Source of the DNA: Burkholderia sp. | GTDB taxonomy: Bacteria; Pseudomonadota; Gammaproteobacteria; Burkholderiales; Burkholderiaceae | Assembly (NCBI GenBank): GCA_031253835.1 | Contig: JAIRVP010000053.1 | Location: 1-64,000, forward strand | DNA length: 64,000 nt | Direction: 5' to 3' | Notes under the pieces: generated by a model | What the model saw: the letters and a program-made list of their open reading frames with translations, nothing else | The model's database searches: none | Told to the model about the DNA's origin: nothing | Part shown: in pieces, positions 1-64,000 of the stretch | Numbering within the stretch: the first letter of the stretch is position 1 | How the letters are laid out: the number at the start of each line of letters is the position of its first letter | Program-made: the position numbers and the translations under genes

Positions 1-164
1 CCGTCCGAGTCCCACAGGTAGACGCCGTCGGCCTTCACGATCACGCGGCTGCCGGCGCGGTTCAGCGCGCCCATGTCCGAGAACGGGTGGATGTGGTGCG
101 CGGCGTCGAGCGCGCGGTAGTCGGCGGTCGAGTGCGGCGAGAAGGCTTCGTGTCGATCGGTCAT
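1..164 (-). CDS. class III aminotransferase, N-terminal part (polyamine/beta-alanine type)
   Basis: Only the first 54 codons lie in the window; the rest runs off the left edge. The translation starts MTDRHEAFSPHSTADYRALD and continues through HHIHPFSDMGALNRAGSR to a KADGVYLWDSDG stretch. This is the usual N-terminus of PLP-dependent class III (omega) aminotransferases of the putrescine:pyruvate / beta-alanine:pyruvate group. The PLP lysine is outside the window. A clean GGAGGA ribosome site sits 6-11 bases before the ATG. It follows the glutamine-synthetase-like gene by 28 bases on the same strand, so it is probably the third gene of a polyamine operon and would transaminate putrescine or a related amine. 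The exact substrate cannot be told from this fragment. Confidence 0.8.
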   Translation of the reverse strand, partial: MTDRHEAFSPHSTADYRALDAAHHIHPFSDMGALNRAGSRVIVKADGVYLWDSD

Positions 165-192
165 GTTTCCTCCGTAAAACAGCGCCGCACGC

Positions 193-1530
193 TCACACGT
201 GCAGCAGCAGATGCCTGCGTTCCCACGAGCTGATCACGCGGAAGAACGCTTCGTATTCGGTTTCCTTCAGTGCCAGGTAGGCCTTCACGAACTTGTCGCC
301 GAGAATGCCGGCGAGCGGCTCGCACGCGGCCATCAGCGAGATGCCCTCTTCCAGGTTGCGCGGCAGCTGGTAAGGCAGGTCGTAGCCGTCCGATGCGATC
401 GGCTCGGTCGGCGCGAGCTGCTGCGTCATCCCGAGATAGCCGGCCGCGAGGGTCGCCGCGAACACGAGGTACGGGTTGCAGTCGACGCCCGGAATCCGGT
501 TCTCGATGCGGCGCGCGACGGGGCTCGACTGCGGGATGCGGAAGCCGACCGTGCGGTTGTCGTAACCCCACTGCACGTTGATCGGCGCGGCCATGAACCG
601 CGACAGGCGGCGGTACGAATTGATGTACGGCGCGAAGATCGGCATCAGCGCCGGCGTGTACTTCTGCAGCCCCGCGAGATAGCTGCGGAACAGCGGCGAC
701 ACCGAACCGTCCTCGTCGGCGAACAGGTTCCGCCCGGTGCGCATGTCCGCCAGGCTCTGGTGAATGTGCATCGCGGATCCCGGCTCGTTTTCCATCGGCT
801 TGGCCATGAAGGTCGCGTACATGTTGTGACGCAGCGCGGCCTCGCGCACCGTGCGCTTGAACAGGAATACCTGGTCGGCCAGCGGCAGCGCGTCGCCGTG
901 CACGAAGTTGATCTCCATCTGCGCGGCGCCGACTTCGTGGATCAGCGTCTCGATATCGAGCCCCTGCATTTCGCAGTACTCGTAGATATCCTCGAACAGC
1001 GGATCGAACTCGTTGACGGCCTCGATCGAATACGACTGGCGGCCGGTTTCCGCCCGCCCCGTGCGGCCGATCGGCGGACGCAGCGGCAGGTCGGGATCGG
1101 CATTCATGTCGACCAGATAGAACTCGAGTTCCGGCGCGACGACGGGTTTCCAGCCCTTCGCCTTGTACAGGTCGAGCACGCGGCGCAGCACGTAGCGCGG
1201 CGAGATCTCGACCGGCGACCCGTCGAAATGCACGCAGTCGTGAATCACCTGCGCGGTCGGGTCGACGGCCCACGGGATCAGGCAGATCGTCGACGGATCG
1301 GGCACGCACACCATGTCGGGATCGGTCACGCCGGTCAGCGTGCCGTCCTCCGGATAGTCGCCGGTCACGGTCTGCACCATCACGGCCTGCGGCAGCCGCA
1401 TCGATTCGCCGGATTCGAACTTGTTGCGCGGAATGATCTTGCCGCGCGCGATGCCGGCCATGTCGGGAATGATCGCCTCGACCTCGGTGATGCGGTGCTG
1501 TCGCAGGAATTCGCTCAGTTCGGGTTGCAT
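193..1530 (-). CDS. puuA: gamma-glutamyl-polyamine synthetase (glutamine synthetase family)
   Basis: A 445-residue protein of the glutamine synthetase family. Visible signatures are an N-terminal beta-grasp region opening with MQPELSEFLRQHRITEVEAI, the metal-binding stretch around APELEFYLVD, the GSAMHIHQSL motif and the FRIPQSSPVARRIENRIPG substrate/ATP motif near the C-terminus. The length and the acidic PDMAGIARGK start resemble gamma-glutamylputrescine synthetases rather than the assimilatory GlnA (about 470 aa with a tyrosine adenylylation site). It would ligate glutamate to putrescine or another polyamine using ATP. It lies between a PuuD-like amidase, 12 bases upstream, and a class III aminotransferase, which supports a glutamylated-polyamine pathway. 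The family call is firm; the precise amine is inferred. Confidence 0.85.
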   Translation of the reverse strand: MQPELSEFLRQHRITEVEAIIPDMAGIARGKIIPRNKFESGESMRLPQAVMVQTVTGDYPEDGTLTGVTDPDMVCVPDPSTICLIPWAVDPTAQVIHDCVHFDGSPVEISPRYVLRRVLDLYKAKGWKPVVAPELEFYLVDMNADPDLPLRPPIGRTGRAETGRQSYSIEAVNEFDPLFEDIYEYCEMQGLDIETLIHEVGAAQMEINFVHGDALPLADQVFLFKRTVREAALRHNMYATFMAKPMENEPGSAMHIHQSLADMRTGRNLFADEDGSVSPLFRSYLAGLQKYTPALMPIFAPYINSYRRLSRFMAAPINVQWGYDNRTVGFRIPQSSPVARRIENRIPGVDCNPYLVFAATLAAGYLGMTQQLAPTEPIASDGYDLPYQLPRNLEEGISLMAACEPLAGILGDKFVKAYLALKETEYEAFFRVISSWERRHLLLHV

Positions 1531-1542
1531 GATCGGCCTCGT

Positions 1543-2349
1543 TCAGTCGACGTCGGATGCGGCCGGCGACGCCATCGCGCCGCCCGCTGCATGAATGCGG
1601 TGCGTCATGCGCGCGCGGCACGCCGCGCCGAATGCCGCGAAGATGTCGCGCGACAGCGGTTGTTCCGCGTAGCGCCATTCGGGATGCCACTGCACGCCGA
1701 GCGCGAACGCGCGCGCGCCGCGCACGCTGACGGCCTCGACGAGCCCGTCGGGTGCGCTCGCTTCGACGGCGAGCCCTGCGCCGAGGCGGGCGATGCCCTG
1801 GTCGTGCAGCGAATTGACCGTCGCCTCGTGCGCGCCGCGGGCGACCCGCTGCAGCAGGCCGCCCGGCGCGAGTTGCACGAGGTGCGCGGGACCGTACTGC
1901 CGTTCGAGCGGATCGGCCGGCCGTTCGCGATGATCGTCGAAGCCGTTCGTCGCGTGCAGCCGCTGATGCAGCGTGCCGCCGTACGCAACGTTCAGCTCCT
2001 GCATGCCGCGGCAGATCGCAAGGACGGGCACGCCCGCATCGATCGCCGCGCGGATCAGCGGCAGCGCGGTCGCATCGCGCGCGGGGTCGTGCAAGGTGTC
2101 GGGCGCACTCGCGGCACCGCCGTAATGATGGGGTTCGACATTCGAGTAGCTGCCGGTAAACAGCAGCCCGTCGACTGCCGCGACGATCGCGTCGGGCGGC
2201 TGGCGCGCGCCGAGCGCGGGCAGCACGAATGCCAGCGCGCCGGCGCCGTCGATGAGCGCGGCAAGGTACTTCTCGCCGGCCGTGTGATTCGGATGCGCAC
2301 CGCGCAGGATGCGGTCGGCGGTAACGGCTACGATCGGGCGCGCACGCAT
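1543..2349 (-). CDS. puuD: gamma-glutamyl-gamma-aminobutyrate hydrolase family protein
   Basis: A 268-residue class I glutamine-amidotransferase-like hydrolase (peptidase C26). The nucleophile elbow VLAICRGMQE places the catalytic cysteine near residue 113. The His-Glu pair appears in VQWHPEW near the C-terminus, so the triad is intact. The start chosen is MRARPIVAVTADR because GGGAGGG lies just upstream; a further 24 in-frame codons upstream look non-coding. It is the first gene of the unit puuD-puuA-aminotransferase. The role would be release of glutamate and GABA (or an analogue) from gamma-glutamylated intermediates. A generic gamma-glutamyl amidase on another polyamine is the main alternative. 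Confidence 0.83.
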   Translation of the reverse strand: MRARPIVAVTADRILRGAHPNHTAGEKYLAALIDGAGALAFVLPALGARQPPDAIVAAVDGLLFTGSYSNVEPHHYGGAASAPDTLHDPARDATALPLIRAAIDAGVPVLAICRGMQELNVAYGGTLHQRLHATNGFDDHRERPADPLERQYGPAHLVQLAPGGLLQRVARGAHEATVNSLHDQGIARLGAGLAVEASAPDGLVEAVSVRGARAFALGVQWHPEWRYAEQPLSRDIFAAFGAACRARMTHRIHAAGGAMASPAASDVD

Positions 2350-2916
2350 GAGCGTCCCTCCCTTTCCGGAAATCGCGCGCCACACGCGTGCGCACGGAAC
2401 GATGAAGGCCCGCGGCTGCACCGCACGTGCGCACGGTCACGCAGCACGTACGCATGCGCGACCCTGCCGCGCGGACGATGCGGCAATCGGCGGTGCGGCC
2501 CGGGACGGAAGCGGAAAAGGACGCTAGGGCAACAAGGATGCGCTGCCGTCGCACTGCACCGCGCTGAACACGTGCGCGGTCACGAGGTTGAAGCGGCGCA
2601 GGCCGCGATGGGAAATGGCGAAAAAACGAGGCTCGCGTAAAGAGGCGGCACGCGTACCGCAATCAGCATGCCGGTTCGGCCCGGCCTGAGGCGGCGCGCC
2701 CGCCGACGGACTTCGCGTCCGGCGTATCGAAGGGCTGGCGGCTTTCACGATCGTACTCGACTGACTGAAGGAGGCAGGACACGCGTCGCGATCAAGCGCA
2801 TGCGGCAACGCCGCGCGGCGACACGTCGGCAAGGTGTCACGCAGCGGATTCCGGCGCGGTACGGCCATCGTCGATGCCCCCGCCGCCGGTGCGCGCGTGA
2901 CGACTTCCTGACATTC
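2350..2916. other. intergenic leader of the polyamine unit; no gene supported
   Basis: About 570 bases between the puuD start and the candidate operator/promoter at 2917-2955. Reading frames here have arginine- and alanine-rich translations with no recognisable family and no convincing ribosome site, so I see no gene. It may be a long 5' leader of the puuD unit if the promoter at 2917-2944 is used, or a decayed gene. Confidence 0.4.
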
Positions 2917-2955
2917 AGCTTATATCACCTAAAAATTGCGTCAAATTTTCAGGTG
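2917..2955 (-). promoter_or_regulatory. candidate promoter with overlapping dyad operator
   Basis: The stretch 2926-2955 is a near-perfect inverted repeat. CACCTAAAAATTG on the left faces CAAATTTTCAGGTG on the right, with one mismatch and a one-base offset, in an otherwise GC-rich background. On the minus strand it contains TTGACG (2939-2944) with TAAGCT (2917-2922) 16 bases further on, a possible -35/-10 pair directed at puuD. The dyad would overlap the -35. The controlling regulator is not visible in this window. Confidence 0.45.
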
Positions 2956-2978
2956 CCGATGACGACATCGATCAGACG

Positions 2979-3013
2979 AAAAAAAACGGCATCGATCTCC
3001 GCGATCGATGCCG
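2979..3013 (-). terminator. rho-independent terminator of the hut operon
   Basis: A perfect 11-bp stem CGGCATCGATC / GATCGATGCCG (2987-2997 with 3003-3013) with a 5-base loop. On the minus strand it is followed by eight consecutive U residues (eight A at 2979-2986 on the plus strand). It lies 89 bases beyond the hutG stop, so it terminates the long minus-strand hut transcript and insulates the downstream polyamine unit. Confidence 0.9.
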
Positions 3014-3101
3014 TGTTGTGCATTGCGTCGGCGCGCATGCTGCGTGCCGACGGGCCGCGACGCCCTGCTCCGCCGCGCCGCCGCATGCGTGCGGCCCGCG
3101 C

Positions 3102-3899
3102 TCAGCGATGCGCGAGCGCGGTTTCGACGAGCGTCTGCAGCAGCGGCACGATCCGCGCCGCGCGCGCTTCGTCGTACGCATACGGACGCGTCTCTTCCAT
3201 GTAGGTGATCTGCGACAGCTCGAGTTGCACGGCCTCGACACCGGTGTCGGGCACGCCGTAATGACGCGTGATGTAGCCGCCCTTGAAGCGCCCGTTCGCG
3301 ACAGCCGTATAGCCGCCGTGCGCGAGCACGCGCGCGGCCAGTGCCTCCGCGAGACCCGGCGTGGCGGTCGCGCCGCCCGACGTGCCGAAATTGAAGTCCG
3401 GCAGGCGGCCTTCGAAGAAGCGCGGCACATGCGAGCGGATCGAATGCGCTTCCCATACGAGCACGCGGCCGTGCTCGCGCTTCAGGCGTGCAATCTCGCC
3501 CTGCAGCGCATCGTGATACGGCAGCCAGTAGCGGTCGCGACGACGCATGATCTCGTCGTTGCCGGGCAGCGCGCTGGCCGGATAGAGCGGCGCCTTGTCG
3601 AACGTATCGACCGGCACGAGCCCCGTCGTGTCCTGCCCCGGATACAGGTTCTCGTTGTCGGGCGGACGGTTCAGGTCGACGACGTAACGCGCGTGCGATG
3701 GCACGAGGATCGATGCGCCGAGGTCGGCCGCGAAGCCGTACAGCCGCTCGAGATGCCAGTCGCAATCGTCGACGAAGCGCGCGTCGGGCGTCATCGTCGC
3801 GGCGATGTCGTCGGGGATGTGCGTGCCTGCGTGCGGAATCGAGATCAGCAGCGGCAGCGTGCCCTGCTTCAGCGTGAATACAGCCGGTTGTTCAGTCAT
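3102..3899 (-). CDS. hutG: N-formylglutamate deformylase
   Basis: A 265-residue N-formylglutamate amidohydrolase, last gene of the histidine pathway. It hydrolyses N-formyl-L-glutamate to formate and glutamate. Typical family features are LLISIPHAGTHIPD near the N-terminus (a metal-ligand histidine), FVDDCDWHLERLY, a conserved DLNRPP, LVWEAHSIRSHVPRFFEGRLPDFN in the middle and QLELSQITYMEE near the C-terminus. Length fits the Pseudomonas/Burkholderia enzymes of 260-270 residues. It is separated from hutF by 59 bases that contain a strong GC hairpin, and is followed by a clear terminator. Its pairing with hutF shows that this organism uses the five-step route rather than formimidoylglutamase. 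Confidence 0.93.
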   Translation of the reverse strand: MTEQPAVFTLKQGTLPLLISIPHAGTHIPDDIAATMTPDARFVDDCDWHLERLYGFAADLGASILVPSHARYVVDLNRPPDNENLYPGQDTTGLVPVDTFDKAPLYPASALPGNDEIMRRRDRYWLPYHDALQGEIARLKREHGRVLVWEAHSIRSHVPRFFEGRLPDFNFGTSGGATATPGLAEALAARVLAHGGYTAVANGRFKGGYITRHYGVPDTGVEAVQLELSQITYMEETRPYAYDEARAARIVPLLQTLVETALAHR

Positions 3900-3921
3900 G
3901 TCGCATCACCGTAAGAGTCTG

Positions 3922-3948
3922 CCGGCGCACGCGCACAGCGTGCGCCGG
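3922..3948. repeat. intercistronic GC hairpin between hutF and hutG
   Basis: A perfect 11-bp inverted repeat CCGGCGCACGC / GCGTGCGCCGG with a 5-base loop fills the hutF-hutG gap. There is no T-run on either side. It is more likely an mRNA-processing or stability element, or an attenuating hairpin, than a full terminator. Confidence 0.55.
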
Positions 3949-3958
3949 TTGCCGCGCG

Positions 3959-5335
3959 TCAGCGCAGCAGTTGCGCCAGCGCGGCGCGGTAGTCCGCATA
4001 CGCGGCGGCTTCGTCGCGATGGCGGCGGCCGCTCACGACGCGTTCGCCGCCCGTGTAGACGTCGAGCACGGGCGTCTCGCCATGCTCGGCGAACACGATA
4101 CCCGACAGCCAGGACGGGCTGCCGTGTTCGGCGATCGCCGGATGATCGGGATCGAGCACGAGCCAGTCGGCACGGCAGCCTTCGCGCAGTGCGCCGACGC
4201 GCCGCCCGCTCGCCTGTGCGCCGCCCGCGAGCGACGCATCGAACAGGCGATCGGCGACATGCGCCTGCGACTCACTCGCCAGCACGTTGCGTGCGCGGTG
4301 CACGAGCCGCTGCCCGTATTCGAGCAGGCGCAGCTCCGAGCGCCATTCGACCGACGCGTGGCTGTCCGAGCCGACGCCGATCACGCCGCCCTGCGCGAGA
4401 TAGTCGACGGCCGGGAACACGCCGTCGCCCAGGTTCGCTTCGGTCGTCAGGCACAGGCCGGCGACCGCGCGACGCTTCGCGAGCGCAGCCGTTTCGGCCG
4501 CATCGACGTGCGTGGCGTGCACGAGGCACCAGCGCGCATCGACGTCGAAGCGATCGAGCAGCCATTGGACGGGACGCGCGCCGTATGCGCGCACGCAATC
4601 GTCGACCTCGGCCGTCTGCTCGGCGATATGGATGTGGACGGGCGCGTCGTCGGGCAGCCCGTCGATCAGCGTACGCAGGCCAGCCTCCGACACCGCGCGC
4701 AGCGAGTGCGGTGCGACGCCGTAGCGCAGCCCGCCGTGCTCGGGCGCCGCGCGACGCATCGTGTCGAGCAGTTCGAGCAGGCCGTCGGGCGTATTGATGA
4801 AGCGACGCTGGTCGTCGCGCGGCGGCTTGTTGCCGAAACCGGCGAACTGGTAGGACACGGGCAGCATCGTGATGCCGATGCCGGCCGAGCGCGCGGCGTC
4901 GATGACGCGCGTGCCGAGCTCCGCGAGCTGCGGATAGCGCGAGCCGTCCTGTGCGTGATGCACGTAGTGGAATTCGCACACCGACGTGTAGCCGCACTTG
5001 AGCATCTCGACATACAGCCAGCGCGCAATCGCCGCGAGCGCGTCGGGCGTGATCTTCAGCGCGAAGCGGTACATCAGGTCGCGCCAGCTCCAGAAGCTGT
5101 CGGCGGGATTCGCGCGGTATTCGGTGAGCCCCGCCATCGCGCGCTGGAATGCGTGCGAATGCAGGTTCGGCATGCCGGGCAGCACCGGCCCGGCCGCACG
5201 CGCGACGCCTGCCGGCGCATCGGTATCGGGCGTCACGCCGGTCAGCGTGCCGGCCGCGTCCCAGCGCAGCAGCACGTTGCGGCGCCAGCCGTCGGGCAGG
5301 TAGGCGTGGTCCGCGAACAACATGGTGTCGGTCAT
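3959..5335 (-). CDS. hutF: formimidoylglutamate deiminase
   Basis: A 458-residue amidohydrolase-superfamily enzyme that converts N-formimidoyl-L-glutamate to N-formyl-L-glutamate and ammonia. Metal-binding motifs are in place: the HSHAFQRA stretch after PGMPNL (the HxH motif), HIHIAEQ in the middle, HATHVD and the GSDSHAS aspartate. The FWSWRDLMYRFA segment is characteristic of HutF. I start at MTDTMLFADHAYL, where AAGGAA lies at good spacing; an upstream in-frame start adding 18 residues has no comparable site. It follows hutI by 57 bases. Confidence 0.93.
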   Translation of the reverse strand: MTDTMLFADHAYLPDGWRRNVLLRWDAAGTLTGVTPDTDAPAGVARAAGPVLPGMPNLHSHAFQRAMAGLTEYRANPADSFWSWRDLMYRFALKITPDALAAIARWLYVEMLKCGYTSVCEFHYVHHAQDGSRYPQLAELGTRVIDAARSAGIGITMLPVSYQFAGFGNKPPRDDQRRFINTPDGLLELLDTMRRAAPEHGGLRYGVAPHSLRAVSEAGLRTLIDGLPDDAPVHIHIAEQTAEVDDCVRAYGARPVQWLLDRFDVDARWCLVHATHVDAAETAALAKRRAVAGLCLTTEANLGDGVFPAVDYLAQGGVIGVGSDSHASVEWRSELRLLEYGQRLVHRARNVLASESQAHVADRLFDASLAGGAQASGRRVGALREGCRADWLVLDPDHPAIAEHGSPSWLSGIVFAEHGETPVLDVYTGGERVVSGRRHRDEAAAYADYRAALAQLLR

Positions 5336-5392
5336 TCTGATTCCTTGTCGAGCGGCCGGATCAAGCGCCAACATGCCCGGCCCCTGCAAAAA

Positions 5393-6616
5393 CTATCCGT
5401 TCATCCGGCGAAACACGGTCGAGCCGCCGCGAACGACCTGCTCGCACAGCGGCCGGCCGATCCAGTACGCGAGTTCCGACAGCGAACCGACCGACCAGGC
5501 GGCGAAGTCCGCCTGGCGGCCGACCTCGAGCGCGCCGTGGCGATCCGCACGGCCGAGCGCCGCGGCGGCATGGCACGTGACACCCTGCAGCACTTCGGGC
5601 ACCGTCATGCGGAACAGCGTGCAGCCCATGTTCAGCGTCAGCAGCAGCGATTCGAGCGGCGACGTGCCGGGGTTGTGATCGGTCGCGAGCGCGATCGGCA
5701 CGCCGTGCTTGCGCAGCAGCTCGATCGGCGGCAGTTGCGTTTCGCGGATGAAGTAGTACGCGCCGGGCAGCAGCACGGCGACCGTGCCGGCCGCCTTCAT
5801 CGCCTCGATGCCGGCTTCGTCGAGAAATTCGAGGTGGTCGGCAGACAGCGCGCGGTAGCGCGCGGCGAGTGCGGTGCCGCCCGCGTTCGACAGTTGCTCC
5901 GCATGCAACTTCACGGGCAGCCCGCGGCGCGTCGCGGCCTCGAACACGCGTTCGGTCTGCGCGAGCGAGAAGCCGATGCGTTCGCAGAACACGTCGACCG
6001 CGTCGACGAGGCCTTCGTCGGCCAGCGCCGGCAGCATCCGGTCGCACACTTCGTCGATGTACGCGTCCGCGCGGCCCGCATATTCGGGCGGCAGCGCATG
6101 CGCGCCGAGGAAGGTCGTGTAGACCGTGACCGGGAAGCGTTCGCCGAGCTGGCGCGCGACGCGCAGCATCTTGCGTTCGCTCGCGAGGTCGAGCCCGTAG
6201 CCCGACTTGATCTCGATCGCGGTCACGCCTTCGGCGAGCAGCGGCTGCAGGCGCGCGGCAGCCTGTACGAACAGCGTCGTCTCGTCGGCCGCGCGCGTCG
6301 CGCGCACGGTCGACACGATCCCGCCGCCCTGCCGCGCGATGTCCTCGTAGCTGACGCCCGCGAGGCGCTGTGCGAATTCATCGGCGCGCGTGCCGCCGTA
6401 CACGAGGTGCGTATGGCAATCGACGAGGCCCGGCGTCACCCACGCGCCGTGCAGGTCTTCGCGCTGCCAGTGCGCATAACCGTGCGGCAGCGCGGACAAC
6501 GCGCCGAGCCAGACGATCGTGCCGGTTTCGTCGACGGCGATCGCCGCGTCGTCGATCGTCTCGTCGGGATGGCCGTGCGGACACAGCCTCAGGTGATGCC
6601 AGACAGTCGGTTTCAT
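5393..6616 (-). CDS. hutI: imidazolonepropionase
   Basis: A 407-residue amidohydrolase that opens the ring of 4-imidazolone-5-propanoate to give formimidoylglutamate. The sequence shows [16 protein letters not shown] (metal HxH and substrate arginine), [18 protein letters not shown] (metal histidine and acid/base glutamate) and [12 protein letters not shown] (metal aspartate). All are diagnostic of HutI. Length matches the family (about 405). The gene begins four bases after hutD ends, so the two are likely co-translated. Confidence 0.95.
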
Positions 6617-6620
6617 GCGT

Positions 6621-7232
6621 TCAGTCTCGTTCGCCGATGGCGAGCGATACGGCGAGCAGCGCGCCGCTACCGCTCACGACGACGTCAAACGCACGCCGCG
6701 GCCCGTCGAGCCGCAACGTGTCCATTTCTTCCAGTGCGTAGTGCGTGCCGTCGATGTCGACGCCGACGGCGCCGGTCGCGCAAAACAGCAGCACGGTATC
6801 GGCATGTGCAATACGGTGCGCACCTGCGCGCCACACGTCGAGCGCGCCGCGCGCAGCCGAGCGGCGCGTCATCAGGTTGAAGTCGCGCGTCGCGCCGTCG
6901 TGCAGCGTCGCGTCGATCGCCGCTTCCCCTGCGAAATCCGCGCGGGCCAGCGGTGCGTCGAGCACGTGCTGTGCACCGCCCGCTTCGGCCAGCGTCATGC
7001 CCGCGCCGGACAGCAGCACGAGCGTGCGGTCGATCCCGTCGAAACGCGAGAACGGCCCGGCCGTGCCGACGTCCGCGACGCTCACGCGCCATGCGAACGC
7101 ATCGAGCGCGGCACCGGGCGGGAATGCACCGATCTCGCGCGTCACGCCGCCGCCGTTCTTCCACGGCGACGCGACGAGATCCGACGCGCGGATCATCGTC
7201 GCGTTCACCGGCGCCTGGTCGAGCGCCGTCAT
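6621..7232 (-). CDS. hutD: HutD family cupin protein
   Basis: A 203-residue HutD/Ves family protein. It carries the family start [51 protein letters not shown] and FNLMTRR. HutD is a bicupin-like protein reported in Pseudomonas to limit over-induction of the hut genes, probably by binding an intermediate such as formylglutamate; it has no established catalytic role. It sits between hutU and hutI with gaps of two and four bases, so it is embedded in the operon. Confidence 0.9.
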
Positions 7233-7234
7233 GC

Positions 7235-8923
7235 TCAGCGGCCGAGCATCGGCAGCTTCAGGCCGGCTTCGCGGGCCGTCTGCTGCGCGAGTTCGTAGCC
7301 GGCATCCGCATGGCGCATCACGCCCGTCGCCGGGTCGTTCAGCAGCACGCGACCGAGACGCTCGTGCGCTTCAGCCGTACCGTCGGCGACGATCACGACG
7401 CCCGAGTGTTGCGAGAAGCCCATGCCGACGCCGCCGCCATGGTGCAGCGACACCCACGATGCGCCGCCTGCCGTGTTCAGCAGCGCGTTCAGCAGCGGCC
7501 AGTCGCTGACTGCGTCCGAACCGTCCTTCATCGATTCCGTCTCGCGGTTCGGGCTCGCGACCGAACCGGTGTCGAGGTGGTCGCGGCCGATCACGATCGG
7601 CGCCTTCAGTTCGCCGTTCTTGACCATTTCGTTGAACGCCTGGCCGAGACGATAGCGATCCTTCACGCCAACCCAGCAGATCCGTGCCGGCAGGCCCTGG
7701 AACGCGATGCGCTCACGCGCCATGTCGAGCCAGTTGTGCAGGTGCGGATCGTCGGGGATCAGCTCCTTCACCTTCTGGTCGGTCTTGTAGATGTCTTCCG
7801 GATCGCCGGACAGCGCGACCCAGCGGAACGGGCCCTTGCCTTCGCAGAACAGCGGACGGATGTACGCCGGCACGAAGCCCGGGAAGTCGAACGCGTTCTC
7901 GACGCCCATTTCCAGCGCCATCTGGCGGATGTTGTTGCCGTAGTCGAGCGTCGCCGCGCCGCGTTCCTGCAGCGCCAGCATCGCGCGCACCTGGACGGCC
8001 ATCGACTGCTTCGCGACCTTCACGATGCTCTGCGGATCGACCTTCTGTGCTTCGCGCCATTGCGCGACGGTCCAGCCTTGCGGCAGGTAGCCGTTGATCG
8101 GGTCGTGCGCGCTCGTCTGGTCGGTCACGCAATCCGGCGTGATGCCGCGCGTGACGAGTTCCGCGAACACGTCGGCCGCGTTGCCGAGCAGGCCGATCGA
8201 CACGGGCTTGCCCGCGCGCTTCGCTTCCTCGATCATGCCGAGCGCTTCGTCGAGCGTCGTCGCCTTCTTGTCGACGTAGCGCGTCTTCAGGCGGAAGTCA
8301 ATGCGCGTCTCGTCGCATTCGACCGCGATCATCGAGAAGCCGGCCATCGTCGCGGCCAGCGGCTGCGCGCCGCCCATGCCGCCGAGGCCGCCCGTCAGGA
8401 TCCAGCGGCCCGACGGGTCGCCGTTGAAGTGCTGGTTCGCGACCGAGAAGAACGTTTCATAGGTGCCCTGAACGATGCCCTGGCTGCCGATGTAGATCCA
8501 GCTGCCGGCCGTCATCTGGCCGTACATCATCAGGCCCTTGCGGTCGAGCTCGTGGAAGTGGTCCCAGTTCGCCCAGTGCGGCACGAGGTTCGAGTTGGCC
8601 AGCAGCACGCGCGGCGCATCCTTGTGCGTGCGGAACACGCCGACCGGCTTGCCCGATTGAATCAGCAGCGTTTCGTTTTCCTCGAGATCCTTCAGCGACG
8701 CGAGGATCTGGTCATAGCATTCCCAGTTGCGCGCCGCGCGGCCGATGCCGCCGTACACGACGAGCGCATGCGGATGCTCGGCGACTTCCGGGTCGAGGTT
8801 GTTCTGGATCATCCGGTAGGCCGCTTCGGCCAGCCAGGTCTTGCAGGTCTTCTCGCTGCCGCGCGGCGCGCGGATCGTGCGCGTCGGATCGAGACGGGGA
8901 TCGATGTGTTTCGGATGGTTCAT
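7235..8923 (-). CDS. hutU: urocanate hydratase
   Basis: A 562-residue urocanase converting urocanate to 4-imidazolone-5-propanoate with tightly bound NAD+. Recognised by [14 protein letters not shown]-type text (here [17 protein letters not shown]), the glycine-rich NAD motif [37 protein letters not shown] and the C-terminal [17 protein letters not shown]. Length is normal for the family (about 555-560). A GGGAG ribosome site precedes the ATG. The 39-base gap from hutC carries no obvious terminator. Confidence 0.96.
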
Positions 8924-8962
8924 GACGACTGCTCCCGAAGGAAAATGACTATCAAATAGGAA

Positions 8963-9658
8963 TCAGAAATGCCCGGTGAAGCGATAACGGCTGCCGGGAT
9001 GCCACAGATTCGCCACCGAGGCGACGACGCCCTGCGACCAGGTGCGCCGATGTAAAACCAGACACGGCTCGACGTCGTCCATCCGCAGCTGCTCGCGTCG
9101 CTCCGGCGCCGGGGCCGCCGCTTCGATCCTGTACTCGACGCGCTGCAGCGGGGCCGCGCGCATCAGGTACAGGTTCGGCGTCGTGTTCGTGAAATCCTGC
9201 TCGGCGTAATCCGGCGCGACCGCCGGATTCACCCATCGTTCTTCGAGCTGCACGGGCTCGTCGTTCTCGAAGTGCAGCACCTGCGAATGAAACAGCTTCG
9301 CGCGCACAGCCACCTGCATCTCGTCGGCGAGCGCCTCGTCGGCGCGGATCGTGTCGAGACCGAGCACGCTGGCGTGATACGCATGCCCGCGTGCGCCGAC
9401 TTCCTCCGAGATGCTGCGGATCGCCACCAGCGTCGACTCGTACTTCGGCCGCGCGACGTAGGTGCCCGCGCCCTTCATGCGCGTGAGCACCTGCTCGGCC
9501 GTCAACTCGCGCAGTGCGCGGTTGACGGTCATGCGCGCCACCTTGAATTCGCGCGCCAGCTCGTTCTCGGACGGCACCTGGTCGCCCTCCTCCCACTCGC
9601 CGGCGTGGATGCGGCCCAGGATGAAATCCTTGATCTCCTGGTAGACCGGCGCGCTCAT
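8963..9658 (-). CDS. hutC: histidine utilisation repressor, GntR family
   Basis: A 231-residue GntR/HutC-family regulator. The N-terminal winged helix (residues about 1-70) includes the typical EGDQVPSENELAREFKVARMTVNRALREL. The C-terminal UTRA ligand domain, expected to bind urocanate, ends with the family pattern RRTWSQGVVASVANLWHPGSRYRFTGHF. I start at MSAPVYQEIKDF, four bases after the hutH stop; a 17-residue arginine-rich extension upstream lies inside hutH and is unlikely to be used. Sitting second in the operon it would be autoregulated. Probable targets are the two palindromes before hutH. Confidence 0.92.
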   Translation of the reverse strand: MSAPVYQEIKDFILGRIHAGEWEEGDQVPSENELAREFKVARMTVNRALRELTAEQVLTRMKGAGTYVARPKYESTLVAIRSISEEVGARGHAYHASVLGLDTIRADEALADEMQVAVRAKLFHSQVLHFENDEPVQLEERWVNPAVAPDYAEQDFTNTTPNLYLMRAAPLQRVEYRIEAAAPAPERREQLRMDDVEPCLVLHRRTWSQGVVASVANLWHPGSRYRFTGHF

Positions 9659-9662
9659 CGGC

Positions 9663-11186
9663 TTACTGTTCCGATGCGAACGAGAACGGTGCGACCTTCG
9701 CGAACGCACGCTCGCCGACGAGCTTCGCGATCACCGCGATGTCCGGTGCGAAGTAGTGGTCGAGTTCGTAGTGCGCAACCTTGCCGCGGATCGTTTCCAT
9801 CACCGGCGCCAGCTTCGGGCTCGTGTGGTACGGCGCGCGCAGGTCGACGCCTTGTGCGGCCGCCAGCAGTTCGATCGCGAGGATGTGCTTCGTGTTGTCC
9901 GCGATGTCGGCGAGCTTGCGCGCGGCGAACGTCGCCATCGACACGTGGTCTTCCTGGTTCGCGGAAGTCGGCAGCGAGTCGACCGACGCCGGGTGCGCGA
10001 GCGTCTTGTTTTCCGACGCGAGCGCGGCCGCCGTCACGTGGGCGATCATGAAGCCCGAGTTCACGCCGCCGTCCCGCACGAGGAACGGGGGCAGGCCCGA
10101 CAGCGTCGCGTCGATCAGCAGCGCGATGCGGCGTTCGGCCAGCGCGCCGATTTCCGATGCGGCGAGCGCGAGGTTGTCGGCCGCGAACGCGACGGGCTCG
10201 GCGTGGAAGTTGCCGCCCGACAGCACTTCGCCGGTGTCCGGGAAGATCAGCGGGTTGTCCGACACGGCGTTCGCTTCGACCAGCAGCACGTCGGCTGCAT
10301 GGCGCATCTGGTCCAGGCACGCGCCCATCACCTGCGGCTGGCAGCGCAGGCTGTACGGATCCTGCACCTTGTCGCAGTCGCGGTGCGACTGATTGATCGG
10401 CGAGCCTTCGAGCAGGTCGCGATACGACGCTGCCGCGTCGATCTGGCCCTGGTGGCCGCGCAGTTCATGGATGCGGGCGTCGAACGGCTTCACCGAGCCG
10501 GCTGCCGCGTCGACCGACAGCGCGCCGGCGACGAGCGCCGTGCGGTACAGGTCTTCGATCGCGAACATGTTGTCGAGCGCCAGCGCGGTCGATGCCTGCG
10601 TGCCGTTCAGCAGCGCGAGGCCTTCCTTCGCCTGCAGCGTCAGCGGCGCGAGGCCCGCGACGCGCAGGCCGTCGAGTGCGCTGGCACGCTCGCCGCGGAT
10701 GAACACTTCGCCGACGCCGAGCAGCACGGCCGACATGTGCGCGAGCGGTGCGAGGTCGCCCGATGCGCCGACCGAGCCCTTCACCGGGATCAGCGGCAGC
10801 ACGTCCGCGTTGAACAGCTTGATCAGTGCGTCCATCACTTCGCGACGGATGCCCGAGTGGCCGCGGCCGAGGCTCGACAGCTTCAGCGCCATCAGCAGGC
10901 GCACCGACGAACGGGCCATCGGCTCGCCGACGCCGACCGCGTGCGACAGCACCAGGTTCTTCTGCAGCAGCTCGAGCTGGTCGTGCGGGATGTGCGTGCT
11001 GGCCAGGCGACCGAAGCCCGTGTTGATGCCGTAGGCCGGCTCGCCCTTCGCGGCGATGTCGGCGACGGCCTTCGCGCCGGCGTCGATCTTCGCGAAACTG
11101 GCCGGATCGAGCGTCAGCTGCACGGATTCGCGTGCGATCTGGCGCAGTTGCGGGAGGGTCAGGTGGCCGGGGGTCAACGTAATCAT
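9663..11186 (-). CDS. hutH: histidine ammonia-lyase
   Basis: A 507-residue histidine ammonia-lyase, first enzyme of the pathway (L-histidine to urocanate plus ammonia). The Ala-Ser-Gly triad that cyclises to the MIO cofactor lies in [18 protein letters not shown] near residues 141-143. [13 protein letters not shown] near the N-terminus, [21 protein letters not shown] and the SADQEDHVSM-like segment (here [12 protein letters not shown]) are also present. Start set at [11 protein letters not shown] because AGGA lies before it; an 18-residue extension would run into the operator region. It is the first gene of the hut operon, directly behind the HutC-type operators. Confidence 0.96.
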
Positions 11187-11197
11187 GTGAGCAATCC

Positions 11198-11253
11198 TGT
11201 CTAGACAAGTTCGGAATGGATTGAAGTGTAGCCACGTCAACTTGTCTAGACAA
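11198..11253 (-). promoter_or_regulatory. hutH promoter with two HutC-type operators
   Basis: Two palindromes sharing TGTCTAGACA occur at 11198-11207 and 11242-11253 (the latter TTGTCTAGACAA), centres 45 bp apart. On the minus strand TTGTCT (11248-11253), part of the upstream palindrome, forms a -35. TACACT (11225-11230) forms a -10 at exactly 17-bp spacing, placing transcription start near 11218. One operator thus covers the -35 and the other lies just downstream of the start. This is a clear repression layout and the expected target of HutC. Confidence 0.85.
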
Positions 11254-11340
11254 CCCGTTTTTCACCGATTTCGACTTGGGAGTTTCCCTGATGCCCGGCG
11301 CGGCCCGCCAGACCGGTCGGCGGGATTCGACGCTTAACAG

Positions 11341-11370
11341 ATGTTGCAATTATTTTTTCTTTGGCAACAT
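11341..11370 (+). promoter_or_regulatory. inverted repeat upstream of the solute-binding protein gene
   Basis: ATGTTGC and GCAACAT form a perfect 7-bp inverted repeat separated by a 16-base T-rich spacer, in an AT-rich stretch 31-60 bases before the ATG at 11401. It may be an operator or a leader hairpin; no clear -10/-35 pair could be fixed. Confidence 0.4.
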
Positions 11371-11400
11371 ACGGATCACCATTTGCCACGGAGACCCGCC

Positions 11401-12321
11401 ATGTCCTTCCCGTCACGATCCGCCGCCCGGTTCGGCCGCCCCCTGCTCGTCGCCGCGTGCGTGCTCGCGTGCGGCGCCGCGCTCGCCGCCGAGCCGCTGT
11501 CCGGCACGCTCGACAAGATCCGGCAGGGCAACCTGATCTCGATCGGCCATCGCGAAACGTCGGTGCCGTTCTCGTACGTCGATGCGAGCGGCAAGGTGAT
11601 CGGCTTCTCGCAGGACCTGTGCGACCGCGTGATCGCGGCCGTGAAGGCGCGCACCGGCAAGCCCGACCTGCAGGTGCGCTTCATCCCGGTCACGTCGCAG
11701 AACCGCATCCCGCTCGTGCAGAACGGCACCGTCGACCTCGAATGCGGCGTGACCACCAACCTCGCCGCGCGTCACGCGCAGGTCGCGTTCTCGACCACCT
11801 TCTTCGTCGCGACGACGCGGCTGCTGACGCGCACGACGTCGGGCATCCGCGACTTCCCCGACCTCGCCGGCAAGACGGTCGTGACGAACCAGGGCACGAC
11901 GTCTGAACGCCTGCTGCGCAAGATGAACGAGGAAAAGAAGATGAACATGCAGATCATCAGCGCGAAGGACTACGGCGAAGGACGCCTCACGCTCGAATCG
12001 GGCCGCGCGGCCGCGTACATGATGGACGACGTGCTGCTCGCGGGCGTGCGCCAGCTCGCCGCGAAACCGGCCGACTGGCAGATCGTCGGCACGCCGCAGT
12101 CGTCGGAAGCCTACGGGTTCATGCTGCGCAAGGACGATCCGCAGTTCAAGGCGCTCGTCGACGGCGTGCTCGTGCAGCTGATGAAGCGCGGCGAGATCAA
12201 CGCGCTGTACGACAAGTGGTTCATGAAGCCGGTGCCGCCGAAGGGGCTGTCGTTCGACTTCCCCATGAGCGACGTGATCAGGGCGCGCTATGCGGCGCCG
12301 AACGATGCGCCGCTCGAGTGA
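11401..12321 (+). CDS. amino-acid ABC transporter periplasmic solute-binding protein
   Basis: A 306-residue family-3 solute-binding protein (GltI/AatJ-like, glutamate/aspartate group). A signal peptide is visible: basic MSFPSRSAARFGR, a hydrophobic stretch and cleavage after ALAA near residue 30. The mature protein opens LDKIRQGNLISIGHRETSVPFSY, and shows FSQDLCDRVI, RIPLVQNGTVDLECG and TVVTNQGTTSERLL. GGAG precedes the ATG at 11401. It is transcribed away from hutH, and no permease or ATPase follows, so it is an orphan binding protein. Histidine or glutamate as ligand is suggested only by the hut neighbourhood. Confidence 0.85.
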   Translation: MSFPSRSAARFGRPLLVAACVLACGAALAAEPLSGTLDKIRQGNLISIGHRETSVPFSYVDASGKVIGFSQDLCDRVIAAVKARTGKPDLQVRFIPVTSQNRIPLVQNGTVDLECGVTTNLAARHAQVAFSTTFFVATTRLLTRTTSGIRDFPDLAGKTVVTNQGTTSERLLRKMNEEKKMNMQIISAKDYGEGRLTLESGRAAAYMMDDVLLAGVRQLAAKPADWQIVGTPQSSEAYGFMLRKDDPQFKALVDGVLVQLMKRGEINALYDKWFMKPVPPKGLSFDFPMSDVIRARYAAPNDAPLE

Positions 12322-12342
12322 TTACCGTGCGCTGAGGTCCGC

Positions 12343-13098
12343 TCACGCGCGCGTCCACGCGACGCACGCCGCGTAGCCGGGCGCCGCGTCGAGCCACGCC
12401 GCATCGAACGCCGCGACGCCGGCGGCAGGCGCGGCCGGCTCGACGATCGTCGTCGCGGGCGTCGCCGCATCGCGCGGCGGCACGACCGCGAACGCGCGCA
12501 GCCCGCCGACGATGCCCGTGCCGAGCGCCTTGAGCAGCGCCTCCTTCGCGGACCACACGCGCATGAATTCGCTCGCGCGCGCCGCGAGCGGCATGCGGTC
12601 GAGATACGCGACCTCGGCAGGTGCGCAGACTTCACGCGTCAGCGCGCGCCAGTCGGCTGCGCGGTTGCAGCCCTCGATATCGACGCCGACGCGGCCCGCC
12701 GGCGCCCACGCGATCAACGCATGATCGCCGGCGTGCGACACGTTGAAGTCGAGCGACGCGCGATGCACGCGATCCAGCGACGGCCGCCCCGATGCGTCGA
12801 CGACGATCGCAACTGCATGCGGCGCGATACCGAGCGCCGTGCCGAGCACGTCGCGCAACGCGGCGCGCGTCGCGGCGCTGCGCACCGCATCCTCGTGGCG
12901 CATGAAGCGCGCGGCCCGCGCACGTTCGTCGTCGCCCAGCGCCGCATACGCGGGCGACATCAGCGGCACGCGCCAGTCGAAATCGATACGCACGACCCGC
13001 ACGCCGGCACGGGACGCGGCAGCCGGCACGTCGAGCGCGTGCACGCGCCACGCGCGGGGGATCTCGAGCGGAGAAGCGGAATCGGACGGAATGGGCAT
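12343..13098 (-). CDS. 4'-phosphopantetheinyl transferase, Sfp type
   Basis: A 251-residue Sfp/AcpT-type enzyme that transfers phosphopantetheine from CoA to carrier-protein serines. Diagnostic motifs are LDFNVSHAGDHALIAW (CoA phosphate site), GVDIEGC (Mg-binding Asp and Glu) and FMRVWSAKEALLKALG (W-(S/T)-x-K-E-A). Start is uncertain: ATG at 13098 is used, and a GTG two codons earlier at 13104 has better spacing to an AGG. No synthase genes lie alongside. It probably serves NRPS/PKS clusters elsewhere in the genome, as Burkholderia usually encodes several. Confidence 0.9.
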   Translation of the reverse strand: MPIPSDSASPLEIPRAWRVHALDVPAAASRAGVRVVRIDFDWRVPLMSPAYAALGDDERARAARFMRHEDAVRSAATRAALRDVLGTALGIAPHAVAIVVDASGRPSLDRVHRASLDFNVSHAGDHALIAWAPAGRVGVDIEGCNRAADWRALTREVCAPAEVAYLDRMPLAARASEFMRVWSAKEALLKALGTGIVGGLRAFAVVPPRDAATPATTIVEPAAPAAGVAAFDAAWLDAAPGYAACVAWTRA

Positions 13099-13220
13099 CG
13101 GCACGCGCAGCCTGTGCTGTGAACGGAAACGTCCGATGTTAATCGATCGCGCCGGCCGGCAACCGGCGCGGCAGGATCAGGCAGCGAATCGCGACGGCGC
13201 GATGCGTGGCGGGCGCCCCG

Positions 13221-14261
13221 TCACCCGTTCGCGGCCACGCCCGGCACGCCGCCGGCCGCGACCGGCCCGCGCGACGCCGGGTGAAGCGCATGCACGGCGC
13301 CCGGCGCATCGGCCGGCAGCACGCCGTGTTGCAGCCAGTACAGCGCGACGGGCCACAGCGTGTCGGTGAAGCGGCTGTGGAAAAACGCGAAATGGCCGAT
13401 CGCGTCGACGCCGATGTCGGCCGGCGCGATCCGCAGGTGCGTGACGTGGCTGCCCGTGTAATAGCCGACCAGCCGCTCGATCGCCTCGACCGTGCCGAAC
13501 GCGTCGTCGTCGATGCCGATCGCGAGCATCGGCGCCGACAGCCCCGCGAAGCGCGCGGGCAACGCCGCGCGGCTGACGGTACCGGCATCGAGCACGCCGC
13601 CGATGTAGCCGTCCTCGAAACGCGGCTGCGCGCGCGCCCACGACAGCGCGACGCCGCGCGGCGTGTCCTCCATCCAGCCGAGCCGCTTCGCGGGCACATA
13701 GCCGAACACGGCCGCGAGCGCGGGCATCGCGACATGCCACTTCCACCACATGCCGCGCCGCTCGGCCGGCAGGTAGTCGCGCCAGTACGCGTACTGCGCA
13801 CCGACGGTCACCGCGTGCCGCACGTGCACGTTCGATGCCGCGAGCCCGAGCAGGCAGCCGCCGATGCTGTGCGCAACGACGTCGAGCGGCTGGCCGGGAA
13901 ATGCGTCGCGCGCATACTGCAACGCGGCTTCGCAATCGAGCCGCCCCCAGTCGAGCCAGTTCGCGTGCAGCTTCGCGAGCTGCGCGGGGCGCGAACCGCC
14001 GATGCCGCGATAGTCGTAGACGAGCACGTCGCGCCCCTGCGCGAACAGCCAGGCCGCGAACCGGAAGTAGTAGTCGCAGCGCACCGACGTCGCGCAATTG
14101 ATGACCGTCACGGGCCGCACGGCGCCACCGCCGCGATGGCGCCACACATGGCCACGCAATTCATAACCGTCGGCTGCGCGCAGCGTCACGGGCTCGGGCG
14201 GCAATGCACCTGCCGCGCGACTGCCCGGTGCCGCCCCGCTCGCTTCGTTCGAAATCGTCAT
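13221..14261 (-). CDS. alpha/beta hydrolase
   Basis: A 346-residue alpha/beta hydrolase of the serine-aminopeptidase S33 / YheT-like type. The nucleophile elbow is VVAHSIGGCLLGL. An earlier VLVYDYRGIGGSRP marks the usual strand-turn before it. A late GIDDDAFGTVEAIERL and AIGHFAFFHSRF would supply the acid and histidine. The extra ATSVRCDYYFRFAAWLFAQG insertion is typical of this subgroup. The gene has an excellent AGGAG site and, just upstream, a 34-base near-perfect hairpin (14275-14308). It diverges from a LysR regulator. Substrate unknown; an esterase/lipase-like acylhydrolase is likely. Confidence 0.82.
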   Translation of the reverse strand: MTISNEASGAAPGSRAAGALPPEPVTLRAADGYELRGHVWRHRGGGAVRPVTVINCATSVRCDYYFRFAAWLFAQGRDVLVYDYRGIGGSRPAQLAKLHANWLDWGRLDCEAALQYARDAFPGQPLDVVAHSIGGCLLGLAASNVHVRHAVTVGAQYAYWRDYLPAERRGMWWKWHVAMPALAAVFGYVPAKRLGWMEDTPRGVALSWARAQPRFEDGYIGGVLDAGTVSRAALPARFAGLSAPMLAIGIDDDAFGTVEAIERLVGYYTGSHVTHLRIAPADIGVDAIGHFAFFHSRFTDTLWPVALYWLQHGVLPADAPGAVHALHPASRGPVAAGGVPGVAANG

Positions 14262-14274
14262 CCTGTCTCCTGTC

Positions 14275-14308
14275 GGTCTCAGTTAGCGCTTTAGCGCTTA
14301 CTGAGACC
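14275..14308 (-). promoter_or_regulatory. 15-bp stem hairpin in the hydrolase 5' leader
   Basis: GGTCTCAGTTAGCGC (14275-14289) and GCGCTTACTGAGACC (14294-14308) are inverted repeats with a single mismatch and a 4-base loop. On the minus strand the structure ends three bases before the AGGAGAC ribosome site of the hydrolase, so it lies in the leader where folding could influence translation. It contains an internal tandem AGCGCT-TT-AGCGCT. It could instead be a protein operator. Confidence 0.6.
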
Positions 14309-14336
14309 CCATGCTTCACGGTCGGTCCGTGCCGAA

Positions 14337-14361
14337 CGTCAAGCCTCCATTGAACTTGACG
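14337..14361. promoter_or_regulatory. candidate LysR operator
   Basis: CGTCAAG and CTTGACG are perfect inverted 7-mers separated by 11 bases. This matches the T-N11-A layout of LysR-type regulator boxes, and it sits in the hydrolase/lysR divergent region about 52 bases before the lysR ATG. Confidence 0.5.
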
Positions 14362-14412
14362 CGTGCCGCGTTCTCAACCAATCTTGCTGCTCCGTTCGCA
14401 TGAGTCACGCGC

Positions 14413-15357
14413 ATGTCAACGCCGCTCGTCCGTCTTCCGTCGCTCGATCTCGTCCGCGGTTTCGTCGCGGTCGGCCGCCGCATGAGCATCACGCTCGCCG
14501 CGCAGGACCTCTGCGTCACGCAGTCGGCGGTCAGCCGCCAGATCCATGCGCTCGAAACGCATCTCGGCGTCGCGTTGCTGCAGCGCGGCTACCGGAAGAT
14601 CGCATTCACGCCGGAAGGCGAACGGCTGTTCCGCGTCGCGGATGCTGCGCTGTACGGCCTGCAGGACACCGTCGCGTCGCTCGCCGCCGCGCGCGAGCGC
14701 CAGCCCGTCACGATCACCGCCAGCATCGGTGTCACCGCGCTGTGGCTGCTGCCGCGGCTCGGGCGGCTGCAGGCGCGGCTGCCCGCGATCGACCTGCGCG
14801 TCGCCGCGAACGACAAGGTACTCGATTTGCGCGCCGAAGGCATCGACCTCGGCATCCGCTACTGCCCGCGCGACCGCGCGCCGGCCGGCGCGCTGCGCCT
14901 GTTCGACGAGATCGTCGTGCCGGTCGCGCATCCGGCGCTCGCCGCGCAGCCGGTCACGAGCGCGGCCGCGATCGCGGCTCACGTGCTGCTCGAATTCGAC
15001 GGACCGCCGCAACCGCAGCTGCAATGGCACGCGCACCTGCATGCGGCTGGGCTCGGCGACGCACGCCCGAAAGGCGTGCTGCGCTTCAACCAGTACGACC
15101 AGGTGATCCAGGCCGCGATCGCGGGCCAGGGCGTCGCGCTCGGCCGCCTTGCACTCGTCGCGCCGATGCTCGCCGACGGGCGGCTCGCGGTGCTCGGGCC
15201 GCACACGCAGGCGCTGACGGATACGTACGGCTACTGGCTGTTCCAGCACGATCCGGCCCCGCGCCGCGAAGTCGCCGACGTGCGCGACTGGATGCGCGCC
15301 GAAGCCGCCGAATGCGATGCGGCAATGCGCGCGCACGGCACGACGCCAGTCGCGTGA
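14413..15357 (+). CDS. LysR family transcriptional regulator (GcvA-like)
   Basis: A 314-residue LysR-type regulator. The N-terminal helix-turn-helix covers residues about 8-65: SLDLVRGFVAVGRRMSITLAA, then QSAVSRQIHALETHLGVALLQR. The C-terminal substrate-binding domain contains TASIGVTALWLLPRLGRLQ and LDLRAEGIDLGIRYC, typical of the GcvA/AmpR branch. It is divergent from the alpha/beta hydrolase with a T-N11-A dyad between them, so it probably regulates that gene and/or itself. The downstream MFS gene, 173 bases away, is another possible target. Ligand unknown. Confidence 0.88.
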   Translation: MSTPLVRLPSLDLVRGFVAVGRRMSITLAAQDLCVTQSAVSRQIHALETHLGVALLQRGYRKIAFTPEGERLFRVADAALYGLQDTVASLAAARERQPVTITASIGVTALWLLPRLGRLQARLPAIDLRVAANDKVLDLRAEGIDLGIRYCPRDRAPAGALRLFDEIVVPVAHPALAAQPVTSAAAIAAHVLLEFDGPPQPQLQWHAHLHAAGLGDARPKGVLRFNQYDQVIQAAIAGQGVALGRLALVAPMLADGRLAVLGPHTQALTDTYGYWLFQHDPAPRREVADVRDWMRAEAAECDAAMRAHGTTPVA

Positions 15358-15530
15358 GCCGGTGCAGGCTATCCGGACGCGCCGCCGACGGCATCCGGTG
15401 CCTGCCGCGCCATCGCATTCCCTGCGCGCATGCCAACCTGACCGAATGATCGCTTGAGCGACAGCGGGCCCGATCGTCTAATCGGATCGAGCGCGGCCGT
15501 TTCGCCGCGCGCCACCGTCCGGAGACACGC

Positions 15531-16763
15531 ATGACCCCGATCGAGCAGGAAGTCCGACGCCGCTGGCTGCCCGTGCTGGCCGGCGGCCTGATCATGGGCG
15601 TCGCGCTCGGCATCCGCCACGTACAGGGCCTGTTCCTTGCCCCCGTCTCGCTCGACCACGGCTGGTCGCGCGAAGCGTTCGGGCTCGCACTGGCGCTGCA
15701 GAACCTGATCTGGGGCGTCGCGCAGCCGTTCACCGGGATGATCGCCGACCGCTTCGGCTCGGTGCGCGTGATCGTCGCCGGGATGCTGCTGTATGCGGCC
15801 GGGCTCGTCACGATGGCGCACGCGGCCACGACCGGCCTGTTCACGGTCGGCGCCGGGCTCGTGATCGGCATCGCGCTGTCGGGCTCGGCATTCGCGTCGA
15901 TCTACGGCGCGCTGAGCCGCCTGTTTCCGCCCGACCGGCGCGGCTGGGCGCTCGGCGTCGCGGGCGCGATCGGCGGGCTTGGCCAGTTCTGCATGGTGCC
16001 CGTCGCGCAGGAACTGATCGGCGGCATCGGCTGGCGCCATGCGTTCATCGCGCTGGCGCTCGTCGCGGCGCTGCTCGCACCGCTCGCCGTGCTGCTGCGC
16101 GACCGCCCCGCGCAGGCGGCCAGTGCCACCGCCGGCCCCGACCAGTCGATCGGCGAAGCCGTGCGCGAAGCGTTCGCGCATCGCGGCTTCTGGCTGCTGA
16201 ACGCGGGCTTCTTCGCGTGCGGCTTCCAGCTCGCGTTCATCGCGACACACCTGCCCGCGTACCTGCTCGACCACGGGCTGCCGGCACGCCACGCGAGCGT
16301 CGCGCTCGCGCTGATCGCGCTGACCAACGTGGCCGGCACCTATGCGTGCGGCCACCTCGGCGGGCTGCTGCGACGCAAGTACGTGCTGTCGGTGCTGTAC
16401 GTCGTGCGGGCACTCGCGATGGCGGCGTTCGTCGTCGCGCCGCTGTCGCCGGCGAGCGTGTACGTCTTCGCGGCCGTGATGGGGTTCACGTGGCTCGGCA
16501 CGGTGCCGCTGACGAACGGCGTGATCTCGGAGGTATTCGGCGTGCGCTACATCGCGACGCTGTTCGGCTTCGTGTTCTTCGGGCACCAGCTCGGCAGCTT
16601 CTTCGGCGTCTGGCTCGGGGCCGTCGTGTACGACGCGACGCACTCGTACATGCCGCTGTGGATCGGTTCGATCGCGCTCGGCGTGCTCGCGGCGCTGCTG
16701 CACCTGCCGATCGACGACGCGCGCGTCGCACGGCCCGCGTCGGGCAATACGGCGTGGGCCTGA
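15531..16763 (+). CDS. MFS transporter (oxalate/formate-antiporter-like)
   Basis: A 410-residue major facilitator with about 12 hydrophobic segments. The A-motif-like GMIADRFGSVRVIVAG follows TM2. LFPPDRRGWALGVAGAIGGLGQF and a second-half GHLGGLLRRKYVLSV loop are present. It resembles the YhjX/OFA subgroup of monocarboxylate transporters, but substrate cannot be assigned. A GGAG site precedes the ATG. It follows lysR in the same direction. Confidence 0.83.
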   Translation: MTPIEQEVRRRWLPVLAGGLIMGVALGIRHVQGLFLAPVSLDHGWSREAFGLALALQNLIWGVAQPFTGMIADRFGSVRVIVAGMLLYAAGLVTMAHAATTGLFTVGAGLVIGIALSGSAFASIYGALSRLFPPDRRGWALGVAGAIGGLGQFCMVPVAQELIGGIGWRHAFIALALVAALLAPLAVLLRDRPAQAASATAGPDQSIGEAVREAFAHRGFWLLNAGFFACGFQLAFIATHLPAYLLDHGLPARHASVALALIALTNVAGTYACGHLGGLLRRKYVLSVLYVVRALAMAAFVVAPLSPASVYVFAAVMGFTWLGTVPLTNGVISEVFGVRYIATLFGFVFFGHQLGSFFGVWLGAVVYDATHSYMPLWIGSIALGVLAALLHLPIDDARVARPASGNTAWA

Positions 16764-16876
16764 TCCGCGCGGCGCTGGCCGCCGGCACGCTCGTGTTCGT
16801 CGCGTGGTGCGGCGCGGCCTACTTCGATCCGGACGTCGCGTACGCGCTGCTCGAACACGTCGCGTTCTGCAACTGA
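16754..16876 (+). CDS. putative 40-residue single-pass membrane protein
   Basis: A small frame starting with GTG that overlaps the last 10 bases of the MFS gene. It encodes VGLIRAALAAGTLVFVAWCG followed by AAYFDPDVAYALLEHVAFCN. The first 20 residues look like a transmembrane helix and the rest is an acidic/hydrophobic tail. The amino-acid composition is not the arginine-rich text seen in shadow frames here, and the overlap suggests translational coupling. No known family. Confidence 0.4.
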   Translation: MGLIRAALAAGTLVFVAWCGAAYFDPDVAYALLEHVAFCN

Positions 16877-16906
16877 CGGGGCGAACGGTGCCGAGCAGGC
16901 CGACCG

Positions 16907-18385
16907 TCAGCGGCGCTTCGGCAACGTGGCCAGTGCATCGAGCGCGCGCGCACGCGCCGCCGCATGCTCGACCAGCGGCTCCGGATAGTCGACGCCGAGC
17001 CGCACGCCGGCAGCCTCGCGTTCCAGCGGCGACGCGTCCCACGGCGCATGGATCGACGCGTTGTCGAGGCCCGCGAGCTCGGGCACCCAGCGCCGCACGT
17101 ATGCGCCGTCCGGGTCGAACTTCTGCCCCTGCGCGACCGGATTGAAGATCCGGAAGTATGGCGCGGCATCGGCGCCGCAGCCGGCCACCCACTGCCAGCT
17201 TGCCGCGTTGTTCGCCGGGTCCGCGTCGACCAGCGTGTCCCAGAACCACGCTTCGCCCGCGCGCCAGTCGATCAGCAGGTGCTTGATGAGGAACGACGCG
17301 ACGACCATCCGCACGCGGTTGTGCATCCAGCCGGTCGTCCACAGCTCGCGCAGGCCCGCATCGACGAGCGGATAGCCGGTCAGCCCGCGCTGCCATGCAC
17401 GCAGCGCGGCGGGATCGTCGCGCCACGGCATCGCGTCGAACTGCGCGCGGAAGTTGTCGGTCGCGAGCGCCGGGAAGTGATACAGCAGCGTGTAGCTGAA
17501 TTCGCGCCAGCCGAGCTCGCTCAGGAATTTGTCGGCGTCCGCCGCATACGCCGCGCCGCCTGCGTGCGCGGCGCCCTGCACCGCGTGCCACACCTGTCGC
17601 GGCGACACGTTGCCGAAGCGCAGGAACGGCGACAGCCGGCTCGTCGCGGGGCGGTCGGGGCGGTCGCGCGCGTCCGCATAGCCGGCGAGCGCGGTCGTCA
17701 GGAAGGCATCGAGTTGCGCGTGCGCGCCGGCTTCGCCGGGGGCCGGCCACGCGTCGCGCAGGCCGCCGGCCCAGTCCGGTGCATGCGGCAGCAGCGCGAG
17801 CGCGTCGAGCGCCAGCGCGCGGTCGCGCACGGTTGGGGGCCACGGATGAAACGCGATTTGCTCAGGCTCCGGCAGCGGTGCGGCGACCGTGCGGTCGCGG
17901 CGCGCCGCCCGCCAGTACGCCGTGAACACCTGGTACGGCCCGCCGCTGCCCGTCAGCACCTCCCACGGCTCGTTCAGCACGCTGCCGTTGCTGCTCTCGA
18001 CCGTGACGCCACGCGCCTTGAGCGCCACTTTCAGCGCCGCGTCGGCGTCGCGCTGCGGCTGTGCATAGCGACGGTTCCAGTACACGGCTTCCGCGCCCGT
18101 GTCGTGCACGACGCGTTCGATCTCGCGCCGCGCGTCGCCGCGCAGCAGCAGCAGGCATCCGCCATGACGGGCGAGCGCGGCATCGAGCGCGGCCAGCGAC
18201 CCGTGCAGCCACCACCGTGCTGCGCCGCCGAGCGGGCGCCCGGCGCCGTCGCCGGTGTCGTCGACGAACACGCAGACGAGCGGCCGGCCCGACTCGACCG
18301 CGCGTGTCAGCGCGGGCTGGTCGGTCACGCGCAGATCGTCGCGGAACCAGACGATCGCGGGAGCAACGGACGACTTGGCGGGCAC
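16907..18385 (-). CDS. phrB: deoxyribodipyrimidine photolyase (class I CPD)
   Basis: A 492-residue photolyase that repairs cyclobutane pyrimidine dimers with FADH- and an antenna chromophore. The N-terminal domain starts VWFRDDLRVTDQPALTRAV. The C-terminal FAD/DNA region holds ARDRPDRPATSRLSPFLRFG, ELGWREFSYTLLYHFP, GYPLVDAGLREL, WTTGWMHNRVRMVVASFLIK and DPANNAASWQWVAG, all class I CPD photolyase signatures. Start taken as GTG at 18385, five bases after a GAGG. A 34-residue arginine-rich extension exists upstream and is unlikely. Length is near the usual 470-490. Confidence 0.93.
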   Translation of the reverse strand: MPAKSSVAPAIVWFRDDLRVTDQPALTRAVESGRPLVCVFVDDTGDGAGRPLGGAARWWLHGSLAALDAALARHGGCLLLLRGDARREIERVVHDTGAEAVYWNRRYAQPQRDADAALKVALKARGVTVESSNGSVLNEPWEVLTGSGGPYQVFTAYWRAARRDRTVAAPLPEPEQIAFHPWPPTVRDRALALDALALLPHAPDWAGGLRDAWPAPGEAGAHAQLDAFLTTALAGYADARDRPDRPATSRLSPFLRFGNVSPRQVWHAVQGAAHAGGAAYAADADKFLSELGWREFSYTLLYHFPALATDNFRAQFDAMPWRDDPAALRAWQRGLTGYPLVDAGLRELWTTGWMHNRVRMVVASFLIKHLLIDWRAGEAWFWDTLVDADPANNAASWQWVAGCGADAAPYFRIFNPVAQGQKFDPDGAYVRRWVPELAGLDNASIHAPWDASPLEREAAGVRLGVDYPEPLVEHAAARARALDALATLPKRR

Positions 18386-18508
18386 GGACACCTCGATGAC
18401 GAAAGCGGAAGGAGACGCGTATTGTCGCGGCTGCGCCGCGCGGTGTCGACGCTCGACGCACCGCGCGGCGCGGCGCGGCAATCGCACCGCCCTGCCCGGT
18501 GAAACGCC

Positions 18509-18526
18509 TTAGTCCATTCCGACGAT
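18509..18526 (+). promoter_or_regulatory. sulfation-locus dyad, copy 1
   Basis: TTAGTCC-ATTC-CGACGATT matches the dyad TTnGTCC-N4-GGACnAA, found perfectly in the cysD/DUF1214 intergenic region, at 12 of 14 defined positions. It lies about 164 bases before the SRPBCC gene and just upstream of the photolyase in the other direction. Probably a site for the locus regulator. Confidence 0.5.
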
Positions 18527-18689
18527 TCTCCGCCGCGTGCAGCGGCCTACGCTCGATGTCGGGTGCATCGCCGCTGCGCGGCCCGATCCGCACCCGTCAC
18601 GCGCGCCGGCCGATGCCGGTGCGGCTCCTTCCGACCGCTGCGCCGCGTCCGGCCACCCGGGCACACGCAGCCTCATCCGATACGCCGCC

Positions 18690-19163
18690 ATGACCAAACC
18701 CTCGAATCTCGTCACCTCGATCACCGTCGACATCGACGCCCCGGCCGCCGTCGTGTGGGAAGTACTGACCGACTTCCCGCGCTACGGCGAATGGAACACG
18801 TTTTGCGTCGGCTTCGAAACGACCGGCACGCTCGGCGATTTCGTGCACATGCAGGTGCGCATTCCGGGCACGGAGACCGTGATTCCCGTCAGCGAGATCC
18901 TCGTCGCCTGCGAGCCCGAGCGCCTGCTGTCGTGGGAGCAGCGCCCGACCGACGACAACAAGGACGCCGCGCGCCGCGACCAGTACATCGACGCGAACGG
19001 CGCGGAGCGCTGCCGCTATTTCACGACCGACCAGTTCCTCGGCGTCAACGCGGACACGATCATGCAGAATCACGGCGCCTGGGTGAAACAGGGCTTCGAC
19101 CAGTGCGCGCGCGACGTGAAGCAGCGCGCCGAGGCGCTGCATGCGGCACGCAAGCGCGCGTGA
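18690..19163 (+). CDS. SRPBCC (START-like) domain protein
   Basis: A 157-residue protein with the SRPBCC/polyketide-cyclase-like fold. It opens VTSITVDIDAPAAVVWEVL-TDFPRYGEWNTF, the standard first strand and helix. The hydrophobic-pocket strands continue with FVHMQVRIPGTETVIPVSEI and LLSWEQRP, and it ends with a long C-terminal helix. Such proteins bind or transform hydrophobic ligands. It is followed 13 bases later by a SnoaL-like gene and is convergent with the sulfotransferase operon. A shared dyad upstream suggests co-regulation, so it may act on the same hydrophobic substrate. Function unproven. Confidence 0.75.
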   Translation: MTKPSNLVTSITVDIDAPAAVVWEVLTDFPRYGEWNTFCVGFETTGTLGDFVHMQVRIPGTETVIPVSEILVACEPERLLSWEQRPTDDNKDAARRDQYIDANGAERCRYFTTDQFLGVNADTIMQNHGAWVKQGFDQCARDVKQRAEALHAARKRA

Positions 19164-19176
19164 CCGGGAGCGGCCG

Positions 19177-19629
19177 ATGCCCGATCTGCAAACGCTGTCC
19201 GACCACCACGACATCCGCGAGCTGGTCGTCGCGTATTCGAGCGCGATCGATGCACGCGACTTCGACGCGCTCGACGCGGTGTTCACGCCCGACGCGGCGA
19301 TCGACTATCGCGCGATGGGCGGCATCGCCGGCCGCTTTCCGGACGTGAAGGCGTGGCTGCGCGCCGTGCTGCCGCAGTTTCCGCAATACCAGCACTTGGT
19401 CGGCAACCTGTCGATCCGGCTCGATGGCGACACCGCGCGCGGCCGCACGATCTGCTTCAATCCGATGGAAGTCGCGCTGCCGGACGGCGGCACGCAGGTG
19501 ATGTTTCTCGGGCTGTGGTACGTCGACCGGTTCGTGCGCACCGCGCACGGCTGGCGCATTGCCGAACGCGTCGAGGAGCGTTGCTATGGCCACAACGTGC
19601 CGGCCGCGCTCGCGGGCGCGACCGGCTGA
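19177..19629 (+). CDS. SnoaL-like / NTF2-fold protein
   Basis: A 150-residue NTF2-like (SnoaL_4 type) protein. It starts LSDHHDIRELVVAYSSAIDA, then FDALDAVFTPDAAIDY, and ends FLGLWYVDRFVRTAHGWRIAERV, the usual cone-shaped alpha+beta barrel pattern shared by ring-hydroxylating dioxygenase small subunits, ketosteroid isomerase and dehydratases. GGGAG precedes the ATG at 19177. It forms a pair with the SRPBCC gene. Together these small-molecule pocket proteins suggest processing of a polycyclic or aromatic compound, but no specific reaction can be claimed. Confidence 0.78.
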   Translation: MPDLQTLSDHHDIRELVVAYSSAIDARDFDALDAVFTPDAAIDYRAMGGIAGRFPDVKAWLRAVLPQFPQYQHLVGNLSIRLDGDTARGRTICFNPMEVALPDGGTQVMFLGLWYVDRFVRTAHGWRIAERVEERCYGHNVPAALAGATG

Positions 19630-19641
19630 GCCGGCCACGAC

Positions 19642-19674
19642 GTGCGCCTCGTGCGATGGCCGCACGGCGCGCAC
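19642..19674. terminator. candidate bidirectional hairpin between convergent genes
   Basis: GTGCGCCTCGTGCG and CGCACGGCGCGCAC pair at 12 of 14 positions with a 5-base loop, midway between the convergent SnoaL and DHH genes. There is no T-run, so terminator activity is only suggested by position. Confidence 0.4.
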
Positions 19675-19690
19675 GTGGCGGGCCGCTGCA

Positions 19691-20671
19691 TCAATCGAGC
19701 CGGAACGCGGCCTCGAAACGCTCGGCGAACGCGTCGAACTCGGCTTCCGGCAGATGGTTGATGCCGCCCGCGCGCTTGCGCCCACCGCCGGTCGCGAAGC
19801 CGCGGCAGAACTCGTCGGCGCCGAGCGGCCGGCCGTCGGGCACGCGCACGCTGACGACGAGCCCGCCGTCCGCGCGCGGCGACAGCACCGCGAGCGCCGC
19901 ATGCGGCGCATTGCGCATCCGCTCGTTCGCGAGCATCCCCGTCGCGCGTCGCGCCCACGGTTGATCCGGCATCCGGACCAGCGTCGCGCCCGGCACCTCG
20001 CGCAGCGGCGCGAGCGCGCACGCGCGCGCCATGTCGTCGCGGTAGCCGTCGCGCAGCGCGGCGAACACGGCCGTCCCACGCACGAAGTCGAGCGGCTCGG
20101 TGCACGGCAGCATCGCGTCGGCGAGCGCCGCCGGATCGAAGTGCAGATCGCCGACGCACTCGCCGTACGCGTTGTAGTTCAGGTAGAGCCCGAGTTCGGC
20201 GAGCGTGCAGCGCTCGGCCGCGTCGATCCCGTGCTCGCGCGCGAGCGCGTCGCCGAGCGCCGGCAGTTCGTCGCCGAATGCCGCGACGATCGCCCAGCGC
20301 GCGTGCCGGCCGCCGAGATAGCGGTTCACGATCACACTCGTGCAGACGTCGGCCGATGTATCGATATGCGCGTCGAAACGCGGCTCGTCGGGCAGTTCGC
20401 CCGCGAAGTGATGGTCGAAATAGCGGACCGTCGCGCCGTCGCGCAGCAGCCGTGCGCATGCGTCGCGGTTCTGGTCGTGCGACACGTCGAGCACGGTGAC
20501 GAGGTCGCCCGCCTGCGCGTCGATCCGCTCGAGCAGCTTGATGTCGCGCTTCACGCCGGTCACGAGCGTGCCGTGAATGCCTTCCGCGACCCGCAGCTGC
20601 TGAAGCGCGCACAGGCCGTCGGCGTCGCCGTTGAACGCGAAAAAATGCCGCGCGTGTGGGGTGTCCTGCAT
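19691..20671 (-). CDS. DHH/DHHA1 family phosphoesterase, possible PAP phosphatase
   Basis: A 326-residue protein with DHH phosphoesterase motifs. FFAFNGDADGLCALQQL is motif I, LVTVLDVSHDQN is motif II, VRYFDHHFAG is the DHH motif, and HIDTSADVCTSVIVNRYL is motif IV. A C-terminal DHHA1 domain ends in the glycine-rich FATGGGRKRAGG. This is the layout of NrnA-like enzymes, some of which hydrolyse nanoRNA and 3'-phosphoadenosine-5'-phosphate (PAP). It is the last gene of the DUF1214-sulfotransferase-SDR operon, so removal of PAP, the by-product of PAPS-dependent sulfation, is an attractive role. This is inference from context. The start at 20671 has GGAG nine bases ahead; ATG 20686 is the alternative. 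Confidence 0.8.
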   Translation of the reverse strand: MQDTPHARHFFAFNGDADGLCALQQLRVAEGIHGTLVTGVKRDIKLLERIDAQAGDLVTVLDVSHDQNRDACARLLRDGATVRYFDHHFAGELPDEPRFDAHIDTSADVCTSVIVNRYLGGRHARWAIVAAFGDELPALGDALAREHGIDAAERCTLAELGLYLNYNAYGECVGDLHFDPAALADAMLPCTEPLDFVRGTAVFAALRDGYRDDMARACALAPLREVPGATLVRMPDQPWARRATGMLANERMRNAPHAALAVLSPRADGGLVVSVRVPDGRPLGADEFCRGFATGGGRKRAGGINHLPEAEFDAFAERFEAAFRLD

Positions 20672-20688
20672 GATCCGTTGCTCCATCG

Positions 20689-21480
20689 TCAAGGCATGAA
20701 ATCGCCGCCGTTCGCGTCGAGCGTCGCGCCCGTCACCGCGTTCGCGTAGTCGGACGCGAGAAACAGCGCCGCGCGTGCGCAGTCGTCGTCGGTCGGCAGC
20801 TTCGCGAGCGCAATATCGGACGCGATCGGCGCGATGACCTGCTCTTCCGTCATCCCGTATTCGGCGGCCGCCTGCCGGAAATACGTCTGCGTCGGCACAC
20901 CCCACATCCAGCCCATGTGGATGCTGTTCGCGCGAATGCCGTGCACGCCGAGTTCGCGCGCCAGGTATTTTGCCGCAACCGACAGCGCCCCCTTCGATAC
21001 AGCGTAGCCGCCCTCCCCTGCAAACGGCTTGCGGGTCGCCTGCGTGTTGATCATCACGATCGCGCCGCGCCGCTGCCGCTTCATGTGCGGCACGACTTCC
21101 TGCGTCAGCGCCATCGTGCCGAACACGTTGGTGTCGAACACCGCGCGCCAGCCGTCGAGGTCGGCTTCTTCCACCGGCTCCGGAAACGTGCCGTGCACGA
21201 ACGCGCTGTTCACGAGCGCATCGATCCGGCCGAAGCGCCCGACGGCCTGCGTCGCCAACTGCCGGCATTGCGCGCGGTCGGTGATGTCGGTCTTCACCTT
21301 CAGCACGTCGCAGTCGACGCCGAGCGCGCGGATCCGCGCTTCCGCGTCGTCGAGCTTCTCCATCGTGCGCGCCGCGACGACCACGCCGCGCGCGCCCTCG
21401 CGCGCGGCCTCGACCGCGAGCTTCACACCGAGCCCCGGCCCGATCCCGGAAATCACGACGATCTTGTCCTTCAGCAACAT
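20689..21480 (-). CDS. SDR family NAD(P)-dependent oxidoreductase
   Basis: A 263-residue classical short-chain dehydrogenase/reductase. The cofactor motif is VISGIGPGLGVKLA (TGxxxGxG variant with S for T). LVNSAFVHGT occupies the NAG position and has a serine. The catalytic residues are the Ser/Thr in MINTQATR and the Tyr-Lys in GGYAVSKGAL. The C-terminus VTGATLDANGGDFMP is typical. AGGAG precedes the ATG. It lies between the sulfotransferase and DHH genes, and probably reduces or oxidises a hydroxyl/keto group on the compound that is sulfated. Substrate unknown. Confidence 0.88.
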   Translation of the reverse strand: MLLKDKIVVISGIGPGLGVKLAVEAAREGARGVVVAARTMEKLDDAEARIRALGVDCDVLKVKTDITDRAQCRQLATQAVGRFGRIDALVNSAFVHGTFPEPVEEADLDGWRAVFDTNVFGTMALTQEVVPHMKRQRRGAIVMINTQATRKPFAGEGGYAVSKGALSVAAKYLARELGVHGIRANSIHMGWMWGVPTQTYFRQAAAEYGMTEEQVIAPIASDIALAKLPTDDDCARAALFLASDYANAVTGATLDANGGDFMP

Positions 21481-21521
21481 GGGTTGTCTCCTGGTTGTCG
21501 TTCGTCTCGCGTGCGTGGCTT

Positions 21522-22715
21522 TCAGCCGGCCGGCCGCAGGTGCCGCGCGCGATACGCGGCGAAGTCGTGCGCGAGCTGCGCGTCGGTGAAGCCGAAGCGC
21601 GCGATCGAATAGTCGTGCGCGGCGCGCTTGTCTCGGCCGTTGCGCGCCATCCAGCCGGTCATCGCCGCGCGCTGCTCGGCATCGACCGACATGCCGGCAA
21701 ACGCATAGACGGCCTCCGCGACGCCGAGCGGATTCGACACGGTGTCCTCGAATCGCACGTCGAGGAACCGGTCGGCCGGCAGCGCGTCGCGTGCCGCCAT
21801 CGCCGCGCCGATCGCGCGCGCCATCCCCGCGTTCCACTGCGCGCCGACGGCGAGCGGATCGGGCGCGTCCGCATACATCTGCCACAGCGTGTGCGCCATG
21901 CTCGCCATCGACGGAATCGTCTGCGCGGGATCGCGGTGCGTGAGCACGACCTGCGCGCGCGGAAACACGCGGCACAGCACGTCGATCGCATGCAGGTGCT
22001 GCGGCGTCTTCAGCAGCCAGCGCTGCGCCGGCGCCACGCCGCGCCGCGCCTTCTGCCACTGCAGGAACTGCAGCATCCGCTTCAGGTACGTGTAGACCGG
22101 CGTGAGATCCTGCCGTGCGAGCCACGCCGTGTAGCGCGGCACGTTCGCATACGAATCCATCGCGCACACGAACGAATGCTCCATCAGCATGAACTCTTCG
22201 TCGGCGAGCATCGCGTCGAGCGGATGAATCGTCAGGATCTGCGGAATGCAGTCGATCATCATCGCAACCTCGGCCTGCGCGCGCGCCATGCGGACGGCCG
22301 GCGCGTCGAGCGTCTCGCCGGCGAGCGGCGCCGGGTAGCGCGTTTCCCACCATGCGGCCGAATGAAAGCGCGGGTCGACGGCCAGCAGCCGCTGCAGCAG
22401 CGTCGTGCCCGTGCGCGGCAGGCCGACGATCACGAGCGGATCGTCGATCGCGATGTCCGCGATCTCCGGATGACGCCCGAAGTAATCCTCGACGACGAGC
22501 CGGTTCACGAGCTGGCCGACAAGCTTCTCGCGCATCATCTCCGCGCCGCGCGCGGACAGCTTCGCTTCGTCGATCAGCGAGGCGCACATCACGTCGAGCG
22601 CCTCGCGATACGGCCCGTCGCCGAACGCGGTGAGCCCGTTCGTGCGTGACACCGCCTCGGCGATCAGGCCGTCGGGAGCCAGCAGCGTACGAATCCGGTC
22701 GAGCGGCGCGTTCAT
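21522..22715 (-). CDS. PAPS-dependent sulfotransferase family protein
   Basis: A 397-residue sulfotransferase (Sulfotransfer_3-like). The 5'-phosphosulfate loop is seen in PLVIVGLPRTGTTLLQRLLA near residue 95. A 3'-phosphate binding segment RWLLKTPQHL precedes VFPRAQVVLTHRDPAQTIPS, the usual R-x-P-...-S pattern. The helical C-terminus DYSIARFGFTDAQL is typical of bacterial relatives. It overlaps the DUF1214 gene by ATGA, so translation is coupled. With a full PAPS synthase encoded divergently it most likely sulfates a small hydrophobic alcohol or phenol. Acceptor unknown. Confidence 0.85.
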   Translation of the reverse strand: MNAPLDRIRTLLAPDGLIAEAVSRTNGLTAFGDGPYREALDVMCASLIDEAKLSARGAEMMREKLVGQLVNRLVVEDYFGRHPEIADIAIDDPLVIVGLPRTGTTLLQRLLAVDPRFHSAAWWETRYPAPLAGETLDAPAVRMARAQAEVAMMIDCIPQILTIHPLDAMLADEEFMLMEHSFVCAMDSYANVPRYTAWLARQDLTPVYTYLKRMLQFLQWQKARRGVAPAQRWLLKTPQHLHAIDVLCRVFPRAQVVLTHRDPAQTIPSMASMAHTLWQMYADAPDPLAVGAQWNAGMARAIGAAMAARDALPADRFLDVRFEDTVSNPLGVAEAVYAFAGMSVDAEQRAAMTGWMARNGRDKRAAHDYSIARFGFTDAQLAHDFAAYRARHLRPAG

Positions 22716-23821
22716 GCGGCCTCCTTCAGCGTGGCGAGCTTCACGACGCGCGTGCGCGGATGCACCGGTTGCGCGGCGCCGACCCAGCGCCAGCAGAGCG
22801 TGCCGGTGCGATGCCCGGCCGTATCGAGCCAGTTCGCGTCGCCCGGCCGCGCGGCCGCGACGACGACCGTCACGCCGCCGTCGGCATTCAACCGTGCGCT
22901 GTGCTTGTTCACGCAGATGTCGAAGTGCCGGTAGTCGAGCGACTCCATCCAGTAGTTGTTGAGCTGCACGTTCCAGAAGTCGCAGTCGGGCACCGTGTCG
23001 ACGTCGATCACGAGCGCCTCGTCGTCGGCCAGCGCCCAGCACGAGTGGTAGTAGTAGATGTTCGGGTCGCCGCCGACCGACTGGCACAGCGCCTGGTCGG
23101 CGGGCGGCAGCGCGTTCACGTGCGACCGGTAGCTCGCGGCCCAGTCCGCGAACAGCTTCGACGTCTGCTCGACGAACTGCGCGGCGCGCGTGAGGCCGCC
23201 CTGCAGCACGAGCGGGTCGAGCGGCGCCGGGCGATCGCCGGCGCCGATGCGCTCGATCTTCAGTTGCGCCGGCGTTTCCGTGCGCCGGTCGAGGAAGGTC
23301 TGGCGCACGAGCAGCGCGTTCGTGCCGGGCTCCATGCGCACCCAGTTGCCCGCGCGCGGCGTCTCGCTCAATACGATCTCGAAGCTGCCGTCCGGTGCGA
23401 TCTCGAGCTGCTTCGCGTCGAGAAAACCCGTCTGCAGCATCTTGCCGTCGGTTTCATAGCCGCCCTTCTGCGTGCCGAAGCTCAGGTACGCGACCGTGCC
23501 GCGCCGCCCCGTCACGCGGTATTCGCAGCGGCCGTCGACGCGTGCGTACCGGTACAGGTTGTCGGGATTGTCCGCGCCGATCTTCGCGGTCTCGTGCGAC
23601 GGCGAGAAGAAGCCCGGCCACGCGCCGTCCGCGAATTCGACGTGCATTTCGAGCGCGATGCGCATCAGCCGGCTCAGGTAGCGGAAACCTTCCGCGCGCG
23701 TCAGCGGATCGTCCGGCGCTTCGGCGCGCAGGATCTGCTGTCCGCTGCGTTTCAGGGTGTCGCAGAAATCGGCCCAGGTCTGGCCCGAAAGCAAGGGTGT
23801 GGCACGTGTGTCGTCCGTCAT
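22712..23821 (-). CDS. DUF1214 domain protein
   Basis: A 369-residue protein related to DUF1214/DUF1254-type proteins. Recognisable stretches are RALRIALEMHVEFADG-like text near residue 50 (here LSRLMRIALEMHVEF), NPDNLYRYARVDGRCEYRV, YLSFGTQKGG and, near the C-terminus, DCDFWNVQLNNYWMESLDY. It has no signal peptide, so it is probably cytoplasmic. It is first gene of the four-gene operon DUF1214-sulfotransferase-SDR-DHH, with the 19-bp inverted operator pair just upstream. The molecular role of the family is not established. The tight coupling to a sulfotransferase suggests a partner or substrate-handling function. Confidence 0.75.
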   Translation of the reverse strand: MTDDTRATPLLSGQTWADFCDTLKRSGQQILRAEAPDDPLTRAEGFRYLSRLMRIALEMHVEFADGAWPGFFSPSHETAKIGADNPDNLYRYARVDGRCEYRVTGRRGTVAYLSFGTQKGGYETDGKMLQTGFLDAKQLEIAPDGSFEIVLSETPRAGNWVRMEPGTNALLVRQTFLDRRTETPAQLKIERIGAGDRPAPLDPLVLQGGLTRAAQFVEQTSKLFADWAASYRSHVNALPPADQALCQSVGGDPNIYYYHSCWALADDEALVIDVDTVPDCDFWNVQLNNYWMESLDYRHFDICVNKHSARLNADGGVTVVVAAARPGDANWLDTAGHRTGTLCWRWVGAAQPVHPRTRVVKLATLKEAA

Positions 23822-23876
23822 GTGTCGTCTCCGCCGATGGTCGAGCGCTCACCTTAAGCGCCGCTGCCGCGCGCCA

Positions 23877-23945
23877 CTTCGTCCGGGTGGACTAAGGAAA
23901 GATCCGCTCCCCTGCCGCGTGCCGGTTTAGTCCACCCGGACGAAG
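23877..23945. promoter_or_regulatory. perfect 19-bp inverted operator pair between the sulfation operons
   Basis: CTTCGTCCGGGTGGACTAA (23877-23895) is repeated exactly in inverted orientation at 23927-23945, separated by 31 bases (centres 50 bp apart). Each copy is itself a dyad TTnGTCC-N4-GGACnAA. The pair sits 56 bases before the DUF1214 gene and 91 before cysD, an ideal position for joint control of both operons. Copies with mismatches occur before the SRPBCC gene and before the LuxR gene. The likely binder is the LuxR-type protein encoded at 26985. Confidence 0.8.
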
Positions 23946-24035
23946 AGCGGCAGGCCGCTCGGTCGATACCGTTGGCGTCATGCACGAAACGCCGCACATG
24001 TCGCGCGGCACCGGCATGAAACAAGGAGACGAACG

Positions 24036-24932
24036 ATGTTGACCCACTTGGAGCGGCTGGAGGCCGAAAGCATCCACATCCTGCGCGAGGTGGTGGCCGA
24101 GAGCGAGAACCCGGTGATGCTGTATTCGATCGGCAAGGACAGCTCGGTCATGCTGCATCTGGCGATGAAGGCGTTCTACCCGGCGAAGCCGCCCTTTCCG
24201 CTGCTGCACGTCGATACAACGTGGAAATTCCGCGAGATGATCGCGTTTCGCGACGAGACGGCCGCGCGCCTCGGCCTCGACCTGCGCGTGCACGTCAACC
24301 CCGACGGCGTCGCGAACGACATCAACCCGTTCACGCACGGCTCGGCCGTGCACACCGACGTGTGGAAGACGCAGGGGCTCAAGCAGGCGCTCGATCACTA
24401 CGGTTTCGATGCCGCGTTCGGCGGCGCGCGCCGCGACGAGGAGAAATCGCGCGCGAAGGAACGCATCGTGTCGCTGCGCTCGGAACAGCATCGCTGGGAC
24501 CCGAAGCGCCAGCGCCCCGAACTCTGGTCGCTGTACAACGCGCGCAAGCGCAAGGGCGAAAGCCTCCGCGTGTTCCCGATCTCGAACTGGACCGAGCTCG
24601 ACATCTGGCAGTACATCCAGCTTCACGACATCCCGATCGTGCCGCTCTACTACGCGAAGGAGCGGCCCGTCGTCGAACGCGACGGCGCGCTGATCATGGT
24701 CGACGACGACCGGCTGCCGCTGCGCGACGGCGAGCAGCCGCAGATGCGCAAGGTGCGCTTTCGCACGCTCGGCTGCTATCCGCTGACGGGCGCGATCGAC
24801 AGCGATGCGACGTCGCTCGACGACATCCTGCAGGAAATGCGCGAGACGCGCACGTCCGAGCGCCAGGGACGACTGATCGACAGCGATTCGGCCGGTTCGA
24901 TGGAAAAGAAGAAACAGGAGGGATATTTCTGA
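24036..24932 (+). CDS. cysD: sulfate adenylyltransferase subunit 2
   Basis: A 298-residue ATP-sulfurylase small subunit (CysD/NodP), which forms adenylyl sulfate (APS) from ATP and sulfate together with CysN. The PP-loop is [50 protein letters not shown] and [12 protein letters not shown] are standard family motifs, and it ends KKKQEGYF as usual. AGGAG precedes the ATG. The stop overlaps the cysNC start by one base, showing translational coupling. Its placement opposite a sulfotransferase operon, not with cysH/cysI, points to PAPS for sulfation rather than cysteine synthesis. Confidence 0.95.
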
Positions 24933-26854
24933 TGGCACACGTCCTCATCGCGCCCGACGAACCCGCGCGCCACGCCCCCGCCGCGCCCGCCACCGGCGAC
25001 GCGGCCACGCCAATCCAGGACCTGCTGCGTTTCATCACGTGCGGCAGCGTCGACGACGGCAAGAGCACGCTGATCGGCCGCCTGCTGTACGAGTCGAACA
25101 TGCTGTTCGACGACCAGCTCACGCAGCTCGAAGCCGATTCGAAGAAAGTCGGCACGCAAGGCGGCGAACTCGATTTCGCGCTGCTCGTCGACGGCCTGTC
25201 GGCCGAACGCGAGCAAGGGATCACGATCGACGTCGCGTACCGCTTCTTCGCGACCGCGCGACGCAAGTTCATCGTCGCCGATACGCCCGGCCACGAGCAG
25301 TACACGCGCAACATGATCACCGGCGCGTCGACCGCCGATCTCGCGGTGATCCTGATCGACGCGCGCAAAGGCGTGCTCACGCAGACGCGCCGCCACAGCC
25401 ATCTAGTCGCGCTGATCGGCATCAAGCGCGTCGTGCTCGCGATCAACAAGATGGATCTCGTCGACTACGACCAGGCCGTGTTCGATCGCATCGACGCCGA
25501 CTATCGCGCGTTCGCGGCCGAACTCGGGCTCGCGGACATCGTCAGCATCCCGATGTCGGCGCTGCGCGGCGACAACGTGATCGCGCCGAGCGCACGGATG
25601 CCGTGGTATGCAGGCGCGTCGCTGATGCAGCATCTCGACCGCCTGCCGCTCGCCGCACGCGTGACGCGCGACGAACCGTTCCGGCTGCCCGTGCAGTGGG
25701 TCAACCGCCCGCACCTGAATTTCCGCGGCTACGCGGGCAGCATCGCGTCGGGCGAGATCCGCGTCGGCGAGCGCGTGCGCGTGCTGCCGTCCGGCAAGGA
25801 GAGCCGCGTCGCATCGGTGATCACGCAAAGCGGCGACAGCGACATCGCGCGCGCCGGCGACGCGGTGACGCTCACGCTCGCCGACGAGATCGACATCAGC
25901 CGCGGCGACATGATCGCGCGCGCCGACGCGCCGCCGGAAGTCGCCGACCAGTTCGAGGCGACGGTCGTGTGGATGCACGACGAGCCGCTGCTGCCCGGCC
26001 GCCCGTACCTCGTGAAGCTCGGCACGCAGACGGTCGGCGCGACCTGCGCGACGCCGAAGTACAAGATCGACGTGAACACGCGCGAGCATCTCGCCGCACG
26101 CACGCTGGCGCTCAACGAGATCGGCGTGTGCAACCTGAGCTTCGACCGGCCCGTCGCGTTCGATCCGTACGACCGCAACCGTCATACGGGCGGCTTCATC
26201 GTGATCGACCGCTTCACCAACGACACGGTCGGCGCCGGGATGCTGCACTTCGCGTTGCGCCGCGCGCACAACGTGCACTGGCAGGCCGTCGACGTCGATC
26301 GCGACGCGCGCGCGGTGCAGAAGGCCCAGACGCCGCGCATCGTGTGGCTGACGGGGCTGTCGGGCGCCGGCAAGTCGACGATCGCGAACCTCGTCGAGAA
26401 GCGGCTGCACGCGCTCGGCAAGCACACGTACCTGCTCGACGGCGACAACGTGCGGCACGGGCTCAATCGCGACCTCGGCTTCACCGAGGCCGATCGCGTG
26501 GAGAACATCCGGCGCGTCGCCGAAGTCGCGCGGCTGATGCTCGACGCGGGGCTCATCACGCTCGTGTCGTTCATCTCGCCGTTCCGCGCGGAACGCGAGA
26601 TGGCGCGCGCGATGGTCGGCCCCGACGAGTTCGTCGAGGTGTTCGTCGACACGCCGCTCGCGGTCGCCGAGGAACGCGATCCGAAGGGCCTGTACAAGAA
26701 GGCGCGGCGCGGCGAGCTGAAGCACTTCACGGGCATCGACTCGCCGTACGAGCCGCCCGCGCAGCCCGAGTTGCGCGTCGACACGGTGGCCGAGTCGCCG
26801 GAGGAAGCGGCCGACCGCATCGTCGCGTACCTGCTGCGCGAGCGCGCGGCGTAA
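24932..26854 (+). CDS. cysNC: bifunctional sulfate adenylyltransferase subunit 1 / APS kinase
   Basis: A 640-residue fusion (NodQ-like). The N-terminal GTPase (residues about 25-460) has [17 protein letters not shown] and NKMD, followed by EF-Tu-like domains II and III. The C-terminal APS kinase (residues about 465-640) has a second P-loop, [15 protein letters not shown], and VNTPLAV-type text ([21 protein letters not shown]). The enzyme drives ATP sulfurylation by GTP hydrolysis and then phosphorylates APS to PAPS. The fused architecture gives complete PAPS synthesis with cysD. A LuxR-type regulator follows 130 bases downstream. Confidence 0.95.
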
Positions 26855-26900
26855 GCGCCGCAGGCGGGCAGCCCGGCGGTTGCCCGCCTGCCCGCGTCAT

Positions 26901-26918
26901 CTACTCCGTTCGGATGAC
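26901..26918 (+). promoter_or_regulatory. degenerate copy of the sulfation-locus dyad
   Basis: CTACTCC-GTTC-GGATGAC keeps the TCC-N4-GGA core of TTnGTCC-N4-GGACnAA (10 of 14 defined bases) about 67 bases before the LuxR-type gene. It could mediate autoregulation. The match is weak on its own and gains support only from the neighbouring copies. Confidence 0.35.
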
Positions 26919-26984
26919 GCAAGCTGCCGGACGGTCGGTATGCTGGTCCGGGAACCCTTCATCCCGACCCAGGAGAACACGAGC

Positions 26985-28172
26985 ATGCGGATCGCGCTGG
27001 CGCCCGGCGATACGGCCACGCACGACGGCTTCGACGACGCGGCCTGGACGGCACGCGAACTCAGCGCGTGGCTCGGGCTCGTCTATCAGGGGCCGTCGGA
27101 AGCGACACCGTGGGCCGGCTTTCTCGAAGCGGCTCGCGTGCAACTCGACGCAAGCTTCACGACGCTCGTGCTGCGCAATCCGGGCGGCGCACGGCACGGG
27201 CTCATCATCAACGCATCGACGCACGGCCCGCTGCTGCCCGGCGAACCGTCGTACAGCGAGCAGTTCTATGCACTGTGCCCGTTCCTCGATCAACCGCCCG
27301 GCCAGGTCTTCACGGCCGATCGCCTGTTCGGCGAAACCGCATGGCGCGCGCACGACTTCTACCGGCAATACCTGCAGCCGCTCGACCTGCGCTACATCCT
27401 CGGCGCGAACCTGCGCGGCGAACGCGGCGTCGAATGCGCGTTCTTCGTGAGCCGCGCGCACGGCAGCCGCGACTTCGACGCCACCGAGCGCGCGCAGGTC
27501 GCGACGCTGCTGCCGCACCTGCAGCGCGCGGTCGAGCTGCATGCGGCATTCGACGTGCTCGATGCCGAACGCGCGCTGTACGCGGGCACCGTCGACCGGC
27601 TCGATGTCGGCACCGCGATCGTCGACGAGGATGGCCGCGTGATCAAGCGCAACCGCATCGCCGAGCGGCTGATCGAGCAGCAGGACGGGCTGTGCGTGCG
27701 CCAGGAGCGGCTCCACGCGTCGTGCCCGCTCGACGAGCGCCGGCTGCAGAAGGCGCTGCAGGCCGCGCTCGAGCATTTCCGCGCGGGTGCGCTCTCGCGC
27801 ATCGAAGCCACCACGCTGTCGCGCCCCGGCGGCGCCATGCCGCTGAGCGTGCTGCTGCGCCCGCTCGCGCCCTATCGCGGCGCCGAGGACCGCCAGCACC
27901 GGCCGGCCGTCGCGGTGTTCGTGCGCGATCCCGCGTCGTCGCCGCAGACGTCGCGCGACATGCTGCACCGGCTGTTCCGGCTCACGCCGATGGAGACCGA
28001 GATCGCGCTGCTGCTCGTCGACGGGCTGACGCTCGACGAAGCGGCCGCCGCGACGGGCATCACGAAGAACACTGCCCGCGCGCACCTGCGCGGCATCTTC
28101 GCGAAAACAGGCGCGACGCGGCAGGCCGTGCTCGTGAAGACGCTGCTCAACAGCGTCGTGTCGATGGCGTAG
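26985..28172 (+). CDS. LuxR family transcriptional regulator
   Basis: A 395-residue regulator with a C-terminal LuxR/GerE helix-turn-helix, LTPMETEIALLLVDGLTLDE then TGITKNTARAHLRGIFAKTG. The preceding 300 residues show no receiver or AHL-binding signature. The middle, DVLDAERALYAGTVDRLDVG to IVDEDGRVIKRNRIAERLI, looks like a PAS-type sensor. Start set at MRIALAPGD because AGGAG precedes it; an in-frame ATG 45 bases upstream is possible. It is the only regulator in the sulfation block, and GTCC-N4-GGAC dyads lie before the flanking operons, so it is the probable regulator of the locus. Ligand unknown. Confidence 0.85.
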   Translation: MRIALAPGDTATHDGFDDAAWTARELSAWLGLVYQGPSEATPWAGFLEAARVQLDASFTTLVLRNPGGARHGLIINASTHGPLLPGEPSYSEQFYALCPFLDQPPGQVFTADRLFGETAWRAHDFYRQYLQPLDLRYILGANLRGERGVECAFFVSRAHGSRDFDATERAQVATLLPHLQRAVELHAAFDVLDAERALYAGTVDRLDVGTAIVDEDGRVIKRNRIAERLIEQQDGLCVRQERLHASCPLDERRLQKALQAALEHFRAGALSRIEATTLSRPGGAMPLSVLLRPLAPYRGAEDRQHRPAVAVFVRDPASSPQTSRDMLHRLFRLTPMETEIALLLVDGLTLDEAAAATGITKNTARAHLRGIFAKTGATRQAVLVKTLLNSVVSMA

Positions 28173-28214
28173 CGGCCCGCGCCCCGGCGCCGATCAGGCG
28201 GCGTGATCTCAATT

Positions 28215-28338
28215 CATGTTATACGTCATCAGACATTAACGATCAACCTATCGATCGCATGAAATTCCCCATTATCTGGGTAAATTTCGGGTAAACCCGC
28301 GACCCCTTTGGCGGCGCTCAGGCGTACCATGTTATACG
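28215..28338 (+). promoter_or_regulatory. pair of CATGTTATACG repeats upstream of the MFS gene
   Basis: The 11-mer CATGTTATACG occurs at 28215-28225 and again at 28328-28338, 113 bp apart, in an AT-rich stretch before the MFS gene. Both are followed by related text (TCATCAGACAT and ACGACATACTA). They look like paired regulator sites, perhaps GntR-type. No cognate regulator gene is adjacent. Confidence 0.5.
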
Positions 28339-28417
28339 ACGACATACTACATAGACCGCCACCTCGACGTGGACGCTGGCTGCCGCCGCGTCCACCGCCG
28401 TCCGACCGGAGACACCG

Positions 28418-29785
28418 TTGAACCCGCCCTCGCCCGCCCTGCCTGGCCGCGACCCGCTCGCGTCCGCCGTCTCGAAAGTGAAGTGGCACGTGCTGCCGCT
28501 CGTGCTGATCATGTTCATCGCGAACTACATCGACCGCGTGAACGTCGGCTTCGTCGATCGCCACCTCGAAGCGTCGATCGGCATCGGCGCAGCCGCGTAC
28601 GGGCTCGGCGCCGGTCTGTTCTTCGTCGGCTATGCGCTGTTCGAAGTGCCGTCGAACCTGCTGATGCAGCGCTACGGCGCACGCGTGTGGCTCGCCCGCA
28701 TCATGGCGACGTGGGGCATCGTCGCGGCCGCGATGGCGTTCGTGTGGAACGACACGTCGTTCTACACGCTGCGCTTCCTGCTCGGCGTGGCCGAGGCCGG
28801 TTTCTTCCCCGGCGTCGTGCTGTACCTGTCGCAATGGCTGCCGCCGCAGGAGCGCGGCAAGGCGATGGCGATCTTCCTCGGCGGCTCCGCGTTCGCGTCG
28901 GTGCTGTCCGGGCCCGTGACCGGCGCGCTGCTGTCGATCCGCGGCTTCGGCCTCGAAGGCTGGCAGTGGATGTTCCTGATCGAAGGGCTGTTCTCGGTCG
29001 CGCTGTGCGGCGCGAGCTGGCTGCTGCTGAAATCGCACATCCGCGACGCGACGTGGCTCACCGTCGAAGAACGCACGGCGCTCCAGAACGCGCTCGACGA
29101 GGAACGCGCGACACGCGACGTGCGCGCGAACGTGCCGGTGCGCGCGACCGCGCTGCTGCGCGACCCGCAGATCATGCTGTTCTGCTTCCTGTATTTCTCG
29201 ATCCAGCTGACGATCTACGCGGCCACGTTCTGGCTGCCGACGATCATCCGCAAGATGGGCGGCCTCACCGATTTCCAGGTCGGCCTGTACAACACGATTC
29301 CGTGGATGATCGCGATCGGCGCGATGTACGGCTTCGCGGTGCTGTCGTCGAAGTGGAAGCATCCGCAGCGCTGGCTCGCGTGCGCGCTCGTGCTCGCCGC
29401 CTGCGGGCTGTTCGCGTCGACGTCGCACGATCCGGTGTGGTCGTTCGCGTCGATCTGCTTCGCCGCGCTCGGCTTCAAGGCCGCGTCGTCGCTGTTCTGG
29501 CCGATCCCGCAGGGCTATCTCGACACGCGCGTGGCCGCGGCCGTGATCGCGCTGATCAACTCGGTCGGCAACCTCGGCGGTTTCGTCGCGCCGACGGCGT
29601 TCGGCTATCTGAAGCAACATACGGGTTCGATCACGGGCGGCCTGTATGCGCTCGCGATCGCTTCGCTCGTCGCCGCGGTCGCCGCGCTGTTCGCGCGCAC
29701 GCACCGGCGCAGCGATCCGCCGCGCGGCCTGCCGGCCGACGACTCCTTCACGAACGCTTCGATGCTCCGCCATGCCGAACACTGA
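28418..29785 (+). CDS. MFS transporter, anion:cation symporter type
   Basis: A 455-residue major facilitator of the ACS family (ExuT/GudP/NicT-like organic-anion importers). It opens KVKWHVLPLVLIMFIANYID-RVNVGFVDRHLE, the typical TM1 of this family. It has FFVGYALFEVPSNLLMQRYGARVW, GVAEAGFFPGVVLYLSQWLP and a large central loop before TM7. Start is TTG at 28418 with GGAG seven bases ahead; no suitable ATG exists earlier in TM1. It overlaps the lactonase gene by 14 bases, so both probably serve uptake and use of a sugar acid or lactone. Confidence 0.85.
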   Translation: MNPPSPALPGRDPLASAVSKVKWHVLPLVLIMFIANYIDRVNVGFVDRHLEASIGIGAAAYGLGAGLFFVGYALFEVPSNLLMQRYGARVWLARIMATWGIVAAAMAFVWNDTSFYTLRFLLGVAEAGFFPGVVLYLSQWLPPQERGKAMAIFLGGSAFASVLSGPVTGALLSIRGFGLEGWQWMFLIEGLFSVALCGASWLLLKSHIRDATWLTVEERTALQNALDEERATRDVRANVPVRATALLRDPQIMLFCFLYFSIQLTIYAATFWLPTIIRKMGGLTDFQVGLYNTIPWMIAIGAMYGFAVLSSKWKHPQRWLACALVLAACGLFASTSHDPVWSFASICFAALGFKAASSLFWPIPQGYLDTRVAAAVIALINSVGNLGGFVAPTAFGYLKQHTGSITGGLYALAIASLVAAVAALFARTHRRSDPPRGLPADDSFTNASMLRHAEH

Positions 29786-30818
29786 CCGCCTGACCGTCGT
29801 CGTCTCGAATGCAACCGACGGCGACCTCGCCACGTTCTCCCTCGCCGGCGACGGCACGCTCGCGCCGCTCGCGCGCTATCCCGCCGCCGACGTCGCGATG
29901 CCGATCGCCGTGCAGGCCGACCGCGCACGGCTCTACGTCGCGACGCGCGGCGAACAGCCGACGATCGTCGCGTTCCGCCTCGCCGTCACGGGTGCGCTCG
30001 CGCGCATCGGCACCACCGCGATCGACGCGAGCCACGCGTACCTGTCGCTCGACCGCAGCGGCCGCTGGCTGCTCGGCGCGTCCTACGGCGGAAGTTCGCT
30101 GAGCCTCTACGACGCCGCGCGCATCCGCGACGGCGACGGTACGCCGCTGCAGGTCGCGGGCGGCATCGCGAACGCGCACGCGGTGATCGTGTCGCCGGAC
30201 AACCGTTTCGCATACGTCAGCTCGCTCGGCTCGGACCGCGTGTTCGGCTTCGCGCTCGTCGAGGATGCGGCCGGCCTGCATGCGGTCGAACACGGCGAAA
30301 CGCGCGTGCCGGCCGGTTTCGGCCCGCGTCACCTGCAGTTCGCGGACGACGGCCGCACGCTCGTCGTCGTCAGCGAATTCCAGGCCACGCTCGCCACCTT
30401 TGCACGCGACCGCGACACCGGCCGGCTCGGCGACGCCCGCGTGAGCGCACGCCACCCGGCCGTCGCCGAACTCGCGCCTGGCCATGCGCGCCCGCCCGCA
30501 CCCGCCGAACCCTCCGTGTGGGCCGCCGACCTGCACCTGACGCCCGACGAGCGCTTCGCGTATGTCAGCGAACGCACGTCGAGCCGCCTGCTCTGCTATC
30601 GCCGCCATGACGACGGGACGTTCGAACCGACACACGCGACGGCGACCGAGACGCAGCCGCGCGGGTTCGCGATCGATCCGTCGGGACGCTGGCTCGTCGC
30701 CTGCGGCGAACAGTCGGAACACGTCGCGGTGTACGCGATCGCGCCGGACGACGGCGTGCTGACGCCGCACGCGCGCGTGCCCGGCGGACGCGGCGCGAAC
30801 TGGATCGCGATCGTCTGA
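29772..30818 (+). CDS. lactonase family beta-propeller protein (6-phosphogluconolactonase-like)
   Basis: A 348-residue YbhE/Pgl-type seven-bladed propeller lactonase. Repeated blade motifs are visible: AHAVIVSPDNRFAYVSSLGS, GPRHLQFADDGRTLVVVSE, WAADLHLTPDERFAYVSERT and PRGFAIDPSGRWLVACGEQS. The first ATG, MPNTDRL, lies inside the 3' end of the MFS gene, and translation is probably coupled. The family hydrolyses 6-phosphogluconolactone or other sugar lactones. The transporter partner suggests a non-phosphorylated imported lactone or aldonate. No signal peptide. Confidence 0.85.
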   Translation: MPNTDRLTVVVSNATDGDLATFSLAGDGTLAPLARYPAADVAMPIAVQADRARLYVATRGEQPTIVAFRLAVTGALARIGTTAIDASHAYLSLDRSGRWLLGASYGGSSLSLYDAARIRDGDGTPLQVAGGIANAHAVIVSPDNRFAYVSSLGSDRVFGFALVEDAAGLHAVEHGETRVPAGFGPRHLQFADDGRTLVVVSEFQATLATFARDRDTGRLGDARVSARHPAVAELAPGHARPPAPAEPSVWAADLHLTPDERFAYVSERTSSRLLCYRRHDDGTFEPTHATATETQPRGFAIDPSGRWLVACGEQSEHVAVYAIAPDDGVLTPHARVPGGRGANWIAIV

Positions 30819-30839
30819 AGCAGCGGCCGGTGCCGGCGT

Positions 30840-31877
30840 TCAGCGCCGCTCGCTCGGCGCGACGCCGGTCCAGCGCTTGAACGCGCGCGTGAAATTGGCG
30901 CGGTCCGTATAGCCGACGCGCGCCGCGATCTCGTCGACCGGCAGGCGCGTACCCTCGAGCAGCCGCAGCGCGTCGCGCAGCCGGATCTCGTCGAGCAGCG
31001 CCGAATAGGTCGCACCGAATTCGGCCAGCTTGCGCTTGAGCGTGCGCGCCGACACATGGAGTTCGCGCGCGACGTCGTCGACCGACGGATAGCCGTCATC
31101 GCCGCAGATCAGCAGATTGCGCACGCGCTCGACGACGCTCTCCGCATAGCCGAGCCGCGCGAGTTCGGCCTCGCACTGCTGGACGATCATCTGCGCGGTC
31201 TGCGCGTTCGCGGTGCCGATCGGCTCGTCGAGCAGCGCGGCGTCGCAGCGGATGCGGTTCGCGCTTGCGTCGAAATGGCAGCGCGGCAGCCGCGCGCGAT
31301 AACGCTCGAACCACGGCGGCTCGGGCCATTCGAAATGGAGTTCGGCACGCGACTGCAGCGTGCGGCCCGGCGCCGGATACAACAGCGAATTGAACAGGAT
31401 CGCCGTCTCGACCAGGAAGTTCTCGACCGCGAACTGGCGCAGCCGGCCGAGCGGAAATGCTTCGAGCACGTCGATGTCGACAATGCCGTCGAGCTGCGCG
31501 AGCCGCACCGAGAAAAACGGCACGCGTGTCGGCAGGTAGCGGATGCCGAGCGCGATCGCCTCGCCGAGCGTCGCGCAGCTCATCAGCCCGAAGCCGATCA
31601 GCCCCGCTTTCGTCAGGCTGCTGCGCAGGCCGATCTCGATCGCGATCGACGGGTCGTCCGTCGCGTCGAGCAGGTTGAACACGATCGCCGCCTGCTGCAG
31701 CGGCGTGATGCGCGCATCGGGCTGCGCGAGCCGGTCGCGCTCGACGCCCGAGCCGGCGAGAATGCGGCCGCCGTCGATGCCGCGCTCCTCGGCCAGCATC
31801 AGCATGAACAGCGCATACGCGGACGACACCGTCGCCTTGTTCAGCTGGCGCGCGGCATCCGGGACGGACAGGACCAT
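30840..31877 (-). CDS. AraC family transcriptional regulator
   Basis: A 345-residue AraC-type regulator of the OruR/arabinose-binding-like subgroup. The N-terminal ligand domain contains ALGIRYLPTRVPFFSVRL. The C-terminal double HTH contains VDDVARELHVSARTLKRKLAE-FGATYSALLDEIR and VDEIAARVGYTDRANFTRAFKRWTG. GGAG precedes the ATG at 31877. It is divergent from a fatty-acid desaturase, and the space between has a perfect AATGAC-N3-GTCATT dyad plus a repeat. It is therefore the likely regulator of the desaturase. Confidence 0.9.
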   Translation of the reverse strand: MVLSVPDAARQLNKATVSSAYALFMLMLAEERGIDGGRILAGSGVERDRLAQPDARITPLQQAAIVFNLLDATDDPSIAIEIGLRSSLTKAGLIGFGLMSCATLGEAIALGIRYLPTRVPFFSVRLAQLDGIVDIDVLEAFPLGRLRQFAVENFLVETAILFNSLLYPAPGRTLQSRAELHFEWPEPPWFERYRARLPRCHFDASANRIRCDAALLDEPIGTANAQTAQMIVQQCEAELARLGYAESVVERVRNLLICGDDGYPSVDDVARELHVSARTLKRKLAEFGATYSALLDEIRLRDALRLLEGTRLPVDEIAARVGYTDRANFTRAFKRWTGVAPSERR

Positions 31878-31926
31878 GCGGCGGACTCCGGAACGGTTTC
31901 GGCGGATTGTAGCGTCGCTGGCCCGC

Positions 31927-31987
31927 AATGACACCGCGGCGGCACTCTAGCCGCGCCGCCAACGTGGCCCGAAATGACACCGTCATT
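31927..31987. promoter_or_regulatory. AATGACACCG repeats and dyad between araC-type and desaturase genes
   Basis: AATGACACCG occurs at 31927-31936 and 31973-31982 in the same orientation, 46 bp apart. The second copy extends to the perfect dyad AATGAC-ACC-GTCATT (31973-31987). It lies in the divergent promoter region, 50-110 bases before the AraC-type gene and 91-151 before the desaturase. This fits the tandem binding sites used by AraC proteins. Confidence 0.6.
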
Positions 31988-32077
31988 GGCACCGGCGGCC
32001 CTCGCGTGCGGTCCGGCGGGCGCCTATGCTTGTCTCATCGGCATTGCGCCCTACTCTTTCCGCACGGATCCCGGTCG

Positions 32078-33187
32078 ATGAGCCAACCCGCACGAACCGT
32101 CTTTCGCCACGACGCAGACAAGGTCGCGTACGTCCGCCGCGAGGTCAACGCCGCGAGCGACGCGATCCGCGTGCGCTTTCCGCTGCTCGACAACCAGAAC
32201 CTCGTCGGCGCGACCGTGATGGCCGTGTCGGTGAGCGCGATGCTCGCGATCGCATGGCTGTATGCGCGCGGCGCGATCGCGTGGTACGTCGCGCTGCCGC
32301 TCGCCGCGTTCGTCACGTCGCTGATCCACGAGCTCGAGCACGACCTGATCCACCTGATGTACTTCAAGAAGACGCCGTGGGCCTATCACCTGATGATGGC
32401 GCTGTGCTGGCTCACGCGGCCCGGCACGATCAACCCGTGGACGCGGCGGCGCATGCACCTGCATCACCACAAGGTGTCGGGCGGCGAATCGGATCTCGAG
32501 GAATTCGGCATCACCAACGGCGAGCGCTGGGGCGTGAAACGCCTGCTGATGATCGCGGACGGCATGCTCGCCGTCGTGCTGCGGCCGGTCGCGATGCGCC
32601 GCAAGGTGAAGCAGTATGTGGCCGCGCAGCCGGTGCAGGATCCGTCGGAACGCCTGCAGCTGCGCGTCGAGCAGGTGTCGTCGTACATGCCGGTCGGTCA
32701 CGTGTACTACGTGCTGTGGCACGCGTTCATCGTCTATCACGTCGGCCTGTTCGCGCTGCATGCGTTCAGCTATACGGTAACGGTGCCGGCCGTCGTCGAG
32801 CGCGTGATGAATGTCGTCGACTTCCTCGCGGTGGTGTGGCTCGGGCCGAACTTCTTGCGCAGCTTCTGCATCAACTTCGTCAGCTCGAACATGCACTACT
32901 TCGGCGACATCGATTCGCGCAACGTGATCCAGCAGACGCAGGTGCTGAACCCGTGGTGGATGGTGCCGTTCCAGCTGTTCTGCTTCAATTTCGGCAGCAC
33001 CCACGCGATCCATCACTTCGTGGTGCGCGATCCGTTCTACATCCGGCAGCTGACCGCGCGCACCGCGCATGCCGCGCTGCGCGAAGTCGGCGTGCGCTTC
33101 AACGACGTCGGCACGTTCGCGCGTGCGAATCGCTGGAGCGGCTATCGTCCGCAACGCGGCACGCGCAACGCGCAGGCAGACGCGTAA
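32078..33187 (+). CDS. membrane fatty acid desaturase / hydroxylase
   Basis: A 369-residue integral-membrane di-iron protein. The three histidine boxes are HELEH near residue 84, HLHHH near 126 and HAIHH near 309. Hydrophobic pairs flank them, for example VMAVSVSAMLAIAWLYARGA before the first box. This matches the membrane desaturase superfamily. An acyl-lipid desaturase is most likely, but hydroxylases and alkane mono-oxygenases share the boxes. The AraC-type gene upstream is its probable regulator. The ribosome site is weak. Confidence 0.88.
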   Translation: MSQPARTVFRHDADKVAYVRREVNAASDAIRVRFPLLDNQNLVGATVMAVSVSAMLAIAWLYARGAIAWYVALPLAAFVTSLIHELEHDLIHLMYFKKTPWAYHLMMALCWLTRPGTINPWTRRRMHLHHHKVSGGESDLEEFGITNGERWGVKRLLMIADGMLAVVLRPVAMRRKVKQYVAAQPVQDPSERLQLRVEQVSSYMPVGHVYYVLWHAFIVYHVGLFALHAFSYTVTVPAVVERVMNVVDFLAVVWLGPNFLRSFCINFVSSNMHYFGDIDSRNVIQQTQVLNPWWMVPFQLFCFNFGSTHAIHHFVVRDPFYIRQLTARTAHAALREVGVRFNDVGTFARANRWSGYRPQRGTRNAQADA

Positions 33188-33205
33188 CGCCGGCCGCGCG
33201 CGCCA

Positions 33206-33826
33206 TCAGTCGCCGATCGGCGGCATCGGCCCCTGGCCGCGGATCCACGACCAGTTCGCGAGTTCGGCCATTTCCTTGTCGCCGCGGCTGTCGCCGTACG
33301 CGAACAGCTGCTTCGGCGGCCGGTTGCCCCACCACCCGCGCAGCCGCACGACCTTCTGCGGCCCCCAGCAGTTCTCGCCGTCGAGCCGCCCGGCGAACGT
33401 GCCGCGCTCGAACGCGAGCTGTGTCGCGAGCACCGCATCGAAGCCGGCCGTCTTCGCCCACTTTTCCAGATACAGCGACGGCGACGCGCTGACCAGCACG
33501 ACTTCGTGCCCGCGCGCGCGATGCTCGCGAATGCGCTCGAGCATCTCCGGGCGCACGAGGTTCGGCAGATAGGTGTCGACGAACGTGCGCGCCTGCGCAT
33601 CGAGCGCGTCCTCGCGGATCGGCCCGAATGCGAACGATGCGAACTTCGCCTTCGCGTCGCCGCGCGACAGCAGCCCGGCTTTCATCGCGACGATCCACGG
33701 CAGCGCGCGCAGCCCGGCCCATGCGAAGCGCGGCGTGCCGACCGCATGGCGGACGAAATGGCGGAAGCTGTCGGTAGTCGTGATGGTGCCGTCGAAATCG
33801 AACGCGGCGACGATGCGGTCAGTCAT
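33206..33826 (-). CDS. HAD-IB family hydrolase (phosphoserine-phosphatase-like)
   Basis: A 206-residue haloacid-dehalogenase phosphatase. Motif I is AAFDFDGTITTTDSF, motif II is VVLVSASPSLYLEKW, and motif III/IV is FAYGDSRGDKEMAELA. These mark the HAD-IB group (SerB-like and the YfhB/PgpC phosphatidylglycerophosphatase type). The text IREDALDAQARTFVDTYLP fits the latter, so a phospholipid phosphatase is possible. Start at MTDRIVAAFDFDG; a 34-residue extension upstream looks non-coding. Convergent with the desaturase, 18 bases away. Confidence 0.85.
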   Translation of the reverse strand: MTDRIVAAFDFDGTITTTDSFRHFVRHAVGTPRFAWAGLRALPWIVAMKAGLLSRGDAKAKFASFAFGPIREDALDAQARTFVDTYLPNLVRPEMLERIREHRARGHEVVLVSASPSLYLEKWAKTAGFDAVLATQLAFERGTFAGRLDGENCWGPQKVVRLRGWWGNRPPKQLFAYGDSRGDKEMAELANWSWIRGQGPMPPIGD

Positions 33827-33959
33827 GGGGAATCGGCGGGAAAGCGATGGAATGCCCGGGAAGATAGCAGACTCGCGGCGCCACGCGCGAAACGGCGTGG
33901 CGCAGCATGGTACGGGCAGCGGCCACACCCGCCGCCGCGCGCGTGGCCGTGCCGTTCGC

Positions 33960-34832
33960 TCAGCGCTGCGGCCGCGCGGCGAGCGCCGCCGGCAGCACGA
34001 CGTTCATCAGGTGATCGGCGCGCGACAGCAGGTCGGTCACGCGCTCGTCGAGCCCGCGCAGTTGCGCCGGCTGCATCCGGATCTGCTGGACGGCCTGCCC
34101 GACGATGTTGCGGCGGTCGAACAGCGTGCGCTCGACGCCGGCGTCATCCGGCGCGCGCACGACGTCCGACACCGCGCTCAATGCAGCAAGCACGACCACG
34201 AGGTTTTCTTCCGCATGGCGGACCTTCGCGGCGAGCTCCTCGGTGCGGCGCGGGAAGAAGCCGAGCGACTGCTTGAGCACGCCGATCGCCGCCCGATAGT
34301 CGACCTGCCCCGGCGCGGCGCCGAACCAGCGTTCGAACATGCCGGCCTTGCGCGTCGCCTGCGCGAGCATCCCGGCCATCATGTCGGCCGCGCCGAGTTC
34401 GTTGAATTCGCGCGTCGTCGCCGCGACGGCTTCGACGAGGTTGCCGGCCGTTTCCAGCGCGCCGTCGCCGATCGTCGCGACCGTCGCGAGCTTCAGCGGC
34501 ACCAGTTGCCGGATGTGCCGCTCGATGCGCGGCGCGTAGTCGGGATAGAGATTCGGGAAGCTGGCCTGCGCGGCGCGAAAGCACGCGTCGAGCTGCGGGT
34601 GGTTCGATTCGCCGAACAGCGCACGGCCGACCGCTTCGGCGGGTGCCGCACGCACGGCGTGACCGGTCGCGGGCGCCGGCCCGAGGTCGAGCGCCTGCGG
34701 CGCGGGCCGCTCGGGCGCACGCGCGGCCGGCGCACCGGCCGCGGGCGGTACGTCGAACGCAAGACGCCCGGGCATGCGCTCGGGCGTCGTATCGAACTCG
34801 AGCCGCTTCGGCTCGTCGGACGGATTCGTCAT
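33960..34832 (-). CDS. unknown protein of the Ter-type stress operon
   Basis: A 290-residue protein without a recognised family. The first 90 residues are proline/alanine-rich and probably disordered (RAPERPAPQALDLGPAPATG). From about residue 75 it is strongly helical, with LFGESNHPQLDACFRAAQAS, IERHIRQLVPLKLATVATIG, DGALETAGNLVEAVAAT and VRHAEENLVVVLAALSAVSD. No transmembrane helix or catalytic motif is evident. It is the last gene of the telA-VWA-TerC-terD unit, 51 bases after terD, with AGGAAG before the ATG. The helical body suggests a cytoplasmic scaffold working with TelA and TerD. Confidence 0.75.
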   Translation of the reverse strand: MTNPSDEPKRLEFDTTPERMPGRLAFDVPPAAGAPAARAPERPAPQALDLGPAPATGHAVRAAPAEAVGRALFGESNHPQLDACFRAAQASFPNLYPDYAPRIERHIRQLVPLKLATVATIGDGALETAGNLVEAVAATTREFNELGAADMMAGMLAQATRKAGMFERWFGAAPGQVDYRAAIGVLKQSLGFFPRRTEELAAKVRHAEENLVVVLAALSAVSDVVRAPDDAGVERTLFDRRNIVGQAVQQIRMQPAQLRGLDERVTDLLSRADHLMNVVLPAALAARPQR

Positions 34833-34883
34833 CGCTGCTTCCTGCCCGGCGCGGCGGTGTTCCGTACGCCGGGCTGCCGCCAG

Positions 34884-35540
34884 TCAGACCGCGCCGCCGT
34901 ACGCGCGCACGAAATCGCCGAGGCCGCGGTTGTAGCCGGCACCGACCGCCTTGAACATGAAGTGGCCGTCGCGGCGATAGAAGCTGCCGACCTGCACCGA
35001 CGTCTCCATCGAGAAGTCTTCCTCGAGCGCGTACTTCGCGATCACCGCGCCCGACACCTCGTCGGCGATCTGGATGTAGCTGTTGCGCACCTGCCCGAAA
35101 TTCTGGCGACGCGCTTCGGCCTGGTCGATCGTTACGACCACCGAGATTTCCTCGACGTCGGCCGCGAGCTTCGTCACGTCGATGAAGATCACTTCGTCGT
35201 CGCCGCCGCCGCTGCCCGTGCGGTTGTCGCCGCTATGCACGACGCCCAGGCACTTCGACGCGGGCATCCCGCGCTTCGGAAAATCGTCGCCCGGCTGGAT
35301 GAAGGTGTCCTTGCGCTCCATCGTGCGCACTTCGCTGTTGTAGAACACGAAGTGCTGGTCCGAGATCAGCCTCGGATTGCTCTGCGCGTCGTACTTGCAC
35401 AGGAACACCGACACGTCGAGATCGAAATCCGTGCCCGTGTCCGTTGCGTTCGCGTCCCAACCGAGACCGATGCGGAATTTCTGCGTGCCGGGCGCTTCCT
35501 TCGACAGGTTGACGCGACCGCCTTTCGACAAATTGATCAT
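34884..35540 (-). CDS. terD: TerD family calcium-binding stress protein
   Basis: A 218-residue TerD-domain protein. It starts MINLSKGGRVNLSKEAPGTQ and has the calcium-binding acidic motifs GLGWDANATDTGTDFDLDVS and HSGDNRTGSGGGDDEVIFID, then FKAVGAGYNRGLGDFVRAYG. TerD proteins bind Ca2+ and belong to the tellurite/phage/membrane-stress Ter modules. The start at 35540 follows AGAGG; an 18-residue upstream extension is not supported. Neighbours are the DUF475 gene before and the unknown helical protein after. Confidence 0.92.
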   Translation of the reverse strand: MINLSKGGRVNLSKEAPGTQKFRIGLGWDANATDTGTDFDLDVSVFLCKYDAQSNPRLISDQHFVFYNSEVRTMERKDTFIQPGDDFPKRGMPASKCLGVVHSGDNRTGSGGGDDEVIFIDVTKLAADVEEISVVVTIDQAEARRQNFGQVRNSYIQIADEVSGAVIAKYALEEDFSMETSVQVGSFYRRDGHFMFKAVGAGYNRGLGDFVRAYGGAV

Positions 35541-35655
35541 CTGAACCTCTTCTGCTGGAACCGCCGTTGCGCCGGCGGCAATGCCGGGCCGCAAAATGCG
35601 GCCCTTCGTTGATGGTGTGCGTGCCGCGTGTAACCGTGCCGCGTGTGACGCGTGC

Positions 35656-36672
35656 TTATTCGCCCGCCACCGCGGTGCGGTCTTCCCTGCGCTGCACGAC
35701 GATCGACGACCACACGGCCGCGGCGATCATCGCTGCGCCGATCAGGCCGGTAACGACTTCGGGCACCTCGAACTTCACGCCGAGGAACATGATCGTTGCG
35801 AGCGCACCGATCGCCCAGAACGCGCCGTGTTCCAGAAAGCGGTACTGCGCGAGCGTGCCCTTCTTCAGCAGCACGAGCGTCATCTCCCGGATGTAGGCCG
35901 CACCGACGCCGAGGCCGAGTGCGATCAGGAAGATGTTGTTCGACAGCGCGAACGCGCCGATCACGCCGTCGAAGCTGAACGACGAATCGAGCACTTCCAG
36001 ATACATGAAACCCGCGACGCCTTCGCGCACCACGCGCGTGCCCGTCTCACCGCCGCCGACCAGGTCGCCCACGCCGTGCGCGATCACGAAGCCGATCACG
36101 CCGAACGCGCCCGCGAGCAGGAAACTGACCTGCTCGGCTGCCGGCACGTAGAACGACGCGACGATCACGATCGCGAGCGTCAGCGCCACTTCCAGCGCGG
36201 TGATGCGGCCGAGGTGGCGCATCGGGCCTTCGAGGAAGCCGATCCAGTGCTCGTCCTTCTCGGTGTCGAGCATGAACTTGAAGAACACCATCAGCAGGAA
36301 CGCGCCGCCGAATGCCGACACCTCGTGATGCGCGGACGTCAGCACGGCCGCGTACTTCTCCGGCGATTCGATTGCGAGCGTCAGTGCGTCCCACAGGCCG
36401 ATGTGGCCGATCACCGCGACGATCAGCAGCGGGAACACGAGCCGCATGCCGAACACCGCGACCGGCAGGCCGAACACCATGAAGCGGTTGCGCCACGTCT
36501 CCGACCAGTTCTTGAGCACCGATGCGTTGACGACCGCGTTGTCGAGCGACAGCGAAATTTCGAGCACACACAGGACCGCGACGATCAGCATGTCCTTCAC
36601 GCCGCCAAGGAGATAGGCCGCGACCAGCGCGAGCGCCGTGAGCGACAACGGGATCTTGAAGTCTTTCAACAT
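35656..36672 (-). CDS. DUF475 / TerC-like integral membrane protein
   Basis: A 338-residue membrane protein of the DUF475 (TerC-like) family with about nine hydrophobic helices. Acidic residues sit within membranes, as in LCVLEISLSLDNAVVNASVL and YLEVLDSSFSFDGVIGAFAL. These paired E-x3-SxDN motifs are the TerC signature and may bind metal (Mn2+ efflux has been reported for TerC relatives). It sits between the VWA gene and terD, as in other Ter operons where TerC is the membrane component. Confidence 0.88.
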   Translation of the reverse strand: MLKDFKIPLSLTALALVAAYLLGGVKDMLIVAVLCVLEISLSLDNAVVNASVLKNWSETWRNRFMVFGLPVAVFGMRLVFPLLIVAVIGHIGLWDALTLAIESPEKYAAVLTSAHHEVSAFGGAFLLMVFFKFMLDTEKDEHWIGFLEGPMRHLGRITALEVALTLAIVIVASFYVPAAEQVSFLLAGAFGVIGFVIAHGVGDLVGGGETGTRVVREGVAGFMYLEVLDSSFSFDGVIGAFALSNNIFLIALGLGVGAAYIREMTLVLLKKGTLAQYRFLEHGAFWAIGALATIMFLGVKFEVPEVVTGLIGAAMIAAAVWSSIVVQRREDRTAVAGE

Positions 36673-36715
36673 GATGGGGTAATCGAGTTCAGAAAAATGG
36701 GCGTGCGGGCCGCGC

Positions 36716-37456
36716 TTACTTCGCGCGCACCCAGTCGCAGAATTCCTGCGTGATCAGCTGTTCGTAGATCTGTTCGTCGCTGATATTCAGCGATTCGAGA
36801 TGCAGGAAGCCGACGTTCGGCATTTCGTCCGCGATTTCCGCGAGGAAGCCGAATTCGCTCGGATCGCCGACGCCGACGAGCGACCAGTACAGCGGGAAGT
36901 GCTGCGACTCGGCCAGCAGCTGGCGCACGCGCTTGCGGTCGTTCTTCGGGTTCTGACCGTCGGTGACGAACAGCACCCATGCGGGCAGATGGCCGTTCGC
37001 CGGTGCGGAGGCAGCCGGCGCGGACGTGTCGTCCGCACTGCCGAACAGCCGGCTCAGGAAGCCGCGCTTTGCTTCGCGCTTGGGCTCCGGCGCGCGGAAG
37101 AAGAAGTCGACGATGTCGTTCATCACCGGCGCGTACTGCGTGCCGCCCCACTTCTCGATCCGCGCTTCGAGCACGTGATCGGAGATGTACGAGCCGTAGT
37201 TGTCCGGCGTCGCGGTCGGCAGGCGGTCATAGCCTTCGGTGAAGGTCCACGTGTCGACTTCGCCGTTGTCGTCGAACTTCAATGCGATGCCGAGGATCCG
37301 GTCGTGCGTCTCCTGGATCACGCCCGACTGGTACAGCGGCTTCGCGGAACCCGAGATGTCGAGCGCCGCACCGACACGCACGACGGGCGGCTTCAGGATC
37401 TGGCGTTTTTCGAGGACGATCGCGACCTTCGCCGCGCGTTTCTCAAGCGTAATCAT
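36716..37456 (-). CDS. VWA domain protein of the Ter operon
   Basis: A 246-residue protein with a von Willebrand A domain. VRVGAALDISGSAKPLY carries the MIDAS DxSxS motif, GGTQYAPVMNDI supplies the threonine and WVLFVTDGQNPK the aspartate. A low-complexity insertion, SADDTSAPAASAPANG, follows the third strand. It resembles TerF/TerY-type VWA proteins that accompany TerD and TelA. ATG at 37456 is chosen, 20 bases after telA. Probably a metal-dependent protein-interaction module. Confidence 0.87.
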   Translation of the reverse strand: MITLEKRAAKVAIVLEKRQILKPPVVRVGAALDISGSAKPLYQSGVIQETHDRILGIALKFDDNGEVDTWTFTEGYDRLPTATPDNYGSYISDHVLEARIEKWGGTQYAPVMNDIVDFFFRAPEPKREAKRGFLSRLFGSADDTSAPAASAPANGHLPAWVLFVTDGQNPKNDRKRVRQLLAESQHFPLYWSLVGVGDPSEFGFLAEIADEMPNVGFLHLESLNISDEQIYEQLITQEFCDWVRAK

Positions 37457-37476
37457 GCGGTGTTCTCTCAGTTCTC

Positions 37477-38574
37477 TCAGTTGTGCTTCGGAGCGAATCG
37501 GGTGATCAGGTCCTGTTCGAGCTGGCGCAGGCGCGGTGCGTCCTGTTCGCGCTGGCGCTTGCCGTCGGCGATGATCTGCGTGATGTCGTCGAACGCGCCG
37601 AACAGCTGCTGCTGCGCGTATTCGAACGTGTCGGTCGAGATCACCGGACGCTGGCCGAGCTTCGCGACTTCCTGCGCGTTCTGGCGGTTCAGGTCGGCCT
37701 GCGCGCGGATCGCCTCGTCGGCCGCGTCGTACGTCGCATTCGCGAGCGCTGCCGCGCGCTTCGTGCTGAGCTGCTCGAGGTAGAGCGCGAACGCGTTGGT
37801 CCACGCGGGGATCAGCACGGTCTTGATCGTCATGAACTTCGACGTCAGCGTGCGTTTCTGGTCCTGCTCCATCCGGATCTGCGGCGCGAGCTGCTTCGAC
37901 ATCAGCATCGCGCGATCGAGGTCGTCGAGCTTGCTTTCGAGTGCGTCGACCTTGCGCTTCACGTCGAGCAGGCGTTGCGCGGCGAATGCATCGTCCGCCG
38001 GCTGCTGGCCGGCCGCGAGATGCGCACGCAGCGTCGCGAGCGCCGTTTCGCCGTGCGCCTTCGACTGCGCGAGCTCCTGGTGCAGCGCGTAGTTGTCGTT
38101 GTACATCCGCTCGAGTTCGTCGATGCCGGCCTTCTGCCGCTGCGCATGGTTTTCGAGCTCGACGACGAGCGTATCCATCCGCTTGCTGACCGACTCGTAT
38201 TGCGACAGCAGCTTCTCCTTGGTCGAGCGGAACAGCCGCGTGACCTGCGTGAGCAGCCCGCCCTTGTCGGCGCCGCGCGGGTCGAGCCCCTTCGCGGTCG
38301 CGATCAGTTCGTTGAGCTTGTCGCCGAACTGGTCGGCATCCGACGCGCGGACGCTCGCGAGAATCTGCTGGGAGAAGGCGGCGATCCGCGTGCCCTGCGT
38401 CGCGCCGAGCTGGTCGATCTCGTCGACGGTGATCAGGCGCGCGTGTCCCGTCGGCTGCGCGGCCGGCACGACGACGTTGGCGACGGCGGCAGGCACGGCG
38501 ACGGGTGACAAAGACGGGGTGGAAGGACGATCGCTGACCGCATCGGATTTCTTGTCATCGAATAGCGGCTTCAT
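37477..38574 (-). CDS. telA: TelA/KlaA family toxic-anion resistance protein
   Basis: A 365-residue TelA-family protein. After a proline-rich start (residues 1-45) it is almost entirely helical and coiled-coil-like, with FGDKLNELIATAKGLDPRGA, KGGLLTQVTRLFRSTKEKLL and LAPQIRMEQDQKRTLTSKFM as family hallmarks. It is first gene of the five-gene Ter-type operon. TelA proteins are associated with tellurite and cell-envelope stress tolerance; the molecular mechanism is not settled. The promoter candidate at 38676-38705 is directed at this gene. Confidence 0.92.
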   Translation of the reverse strand: MKPLFDDKKSDAVSDRPSTPSLSPVAVPAAVANVVVPAAQPTGHARLITVDEIDQLGATQGTRIAAFSQQILASVRASDADQFGDKLNELIATAKGLDPRGADKGGLLTQVTRLFRSTKEKLLSQYESVSKRMDTLVVELENHAQRQKAGIDELERMYNDNYALHQELAQSKAHGETALATLRAHLAAGQQPADDAFAAQRLLDVKRKVDALESKLDDLDRAMLMSKQLAPQIRMEQDQKRTLTSKFMTIKTVLIPAWTNAFALYLEQLSTKRAAALANATYDAADEAIRAQADLNRQNAQEVAKLGQRPVISTDTFEYAQQQLFGAFDDITQIIADGKRQREQDAPRLRQLEQDLITRFAPKHN

Positions 38575-38928
38575 GTGGCTACCACGTTTCCTTTTCTGCT
38601 TTTTGCTACGTGTTGTCGTGCGCGCAGGGCGCGCATCCGCGATTGCCGTCGTGCTCTCTCACGGGCGGCAGACGGACAATAAATGGCACGAGTGCATCGC
38701 GTCAAGGGAATGAATTCTTTCAATTTCCATTCATTTTGTAATGAAACGGGCAGCGTCAATGCCTGCCCGGCGCCGCGCGTGCCGCCCTGCGCCTTGGTCG
38801 CGCAGAATCAGGGCAGGCGAAAACTTACACGTCCGATCAATGTGAAAGAAAATTGAAATCGCCGGAATATGCGAATTTCAGTCGACTTGAATGCGGGGAA
38901 AAGACGCGCGCGAGCGCCCGTCGCCACG
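38575..38928. other. intergenic region upstream of telA
   Basis: About 350 bases between telA and the next minus-strand gene. It holds the telA promoter candidate (38676-38705) and an inverted repeat TTCATT-TTGT-AATGAA at 38730-38745, some 25 bases upstream of the -35. The remainder (38746-38928) is AT-richer with no gene; TGAAATCGC (38855-38863) and GCGAATTTCA (38872-38881) form a weak hairpin. Confidence 0.5.
38676..38705 (-). promoter_or_regulatory. telA promoter candidate
   Basis: On the minus strand TTGACG (38700-38705) and TATTGT (38676-38681) are spaced by 18 bases, about 100 bases before the telA ATG. Reading the -10 as TTATTG gives 17-base spacing. Confidence 0.5.
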
Positions 38929-39345
38929 TCAGCGATCCTGCACGCGACGCATGCCGAGCCGAGGCAAGATGAACGGCACCGCCAGGTCACGAATCGTGAA
39001 ATCCCATCGCCCGTCGATGGCGACGAAGGTCGCGCTGAAATGTCGGTCGTCGGCCCAGGTCAGGTCGTCCAGATGGCACGACGCATACATCGCGCCGACC
39101 GTGCGCCGCGCGCGCACCTTCAGCGGATCCTTCGACACGAGCGTGAACGTGACGGCTTCCTCGAACGGACAGTCGTAGTCGGTGACGAGCAGATACGCGG
39201 CCGGCGTCTCGAACTGGCGCAGCAGCACGTAGCCGGAAACGGCAAGCGCGGAACGCACGCCATCGACAAGCACATGCGTGCGCGACGGCCACGTTTCATA
39301 CGGCCCGTCGTGCGTCTCGAGCGCAAAGCGGTCGACCGGCTTCAT
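38929..39345 (-). CDS. hypothetical protein, 138 residues
   Basis: I do not recognise the family. The protein starts MKPVDRFALETHDGPYETWP and contains SRTHVLVDGVRSALAVSGYV, LLVTDYDCPFEEAVTFTLVS and AMYASCHLDDLTWADDRHFS. It ends FTIRDLAVPFILPRLGMRR. Beta-rich, no signal peptide and no membrane helix. Composition is ordinary, unlike shadow frames, and GGGAG lies ahead of the ATG at 39345. It is 28 bases downstream of the LysE gene on the same strand, so it may be co-transcribed. Confidence 0.72.
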   Translation of the reverse strand: MKPVDRFALETHDGPYETWPSRTHVLVDGVRSALAVSGYVLLRQFETPAAYLLVTDYDCPFEEAVTFTLVSKDPLKVRARRTVGAMYASCHLDDLTWADDRHFSATFVAIDGRWDFTIRDLAVPFILPRLGMRRVQDR

Positions 39346-39373
39346 CGTCGCGCTCCCTCGCTGCATCGCCGCG

Positions 39374-40003
39374 TCAGTGCGCGACCTTGCGATACAACGC
39401 GACGTACCCCGCGAGCATCAGCAGCAGCGACCCGCTGACCCGGTTCAGCCACTTCTCCCCGGCCGCTTTCCACACGCGGACCGAATGCACGCCGAGCAGC
39501 GCGTAACCCGTCATCCCGATCACGTCGATCGCGACGATCGTCGCCGCGAGGATCGCGTACTGCGGCGCGATCGCGTGCGACCGGTCGACGAACTGCGGCA
39601 GCAGCGCGGACATGAACAGGTAGTACTTCGGGTTGCTCATCGCGACGAAAAAGCTCTTCAGGAAAGCGGTCCGGCGATCGGGCGTTGCGGGTACGCACGC
39701 GTGCGCATCGGTCGAACTGCCGCTCGACATCAGCATCCGGATGCCGACGTACGCAAGCCACGCCGCGCCGAGCAGCTTCAGCGTCACGAACGCCGTTTCG
39801 GACGCCTCGAGCAGCACGCCGAGGCCGAACCCGACCAGCGCGACGAGCACGACGTCGGCCGTGACGGCGCCGAGCATCCCGACCATCGCGTGACGCAATC
39901 CGTACCGCGAACCGTTGCTCATCGCGAGCAGCACCGTCGGGCCGGGCGTCGCGACGCCGACGGACAGGATCAGGGCAAATGCGAACAAGGCGGAGAGCGA
40001 CAT
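39374..40003 (-). CDS. LysE/RhtB family amino-acid exporter
   Basis: A 209-residue LysE-superfamily exporter with six hydrophobic segments. The family pattern FALILSVGVATPGPTVLLAM, followed by the glycine-rich GSRYGLRHAMVGMLGAVTAD, marks the RhtB branch. LKSFFVAMSNPKYYLFMSAL is the conserved loop. It would export an amino acid or derivative such as homoserine, threonine or lysine; substrate unknown. GAAGGAA precedes the ATG. The TonB receptor lies divergently, 355 bases away. Confidence 0.88.
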   Translation of the reverse strand: MSLSALFAFALILSVGVATPGPTVLLAMSNGSRYGLRHAMVGMLGAVTADVVLVALVGFGLGVLLEASETAFVTLKLLGAAWLAYVGIRMLMSSGSSTDAHACVPATPDRRTAFLKSFFVAMSNPKYYLFMSALLPQFVDRSHAIAPQYAILAATIVAIDVIGMTGYALLGVHSVRVWKAAGEKWLNRVSGSLLLMLAGYVALYRKVAH

Positions 40004-40358
40004 GGCGTGGCGTTCCTTCTGAAGAGAGCGATCCGGGCGGATGGCATCGTCGTTCATCGGCTGGCTATGCAGACAGAAATCGGCACGCGCGATTTGTTCC
40101 GACGAATGCGGCCGATCAATGATCGCATGTTCATCGCGATCCGCGCTCGACGGCCGTGCTGCGCCGTCGCTCCTGCCCGGCGCCCCCCCGTCATCCCGAA
40201 TGGTGAGCCGATCATTATGTAAACGACAATCATTCTCGTTTACGTTAGACTCCGCCGCTCGATAAAAAACACGTCCGCGACAGTACGGACGCGTCACGCC
40301 GCCCGGATTCCGATTTGCCGCCCTGGGATGGATCACCGACCACACCGATTTGCGTCCC
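40004..40358. other. divergent intergenic region, LysE exporter / TonB receptor
   Basis: About 355 bases. The right half holds a Fur-box-like dyad and a promoter (40219-40266). The left half has no gene I can support and no clear minus-strand promoter for the exporter. Confidence 0.5.
40219..40266 (+). promoter_or_regulatory. Fur box and promoter of the TonB-dependent receptor
   Basis: GTAAACGA (40219-40226) and TCGTTTAC (40236-40243) are perfect inverted arms around CAATCATTC, giving a 25-bp dyad. Its 19-bp core AACGACAATCATTCTCGTT resembles the Fur consensus. TTTACG (40239-40244) and GATAAA (40261-40266), 16 bases apart, may be the promoter, so Fur-iron would cover the -35 and repress the receptor when iron is plentiful. 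Confidence 0.72.
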
Positions 40359-42539
40359 ATGTCGACACTTTCGTTACCCGTCCGGCGTCTCACGCCGATT
40401 GCCTTCGGCATTGCGCTCGCCTGCACCCTTCCCGCCGCCGCGCGGGCCCAGCAGGCCGCCTCCGCCGTCAACCCGGCGTCCGACGCGACCGTGCTGCCGT
40501 CGATCAACGTGACCGGCGCCGTCGAGCCGCTGCCCGGCGACCTCGCGCCGACCTACGCGGGCGGCCAGGTCGCGCGCGGTGCGGATTTTGGCGTGCTCGG
40601 CCGGCAAAAGGCCAGCGACGTGCCGTTCAGCATGACCACCTACACGTCGAAACTGATCGAAGACCAGCAGGCACGCACGCTCGCCGACGTGCTCGACAAC
40701 GACCCGGCCGTGCGCAGTGCGTCCGGTTACGGCAACTTCTCGCAGGTGTTCGTCATCCGCGGCTTCGAGCTCGCCGGCGACGACGTGTCGCTGAACGGCC
40801 TGTACGGCGTCACGCCGCGACAGCTCGTCGAAACGGAAGCGGTCGAGCGCGTCGACGTGTTCAAGGGCGCGAATGCATTCCTGAGCGGGGCGTCGCCGAA
40901 CGGTTCAGCGATCGGCGGCGGTGTGAACCTGCAGTTGAAGCGCGCGGACGACAAGCCGCTCACGCGCGTCACCGTCGACGGCGCCACGTCCGGTTCGCTC
41001 GGCACGCACGTGGACATCGGCCGCCGCTTCGGCAGCGAAGGCCAGTTCGGCGTACGCGTGAACCAGTCGATCGGCGGCGGCGACACGGCCGTCGACGGCG
41101 AGCGCCACCGCAACAACGTGACGGCCGTCTCGGTCGACTGGCGCGGCGACAAACTGCGTCTGTACGGCGACTTCCTGTATCAGCGGGCGCGGATCGACAA
41201 CGGCCGCCCCGTCGTGCTGATCGGCGGCAACTCGTTGCCGGCCGTGCCGTCCGCGACGCACAACTATGCGCAGCCGTGGAGCTTCAGCGAGCTCGAGGAC
41301 ACGGTCGGGATCGTACGCGCCGAATACGATTTCCTGCCCGCGTGGACGGCCTATGTATCGGCCGGCGCACGCCATACGAACGAGCACGGCGACTACTACA
41401 CGCCGACCTACTCGTCGTCCGGCACGACCGGCTCGCGCCTGAGCGTGCCGCACAAGGAAGACGCGCAGTCGGCCGAAGCCGGCGTGCGCGGCCGCTTCAC
41501 GACCGGCCCCGTGTCGCACTTCGTGACGGCCGGTGCGTCGTTCATCCGCATCGACAGCCAGTCCGCGTACACGATGTCGAATGCGTTCCCGACGACGCTC
41601 TACGATCCGCCGCCGGTCGCCTTCCCGGCGACCGCCTACACGGGCGGCGACATGAACGATCCGGGCACGGTGACGAAGACCTGGCTGCGCAGCTTTGCGG
41701 TATCCGATACGCTCGGCTTCCTCGACGACCGCGTGCTGTTCACGATCGGCGCGCGCCGCCAGTCGATCTCGGTCGACAACTTCGACTACACGGGCGCGGT
41801 CACCACCACGTACAGCGACGCGATCACGACGCCGGTGTTCGGTCTCGTCGTGAAGCCGTGGCGCAACGTGTCGATCTTCGCGAACCGCAGCGAGGCGCTC
41901 GCGCAAGGCGAAGTCGCACCGAGCACCGCGCGCAACGCGGGCCAGTCGCTGTCGCCGTTCCGATCGAAGCAGGTCGAAGCCGGGATCCGCTACGACACCG
42001 ACAAGTACGGTGCGTCGCTTGCGCTGTTCCAGATCGAGAAGCCGATGGCGTACACCGACCCGACGTCGCAGCTGTTTGGCGCCAACGGTACGCAACGGCA
42101 CCGCGGCATCGAGACGGCCGTGTACGGCGAACCGTGGAAAGGCGTGCGGCTGATTGCCGGCGCGACGTACCTCAAGGCGACGCTGCAGAACACGGCGGGC
42201 GGCGCGAACGACGGCAACCGGCCGATCGGCGTGCCATCGCTCCTGTTCAATGCGGGCGCCGAATACGACGTGCCGATCGTGAACGGGCTCACGTTGACCG
42301 CACGCTGGATCCACACGGGGCCGCAGTACCTGGACGTCGCGAACACGATGTCGATCCACGCGTGGGACCGCTTCGATCTCGGGGCGCGCTACGCGACGGA
42401 CGTGTTCGGCAAGAAGACGACGTTCCGCGCGACCGTGCGCAACGTCGCGAACAAGTCGTACTGGTCGTCGACGATCGGCGGGTATCTGACGCAGGGCGAT
42501 CCGCGGTCGGTGTGGCTGTCGATGACGACGGATTTTTGA
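40359..42539 (+). CDS. TonB-dependent siderophore receptor
   Basis: A 726-residue outer-membrane receptor. A signal peptide is visible, with cleavage after AAARAQ near residue 32. The plug domain has FSMTTYTSKLIEDQQARTLADVL, VRSASGYGNFSQVFVIRGFE and VERVDVFKGANAFLSGASPN. The 22-strand barrel ends in the C-terminal phenylalanine (SMTTDF), required for outer-membrane insertion. No N-terminal signalling (STN) domain is present, so it is a simple transducer-independent receptor. It resembles ferrichrome/hydroxamate-type receptors by plug text. A Fur box lies upstream. Start at ATG 40359; a TTG three codons earlier is possible. No biosynthetic genes adjoin. Confidence 0.9.
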   Translation: MSTLSLPVRRLTPIAFGIALACTLPAAARAQQAASAVNPASDATVLPSINVTGAVEPLPGDLAPTYAGGQVARGADFGVLGRQKASDVPFSMTTYTSKLIEDQQARTLADVLDNDPAVRSASGYGNFSQVFVIRGFELAGDDVSLNGLYGVTPRQLVETEAVERVDVFKGANAFLSGASPNGSAIGGGVNLQLKRADDKPLTRVTVDGATSGSLGTHVDIGRRFGSEGQFGVRVNQSIGGGDTAVDGERHRNNVTAVSVDWRGDKLRLYGDFLYQRARIDNGRPVVLIGGNSLPAVPSATHNYAQPWSFSELEDTVGIVRAEYDFLPAWTAYVSAGARHTNEHGDYYTPTYSSSGTTGSRLSVPHKEDAQSAEAGVRGRFTTGPVSHFVTAGASFIRIDSQSAYTMSNAFPTTLYDPPPVAFPATAYTGGDMNDPGTVTKTWLRSFAVSDTLGFLDDRVLFTIGARRQSISVDNFDYTGAVTTTYSDAITTPVFGLVVKPWRNVSIFANRSEALAQGEVAPSTARNAGQSLSPFRSKQVEAGIRYDTDKYGASLALFQIEKPMAYTDPTSQLFGANGTQRHRGIETAVYGEPWKGVRLIAGATYLKATLQNTAGGANDGNRPIGVPSLLFNAGAEYDVPIVNGLTLTARWIHTGPQYLDVANTMSIHAWDRFDLGARYATDVFGKKTTFRATVRNVANKSYWSSTIGGYLTQGDPRSVWLSMTTDF

Positions 42540-42668
42540 CGGAGGCCGGCGGGCGGGCGGAGCTTCTGTTCTGCCCGCGCCAAATGCACCGGTTCACTCG
42601 AACGACTGCAGGCATGGCGTCACGAAAGTGCTGCCGTGCCTCTCAAGCGCCATGTCGCCGTGGTCTCG

Positions 42669-43049
42669 TCAGTAGCGAAAGATCCGTAGTCCGTAACTGG
42701 GGCCGTCGCCGTCGCGCCTCACGGCAAAACACGTCATCCCGTTCGCCGACGGCTCCGCCACAACCTCGACCTCGTCGTTCTCGCGAAACGGGCAGCGCCA
42801 CAGCCACCCTTCGACACGTGCATCACCCACGTCGAACGAGACCCTGTCGACCTCCTCGCGCGTGCTTCCCGCCGAAATGGCAACGCCTGTCGCCAGGCCC
42901 CTCATCCCCGACAAACCCAACGCAACCGCCCCCGCGCCCGTCGCCGCCCTGTCAGCCTCCGTGCGCATGAAATCGCGTGTCGTCCGCGTGCGCCGGAAGT
43001 TCCGTACTCGGCCGCGAAGCAGCACCGATCGCGTCCCGCATTCGTTCAT
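42669..43049 (-). CDS. internally deleted paralogue of the adjacent T6SS immunity candidate
   Basis: A 126-residue protein nearly identical over its first part to the 239-residue neighbour: RTRTTRDFMRTEADRAATGA and VEGWLWRCPFRENDEVEVV are shared. It then jumps from CFAVRRDGDG straight to YGLRIFRY, the last eight positions of the longer protein. The roughly 110 residues between, which hold both transmembrane helices of the neighbour, are missing. The frame is intact, so it may be a soluble variant or a relic of tandem duplication. It closes the vgrG island 54 bases after the intact copy. Confidence 0.7.
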   Translation of the reverse strand: MNECGTRSVLLRGRVRNFRRTRTTRDFMRTEADRAATGAGAVALGLSGMRGLATGVAISAGSTREEVDRVSFDVGDARVEGWLWRCPFRENDEVEVVAEPSANGMTCFAVRRDGDGPSYGLRIFRY

Positions 43050-43103
43050 GAGCCGATGTCAGACGCCCCGAAACGTTGTGTTCCCGGTGTCAAGGCTTTC
43101 ACC

Positions 43104-43823
43104 TCAGCGCCGAAATATCCACAGGCCATATTCCGCTCCATCACCGTCGCGCTTCTTCCCCTTGGATGTCCGCTTCAGATCGATATCCTCCGGAGCCGGC
43201 CAGCCGAAGGCACCGAATATGCGCTCGGAAATAGCAATGAACGACCGGTCCTTCCGATAGGCAGACAACGCGAAAAACAGCAAAATCGCTGCCGGAACAG
43301 CAGCGGCGAAGCCAACGAATATAAACTTCTGCGCGAGGGTCAGGCCGGTTGCCTTCAAGAAAAACAGATAGGCCCAGACAGCCGTCCAGATTGCCACCAA
43401 TGATGTGCAGATCTTCGTTGATTTCCGAACATACGCACGCGCTCCGATCGTGCAGTGCGGGTAGACCGCGATCAGACCGTCATCGACACGCCTCACCGCG
43501 AAACATGTCGCCCCGTTAGCCGACGGCTCCACCACAACCTCGACCTCGTCGTTCTCGCGAAACGGGCAGCGCCACAGCCATCCCTCGACGTGCGTGTCGC
43601 CCACATCGAACGATACCTTGTCGACCTCCTCCCGACTGTTCCCCGCCGAGATCGCAATGCCCATCGCCAGGCCTGTCATGCCCGATAACCCGAGCGCAAC
43701 CGCACCCGCACCTGTCGCGACATTGTCGGCTTCCGTGCGCATGAAGTCGCGCGTCGTCCTCGTTCGCCGCAAGTTTTGCACTCGACCTCGCAATAGCCTC
43801 TCCGACGTCATCTGTTTCTGCAT
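43104..43823 (-). CDS. membrane protein, candidate immunity to the VasX-like effector
   Basis: A 239-residue protein of a family often found beside VasX-type effectors in Burkholderia. Residues 1-100 start LRGRVQNLRRTRTTRDFMRT and include the weakly hydrophobic ATGAGAVALGLSGMTGLAMG. Two clear helices follow: LVAIWTAVWAYLFFLKATG and FIFVGFAAAVPAAILLFFAL. The C-terminal tail ends GLWIFRR. It directly follows the pore-forming effector gene with 108 bases between. An inner-membrane protein with two helices next to a membrane-inserting toxin fits the immunity role of V. cholerae TsiV2. The role is inferred from position and topology. Confidence 0.7.
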   Translation of the reverse strand: MQKQMTSERLLRGRVQNLRRTRTTRDFMRTEADNVATGAGAVALGLSGMTGLAMGIAISAGNSREEVDKVSFDVGDTHVEGWLWRCPFRENDEVEVVVEPSANGATCFAVRRVDDGLIAVYPHCTIGARAYVRKSTKICTSLVAIWTAVWAYLFFLKATGLTLAQKFIFVGFAAAVPAAILLFFALSAYRKDRSFIAISERIFGAFGWPAPEDIDLKRTSKGKKRDGDGAEYGLWIFRR

Positions 43824-43931
43824 ATCTGAATTTCCGTGATTCGTAGGTTCCTGCAGCGTCGCGCACTACATTGCGCACGGGACATCGGGATCGTCATGCG
43901 AACACGTCCCGTTCGCCTCCGACCGACACGC

Positions 43932-46784
43932 TCACTTGACTTCGGCCAGTGCCTTCCCAAAATCTTCCACCTGCTTCTTGACGTCTCGGTCCACGTATTT
44001 GTCCACGTCGTGCTCGAACAATCGCAATTCCGTCTCTCGCCCCGTACCGAAAGCGCTTCGCGTGCACCATGCCTCGAGTGCATTCGGCGTAAAGTACCAA
44101 ATCATTCCTTGCACGACGAGCAGCGCGACCGTCGCCTCCCAGCCCAACAACATGCCCACGCCACGCAGCGCTGCAAATGCTGCGGCGCGCGTCGCCATGC
44201 CATCGACAAAGCCGACAACGACCCGCGTTCCGTAGCGACTGGCCACCCGTCTCAGCAGGAGTCCGGACTTTCCGACTGCACTGATAAAGGTTGCTACGCC
44301 GGCCACTGCGCCGGTCACCGCCTTGGCCGAGATCATGATCGCAACAGTGTACTGTTGCTTCGACCATGTGTTGATCGCCGTGACGCCATCCATCCACGCG
44401 CCAATAGATGCACCGGCCGCTCCCAATCCTCCGCCAGCCAGCTTCCATGCCTGCGATCTCGTCGATTTTTGCAGCGTCGCAAAGAACGGCGTCATACTGA
44501 TATCGATGATCGCCGAGCACAGCGACAGCCCCGAGCTGATCAGGTTGAGCGTGGTGTTTTCGTCGTGCGGCATCACCATCAGCTTGTAGAAATTCACCGA
44601 CTCGAGAAGACCGGTGACCACGGTCACGCGTGCCGAGCGTAGTTGCGCGTTGCCCTCCTCGGTCAGCTTGAGCTGGTTCCATGCCTCGGACAGCGCGCGG
44701 GACCGCGACGCCTTGCCCATGCCGCCCAACGCTTCTTCGCCCTGGATAAACCCGTGCGCGACGCGCATCGTGCTCAGGACCTCCTTGCGGCTCAATCCTT
44801 CCAGTTCGGCCTGCTTCCTGACGAGATTGAGCGTGTCGACATCGCTGATGCCGGCACGCTGCAGGAAAATGGTCTGGATGATCTTTTCCCCGACGAAGTC
44901 CGCTCCCTTGTTAACGCGAAACTTCTTGAATATCGAATCTCCCGCGGTCATCGCAATCTGATCGATCTCGAGTTTCCGGATCATCCTGCCGACCGGCGTG
45001 ATGTTCTTCGGGTCCTTTTCCACGGCGAGATCGGCCAGCTTCTTGTAATAGCCGACCACCGTGTTGATGCTCGCGGCGACCGACGCGATCTTGTCCACAT
45101 TGCCCTGCAGCGGTGTTTCCTTGTTGCTTTGCGCGCTCTGCAGCGCCTGCGTCAACTGCACGCGCCCATCCTTCTGGTTCATCGCAACCGCGCGCCAGAC
45201 GATGCTTTCGATCTTCGTCGCATCGACCAGTGCGACGAGCGAATCGACGAGGTGTCGTCCCTTCGGCGACGAATTCAGACCGAAGATCGCCGTACCCACG
45301 GCGACCTCGTACGCGATGCCGTCCAGGAACTCCGAATCGTGACAGTCGTCGAGCGTCGCCAGCCACAGCTTCGCCTTCAGCCAGTGACCCACGTCGTCCG
45401 TTCGCGCCTCCTGCAGCGCCTGCACCTTGTCCTGAATTTCGGAGTACTTCTTGCGGAACGCCTCGATGTCCGCGCGTTTGAGCTTGTCCTCGTAACGCGG
45501 CCACGCGTCGTTATGCGCATCCTTCAGCCGCTTCTGCTTCGTCCGGTTGATTTCGGCGATCGTCGCATCGGTTTTCTGGCGCCACGCCAGGCGCTCGGCG
45601 TCCGAGCGGAACGACTGAACCTGCGCCACATACGGGCCGCCCAGTCCGTTCTTCGACAGATAGTCGTAGTCGTCCGCGGTCTGCAGCGCACGTGTGCGCT
45701 CGCGGCCTTCGGGCAGCGTGGCCGCCCGTTTGCGCAGCGCCGCCGCACTGTCCTTCAGCCCGGCGGTCGTCGCCTGTCCGGTCTCGGACTGGAAACGCGA
45801 CTCGCTGTCGACCGCACCTTTCTCGAGCGTCTCCTTGGCCGTATCGATATCGCGTAGCGCCGTAATCTGAAGCGCGCGCTCGACGACATACCGGTCGAGC
45901 CACGACACGGCATCGTTGCGAAATCCGTTGAGTTCGTGCGCAATGCCAAGCGCATCCCACAGCGCGAGCATCATCGGCTGACAGGGTGTGCCGTCCGACA
46001 CCGAGCTCGCCTGCGCAACCTCGACGAGCTGCGCCGATGCCGCCTTGTTCCAGATGCCCTGACGCACCGCCCAGGCATAACGGGTCGTACACAGGTTCAG
46101 CACGTTGTCGCGACAGGCACCGGTCGCCCCGCGGCTGATCTCCGGGCGGAAATCGTACGGCAGGCCACTGACCTCGAGCGGTGTTTCCCCGACGTTTCCC
46201 GCGTATTCGATCACGTGCTGCAGGTTCGCCGCGTTCAGCGGCGCGACATGCGGCCCGGGCTTCGGGCCGGCGACCCACGTCGCCGGGTCGATCGCCTGCA
46301 TGCGATTCTGGCGCAAGGCTGCCGCCTCCCGACTGTCGGCACCGTAGCGCTTGATGGTGGCGTCGCTCCATGGCCGCTCGCTGAACGCGATCCACACCTT
46401 GCCGCAATCCTTCGGTTTCTCGATGACCACGTATTGCACGCGCAGCGCATTGTGCCCCGTGCGCGAACAGGCTTTCGGCGCCTCGGCGCTTCTCGCGGCG
46501 GCCGGATCGAGCATTTTCGTGAGCGTGCCATCGGCCGCGCAGGCGTAGACCTCCCAATAGAATTTTCCGCGCGGGCCGCGCTCGTAAAGAAAGTAGACGA
46601 ATCCTTCTCGCAACTGGCGAAGCGCGTACTTGCTCTCGGTCAGCGGCACGTCCTTGATGCCGGCGCCGCTGAACGGCCCCAACGCCGGCGCGGCAAATGC
46701 CTTCGGTACGACAGCGTATCGAGGCATGTACACCGCCAGGCCCTGAAGCTTGCAGACAGCACAACGATCGTCGGTTCCCGCCAT
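43932..46784 (-). CDS. VasX-like T6SS effector (pore-forming toxin)
   Basis: A 950-residue toxin. The N-terminal VasX region includes CAVCKLQGLAVYMPRYAVVP, ESKYALRQLREGFVYFLYER and a long helical middle. The last 200 residues contain several hydrophobic segments: LNLISSGLSLCSAIIDISMT, LAGGGLGAAGASIGAWMDGV, ISAKAVTGAVAGVATFISAV and LLGWEATVALLVVQGMIWYF. This matches VasX, which is delivered by VgrG and dissipates the target membrane potential. It is preceded by its DUF4123 adaptor gene and vgrG and followed by a membrane immunity candidate. ATG at 46784 has AAGGAAAGAAC ahead; a 16-residue upstream extension is unlikely. Confidence 0.85.
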   Translation of the reverse strand: MAGTDDRCAVCKLQGLAVYMPRYAVVPKAFAAPALGPFSGAGIKDVPLTESKYALRQLREGFVYFLYERGPRGKFYWEVYACAADGTLTKMLDPAAARSAEAPKACSRTGHNALRVQYVVIEKPKDCGKVWIAFSERPWSDATIKRYGADSREAAALRQNRMQAIDPATWVAGPKPGPHVAPLNAANLQHVIEYAGNVGETPLEVSGLPYDFRPEISRGATGACRDNVLNLCTTRYAWAVRQGIWNKAASAQLVEVAQASSVSDGTPCQPMMLALWDALGIAHELNGFRNDAVSWLDRYVVERALQITALRDIDTAKETLEKGAVDSESRFQSETGQATTAGLKDSAAALRKRAATLPEGRERTRALQTADDYDYLSKNGLGGPYVAQVQSFRSDAERLAWRQKTDATIAEINRTKQKRLKDAHNDAWPRYEDKLKRADIEAFRKKYSEIQDKVQALQEARTDDVGHWLKAKLWLATLDDCHDSEFLDGIAYEVAVGTAIFGLNSSPKGRHLVDSLVALVDATKIESIVWRAVAMNQKDGRVQLTQALQSAQSNKETPLQGNVDKIASVAASINTVVGYYKKLADLAVEKDPKNITPVGRMIRKLEIDQIAMTAGDSIFKKFRVNKGADFVGEKIIQTIFLQRAGISDVDTLNLVRKQAELEGLSRKEVLSTMRVAHGFIQGEEALGGMGKASRSRALSEAWNQLKLTEEGNAQLRSARVTVVTGLLESVNFYKLMVMPHDENTTLNLISSGLSLCSAIIDISMTPFFATLQKSTRSQAWKLAGGGLGAAGASIGAWMDGVTAINTWSKQQYTVAIMISAKAVTGAVAGVATFISAVGKSGLLLRRVASRYGTRVVVGFVDGMATRAAAFAALRGVGMLLGWEATVALLVVQGMIWYFTPNALEAWCTRSAFGTGRETELRLFEHDVDKYVDRDVKKQVEDFGKALAEVK

Positions 46785-46797
46785 GTTCTTTCCTTGC

Positions 46798-47805
46798 TTA
46801 TTGATTTGTGCGCCCGTTCGGCCGCGCTTCACGAAGCTCCGCCCAGTCGGCTTCGGTCAGATCCGCGACGGCCAGGCTGTAATACGTGTCCGCCGGCCGG
46901 TTGTGCAGCACGCGCTGGACGATCGGGTGCAGATCGAAATCCGCGCCGGATTCCAGCGCATGCGCCGCAAATAGTTCGAGATCCTCCGGATCGCTCAATC
47001 CGTACGCACGTGCGCGCGCCAGCATCTCGGGAAGCTTCGCGAAATCGCCCGGCTGTACGGCGTGCCCGCCTGCGCGCATGCGTGCCCATGCCCGATTGAT
47101 CGGGCGCACGTCGAACAACGCCGTCCATTGACGGTCGTCGAAATGCGGGAACGGTGCCCGCTCATCGTCGGCACGTCCTCCGTCCGGTACGCCGTAATCG
47201 ATCCACTCGCCCCAGCGCCCCAGCGTGCGCCACAGCGCAACCGGCCCCAGCAGAAACCGTCGCTGCGCCTCGTCGCAGACTTGCCATATGCCTTCGAATG
47301 CAGCCGGATCGCCAAGCGCGAGCAATCGCTGTCCCTGACCGTCCGCGCGTTGCTGTACGAAGACGTCCGACAGATGCCGAACGATCGAGTCCGTGCGCTC
47401 CGCGGTGAACAGGAAAGCACCGATGCGATGCCCGCGCCCTTCACCAAGCGCATTCGGCGACCAGTCGTCCACCGCCCGTTCGAGCGCATGCCGGCACATC
47501 CCGGCCGCCGTCGGGTGGTCGAGGTCGAGTTCGACGACAGACGGCCAGTAGTCGGGCGACAACCGCTCGGGACAGATCGGCACCTCGAGGACCGACTCGC
47601 CGATCGTCTTCAGCGTATCGAGTTCGTCCTGCCGGAACGGATGCAATATCGCCGGCCCTGTCAGCAACAGGCAATGCGACAGGCCGAGCGCGGCGCACTG
47701 CTCCTGCAACTGCTCGACCGTCGCGGACGGTCGCGCGTGTTCCGACGTCGCGCTCCCCGGCCCGGTTGCATTGTGCTGCTTGTCGTATCCGCTATCGGTC
47801 CGCAT
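46798..47805 (-). CDS. DUF4123 T6SS adaptor/chaperone (Tap/TEC, VasW-like)
   Basis: A 335-residue DUF4123 protein, the adaptor class that loads effectors onto VgrG. Family features include an N-terminal LLLTGPAILHPFRQDELDTL region with acidic CPERLSPDYWPSVVELDLDH, the central FLFTAERTDSIVRHLSDVFV and LLGPVALWRTLGRWGEWID near the middle. The ATG overlaps the vgrG stop by one base (TAATG) and the VasX-like gene begins 13 bases after its end, so the three are translationally linked. This is the same order as vgrG-2/vasW/vasX in V. cholerae. Confidence 0.88.
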   Translation of the reverse strand: MRTDSGYDKQHNATGPGSATSEHARPSATVEQLQEQCAALGLSHCLLLTGPAILHPFRQDELDTLKTIGESVLEVPICPERLSPDYWPSVVELDLDHPTAAGMCRHALERAVDDWSPNALGEGRGHRIGAFLFTAERTDSIVRHLSDVFVQQRADGQGQRLLALGDPAAFEGIWQVCDEAQRRFLLGPVALWRTLGRWGEWIDYGVPDGGRADDERAPFPHFDDRQWTALFDVRPINRAWARMRAGGHAVQPGDFAKLPEMLARARAYGLSDPEDLELFAAHALESGADFDLHPIVQRVLHNRPADTYYSLAVADLTEADWAELREARPNGRTNQ

Positions 47806-50582
47806 TACAAATCCGCACAGGCCGCGCTCGACGCGATCATGTCGCCCATCGTCTGCGGACAATCCTTCGCCTGACTTCGCGCCAGCATCGCGTCTCCCGA
47901 CGCGCTCTGCGGCCCCGTCAACACATGACTGCTCGCCTTGAACTCGACTTTGCCGGGTCCGCCGACAACGATGTTGCCGCCTTCCATCTTGAGAAAGGCA
48001 TCGGCTGCCGTCAGCAGCAGACGTTGCTTCGCCTGCAGCGTCGCACCGGCATCGACACTGGCAAGCGTGACCGCGCGCTGCGCGGTGGCGGCCAACGTAC
48101 CGCCGCTCTGCGCCTGCAGACTCACCGCGCCCGACGCGGCATGCAACGCAATGCCCCTGCCGTCGACCGTTCGCCCGCTACCCTCGTTGCCCTGCGTATA
48201 GAGCGACATGCCGTGATTCGCGATCACGCTCGTCTTGCCTTCTGCCGTCACCTGCAAGTCCTGTCCGGCACTGAGCACCGTCTCCTTGCCCGACACCCAG
48301 ACATGACTCCTCGCGGAAACGGCCGCAATGCCGTCAACGCCGTGCGCGACGAGGTGCGGGTGACTCCACGCGACGGCACTGCCGCCGCCCCCACCGACGC
48401 CGTTGGTCGCCACGCCACCGCTTCGGGTCGCCTCGAGCGCGTCGCGGCTCTGCTTCAACCCGGCGACCGCCGGCAACTGGTCCGGCGGCAATTCCTGTCC
48501 CGACGCGCCGACACCTGCCCCCTGGCTCTGTGCCGCTTCGACGAGATCGCGCACGCGCTGCATTCCCTCGGCCAGATCCAGGCCCGGCGCACGCGCGTCC
48601 ATCTGATTCGCGCCGGTCGCCGTCGTGATCAGCAGACCCGCGCCACCACGCAGCGCACCCGCGGCCTCGGTAGCGAGCTCGACCCCGTAGCCGCGATCGG
48701 CGATACGCCGGTTGTCCTGCTGGTGCTTGATGTGGCCAAGAGTCAGCCCGCTGCTCCGGTCGGTCGTGTACAGGTGCGCTCTCGACTGGCCCGCCGTATC
48801 GTCCAGCAGGAACTGTCGATAGCCGCCGGTACCGGTCTGGCTCTGCCCGAGGTCCTGCGTCTTGAAACCCGTCAGTGCCGCAGGATGGTCATTGCCGGCG
48901 AACCACGCCGCGGCATTGCCCGTGCTTCGGCTCGGCCCGCCGACCCGTGCGTTGTGCTGCGCGTCGACCTTGCCCTGTCCGTTATAAAGCGCGGCCACGG
49001 CGACCGGACGATCGGGCTGCCCCTCCAGAAGCTCCGTCCACACCTCCTGACCGACGCGAGGAATCGTCACGCCGCCCCAGTTCGCCCCGCCCACCGGTGT
49101 CACCACGCGCGTCCACGTGCCGGCCCCTCGATTCGCCGGCGCGTTCGCCGCGTGCGGATGCGCCTCCCGGCTCGCGGCATTCTCGCCGCGCTGTGCGTGG
49201 TGCTGGATGCGAATCCGGTGGTCCCGTTCCGTATGGACAGGGTCGCCGCTGCCGACCACGATCGCGCTTTGCGCGCCCTGTGCGATCGCGACCGCATGTG
49301 AGCGGCCACCATGGCCATGCTCAAGCAGCGGTCGGTAAGTACGGTCCGCCGGAATGGCAAGAAAGCCGTTCCGGTACACCGCGTCATCTCCCGTCGACAT
49401 GTCCTCTCCGGACACGCCGCCGTGCCGCGCCGAATCAAGGTCGCCGTCGTCGGTGTCGCGCATCACGGGGATGCGGCCCAACTGCACCTCGATCGCGCTG
49501 CGAATCTCGGCGGCCACATTGGCGCGGGCATGGTGCCGCACACGCAGGCAAATGAACGCATCGGAAGCGCCGAGCGTCGGATGGTCGCCGACAGAGAATC
49601 GAAGCCCCGGCCTCAAGTCGCGCCGCGTACCGTCACCCTCGCCCGTCGCGGCGTCGACACGCTGGGCGTCAAGTTGCTGCTGGCTACGCCGGTCGCCCAC
49701 CGCGGCGGTCTGGTACGCGTAAGGCCCGGCAACGTCGCGATCCTCGCCAGGCACCACGGCACCGCCCGCATGCGCCGCCGCGGGACGTGCAGACAGGGTC
49801 CGGTAATCCCAGCTGGCACGCGAGACGCGGCCAATGCGCCAACGCCTCGCCAGCGCGAAATGGCGAATGGCGCCGGCCGGGTCGCTCTCGCCAGCCTGGT
49901 GAAACGGCACACGCTCCGGTTCGCGCGGAAGCATGCGATCGTTGGAGTCGGCCAGCACGAGCGTGTGGCTGCCGAGATTCGTTGCCCCCGCATCGCTCGT
50001 GTGTTCGAACCAGTAGTAAAGCCCCTCTTCCGCCCATAGCCGCGACAGAAAATCGAAATCGGACTCGCCGGCCTGCACGGTCAGGCTGCGCCGCGGGTAT
50101 CGCTCGCGATCGGCCAGCTCCCATCGCCACGCCGGCACGACCGCGCCGCGTGTGTAATAGCCGAAAACCTGCTCGCTGATGTCGATGACGCTGGCGTCGT
50201 TGAAGTTGTAGCTGTCGACACGTTGCCGCAGCATCGCGAGCCAGGGCTCGAGCACGAGACGAATGCGCGCCAGGCCGGCGTTGTAACCCACCAGTTCGGC
50301 CGCGGCGACGTGTGCATGGAACGGGCGCCGCTGGCTGCCGCCCTCTGCGGTCAGCCACTCGACGAGCACGGGGCCGCCGACCAGCCGCGCGATCGGCAAG
50401 GCAGGATTGTCGGAAAGTGCCGTGATCTCGAAGCGGAAACCGCCGCCGTCGATCGCCTCCCAACCGTCGAGACGCTCGGCCGCCAGGGCATCCTTGCCGA
50501 GCGGCGTCGTCAGTTGCAGGAAACGTTCATGCTGCGTCCAGCCGCCAAGCAGCGCCTGCAGGATGTCCTTGTTCGTTGCCAT
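47805..50582 (-). CDS. vgrG: VgrG spike protein 1 (with DUF2345)
   Basis: A 925-residue T6SS spike. The gp27-like base covers about residues 20-390, with DASVIDISEQVFGYYTRGA and YPRRSLTVQAGESDFDFLSR typical. The gp5 OB-fold region near 440-560 includes QSAIVVGSGDPVHTERDHR, WGGVTIPRVGQEVWTELLEG and VAALYNGQG. A DUF2345 beta-needle occupies roughly 680-880 (KTSVIANHGMSLYTQ, LKMEGGNIVVGGPGKVEFKA). The C-terminal tail after this is short, with two cysteines. It feeds the DUF4123-VasX module directly downstream. Confidence 0.93.
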   Translation of the reverse strand: MATNKDILQALLGGWTQHERFLQLTTPLGKDALAAERLDGWEAIDGGGFRFEITALSDNPALPIARLVGGPVLVEWLTAEGGSQRRPFHAHVAAAELVGYNAGLARIRLVLEPWLAMLRQRVDSYNFNDASVIDISEQVFGYYTRGAVVPAWRWELADRERYPRRSLTVQAGESDFDFLSRLWAEEGLYYWFEHTSDAGATNLGSHTLVLADSNDRMLPREPERVPFHQAGESDPAGAIRHFALARRWRIGRVSRASWDYRTLSARPAAAHAGGAVVPGEDRDVAGPYAYQTAAVGDRRSQQQLDAQRVDAATGEGDGTRRDLRPGLRFSVGDHPTLGASDAFICLRVRHHARANVAAEIRSAIEVQLGRIPVMRDTDDGDLDSARHGGVSGEDMSTGDDAVYRNGFLAIPADRTYRPLLEHGHGGRSHAVAIAQGAQSAIVVGSGDPVHTERDHRIRIQHHAQRGENAASREAHPHAANAPANRGAGTWTRVVTPVGGANWGGVTIPRVGQEVWTELLEGQPDRPVAVAALYNGQGKVDAQHNARVGGPSRSTGNAAAWFAGNDHPAALTGFKTQDLGQSQTGTGGYRQFLLDDTAGQSRAHLYTTDRSSGLTLGHIKHQQDNRRIADRGYGVELATEAAGALRGGAGLLITTATGANQMDARAPGLDLAEGMQRVRDLVEAAQSQGAGVGASGQELPPDQLPAVAGLKQSRDALEATRSGGVATNGVGGGGGSAVAWSHPHLVAHGVDGIAAVSARSHVWVSGKETVLSAGQDLQVTAEGKTSVIANHGMSLYTQGNEGSGRTVDGRGIALHAASGAVSLQAQSGGTLAATAQRAVTLASVDAGATLQAKQRLLLTAADAFLKMEGGNIVVGGPGKVEFKASSHVLTGPQSASGDAMLARSQAKDCPQTMGDMIASSAACADL

Positions 50583-50683
50583 CTTTTCTGCACCTTGAGG
50601 TTAGCCGTCGCGTCGAAAGCCGTGTCGACGTGCATCACGCACGCTGCAATCACGCGAGAAGCCGCGACGCTGTCTTCCGTTCG

Positions 50684-51667
50684 TTACTGTCCGTCCAGGT
50701 TCAGCTTCCTGAAGATCTGCGACCATGGCGATCGCTCGTCCATCGCGACATGCAGCGCCGACGTACGCTGACGCAGCGCGCGCACCGCATTCACCGCCGC
50801 GGTCACCGCGTCGCGATCGCGACGATCGAACACCGACACGGCGAACGCACCGTAGGCAACGGCCAGCAGCCGGTTCGCGTCCGTCGTCCCGCCGATCGTC
50901 GACTTCAATACTTCGAGGAGCCGCGCACGGTCCTTCTCTTGCGACGCCGCAAGGGTCAGATATGCAATGATCGACAGCTTGTTGACGTCGGTCGTCTTCA
51001 GCGCCGTTTCAGCGTGCTTGGCGACGAAGTCCGGGTCGGACACGCGCAGCAGCGCCCGATATGCCAGAATCGACGACACATCGTTGCCGGACGACAGCAG
51101 CCGGTCGACCGTATCGAGCGCCGCTCGGCCGCCGCTGATCTTCGCGAGTTCCGTTTCGAGTTGCGGCGCCGACTTGATTGCATCCGCAACGTCCTGCTGC
51201 CATGCGGGAAAGATCATCCGCGTGGCGACGAATCGCGCGTCATCCGGCGCCGACGCGTCCCATTGGAAAACGACCGTGCCGCCGGAAATGAATGGCGAGT
51301 AAAAATCGTCCGGCGACAGACTGCGCATGCGTACGCGTTGCGGCTGAATCCACGCGTAGTCGCGTCCGGCGGGCACCGACGCGTCCGCCTTGGCAACGGC
51401 CCGCCACACGCCTTTCATCTGAACCACCGCCCCCGCCTCTTCGGGCTGTACGAAGGTTTTGTCGCCGACCTGAACCATCACGCCAGGCGATACGAGACCG
51501 CCGCTGCCTTTCTTCGGACTCATCTCCGCCACGGCCCAGCTCGGCGCCCGGTTCGCCGTGTAGTAATCGGACAGATTCAGCGTCGCCGTATCGTGCACCG
51601 TACGCGCCTGCGCGATCAGCGCGAAGTCCGCCTTGAAGTCGAAGGGGTTTGCATCAACCGGCATCAT
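50684..51667 (-). CDS. unknown T6SS cargo-module protein, 327 residues
   Basis: I do not recognise the family. The first 160 residues are beta-rich with LNLSDYYTANRAPSWAVAEM, VSPGVMVQVGDKTFVQPEEA and WIQPQRVRMRSLSPDDFYSP. The rest is helical repeat-like: VDRLLSSGNDVSSILAYRAL, LSIIAYLTLAASQEKDRARL and ANRLLAVAYGAFAVSVFDRR. No signal peptide or transmembrane helix, hence probably cytoplasmic. GGAGGG precedes the tandem ATGATG. It follows the 406-residue protein by 156 bases and precedes vgrG1. A cytoplasmic immunity or loading factor is possible. Confidence 0.7.
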   Translation of the reverse strand: MMPVDANPFDFKADFALIAQARTVHDTATLNLSDYYTANRAPSWAVAEMSPKKGSGGLVSPGVMVQVGDKTFVQPEEAGAVVQMKGVWRAVAKADASVPAGRDYAWIQPQRVRMRSLSPDDFYSPFISGGTVVFQWDASAPDDARFVATRMIFPAWQQDVADAIKSAPQLETELAKISGGRAALDTVDRLLSSGNDVSSILAYRALLRVSDPDFVAKHAETALKTTDVNKLSIIAYLTLAASQEKDRARLLEVLKSTIGGTTDANRLLAVAYGAFAVSVFDRRDRDAVTAAVNAVRALRQRTSALHVAMDERSPWSQIFRKLNLDGQ

Positions 51668-51823
51668 TGCGCCCTCCAGGCAGATCTGGATGAAACATCA
51701 GTCATTTCCGACCCCGGAGACAACCACAACCAATCATTGGCCACCATCTTCCTTACCTCGATATCGTGTCAATCCGTACGACTTCCCGGCACGTATACGA
51801 CGCCGTGCCGGACCGCTGCCATG

Positions 51824-53044
51824 CTATTTCCGAAACGTCACCGTCTCGGTGCCGAAGGGTTCCACGTGTCGATTGGCGGCCGCACCGACAATCTCGTTGG
51901 CGATCGGCGACAACACCGGCTGGACGCTGACCGGCGAGTCGCTTGCCTCCGCCGTCGCTCGCTGTCCGGCGCCCTTGTCGGTATCGATTTCCACGGTCCA
52001 GGCCCTCTGTCGCAGCGTGCAAAACGCATTCGTCTCCGTATTGAAGACGACGACCCAACAGAGGAATTTTCCGTGGATCAGCGTCCTGCGCCATTGCGAA
52101 TAGGTGATCTTCCCGACGATCGCGCCGGAAGCCGTTTTTGCAGCAATATCATGGATCTCGTTAACATCGGCTGCAGGCGCGTCGGCGCTCATCGTTGGCC
52201 CACCGCCTTTGCAACCGATTGGCGGTTTGAGTGAGTCGGGGTTTGCCGTCGGGTCCTTCGGCTGGTCATACAGCGGCGCACTGGCCCGCGAAGTGTCGTT
52301 GGCGACGACCGGCAACATGTTGGAAACGCGCGACTGGACAGACGCAATTACGGTAGTGCCGGGCGCAATCCACGGATCCCACGAAATCTCCGGCGAGCCC
52401 CATATCGTCTCGACGCCGGGTCCGACCGTACGATCGTTCTGCATGACCCCGATCTTAAGAACCGAAATTTGCGGTGCAGCGCAATTCACGCCCTCCGGTC
52501 GAATCCGGGCCTGGGCCGAGTGCTTGATCGCATATCCGTCGGGCACCGTTATCGTCTGCCCGTCAAGCCCATAGGCCCCACCGACCGTCAGGTCGATCTT
52601 CGCCTCGTCGAACCAGAACACCGTCAGCTTCTTCTTCGCCAGCACCTTTCCGTCTTCGGTCGCCTCGTGCGCCTCGATGGCAGCGTCGTTCAGCGCCTTG
52701 CTGCCCTGTTCGCCGGAAATCTCGAAGCCGACCCAGGAGCCGTCGCCAGGTACCTCGAGTGATTTCGTCTTGTCAGTCTCGTCCGCGAATCGCAGGCGCC
52801 CATCCGGATTCGTCAGCACGACCTGCACGTTCCCCAAGCCGGGCTTGCGCGTGCGGATCCGGCACGGCACGCGATGGCGGCAGCCCGGACAGTCGCACTT
52901 CACCTGCACGTAGTCGTCGTCGACGCCCGGTGTGTGGTTGACCTGGATCTCGAGCAGATCGCTTTCGACCAGCAATTCCTTGCGTTTCTTGTTATCGACG
53001 GGCGTCGTCGGTGAACGCCCCCCCGTCTTGAAGTCGTCCGGCAC
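51824..53044 (-). CDS. unknown vgrG2-linked protein with a cysteine cluster (putative cargo)
   Basis: A 406-residue protein of unknown family encoded immediately after vgrG2 (GTG four bases beyond its stop, GAGGG eight bases ahead). Residues 50-61 form a compact CDCPGCRHRVPC cluster that could bind zinc. They are followed by beta-rich Ig-like text (VQVVLTNPDGRLRFADE, LTVFWFDEAKIDLTVGGAYG). The C-terminal part contains SQWRRTLIHGKFLCWVVVFN and TLRQRAWTVEIDTDKG. No signal peptide and no membrane helix. Position right behind vgrG makes it the best candidate for the effector or adaptor of this module. Confidence 0.7.
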   Translation of the reverse strand: MPDDFKTGGRSPTTPVDNKKRKELLVESDLLEIQVNHTPGVDDDYVQVKCDCPGCRHRVPCRIRTRKPGLGNVQVVLTNPDGRLRFADETDKTKSLEVPGDGSWVGFEISGEQGSKALNDAAIEAHEATEDGKVLAKKKLTVFWFDEAKIDLTVGGAYGLDGQTITVPDGYAIKHSAQARIRPEGVNCAAPQISVLKIGVMQNDRTVGPGVETIWGSPEISWDPWIAPGTTVIASVQSRVSNMLPVVANDTSRASAPLYDQPKDPTANPDSLKPPIGCKGGGPTMSADAPAADVNEIHDIAAKTASGAIVGKITYSQWRRTLIHGKFLCWVVVFNTETNAFCTLRQRAWTVEIDTDKGAGQRATAEASDSPVSVQPVLSPIANEIVGAAANRHVEPFGTETVTFRK

Positions 53045-53048
53045 GCTG

Positions 53049-55736
53049 TCAGCCCTCAACGTCGATCTTGAGAATTTCGGAAGCAAGGGACTTCACGACA
53101 TGCGTGTGTCCCAGTTCATCCGTCACGCCGTGCTGAACGTCGCCGTTCGCCAGCGTGATCCGGTAGCGCCGGAAGGCGGCCGGCACGCCGCTGTCGCGGT
53201 CCTTCAGGACGAACCCCTCGTCGAAGGCGCGCTGACGGGAATCCGGCAATGGCGAAAGATCCGGCGATGCACTCTCCGGACCGACGAAAGCATGCGCCCC
53301 CGACTTCACCTGGAATTGCCCCGGCGTTTCGACCGTCACGTCGCCGCCCTTGAGCGTGATCCGGTTCGGACCTTGCTGCAGCACGATGGTGTCCTTTGCG
53401 AGCACGTCGATGCGGTCCTCCGTCGACGACACCTGCACCGATTGATCGGCCAGCACCTCCAGCGTCGACGTATGCGCCTCCACGGTAACCGGGCCGTGGT
53501 TCGCGACGATCCTGAAGCCGCCCGCCGCAGCGTAGAGGCTCACGGCGTCGCCGGACGCGCCGGCCACCGTTGCATCGGCGGCGAGGTGCGCATCGCCTTG
53601 CGCCGTCACGTGCACGTGTTCCGCCGCGTAGGCAACGGCGCTGTTCGGCGTGGTAAAGACAAGATTCGCGGGCGATTCGAACACGACGGCCGGCGTGGCG
53701 AACCGCTCGACCGGATCACCGCCGCTGCGCTGCTTGCCCGCTGGCTTGGTCGCATCCTGCCCGCTTACGGCCCCCGTGTACTTGCCGTCCTGGACCGGAT
53801 CGATCGCCTTGAGGAAATCGGCCTGTGCCTGGTTGCCGCCGAGACCGTGCGCCTTTGCCCCGGTCGCCGCTGCGTCGAGCCCCTTCGCGGTCTCGACGGC
53901 CTGGGCAAGCTGGCCGACACTTTCCGCCAGATCCATTTGCGTGGAGCTGGCATCGGATCGTGCCGTGCTGGACACCAGCATCCCTTCGCCGGCACGCGCG
54001 ACGGCCCATCCTTGCGTGGACAGCTCGAAGCCTTCGCCCCGATAGGCACCGCGTGTCGATGCCTGCTGGTCGATCAGATAACCCTGCGCGAGGCGGCTCT
54101 CGGCAACCGAATTGCCGAGTTCGTGGCGCAGCTGGCCGGCTGCATCGTCCATCACCCAGCGGCTTCCCGGCTGTCCGTCCAGTGTCTGCGTCTGCAGGCC
54201 CGTCAGCGTGCCGGGATGATTGGCGCCACTCCCATCGCCGGCCGCGAACGGCGGCTTCACTCGCCCGCCGTAGACCTGCCCCAGCACGACAGGCTGGTCG
54301 ATGTTGCCTGAATCGAACCCCACGACGACTTCGGCCCCGACGCGCGGCGTAAAGGCATGCCCGAAATTCGGGCCGGCTGCCTGCTCTGCGATGCGCGCCA
54401 GCACACCGGACCGGTGATCGCCCGGCGCATGCCCGGCCGGATTCGACCGGCTCGCGGTGTCGGTCAGCCCGCCCGGCAGCGGCGAGGTTCCCCGCATCCA
54501 CGGAAACTGGATACGCACCTGGTGATCGCGGGTGCTGCTGACGCGCGTGTGCGGCTCACCCACCACGATCGCCGTCTGCACGCCATGCACGACCGGGCGC
54601 TCGACGAGCGGCGGAATGATCGGCACGCCATCGGGCACTGCGACAAAGCGATTGCGGTAATGCCCGGCCGTCAATTCTCCGCGCTTCAGCAGTTCGCCGA
54701 TCTCGGCCCCGAGGTTGTTGACCGCCTCATGTTCGATCGACAGCGGCACGAACGTGTGCGAGCGGTTCAGATAGCCCGTCAGTGTGTGAATCTTGCCGAC
54801 TTCGAGCGTACGCGCCGTGCCCGCGCCGTGGTGAATCGTCTTGGGCAGGCGCAGCGCGTCGAGACGCTGCTCGGCATAACGTTGCGCTTGCGCCGACGTA
54901 TCGAAACGACCGGCCCGCTGGCCATCGAACACTTCGCGCACCGGAAGAACGGGGGCGTCCGCATCCGCGGCCGCCTCGGCGTGGCCCGCCAGCGCATGCA
55001 CTTCGCTTGCCTTCCAGCTCGTTGCGACGACCTTGTCGGGCACCCACTGGTGGCGTTCCGTGAACTGCGTGATGACGCCGTCGGGATCGCCGACGTCCTG
55101 GATGTGAAACGCAATCGACGTGCCCTTCTTCTGTTCCGCGCGGCGGTCCGCAATCACGACCGTATGGTTTCCGGACGGCCTCGACCCGCCTGCTTCCTGC
55201 GCATGCTCGATGTGAAACGACAGGCCGGCTTCCGACAGCAGGCGCAGAACAAACGCAAAGTCCGTCTCGCGATACTGTCCTCGCAGCGCGTAGGTGCGCT
55301 GCGCTTCGCTCGTGTCGTGTCGCCAATGCGCTTCCGGGTAGTCGCCGAACACGCGATCGCAAATGCCCGTCGTATCGAGATCCGCGAAGTACAGGCAATT
55401 GCGGCGCAGGCGCAGGAACGCGAGCCACGATTCCAGCGTGAGCCGGTAACGCGTGATCTCGCCGTCGGTATCCGCATAGGCCGCGTGCGTGACATAGCCG
55501 TTCCAGCTGCGTTCGCCGGCTCCCGTCGCGAGTCGCAGGCGCGCAGCACTGCCGATCAGCGGCCCGAGATCGAGAAATGGCTCGCTCGACAATACATCGA
55601 TTTCGAAACGAAACGATTCGTTCACTGCCTCGCGACCATGGAAACGTTCGACGGCGAACGCACCGGTCATGACCGTATCGATCTGGATGTGGCGAGTGGC
55701 TTGCGAATAGCCTCTCAATGCCGCGACGACGTCCAT
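53049..55736 (-). CDS. vgrG: VgrG spike protein 2 (DUF2345 plus C-terminal TTR-like extension)
   Basis: An 895-residue VgrG. The base domain (about 20-370) includes VNESFRFEIDVLSSEPFLDL and YRETDFAFVLRLLSEAGLSF. The OB region carries QTAIVVGEPHTRVSSTRDHQ, RVGAEVVVGFDSGNIDQPVV and GQVYGGRVKPPFAAGD. DUF2345 text follows from about 640 (FRIVANHGPVTVEAHTSTLE, NRITLKGGDVTVETPGQFQV). The last 60 residues, from FDEGFVLKDRDSGVPAAFRR to YRITLANGDVQHGVTDELGH, form a small beta-domain of the transthyretin-like kind that dictates cargo binding in some VgrGs. A GGGGA site precedes the ATG. Confidence 0.93.
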   Translation of the reverse strand: MDVVAALRGYSQATRHIQIDTVMTGAFAVERFHGREAVNESFRFEIDVLSSEPFLDLGPLIGSAARLRLATGAGERSWNGYVTHAAYADTDGEITRYRLTLESWLAFLRLRRNCLYFADLDTTGICDRVFGDYPEAHWRHDTSEAQRTYALRGQYRETDFAFVLRLLSEAGLSFHIEHAQEAGGSRPSGNHTVVIADRRAEQKKGTSIAFHIQDVGDPDGVITQFTERHQWVPDKVVATSWKASEVHALAGHAEAAADADAPVLPVREVFDGQRAGRFDTSAQAQRYAEQRLDALRLPKTIHHGAGTARTLEVGKIHTLTGYLNRSHTFVPLSIEHEAVNNLGAEIGELLKRGELTAGHYRNRFVAVPDGVPIIPPLVERPVVHGVQTAIVVGEPHTRVSSTRDHQVRIQFPWMRGTSPLPGGLTDTASRSNPAGHAPGDHRSGVLARIAEQAAGPNFGHAFTPRVGAEVVVGFDSGNIDQPVVLGQVYGGRVKPPFAAGDGSGANHPGTLTGLQTQTLDGQPGSRWVMDDAAGQLRHELGNSVAESRLAQGYLIDQQASTRGAYRGEGFELSTQGWAVARAGEGMLVSSTARSDASSTQMDLAESVGQLAQAVETAKGLDAAATGAKAHGLGGNQAQADFLKAIDPVQDGKYTGAVSGQDATKPAGKQRSGGDPVERFATPAVVFESPANLVFTTPNSAVAYAAEHVHVTAQGDAHLAADATVAGASGDAVSLYAAAGGFRIVANHGPVTVEAHTSTLEVLADQSVQVSSTEDRIDVLAKDTIVLQQGPNRITLKGGDVTVETPGQFQVKSGAHAFVGPESASPDLSPLPDSRQRAFDEGFVLKDRDSGVPAAFRRYRITLANGDVQHGVTDELGHTHVVKSLASEILKIDVEG

Positions 55737-55831
55737 TTCAATCCCCTGCCCTCATGCGGATTCCGCTTGTTCAAGTCGTTCGCCTGGCCCGCTTCCCGGC
55801 CAGGCGTCAATTCCTGCTACCCGGCGCGGTC

Positions 55832-56632
55832 CTACTCGATGCCGAGTGCTTTTTTCTTCGCCTCGCGTTCGTTGGCTTCGTCCACCAGTTGCTGAACGGA
55901 TCGATACGCGGGATTCCGGATGCCCAGCTTCTCCTGCTTCCCCTTCCCGCGCAAAAACATCCACTCTGGCCAGGTGCGGACGTGATCGACCGTACCGACG
56001 ACGAACTCTCCGCACGGTGGAATGTTCAGTTCCTTTGCCGTCTTTTCGCCGGCCTGATAGGCCTGGTAGTCGGGGCTGAACACGCGGTCCTGACACGTGT
56101 CATGCCACAGGACCATCTTCTCGTTCTTCTCTGCCTCCGTAAAATCGTCGAAGACGAACCCGTCCGCATTCGAGAGCGGGATCTTGCGCAGATTTCCGTG
56201 CGCGTCACGAATCCCCACCAGCCAGTGCGCGTTGTCGTCCTTGTCGTACTCCTGCCACGGGTTGATCGCCTCTCTCATCGGGTGCCGGCGCCCGTCCCGG
56301 TCCACCAGCAGGAACACGATGCTGCTGTACGGATAGCCGCCGCCCCGATCGAAGGTCGGATGCCCCTTGACCTTGACGATGCCGTTTGCAGGCACGCTGA
56401 CTTCGTAACCATCGCTCGCGCGAACCAGATCGATACCATCCTTCTGGTCGAACAACGCGACGACGGGACCGACGTAATCCGACGGAATCAGAAAAATGAG
56501 CGGCATGCGGGAACCTCTTCCAAATCCAGACCAGGCCGCGACAATGGCGACCGCGATACAGAAAGCCAGCAACACGTAGCGGGCGCGCGAAAGGCGCCCG
56601 GGCTTGTTCGACGACACTATTTCTTCTTCCAT
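55832..56632 (-). CDS. membrane-anchored periplasmic protein, candidate immunity protein
   Basis: A 266-residue protein with a basic N-terminus and one hydrophobic helix, YVLLAFCIAVAIVAAWSGF (about residues 19-37). The rest should be periplasmic, and it includes two cysteines (HDTCQDRVF and IPPCGEFVVG) that could form a disulfide. No known family. It overlaps the 414-residue gene by 16 bases, so both are translated together. An anchored periplasmic product beside a vgrG-linked cargo gene suggests immunity against an effector acting in the periplasm, though it could itself be the toxin. Confidence 0.68.
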   Translation of the reverse strand: MEEEIVSSNKPGRLSRARYVLLAFCIAVAIVAAWSGFGRGSRMPLIFLIPSDYVGPVVALFDQKDGIDLVRASDGYEVSVPANGIVKVKGHPTFDRGGGYPYSSIVFLLVDRDGRRHPMREAINPWQEYDKDDNAHWLVGIRDAHGNLRKIPLSNADGFVFDDFTEAEKNEKMVLWHDTCQDRVFSPDYQAYQAGEKTAKELNIPPCGEFVVGTVDHVRTWPEWMFLRGKGKQEKLGIRNPAYRSVQQLVDEANEREAKKKALGIE

Positions 56633-57861
56633 AAGGACGGGTCCAGATCCTCGCCGTCTTTCGACCGGCCCTCGTTCGGATCACGATGCAGGTGGTAGTC
56701 GTTCCACGCTGAAACGGTCAGGTGACGTGTCACGGGCGGGCTCTTCACGCTGTCTTGCAGTCGCTGCCATACCTGCCCCACGTCTTCGTAGGCCGAAATA
56801 TGCATCGGCACCTCGAAGCCGCCGCTCACGCCGTCGCCGATTTTCGTAATCGGATCCGCCGCCCATGCGACCTGATCCATCCCGGGCAGGATGATCGGCG
56901 GCGGCATGTCGCCCCCCATCGGATACCGGCTGGCGTCACTCATTCGTACGGTCGGCGATCCGGGTCGCGTCTTGATATCCCGCTCCGCCGGATAGTCCTC
57001 CCGACGATCGGGCGTTCCGCCGAGTACCTGGGCAAACAACCACATCCGCGAGCCGAAATTGCCTTCCGTCGTCAATTCCACACGCATCACGTTGGCGAAC
57101 ATGATCCGGCGGTTGTCGCCGAACAGGTGGGTGGCCGGCGTGCCGATGCGAACGTGGGTACCGAGAAACAGCTTGTTCCCGGCAGGGTCCTCGATGAAGG
57201 CTTCGCAGTTCGGAAATCCGTCGCCTTCGATCAGGACGACGATGTCCATCCACTTGCGCACCCGCTCGATCTTGATCCTCACGTGACCACGCACGTCGAG
57301 TGACGGAACGACCGTGCGCCCCGCTTCGCGCAGGGAGAAACGGGAACCCCTGAACGCGAAATTCTTTCCGTCGTACAGGAAATTCATGTCGGCGACCTGC
57401 TCCCCGGCGTGCCCTTGGGAAAACTCGTTCGCCGTCGCTTTTCCTTCCGGCCGAAAAAGCGGGTCGACATAAGGTTCGGGGCCATCCGAAAACAACGTCG
57501 GGCCGGACGACGTGTTCGACGCCGTGAATACCGAATCCGCCAGTCGCTCCTTGAAACCGTCGAGCGAACCCTGCGAGAAATCCAGGCTGAGCACCTGCCA
57601 CACCCGGGAAGTCACACGCCCGGTCCGGCGTACCGGATAAATCGCGTGAAAACTCTCTTCCAGGGAGAATCCGCGATTGTCACCGTGAAACCGAAAACCC
57701 AGCGGTTCGAATTTTTTGTTGGGATGAAACGAGCGAGTGTTGATCTCGTATTTCACCAGCTCCACCGGCGCGGGACGGCCGTCCTGCATGTCCTTCTGCG
57801 TGCTGTTCGTCTGCACCAGTACCTTCGGATTGGACTTCGCGACGACGGGATCACCAGCCAT
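56617..57861 (-). CDS. unknown vgrG3-linked protein (putative T6SS cargo)
   Basis: A 414-residue protein overlapping the end of vgrG3 by 11 bases. No family recognised. It is beta-rich: FRFHGDNRGFSLEESFHAIY, RVTSRVWQVLSLDFSQGSLD, VRIKIERVRKWMDIVVLIEG and IMFANVMRVELTTEGNFG. It has an N-terminal unstructured stretch and a charged C-terminal tail, DYHLHRDPNEGRSKDGEDLD, with two histidines. No signal peptide or membrane helix, as expected for a T6SS cargo loaded in the cytoplasm. Its place between vgrG3 and a membrane-anchored protein supports an effector-immunity pair. Confidence 0.7.
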   Translation of the reverse strand: MAGDPVVAKSNPKVLVQTNSTQKDMQDGRPAPVELVKYEINTRSFHPNKKFEPLGFRFHGDNRGFSLEESFHAIYPVRRTGRVTSRVWQVLSLDFSQGSLDGFKERLADSVFTASNTSSGPTLFSDGPEPYVDPLFRPEGKATANEFSQGHAGEQVADMNFLYDGKNFAFRGSRFSLREAGRTVVPSLDVRGHVRIKIERVRKWMDIVVLIEGDGFPNCEAFIEDPAGNKLFLGTHVRIGTPATHLFGDNRRIMFANVMRVELTTEGNFGSRMWLFAQVLGGTPDRREDYPAERDIKTRPGSPTVRMSDASRYPMGGDMPPPIILPGMDQVAWAADPITKIGDGVSGGFEVPMHISAYEDVGQVWQRLQDSVKSPPVTRHLTVSAWNDYHLHRDPNEGRSKDGEDLDPSLWKKK

Positions 57862-60793
57862 GGTCGATCTCCTCGTTGCCCGTGTATTCGACGCGCACCG
57901 GCTTCGACGACGTGTGCGTGGAGAATGTGGCCGTCCGCCCATCACCCGCACGGCTGACGCCCTCCAGTTTCTCTCCACCTTCACCGACCATGCGATAGGG
58001 CAGGTTCTTCAACTGCTCGCCTGTTGCGGCGTCGTGCAGATGGTAGTACTCGTTGTACTGTCCGAGATCGCCCCACTTCCCCTGCTCCCGGGGAAAATCG
58101 GTTGCGCCGGAGTACTGATGCTGTGCGGCGTGGATGACCAGCTTGCCGGGACACCCGAACGTGACGTTGCCGCCTTCGATCGTAATGTGTGCACCGCCGC
58201 TGACTGCCAGATTGACGGTCGTCTTGCCAGTCAGCTCGACATTGGCGTTTGCCGACGCCACCTTCAGCGCGTCTTTTGCGCGCATCCCGAGCGCGTCGTG
58301 CTGCGCCTGCAGGTCCAGATTGTCCCGGCCTGAAATCACGTTGAGTCCCGTGCCGTTCGCGGCACGCGCGCCGGCCAGCCAGCCGATGCCCTGCCCGCTG
58401 TGCATCCGGAGCACCTGATTGACCGCCACGTTCGTATCGGCACCGCTGCCGAGCGTAAGGGTCTCGCCTGCAGCCCATTGGAGCCCTTGTCCGGCCAGCA
58501 TGCCCTGACCGCCCTGCGCGGCGATGCCCAGTACCGCATCGCCCGTATGCGAAAGCGGTTTGCCGGCTGCCCGGTCTTTCGCATCCGCGAGCGCCTGCGA
58601 AAACCCGCCCTGACCGACCGTCGTTTTCAGGCTTCGCTCGAGTAACTTGAGCGGTGCGGCGCCGGCGTCGAGCCGCGACTGCGCGGACTGCCGCGTACCC
58701 CGTTGCGCAGCCAGTGGCAAGGTGCCGTGTTGGCCGGCCGCCTGATCGAGGGATTCAGCCAGAACGGCCTGCTGTGAAAAGAGCGCCTGCAACGCGGAAG
58801 CCTCACCCGCCGGCTGACCGGGTTTCACTGCATAGCTCGTCAGTAACGCGCCTCGCGCCGCCCGCAACGCGCCGTACGCGTCCGTACGCAATTCAAAGCC
58901 TTGCCCGCGGAAACTGCCGAGATAGTTGTCCGATTGATAGCGCAAATGGCCGAGGTTGAGTTGCGTTGCCGCGTGCGTGGTGCCCATCTGCACGCGACCC
59001 ATGCCGTCGCTGTCATCCGTGGCGAGCTGGTTTGCGCCCTGGCCGTCGAAGCCCTGGCTCTTGAAACCCGACAGCGCGCCAGCATGTGCGTGGTGGTCCG
59101 ACCCGCCACCTGCACCGTGCCACATCGGGCTGTTGCCGCCTGCCACGTTGCCTTGACCGCTGGCCGCGCGATCGGTCGCCTGCGCATAAACCGACTTATC
59201 GCCAGGTTGCGCGGCAGCGCCACCCGGCGTGGGCGTATCGCCACCTTCTCCCTGTCCGTTGAACAGGCCGCCGAGGACGATTGGCCGATGGATCAGCCCA
59301 TGATGAAACTGGACAAGCACTTCCTGTCCGATTCGCTGAGTCTGCTGCAATCCGTGCCCGTCGCCGGCAAGACGCTGCATCGCACGCGTCGGATACGTAC
59401 CCTTGTCGCCCTCGGCCTGCCAATGAAAGCGCAACCGGATGCGCCCCTGCCCATCCGTATGGACCGGACCGCTCGCACCGGGCTCGGTTTCCCCCTGCGC
59501 ACCAACGACGATCGCGGTCTGCGCCCCGATGGCCGTCGGTACGGGATTCCACCGCTGGCCGGTGCCGTCGTCCAGTGTCGGGCGCCATACCTGTTCACGC
59601 GGAACGGCCTCGAAGCGATTCGCATAACCACCGAGTTCCGCCTGCCTGAGCAGACGCGCATCGACGTCGGGTAACCGCAATGGGCCCAGCCGGCGCTCGA
59701 GCACGTCGATCACGGTCTCGGGCAGATTGTTGACACCGGCATGCGCGACGTCGGTCAACAGGAACGTATCGGGTGATGTGCCGTCGCCACGCAACTGCTG
59801 GCGCCACGCCCCATCGGCCACGCGCACGTTGCGACCACTTCGCGCCGTGCGCACCGTGCTGTAACCCACCCAGAACCGCGCGCGCGAAAAGATCGCATCG
59901 GCATGCCGCCGGGCCGCATCGTCCGCCTGGCGGAAGCCATCGAACGCCTCGGGGCCCACGTCGTCGTACAGTTCCCGCGCGCCGTCGGTGTTGCCGAGGC
60001 TCGCCGAGCCCGTGATCGACTGATTTCCGCGGTAGTCGCTGCTGAGCAGCGTCACACGGTCGGCCATCAGTCTCATCGACTGCCCCATGCCGAGAATTGC
60101 GTCGTCCGGCTCGACAGTTGCTCCGCTCATGCGCTGCGGCACGCCACCGCGACGCGTCGACGTATCGTCTTCCGGCAGTTGTGCGCTGTCGTCGAAGACA
60201 ATCATGGTGTGGCCGGCGGGTGCATTGCCATCCTCGACAAAGCAAAATCCCAACCCGGCTTCAGCGAGAACGTACCGGACAAAATCAAGATTGCTGTGCG
60301 TGCGATATTGAACGACGTAGTCGCGAGGACCCAGCGACTGAATACGCTGATTTGCGTCCGCGGTATATCGCCAGCCCGCGATATCGGCATAGCCCCCGAA
60401 TATCCGGTCCAGAATATCGGCTACCGACTGATTGACGAACGTACGTTGGTCACGCCCATGATCGAGCGCGGCAAGCCAAGGGGCCAGTTGCAGGCGATAG
60501 CGGGCCAGACCCGCGTCGAATCCGATGCATTCGGCTTCCGCAACAAGGCCGCTGCGCGTCGAGACACTGCCGTCCGTCAACGTCGTATGCAACGCGACGC
60601 ACTGCCCGAGCATCGTTTCGAGATCGAGCCCGGGATCGCTTGCGAGCGCGTAGACGTCCCACAGGAAATTTTCGGACAACCCTTCCCGCCCGATCCAGCG
60701 CTCGACCTGAAGCGATGCGATTGCCCCCGGACCTTCCAGTGAATAAAGACGATTTGCGCTGAATAATGTCGTTAATGACCTCAATACGTCCAT
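57851..60793 (-). CDS. vgrG: VgrG spike protein 3 (DUF2345 plus C-terminal TTR-like extension)
   Basis: A 980-residue VgrG, first gene of the island array. The base domain starts ANRLYSLEGPGAIASLQVER and includes SVADILDRIFGGYADIAGWR. The OB region is the best conserved of the three: GPVHTDGQGRIRLRFHWQAE, RIGQEVLVQFHHGLIHRPIV and GGLFNGQGEGG. The DUF2345 part covers about 700-900 (GGAHITIEGGNVTFGCPGKL). The last 65 residues, GQYNEYYHLHDAATGEQLKN to LPYRMVGEGGEKLEGVSRAG, are a transthyretin-like cargo domain. Start at MDVLRSLTTLF; a 20-residue upstream extension is unlikely. Confidence 0.93.
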   Translation of the reverse strand: MDVLRSLTTLFSANRLYSLEGPGAIASLQVERWIGREGLSENFLWDVYALASDPGLDLETMLGQCVALHTTLTDGSVSTRSGLVAEAECIGFDAGLARYRLQLAPWLAALDHGRDQRTFVNQSVADILDRIFGGYADIAGWRYTADANQRIQSLGPRDYVVQYRTHSNLDFVRYVLAEAGLGFCFVEDGNAPAGHTMIVFDDSAQLPEDDTSTRRGGVPQRMSGATVEPDDAILGMGQSMRLMADRVTLLSSDYRGNQSITGSASLGNTDGARELYDDVGPEAFDGFRQADDAARRHADAIFSRARFWVGYSTVRTARSGRNVRVADGAWRQQLRGDGTSPDTFLLTDVAHAGVNNLPETVIDVLERRLGPLRLPDVDARLLRQAELGGYANRFEAVPREQVWRPTLDDGTGQRWNPVPTAIGAQTAIVVGAQGETEPGASGPVHTDGQGRIRLRFHWQAEGDKGTYPTRAMQRLAGDGHGLQQTQRIGQEVLVQFHHGLIHRPIVLGGLFNGQGEGGDTPTPGGAAAQPGDKSVYAQATDRAASGQGNVAGGNSPMWHGAGGGSDHHAHAGALSGFKSQGFDGQGANQLATDDSDGMGRVQMGTTHAATQLNLGHLRYQSDNYLGSFRGQGFELRTDAYGALRAARGALLTSYAVKPGQPAGEASALQALFSQQAVLAESLDQAAGQHGTLPLAAQRGTRQSAQSRLDAGAAPLKLLERSLKTTVGQGGFSQALADAKDRAAGKPLSHTGDAVLGIAAQGGQGMLAGQGLQWAAGETLTLGSGADTNVAVNQVLRMHSGQGIGWLAGARAANGTGLNVISGRDNLDLQAQHDALGMRAKDALKVASANANVELTGKTTVNLAVSGGAHITIEGGNVTFGCPGKLVIHAAQHQYSGATDFPREQGKWGDLGQYNEYYHLHDAATGEQLKNLPYRMVGEGGEKLEGVSRAGDGRTATFSTHTSSKPVRVEYTGNEEIDHGW

Positions 60794-61135
60794 GCGGCCC
60801 TCACCACCTTTCCGGAACGTGATTTGTTTGCTTGCGATATTACAACAATGCAAGGATCATGTAGGGAAATCCGGCACAGTAATCGCTGCATTCGGTAATT
60901 TTTACTAATTGACTCGCTTCAAAATCAATTCAGGCATTTATTTCTCAAATCAGCTGTTCAGCTCGCAAGACGATTGGATTTAACGATTGTTTGTCGCGGA
61001 TGACATGGAGCCATGTTTTCCCGGCAATATCGCCCGGCGCGATCGTCGCCTTGCTTCGCGGGCCGTGCGGCCCGGATGCCAATCGGTCGCAAACCGGCCC
61101 CGGTCAGGGCTGGATGAGAAAAACGGGGTTCAAGC
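60794..61135. other. AT-rich divergent promoter region of the vgrG island
   Basis: About 340 bases between vgrG3 and the ketosynthase-like gene. The stretch 60830-61000 is visibly richer in A and T than its surroundings, as is usual for T6SS island promoters. TAATAT (60837-60842 on the minus strand) could be the -10 for the vgrG array, 44 bases before the ATG. A plus-strand TTGACT near 60909 may serve the divergent gene. No small gene is supported. Confidence 0.45.
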
Positions 61136-62518
61136 ATGAGTCAGCGCTCGACCGTGCGCTATGTGTTTAGCGTCGTCGTTCTATTTCTGTCGGTATGGGC
61201 CATCGCACTGCTTTACTGGCGACTCACCGGAAAGACACCCGGCACACGCGATCTCGCGTTGGTTGGCATCGCCCTGCCGATCCTCGTGATCACCGCATTC
61301 GCCGGCTTGCGCACGCGTGCAATGCCTGCCGCCCCGGGTCCCGCGACCGACTCCGAGCCGCCTGCAGCAGCAGCAACACCGTCAGCTACCCGTGATGCTG
61401 AACCGGTCAGCACCCTTTCGTTGCTCGACAGCAGCCTGCGCGTCCCGGCCGGCCGCACGATCGACGACGTCGCGACGGTCGCACGCAAGGGCACGCTGGT
61501 CGATCTGCATGATCGATTGAAACGAGCGGATGGAAGCCGCATCTTTGCGCGGGAAGACAGTACGATTTCCCTCGACGGCTTCGACGAAAGCCTGCTTCCT
61601 CAAGGCTCTGCCGGCAAACTGGACGACGAACACTGGCGGGCGCTGATGCTGGCAGGCGATGTGCTCGACGATCTGTTGTCGCGCCACGCAACGGCAGGTA
61701 GCGCGAAGCGAAATGCCGCGGATGCCGTGCCGCCGTCGCTCGAACTGCACGTGCTCCTGCCCGCGCGCTGGCGCGAGATTGCCCCGACGCTCGTCGCATG
61801 GATCGATGCCCATGTCGGGCGCGCGGGATGGTGCCCGTCGGTCGCCGCGGCGCAGACGCACATTGCCGCGCACCCGACACAGGCACTGGCCGTGCTGGAC
61901 GAATTGAACCGGTCGCTCAACCAAAGCCGCCTTCCGACCCGACACATCGTGCTGGCTTGCGATTCATGGTTAAGCGAAAGCGCCGTGAATGCCCTCGACC
62001 GTCTGGGCGAACTGTACAGCCGCGACCACGTCAATGGACTGATCCCCGGCGAAGGGGCCTGTGCATTGCTGGTTGCACTGCAGGGAAATGGCGAATCCGC
62101 TCCCGCTTCGTGCCTGCATCGCATCACGGTCGCCACGAAACACGACGACCGGACCATCGACCGGCTGCTCGACGACGCGCGCAGGCTGACCGGGAGTTCG
62201 GATATTGAAATGGAAGGCTGTGCGTTGGTCAGCGACGTCAGCCAGTGCACTCGCCAGCGCAATGAAATCACCAGCGCAATCGCCGCCGCCTGGCCCGCCG
62301 AAGATGGGCGCGGTCACCGCCTGCACCTCGGGCTGGCCAACGGAGAAAGCGGCGCAGTTCTCGCACTGGGGACAGTGGCCGTGGCGGCCGGGCACTGCCT
62401 GACGGAGCGGCAACCGACCTTCGCCGTTACGCTGGCCGACCCGCTGTCACGAGCCGCAATGCTCGTCACGCCGCCCCCGCCGCCCCGCTCTGCCGTCGAT
62501 TCGACGCTGACCGCCTGA
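61136..62518 (+). CDS. membrane-anchored ketosynthase/thiolase-like T6SS-associated protein
   Basis: A 460-residue protein. Two hydrophobic helices come first (VFSVVVLFLSVWAIALLYW and LALVGIALPILVITAFAGL). A proline/alanine linker follows, and then a domain resembling the thiolase/ketosynthase-fold proteins found in T6SS clusters. IVLACDSWLSESAVNALDRL and NGLIPGEGACALLVALQGNG mimic the second half of a ketosynthase, but the usual nucleophile-cysteine and histidine motifs are not evident, so it is probably a non-catalytic scaffold. It diverges from the vgrG array, sharing an AT-rich promoter region. Function in cargo delivery is inferred from context. Confidence 0.65.
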   Translation: MSQRSTVRYVFSVVVLFLSVWAIALLYWRLTGKTPGTRDLALVGIALPILVITAFAGLRTRAMPAAPGPATDSEPPAAAATPSATRDAEPVSTLSLLDSSLRVPAGRTIDDVATVARKGTLVDLHDRLKRADGSRIFAREDSTISLDGFDESLLPQGSAGKLDDEHWRALMLAGDVLDDLLSRHATAGSAKRNAADAVPPSLELHVLLPARWREIAPTLVAWIDAHVGRAGWCPSVAAAQTHIAAHPTQALAVLDELNRSLNQSRLPTRHIVLACDSWLSESAVNALDRLGELYSRDHVNGLIPGEGACALLVALQGNGESAPASCLHRITVATKHDDRTIDRLLDDARRLTGSSDIEMEGCALVSDVSQCTRQRNEITSAIAAAWPAEDGRGHRLHLGLANGESGAVLALGTVAVAAGHCLTERQPTFAVTLADPLSRAAMLVTPPPPPRSAVDSTLTA

Positions 62519-62576
62519 GCACGCCGTGCAACAAGGCTGTCGCCGCGCGAGCGCGTCGAAGCCGCACCCGGAAACG

Positions 62577-62599
62577 AAAATGCCCGCTTGCGCGGGCAT
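62577..62599 (-). terminator. hairpin terminator downstream of tRNA-Ser
   Basis: TGCCCGC (62581-62587) pairs perfectly with GCGGGCA (62592-62598) around TTGC; an extra A-T pair closes it. On the minus strand the stem is followed by four U. It may also act, weakly, for the plus-strand gene ending at 62518. Confidence 0.7.
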
Positions 62600-62607
62600 T
62601 TGAAATC

Positions 62608-62698
62608 TGGCGGAGAGAGGGGGATTCGAACCCCCGATAGGCGATTAACCTATACACGCTTTCCAGGCGTGCGACTTAAACCACTCATCCATCTCTCC
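62608..62698 (-). tRNA. tRNA-Ser (anticodon GGA)
   Basis: A 91-base class II tRNA with encoded CCA. The acceptor arm GGAGAGA pairs with TCTCTCC, followed by discriminator G and CCA. The T arm is GGGGG-TTCGAAT-CCCCC. The anticodon loop reads CTGGAAA on the minus strand, giving anticodon GGA (62662-62664). The variable arm is long, as expected for serine (TAGG...CCTA). A terminator hairpin lies nine bases downstream. Confidence 0.96.
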
Positions 62699-62849
62699 GG
62701 GAAGAGCGAGAGTATAGCAAACTCTGGCGGCAGCCCGCCACTCCCGCGATGAACATCATCGACGCAACGGGTTGCGTCGAACAAACGGCGACCCACCGAA
62801 CGCCGCGCCCCGCCCTGCCGGCAATCTCGCGCCGAGACCCAGCCGCGAT

Positions 62850-64000
62850 TCACGGATGCCGTATGTAATCCACCAGCGCCCGCGTGTACTCATCCGGCCG
62901 CTTGTCGCACAGGCTCACGCCAATCGCCACCGCAAACCCCGCCGGCACGCCGAACACGCCTGAGCTGATCGGCTCGATCCCGAACCACGTGCGCCCGGCG
63001 AACCCGGTCAGCTGCGTGAAGTATGGATACGTCGACACGATGTAGTACACGCACACCGCCAACCCCGTCACCATCCCGGCAATCGCGCCGCGTGTCGTCG
63101 TGCGTTTCCAGAACACGCCGAGCACCAGCACCGGAAAGAAGCTCGACGCCGCCAGCGAGAACGCGGCGCCGACGAGGAACAGGATCTTCCCCGTATTGAG
63201 CGACGCGACATACGACGCGAACAGCGCGACGCCGAGCAGCAGCACCTTCGAGATCGTCACGCGCCGCTGGCTCGATGCATCGGGCGCCACCATGCAGTAA
63301 TAGACGTCATGCGACAGCGCGTTCGCGATCGTCAGCAGCAACCCGTCCGCGGTCGACAGCGCCGCGGCCAGCGCACCGGCCGCGATCAGCCCCGACACGA
63401 CATACGGCAGCCCCGCGATCTCCGGCGCGGCCAGTACGACCATGTCCGGCTGCATCTGGATTTCCGACCAGTGCACGATGCCGTCGCGAATCACCTCGAC
63501 GACGCTGATCAGGTCCGGTTCGAAGTGATGCCATTGCGTGACCCACGCCGGCAATTCGGCGAACGGCCGCCCGACGAGGTTCGCGAGGATCTCGTATTTG
63601 ATCAGCACCGCGAGCACCGGCACGCTCAGGTAGAACAGCGCGATGAAGAACAGCGTCCAGCCGACCGAGCGCCGCGCCGACGCAACCGACGTAGTGGTGT
63701 TGTAGCGTGTCAGGATGTGCGGCAGGCTCGCGGTGCCGAGCGACAGGCACAGCAGCAGCGCGAGGAAATTGCGCTCGCGCGGCTTGCGCTCGTCTTCGCT
63801 CGCGGCCGGAAATGGCTCGTGCATCGGCACGGGCGGCTCGGCGCGCGCCAGCAGGTCGTCGCGCGCCTGCGTCCACGCGACCCGCGCCGCCGCCGGATCG
63901 CGCGGGAAGTCGGCCAGCTCGCGCTCGCGCTGGCTGATCTCGCGCAGCGGCCCGTTGTGACGCCGCAGGTCGGCCAGCTGGTCGGCGAGATGCCGGCGCG
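62850..64000 (-). CDS. sodium:solute symporter (ActP / VC_2705-like), C-terminal part
   Basis: The visible 383 C-terminal codons of a symporter whose start lies beyond the right edge; the frame is open up to base 64000. Membrane segments include FLALLLCLSLGTASLPHILT, GLIAAGALAAALSTADGLLL and ISKVLLLGVALFASYVASLN. ALAAALSTADGLLLTIANAL is the sodium-solute symporter signature near TM8. A hydrophilic segment RHLADQLADLRRHNGPLRE and LADFPRDPAAARVAWTQA before MPMHEP is typical of the VC_2705 subfamily (acetate/short-chain acid-type). The residues beyond that point on the 5' side are in frame, so the gene does not start at the internal ATG near 63830. Confidence 0.88.
   Translation of the reverse strand, partial: RRHLADQLADLRRHNGPLREISQRERELADFPRDPAAARVAWTQARDDLLARAEPPVPMHEPFPAASEDERKPRERNFLALLLCLSLGTASLPHILTRYNTTTSVASARRSVGWTLFFIALFYLSVPVLAVLIKYEILANLVGRPFAELPAWVTQWHHFEPDLISVVEVIRDGIVHWSEIQMQPDMVVLAAPEIAGLPYVVSGLIAAGALAAALSTADGLLLTIANALSHDVYYCMVAPDASSQRRVTISKVLLLGVALFASYVASLNTGKILFLVGAAFSLAASSFFPVLVLGVFWKRTTTRGAIAGMVTGLAVCVYYIVSTYPYFTQLTGFAGRTWFGIEPISSGVFGVPAGFAVAIGVSLCDKRPDEYTRALVDYIRHP

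Follow-up and report, generated by a model that had tools for sequence, protein, structure and literature searches.

In the rhizobial NodP-NodQ-NodH system, which sulfates Nod factors, a CysD/CysNC-like pair is dedicated to making PAPS for a sulfotransferase, an arrangement that resembles the cassette described here. It differs in having a carbohydrate acceptor and a nodulation context, and we know of no DUF1214/SDR/DHH set that belongs to it. A second comparable case is Rv3529c of Mycobacterium tuberculosis, presumably the sulfotransferase Stf1 solved as 2zq5, the nearest structure to the cassette sulfotransferase; to our knowledge, no PAPS synthase or LuxR gene lies alongside Rv3529c-Rv3531c and no function is known for them. 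In the gene listing of PMC6429209, Rv3529c, Rv3530c and Rv3531c are consecutive and given as cholesterol catabolic genes, Rv3530c as a possible oxidoreductase.

In Bacteroides thetaiotaomicron, the cluster BT_0411-BT_0416 is described as a cholesterol sulfation cluster with sterol-responsive expression, in which putative PAPS synthesis genes lie beside a sulfotransferase that was shown to sulfate a steroid, as we propose for our locus (PMC9417993). However, the passages describing that cluster concern the formation of cholesterol sulfate and not the degradation of steroids, and no DUF1214, SDR, SRPBCC or PAP phosphatase is named in them (PMC9417993). The Bacteroides sulfotransferase was chosen through BLAST searches that used human SULT2 enzymes (PMC9417993), so we expect it to be probably of the Sulfotransfer_1 type. 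On the regulatory side, the LuxR-type protein TeiR/TesR of Comamonas testosteroni is required for testosterone degradation and is thus a LuxR-type regulator tied to steroid genes, although the sections on it report that the protein sits in the membrane at the pole and works via a kinase activity (PMC6678751). C. testosteroni ATCC 11996 has four homologs of the cassette LuxR-type protein (29-35%), none of which we single out as TeiR.

Here we analyze a locus at positions 18690-28172 of the window, a 64,000-nucleotide stretch of a Burkholderia-type genome, and argue that it is probably a module dedicated to PAPS-dependent sulfation within the steroid catabolism of proteobacteria, under the control of its own LuxR-type protein.

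Gene content of the locus

Every gene of the preliminary description was recovered at its position and on its strand. Four genes on the minus strand encode a DUF1214 protein (22712..23821, 369 aa; Pfam 38.8 bits against a cut-off of 25), a Sulfotransfer_3 sulfotransferase, ST (21522..22715, 397 aa; Pfam 144.9 bits against 27), a short-chain dehydrogenase, SDR (20689..21480, 263 aa; NF005909, 368 bits against 258), and a DHH-type phosphoesterase with conserved motifs, the candidate PAP phosphatase (19691..20671, 326 aa). They are divergent from cysD, the sulfate adenylyltransferase small subunit (24036..24932, plus strand, 298 aa; NF009214, 576.3 against 413), and cysNC, the large subunit fused to APS kinase (24932..26854, plus strand, 640 aa; NF004035, 1064.9 against 715), whose APS kinase domain PF01583 scores 231.6 bits against a Pfam cut-off of 21.1. 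A LuxR-type regulator gene comes next (26985..28172, plus strand, 395 aa), and on the other side the cassette is adjoined by plus-strand genes for an SRPBCC protein (Polyketide_cyc2; 18690..19163, 157 aa; Pfam 42.1 bits against 27.4) and a SnoaL_4 protein (19177..19629, 150 aa; Pfam 111.8 bits against 24). Most of the family labels given previously are upheld by Pfam or NCBIfam; the DHH and LuxR-type labels are weaker, both scoring below the Pfam cut-off.

The motifs VIVGLPRTGTT and LTHR.P..TIPS.AS, which we take to be the 5'- and 3'-phosphosulfate-binding motifs, are intact in the ST of the window and, among 81 STs compared, are kept by no fewer than 97%; the PAPS binding on which the preliminary description depended is predicted for these proteins. 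The closest solved structures to ST are 2zq5 and 2z6v. For DUF1214 a very close protein has been solved as 6ans, with unknown function, and the SnoaL_4 protein has a weak match to the bile acid 7alpha-dehydratase BaiE (4leh, E 1.2e-4).

Conservation of the cassette and PAPS supply

Conservation was counted in the best 80 of 197 matching loci, a choice that leaves all loci at ~60% identity or more; a gene was scored as present when it gave a tblastn match at the set threshold, and part of the gene calls in the comparison loci came from a simple codon-score caller. Among these best 80, DUF1214 and ST are each present in 80/80, cysD, cysNC and the SDR each in 78/80, and SRPBCC in 71/80. The linkage is far beyond chance. 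The set occurs in Burkholderia, Cupriavidus, Paraburkholderia, Pandoraea, Collimonas, Pseudomonas and Comamonas, and a Tsukamurella plasmid has a comparable cysC-cysD / DUF1214-SDR-ST layout. This comparison bears out the earlier suggestion that the genes form one system, and the synteny reaches far beyond a single strain. A strain-specific island is ruled out by the same wide conservation.

The linkage of cysD in 78/80 loci, together with a separate assimilatory locus in the genome of the window, also backs the proposal of a dedicated PAPS supply. As a rule, CysD and CysN serve sulfate assimilation, and the cassette pair could be a redundant assimilatory copy placed opposite the ST operon by accident. 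However, contig C47 carries a reductase-APS reductase-cysD-cysN-cobA locus with a second, assimilatory cysD (49% identity to the cassette cysD), in which CysH and CysN score above their cut-offs and CysH is of the APS-reductase type, which needs no PAPS. Moreover, in the two loci in which cysD is relocated (L125 and L128), the shared palindrome described below is kept with cysD. This co-distribution argues strongly against an accidental placement, which we regard as extremely improbable. That cysDNC might be the only assimilatory copy of the genome is ruled out by the C47 locus.

Candidate PAP phosphatases

A PAP-phosphatase candidate is present in 79/80 loci: 60 have a DHH-type gene, 19 a CysQ-type gene and none both, and in the sole locus with neither, the contig ends inside cysNC. 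All 19 CysQ-type genes lie ~1 kb upstream of cysD, and the two CysQ-type proteins that were scored both exceed the TIGR01331 cut-off of 228.8 (288.3 and 296.2). The exchange of the DHH-type for the CysQ-type gene is the best evidence that the DHH protein may clear PAP, and the mutual exclusion favours the PAP-clearing role suggested for it in the preliminary description. When the two labels are placed on the ST tree, two changes are needed and are forced by well-supported branches; the exchange therefore rests on few events.

The DHH protein could instead be an ordinary nanoRNase or a general phosphoesterase. Its Pfam DHH score in the window is 15.2 bits, below the gathering cut-off of 28.1, and distant homologs (~44-45%) on three plasmids, two from Vibrio and one from Paraburkholderia, have no sulfotransferase alongside. 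The Vibrio homologs (~44%) are annotated as DHH family phosphoesterases, and the Paraburkholderia phytofirmans homolog as a hypothetical protein. Searches against the PDB with the single sequence and with a profile gave no relevant relative and no NrnA match by sequence. Pfam recognises DHHA1 in 24 of 33 homologs (best E 3.4e-5) and DHH in 12 of them (best E 0.0018), and the motifs N-G-D-A-D-G, D62, D86-H87-H88, D134 and GGGR, which we read as the catalytic DxD, D, DHH, D and GGG of DHH/DHHA1 phosphoesterases, are invariant in the 33 sequences. Against a general phosphoesterase stand, besides the mutual exclusion with CysQ, the positions of the gene in variant layouts: in a Collimonas locus (L142) it overlaps the cysNC stop and so lies inside the cysDNC operon, and in L143 and L175 it is transcribed apart, with palindromes in the intergenic stretch before it that are shared with the divergent neighbour. 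In addition, no CysQ above cut-off was found in the genome of the window, whose assembly is 95% complete. We therefore consider the general-phosphoesterase explanation rather improbable, and propose the DHH protein as a stand-in for CysQ.

A shared palindrome and a LuxR-type regulator

The DUF1214-cysD intergenic region contains a perfect 19-nt inverted repeat, whose left arm (23877..23895) is itself a copy of the palindrome TTMGTCCNNNNGGACKAA and whose right arm (23927..23945) is a second copy. A whole-genome search with the 18-base arm, allowing up to three mismatches, matches these two places only, and the two arms are also the only exact sites of the palindromic consensus in the genome, which gives substance to the shared operator suggested between the divergent operons. 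A weaker copy with two mismatches lies upstream of the SRPBCC gene (18509..18526, plus strand).

Across the loci, the palindrome follows the DHH type. It is found upstream of DUF1214 in 60/60 and of cysD in 56/59 loci with DHH, compared with 1/20 and 0/19, respectively, in loci without it, and in 0.39% of shuffled stretches. In DHH-type loci with SRPBCC, a site of at most two mismatches precedes SRPBCC in 43/51. A homolog of the LuxR-type gene is present in 59/60 DHH-type loci and in 0/20 others, four of these 20 carrying a more distant LuxR paralog. In type B Pseudomonas, the palindrome precedes DUF1329 in 9/9 loci. The GerE domain of the window protein (residues 333-384) scores 20.0 bits, below the Pfam value of 23.5; despite this score, the protein may work as a GerE-type regulator. 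Its co-distribution with the palindrome supports the local regulator proposed previously and suggests that the palindrome is its binding site.

The KshA promoter on contig C53 of the same genome has no palindrome with two mismatches or fewer. With up to three mismatches, the C53 KshA region gave 7 sites compared with 1.85 in shuffles for L200, and 6 compared with 1.64 for L201, one of them with two mismatches; we conclude nothing from these numbers.

Association with steroid catabolism

To relate the cassette to steroid breakdown, we compared 398 genomes of the family and called a DUF1214 close at 50% identity or more. A strong KshA (steroid 9alpha-hydroxylase) is found in 60/60 genomes with a close DUF1214 and in 22/338 others, raw counts that ignore kinship; the 60/60 association spans five genera, and within the own genus of the window the numbers are 33/34 with DUF1214 and 3/31 without. 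Outside the genus, 21 of the 28 genomes with a close DUF1214 have it less than 60 kb from KshA; inside the genus, this holds for 1/32. Distances were compared in 29 genomes (the 28 outside the genus and G016), two own-genus genomes without a KshA entry being omitted; when the contigs of all 32 own-genus genomes with DUF1214 were read, G016 alone had both genes on one contig. In Pseudomonas, KshA and FadD3 are within 10 kb of the cassette, and five Pseudomonas loci have the same FadD3-KshA-OYE-SnoaL-SDR set in their flanks. The genera with the cassette overlap with the steroid-degrader genera named in the sections of PMC4810484 that list them. This co-occurrence lends indirect support to the earlier guess of a hydrophobic, polycyclic acceptor.

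In the genome of the window, the apparent steroid partner genes are on another contig; it is chiefly outside the genus that such genes lie close to the cassette. Contig C53 carries KshA_C matches of up to 249.5 bits, a FadD3 equivalog (NF005801, 737.1 against 657) and an HsaD-like gene that reaches only 198 against a cut-off of 400. The locus is not metabolically self-contained, which corrects the preliminary description of a self-contained sulfation locus. Apart from SDRs, the C53 genes had no homolog at 50% identity or more in the 21 loci from Burkholderia and Pandoraea (L097-L117), and the cassette itself is not among the named steroid pathway steps.

These distances bear on another explanation, in which the acceptor is a hydrophobic compound other than a steroid, such as a plant terpenoid, a xenobiotic or a secondary metabolite of its own, and the co-occurrence with steroid genes stems from the shared catabolic repertoire of large genomes. 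In its favour, the cassette and strong KshA are on different contigs in 31/32 own-genus genomes with DUF1214 (G016 being the exception), 22/82 genomes with a strong KshA have no close DUF1214, and the Cupriavidus loci have other neighbours (RibBA, an esterase and a luciferase-like monooxygenase). However, the association without exception in five genera, the linkage below 60 kb in most genomes outside the genus and the proximity of KshA and FadD3 in Pseudomonas all speak for a steroid connection, and we consider a non-steroid acceptor unlikely. The 22/82 genomes mark the module as an accessory of steroid degradation.

Discussion

In the steroid sulfation that we favour, CysD and CysNC would convert sulfate and ATP to PAPS, and the Sulfotransfer_3 enzyme would transfer the sulfate group to a hydroxyl group on a steroid, or on an intermediate derived from one, releasing PAP. 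The DHH protein, or the CysQ-type protein in the sister group, would hydrolyse PAP and thereby spare the transferase from inhibition, while the SDR, SRPBCC, SnoaL and DUF1214 proteins may serve to prepare or hold the substrate or product or to process it further. The LuxR-type protein would switch the three transcription units via the palindromes ahead of them. A further, speculative possibility, to which we give little weight, is that sulfation is a catabolic activation, in which a steroid or ring-fragment hydroxyl, a poor leaving group, is turned into a sulfate ester, and SnoaL, SRPBCC or DUF1214 eliminates the sulfate to give a double bond or ring opening. A regular expression for the sulfatase motif matched none of the proteins predicted from the 80 loci, which, with the weak SnoaL-BaiE match, is compatible with such an elimination.

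In the open-access text matched by our searches, no mention was found of a sulfotransferase step in aerobic steroid degradation; the nearest matches concern host enzymes, a sentence in an SDR review and cholesterol sulfation in Bacteroides, and the matched portions of testobolome and bile-acid reviews contain no bacterial sulfotransferase step. Word searches of steroid papers, PMC4810484 and PMC6678751 among them, likewise gave no such step. Open-access literature gave nothing on DUF1214 together with a sulfotransferase, and its only match to DUF1214 alone concerns eukaryotic genome quality. Among the matches listed for Burkholderia PAPS genes, Comamonas sulfation, KshA/Rieske steroid degradation and bacterial terpene sulfation, none is on the cassette. 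TomTYG-series isolates are among the strains from alpha-tomatine-treated soil in PMC10653915, the matched passages of which do not name TomTYG64 and mention no sulfotransferase.

Many bacteria that carry genes for steroid breakdown share the cassette, which hints that they have a sulfation step not yet described. If a steroid intermediate is sulfated, a costly and unexpected reaction would be added to the well-studied aerobic degradation of steroids, the gene set conserved across Burkholderia, Cupriavidus, Paraburkholderia, Pandoraea, Collimonas, Pseudomonas and Comamonas would be explained, the solved protein 6ans would gain a role, and there would be a lead for Rv3529c-Rv3531c of the mycobacterial cholesterol region. 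If the sulfate is then eliminated, this would be a new type of reaction in aerobic steroid breakdown, perhaps common to the Rv3529c-Rv3531c triplet.

Organization and distribution of the predicted sulfation cassette

Gene calls and family profiles place nine genes in the cassette at 18690-28172 of the window, which spans positions 1-64000 of contig C78; the genome totals 7.55 Mb over 83 contigs. SRPBCC and SnoaL lie on the forward strand, followed on the reverse strand by DHH, SDR, the Sulfotransfer_3 sulfotransferase gene (ST) and DUF1214, which overlaps ST by 4 nt, and again on the forward strand by the divergent cysD, cysNC (1-nt overlap with cysD) and a LuxR-type gene. A perfect 19-nt inverted repeat separates DUF1214 from cysD. 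The DUF1214 protein (22715-23821) has a very close solved structure, PDB 6ans (E 3.1e-244), titled just 'Uncharacterized protein'.

ST is present in 34 of the 65 genomes of the genus, this one counted, at 81-97% identity in the rest, and its closest relative among named loci is from Burkholderia arboris (97%). A DUF1214 homolog occurs in 62 of 398 family genomes (5 of 25 genera); among 398 genomes of the phylum, a search with ST found matches at E ≤ 1e-35 in 10. A collection scan with ST reduced 214 pattern matches to 197 relatives. We retained the 80 best, each with flanks of up to 10 kb; they come from Burkholderia, Pandoraea, Paraburkholderia, Cupriavidus, Collimonas, Pseudomonas, Halopseudomonas and Comamonas. 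The linkage, which the preliminary description had left to a synteny comparison across genomes, proved broad: among these best 80 of 197 loci, DUF1214 and ST are found in all 80, cysD, cysNC and SDR in 78 each, SRPBCC in 71, DHH in 60, LuxR in 59, a CysQ-type gene in 19, and two kinds of SnoaL in 21 and 23. Both cysD and cysNC are missing from L123, cysD from L120, cysNC from L128, and SDR from L121 and L153.

Two architectures can be distinguished. Type A comprises the 60 loci with DHH, mostly with divergent cysD, and LuxR is close by in 59 (the exception is L171). Type B comprises the 20 loci without DHH, with the co-directional order cysD-cysNC-DUF1214-ST-(EthD)-SnoaL-SRPBCC-SDR; the cassette LuxR is absent from all 20, and four carry a more distant LuxR paralog (42-52% to a Cupriavidus LuxR). 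A more distant relative (identities 32-50%) on a Tsukamurella plasmid (Actinomycetota; L177:6004-13006) has the same divergent layout, with cysC-cysD opposite DUF1214-SDR-ST plus a helix-turn-helix gene.

In 19 type B loci, among them L161:5005-6909 and L172:4949-6868, CysD is a single continuous ORF of 614-639 codons, whose N-terminal part of ~330 aa, conserved throughout these loci, gives winged-helix (HTH_33/HTH_29) matches under the Pfam cut-offs and resembles a domesticated transposase fused to sulfate adenylyltransferase. In eleven Cupriavidus loci (L124, L131, L135, L137, L148, L150, L152, L157, L159, L164, L174), the genes after the cassette encode a RibBA paralog, an Abhydrolase_3 esterase, another SDR and another LuxR-type protein. 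Ten of the eleven additionally encode luciferase-like and acyl-CoA-dehydrogenase-type proteins there (families assigned from one member per cluster), and the set suggests a local flavin supply.

A palindrome links the transcription units

We scored the site TTMGTCCNNNNGGACKAA (≤2 mismatches) within 350 bp upstream of each gene, for which shuffled stretches were positive in 0.39%. In type A, the site precedes DUF1214 in 60/60, cysD in 56/59 and SRPBCC in 43/51 loci, and the other genes rarely or never (ST 0/60, SDR 1/58, cysNC 0/58, SnoaL 0/21, DHH 2/60, LuxR itself 5/59). In type B, the counts are 1/20 for DUF1214, 0/19 for cysD and 0/20 for SRPBCC. Relocated cysD genes (L125, L128) keep their palindrome. 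The only exact copies in the window's genome are the two in the window, where SRPBCC is preceded by a third copy with 2 mismatches; one-mismatch matches at four other places are uninformative, since a reversed-pattern control was nearly equal (5 and 5 vs 6 and 6). At the sequence level, the shared distribution of the palindrome and the LuxR-type gene connects the two, and we infer that the LuxR-type protein binds the site. Nine type B Pseudomonas loci (L127, L129, L149, L155, L156, L158, L161, L163, L176) carry the palindrome (≤2 mismatches) ahead of DUF1329, though not ahead of their cassette genes.

Predicted PAPS supply and PAP removal

Had cysDNC been the genome's only assimilatory copy, the preliminary description would have doubted a dedicated system; a separate locus exists on contig C47. 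There, a second cysD (49% identity to the window's) neighbors CysN (TIGR02034, 534 vs 336 cut-off) and an APS-reductase-type CysH (TIGR02055, 290 vs 235), alongside a sulfite/nitrite reductase-like gene scoring under cut-offs, and cobA. Sulfate assimilation is thus served by a separate gene set which, judging by the CysH type, would require no PAPS. Because two further APS kinases are encoded on C9 and C67, the cassette cysNC is not the sole possible PAPS source. The C67 protein (G000:C67:102393-102839; L184:6286-8109) is a 607-aa fusion with the kinase as its C-terminal third; its first 400 residues have no NCBIfam match at E 1e-20.

DHH is likely the PAP phosphatase of the cassette, as several genomic observations suggest. 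In 19/19 type B loci reaching past cysD, an Inositol_P homolog sits on the opposite strand, ~1 kb upstream of cysD, and the two proteins tested are CysQ by the NCBIfam equivalog cut-off of TIGR01331 (under the stricter NF008182). DHH and the CysQ-type gene never co-occur (0/80), and L120 lacks both because its contig stops inside cysNC. In the ST tree, whose outgroup branches are very long, one DHH-bearing locus (L175, P. linyingensis) is nested in the strongly supported type B clade, forcing two DHH/CysQ changes. DHH overlaps the cysNC stop in Collimonas L142, and in L143 and L175 it is transcribed apart, with palindromes in the intergenic stretch in front of it. Finally, a profile search of the window's genome (95% complete) found no CysQ above cut-off; the best match (98 bits) is part of an inositol-1-monophosphatase-like protein. 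Against this assignment, DHH falls below Pfam cut-offs, sequence search gave no structural relative, and distant homologs occur elsewhere without sulfation context.

Association with steroid catabolism

The occurrence of KshA, the steroid 9alpha-hydroxylase, is associated with that of the cassette. KshA_C proteins (E ≤ 1e-50) occur in 33/34 ST-positive vs 3/31 ST-negative genomes of the genus, the lone ST-positive exception being an 82%-complete assembly. Among 398 family genomes, 61 have both KshA and DUF1214, one DUF1214 only (29% identity), 21 KshA only and 315 neither; with DUF1214 at ≥50% identity, KshA is present in 60/60 vs 22/338 others (Fisher p ~5e-53, phylogeny ignored). In 21/28 such genomes outside the genus, 25-54 kb of a single contig separate the two genes; within the genus, 1/32 (G016) has both on a shared contig. 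A KshA-like protein from Pseudomonas L129 resembles solved KshA (E 7.5e-103).

Contig C53 of the window's genome carries a block of FadD3 (737 vs 657 cut-off), OYE-like, SnoaL-like, SDR and KshA genes, with a LuxR paralog (39% identity) divergent from it, and also HsaD-like, DUF1329-like, hydratase, acetaldehyde dehydrogenase, aldolase, second KshA, thiolase and FadE-like genes (resemblance is the sole basis for the names SnoaL, thiolase and most FadE). Homologs of the block lie in the flanks of L132, L133, L139, L141 and L144. With SDRs set aside, 25 of the best 80 of 197 loci contain one or more homologs of C53 genes at ≥50%, with 0/21 in L097-L117. Predicted steroid degraders named in an excerpt of PMC4810484 include Burkholderia, Comamonas, Cupriavidus, Novosphingobium, Pseudomonas and Sphingomonas, with C. 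necator and P. resinovorans marked as growing on testosterone; named cassette loci include both species and Comamonas testosteroni. In Sphingobium TomTYG64, ST adjoins DUF1214 among ring-cleavage genes, and the TomTYG series came from alpha-tomatine-treated soil, according to an excerpt of PMC10653915.

Read from the protein families, the cassette would synthesize PAPS, transfer its sulfate and remove PAP, and from linkage and co-occurrence we infer that the acceptor would be a steroid or steroid-derived compound. The sulfate may be a solubilising tag; that it serves as a leaving group seems rather unlikely. NodPQ-NodH combines dedicated PAPS genes with a sulfotransferase, as does the cassette. 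The same combination appears in the excerpted account of the Bacteroides cholesterol sulfation cluster (PMC9417993). What is new in the cassette is the DUF1214-ST-SDR-SRPBCC core, the exchangeable predicted PAP phosphatase and the palindrome that links its transcription units, together with its association with genes of steroid catabolism.
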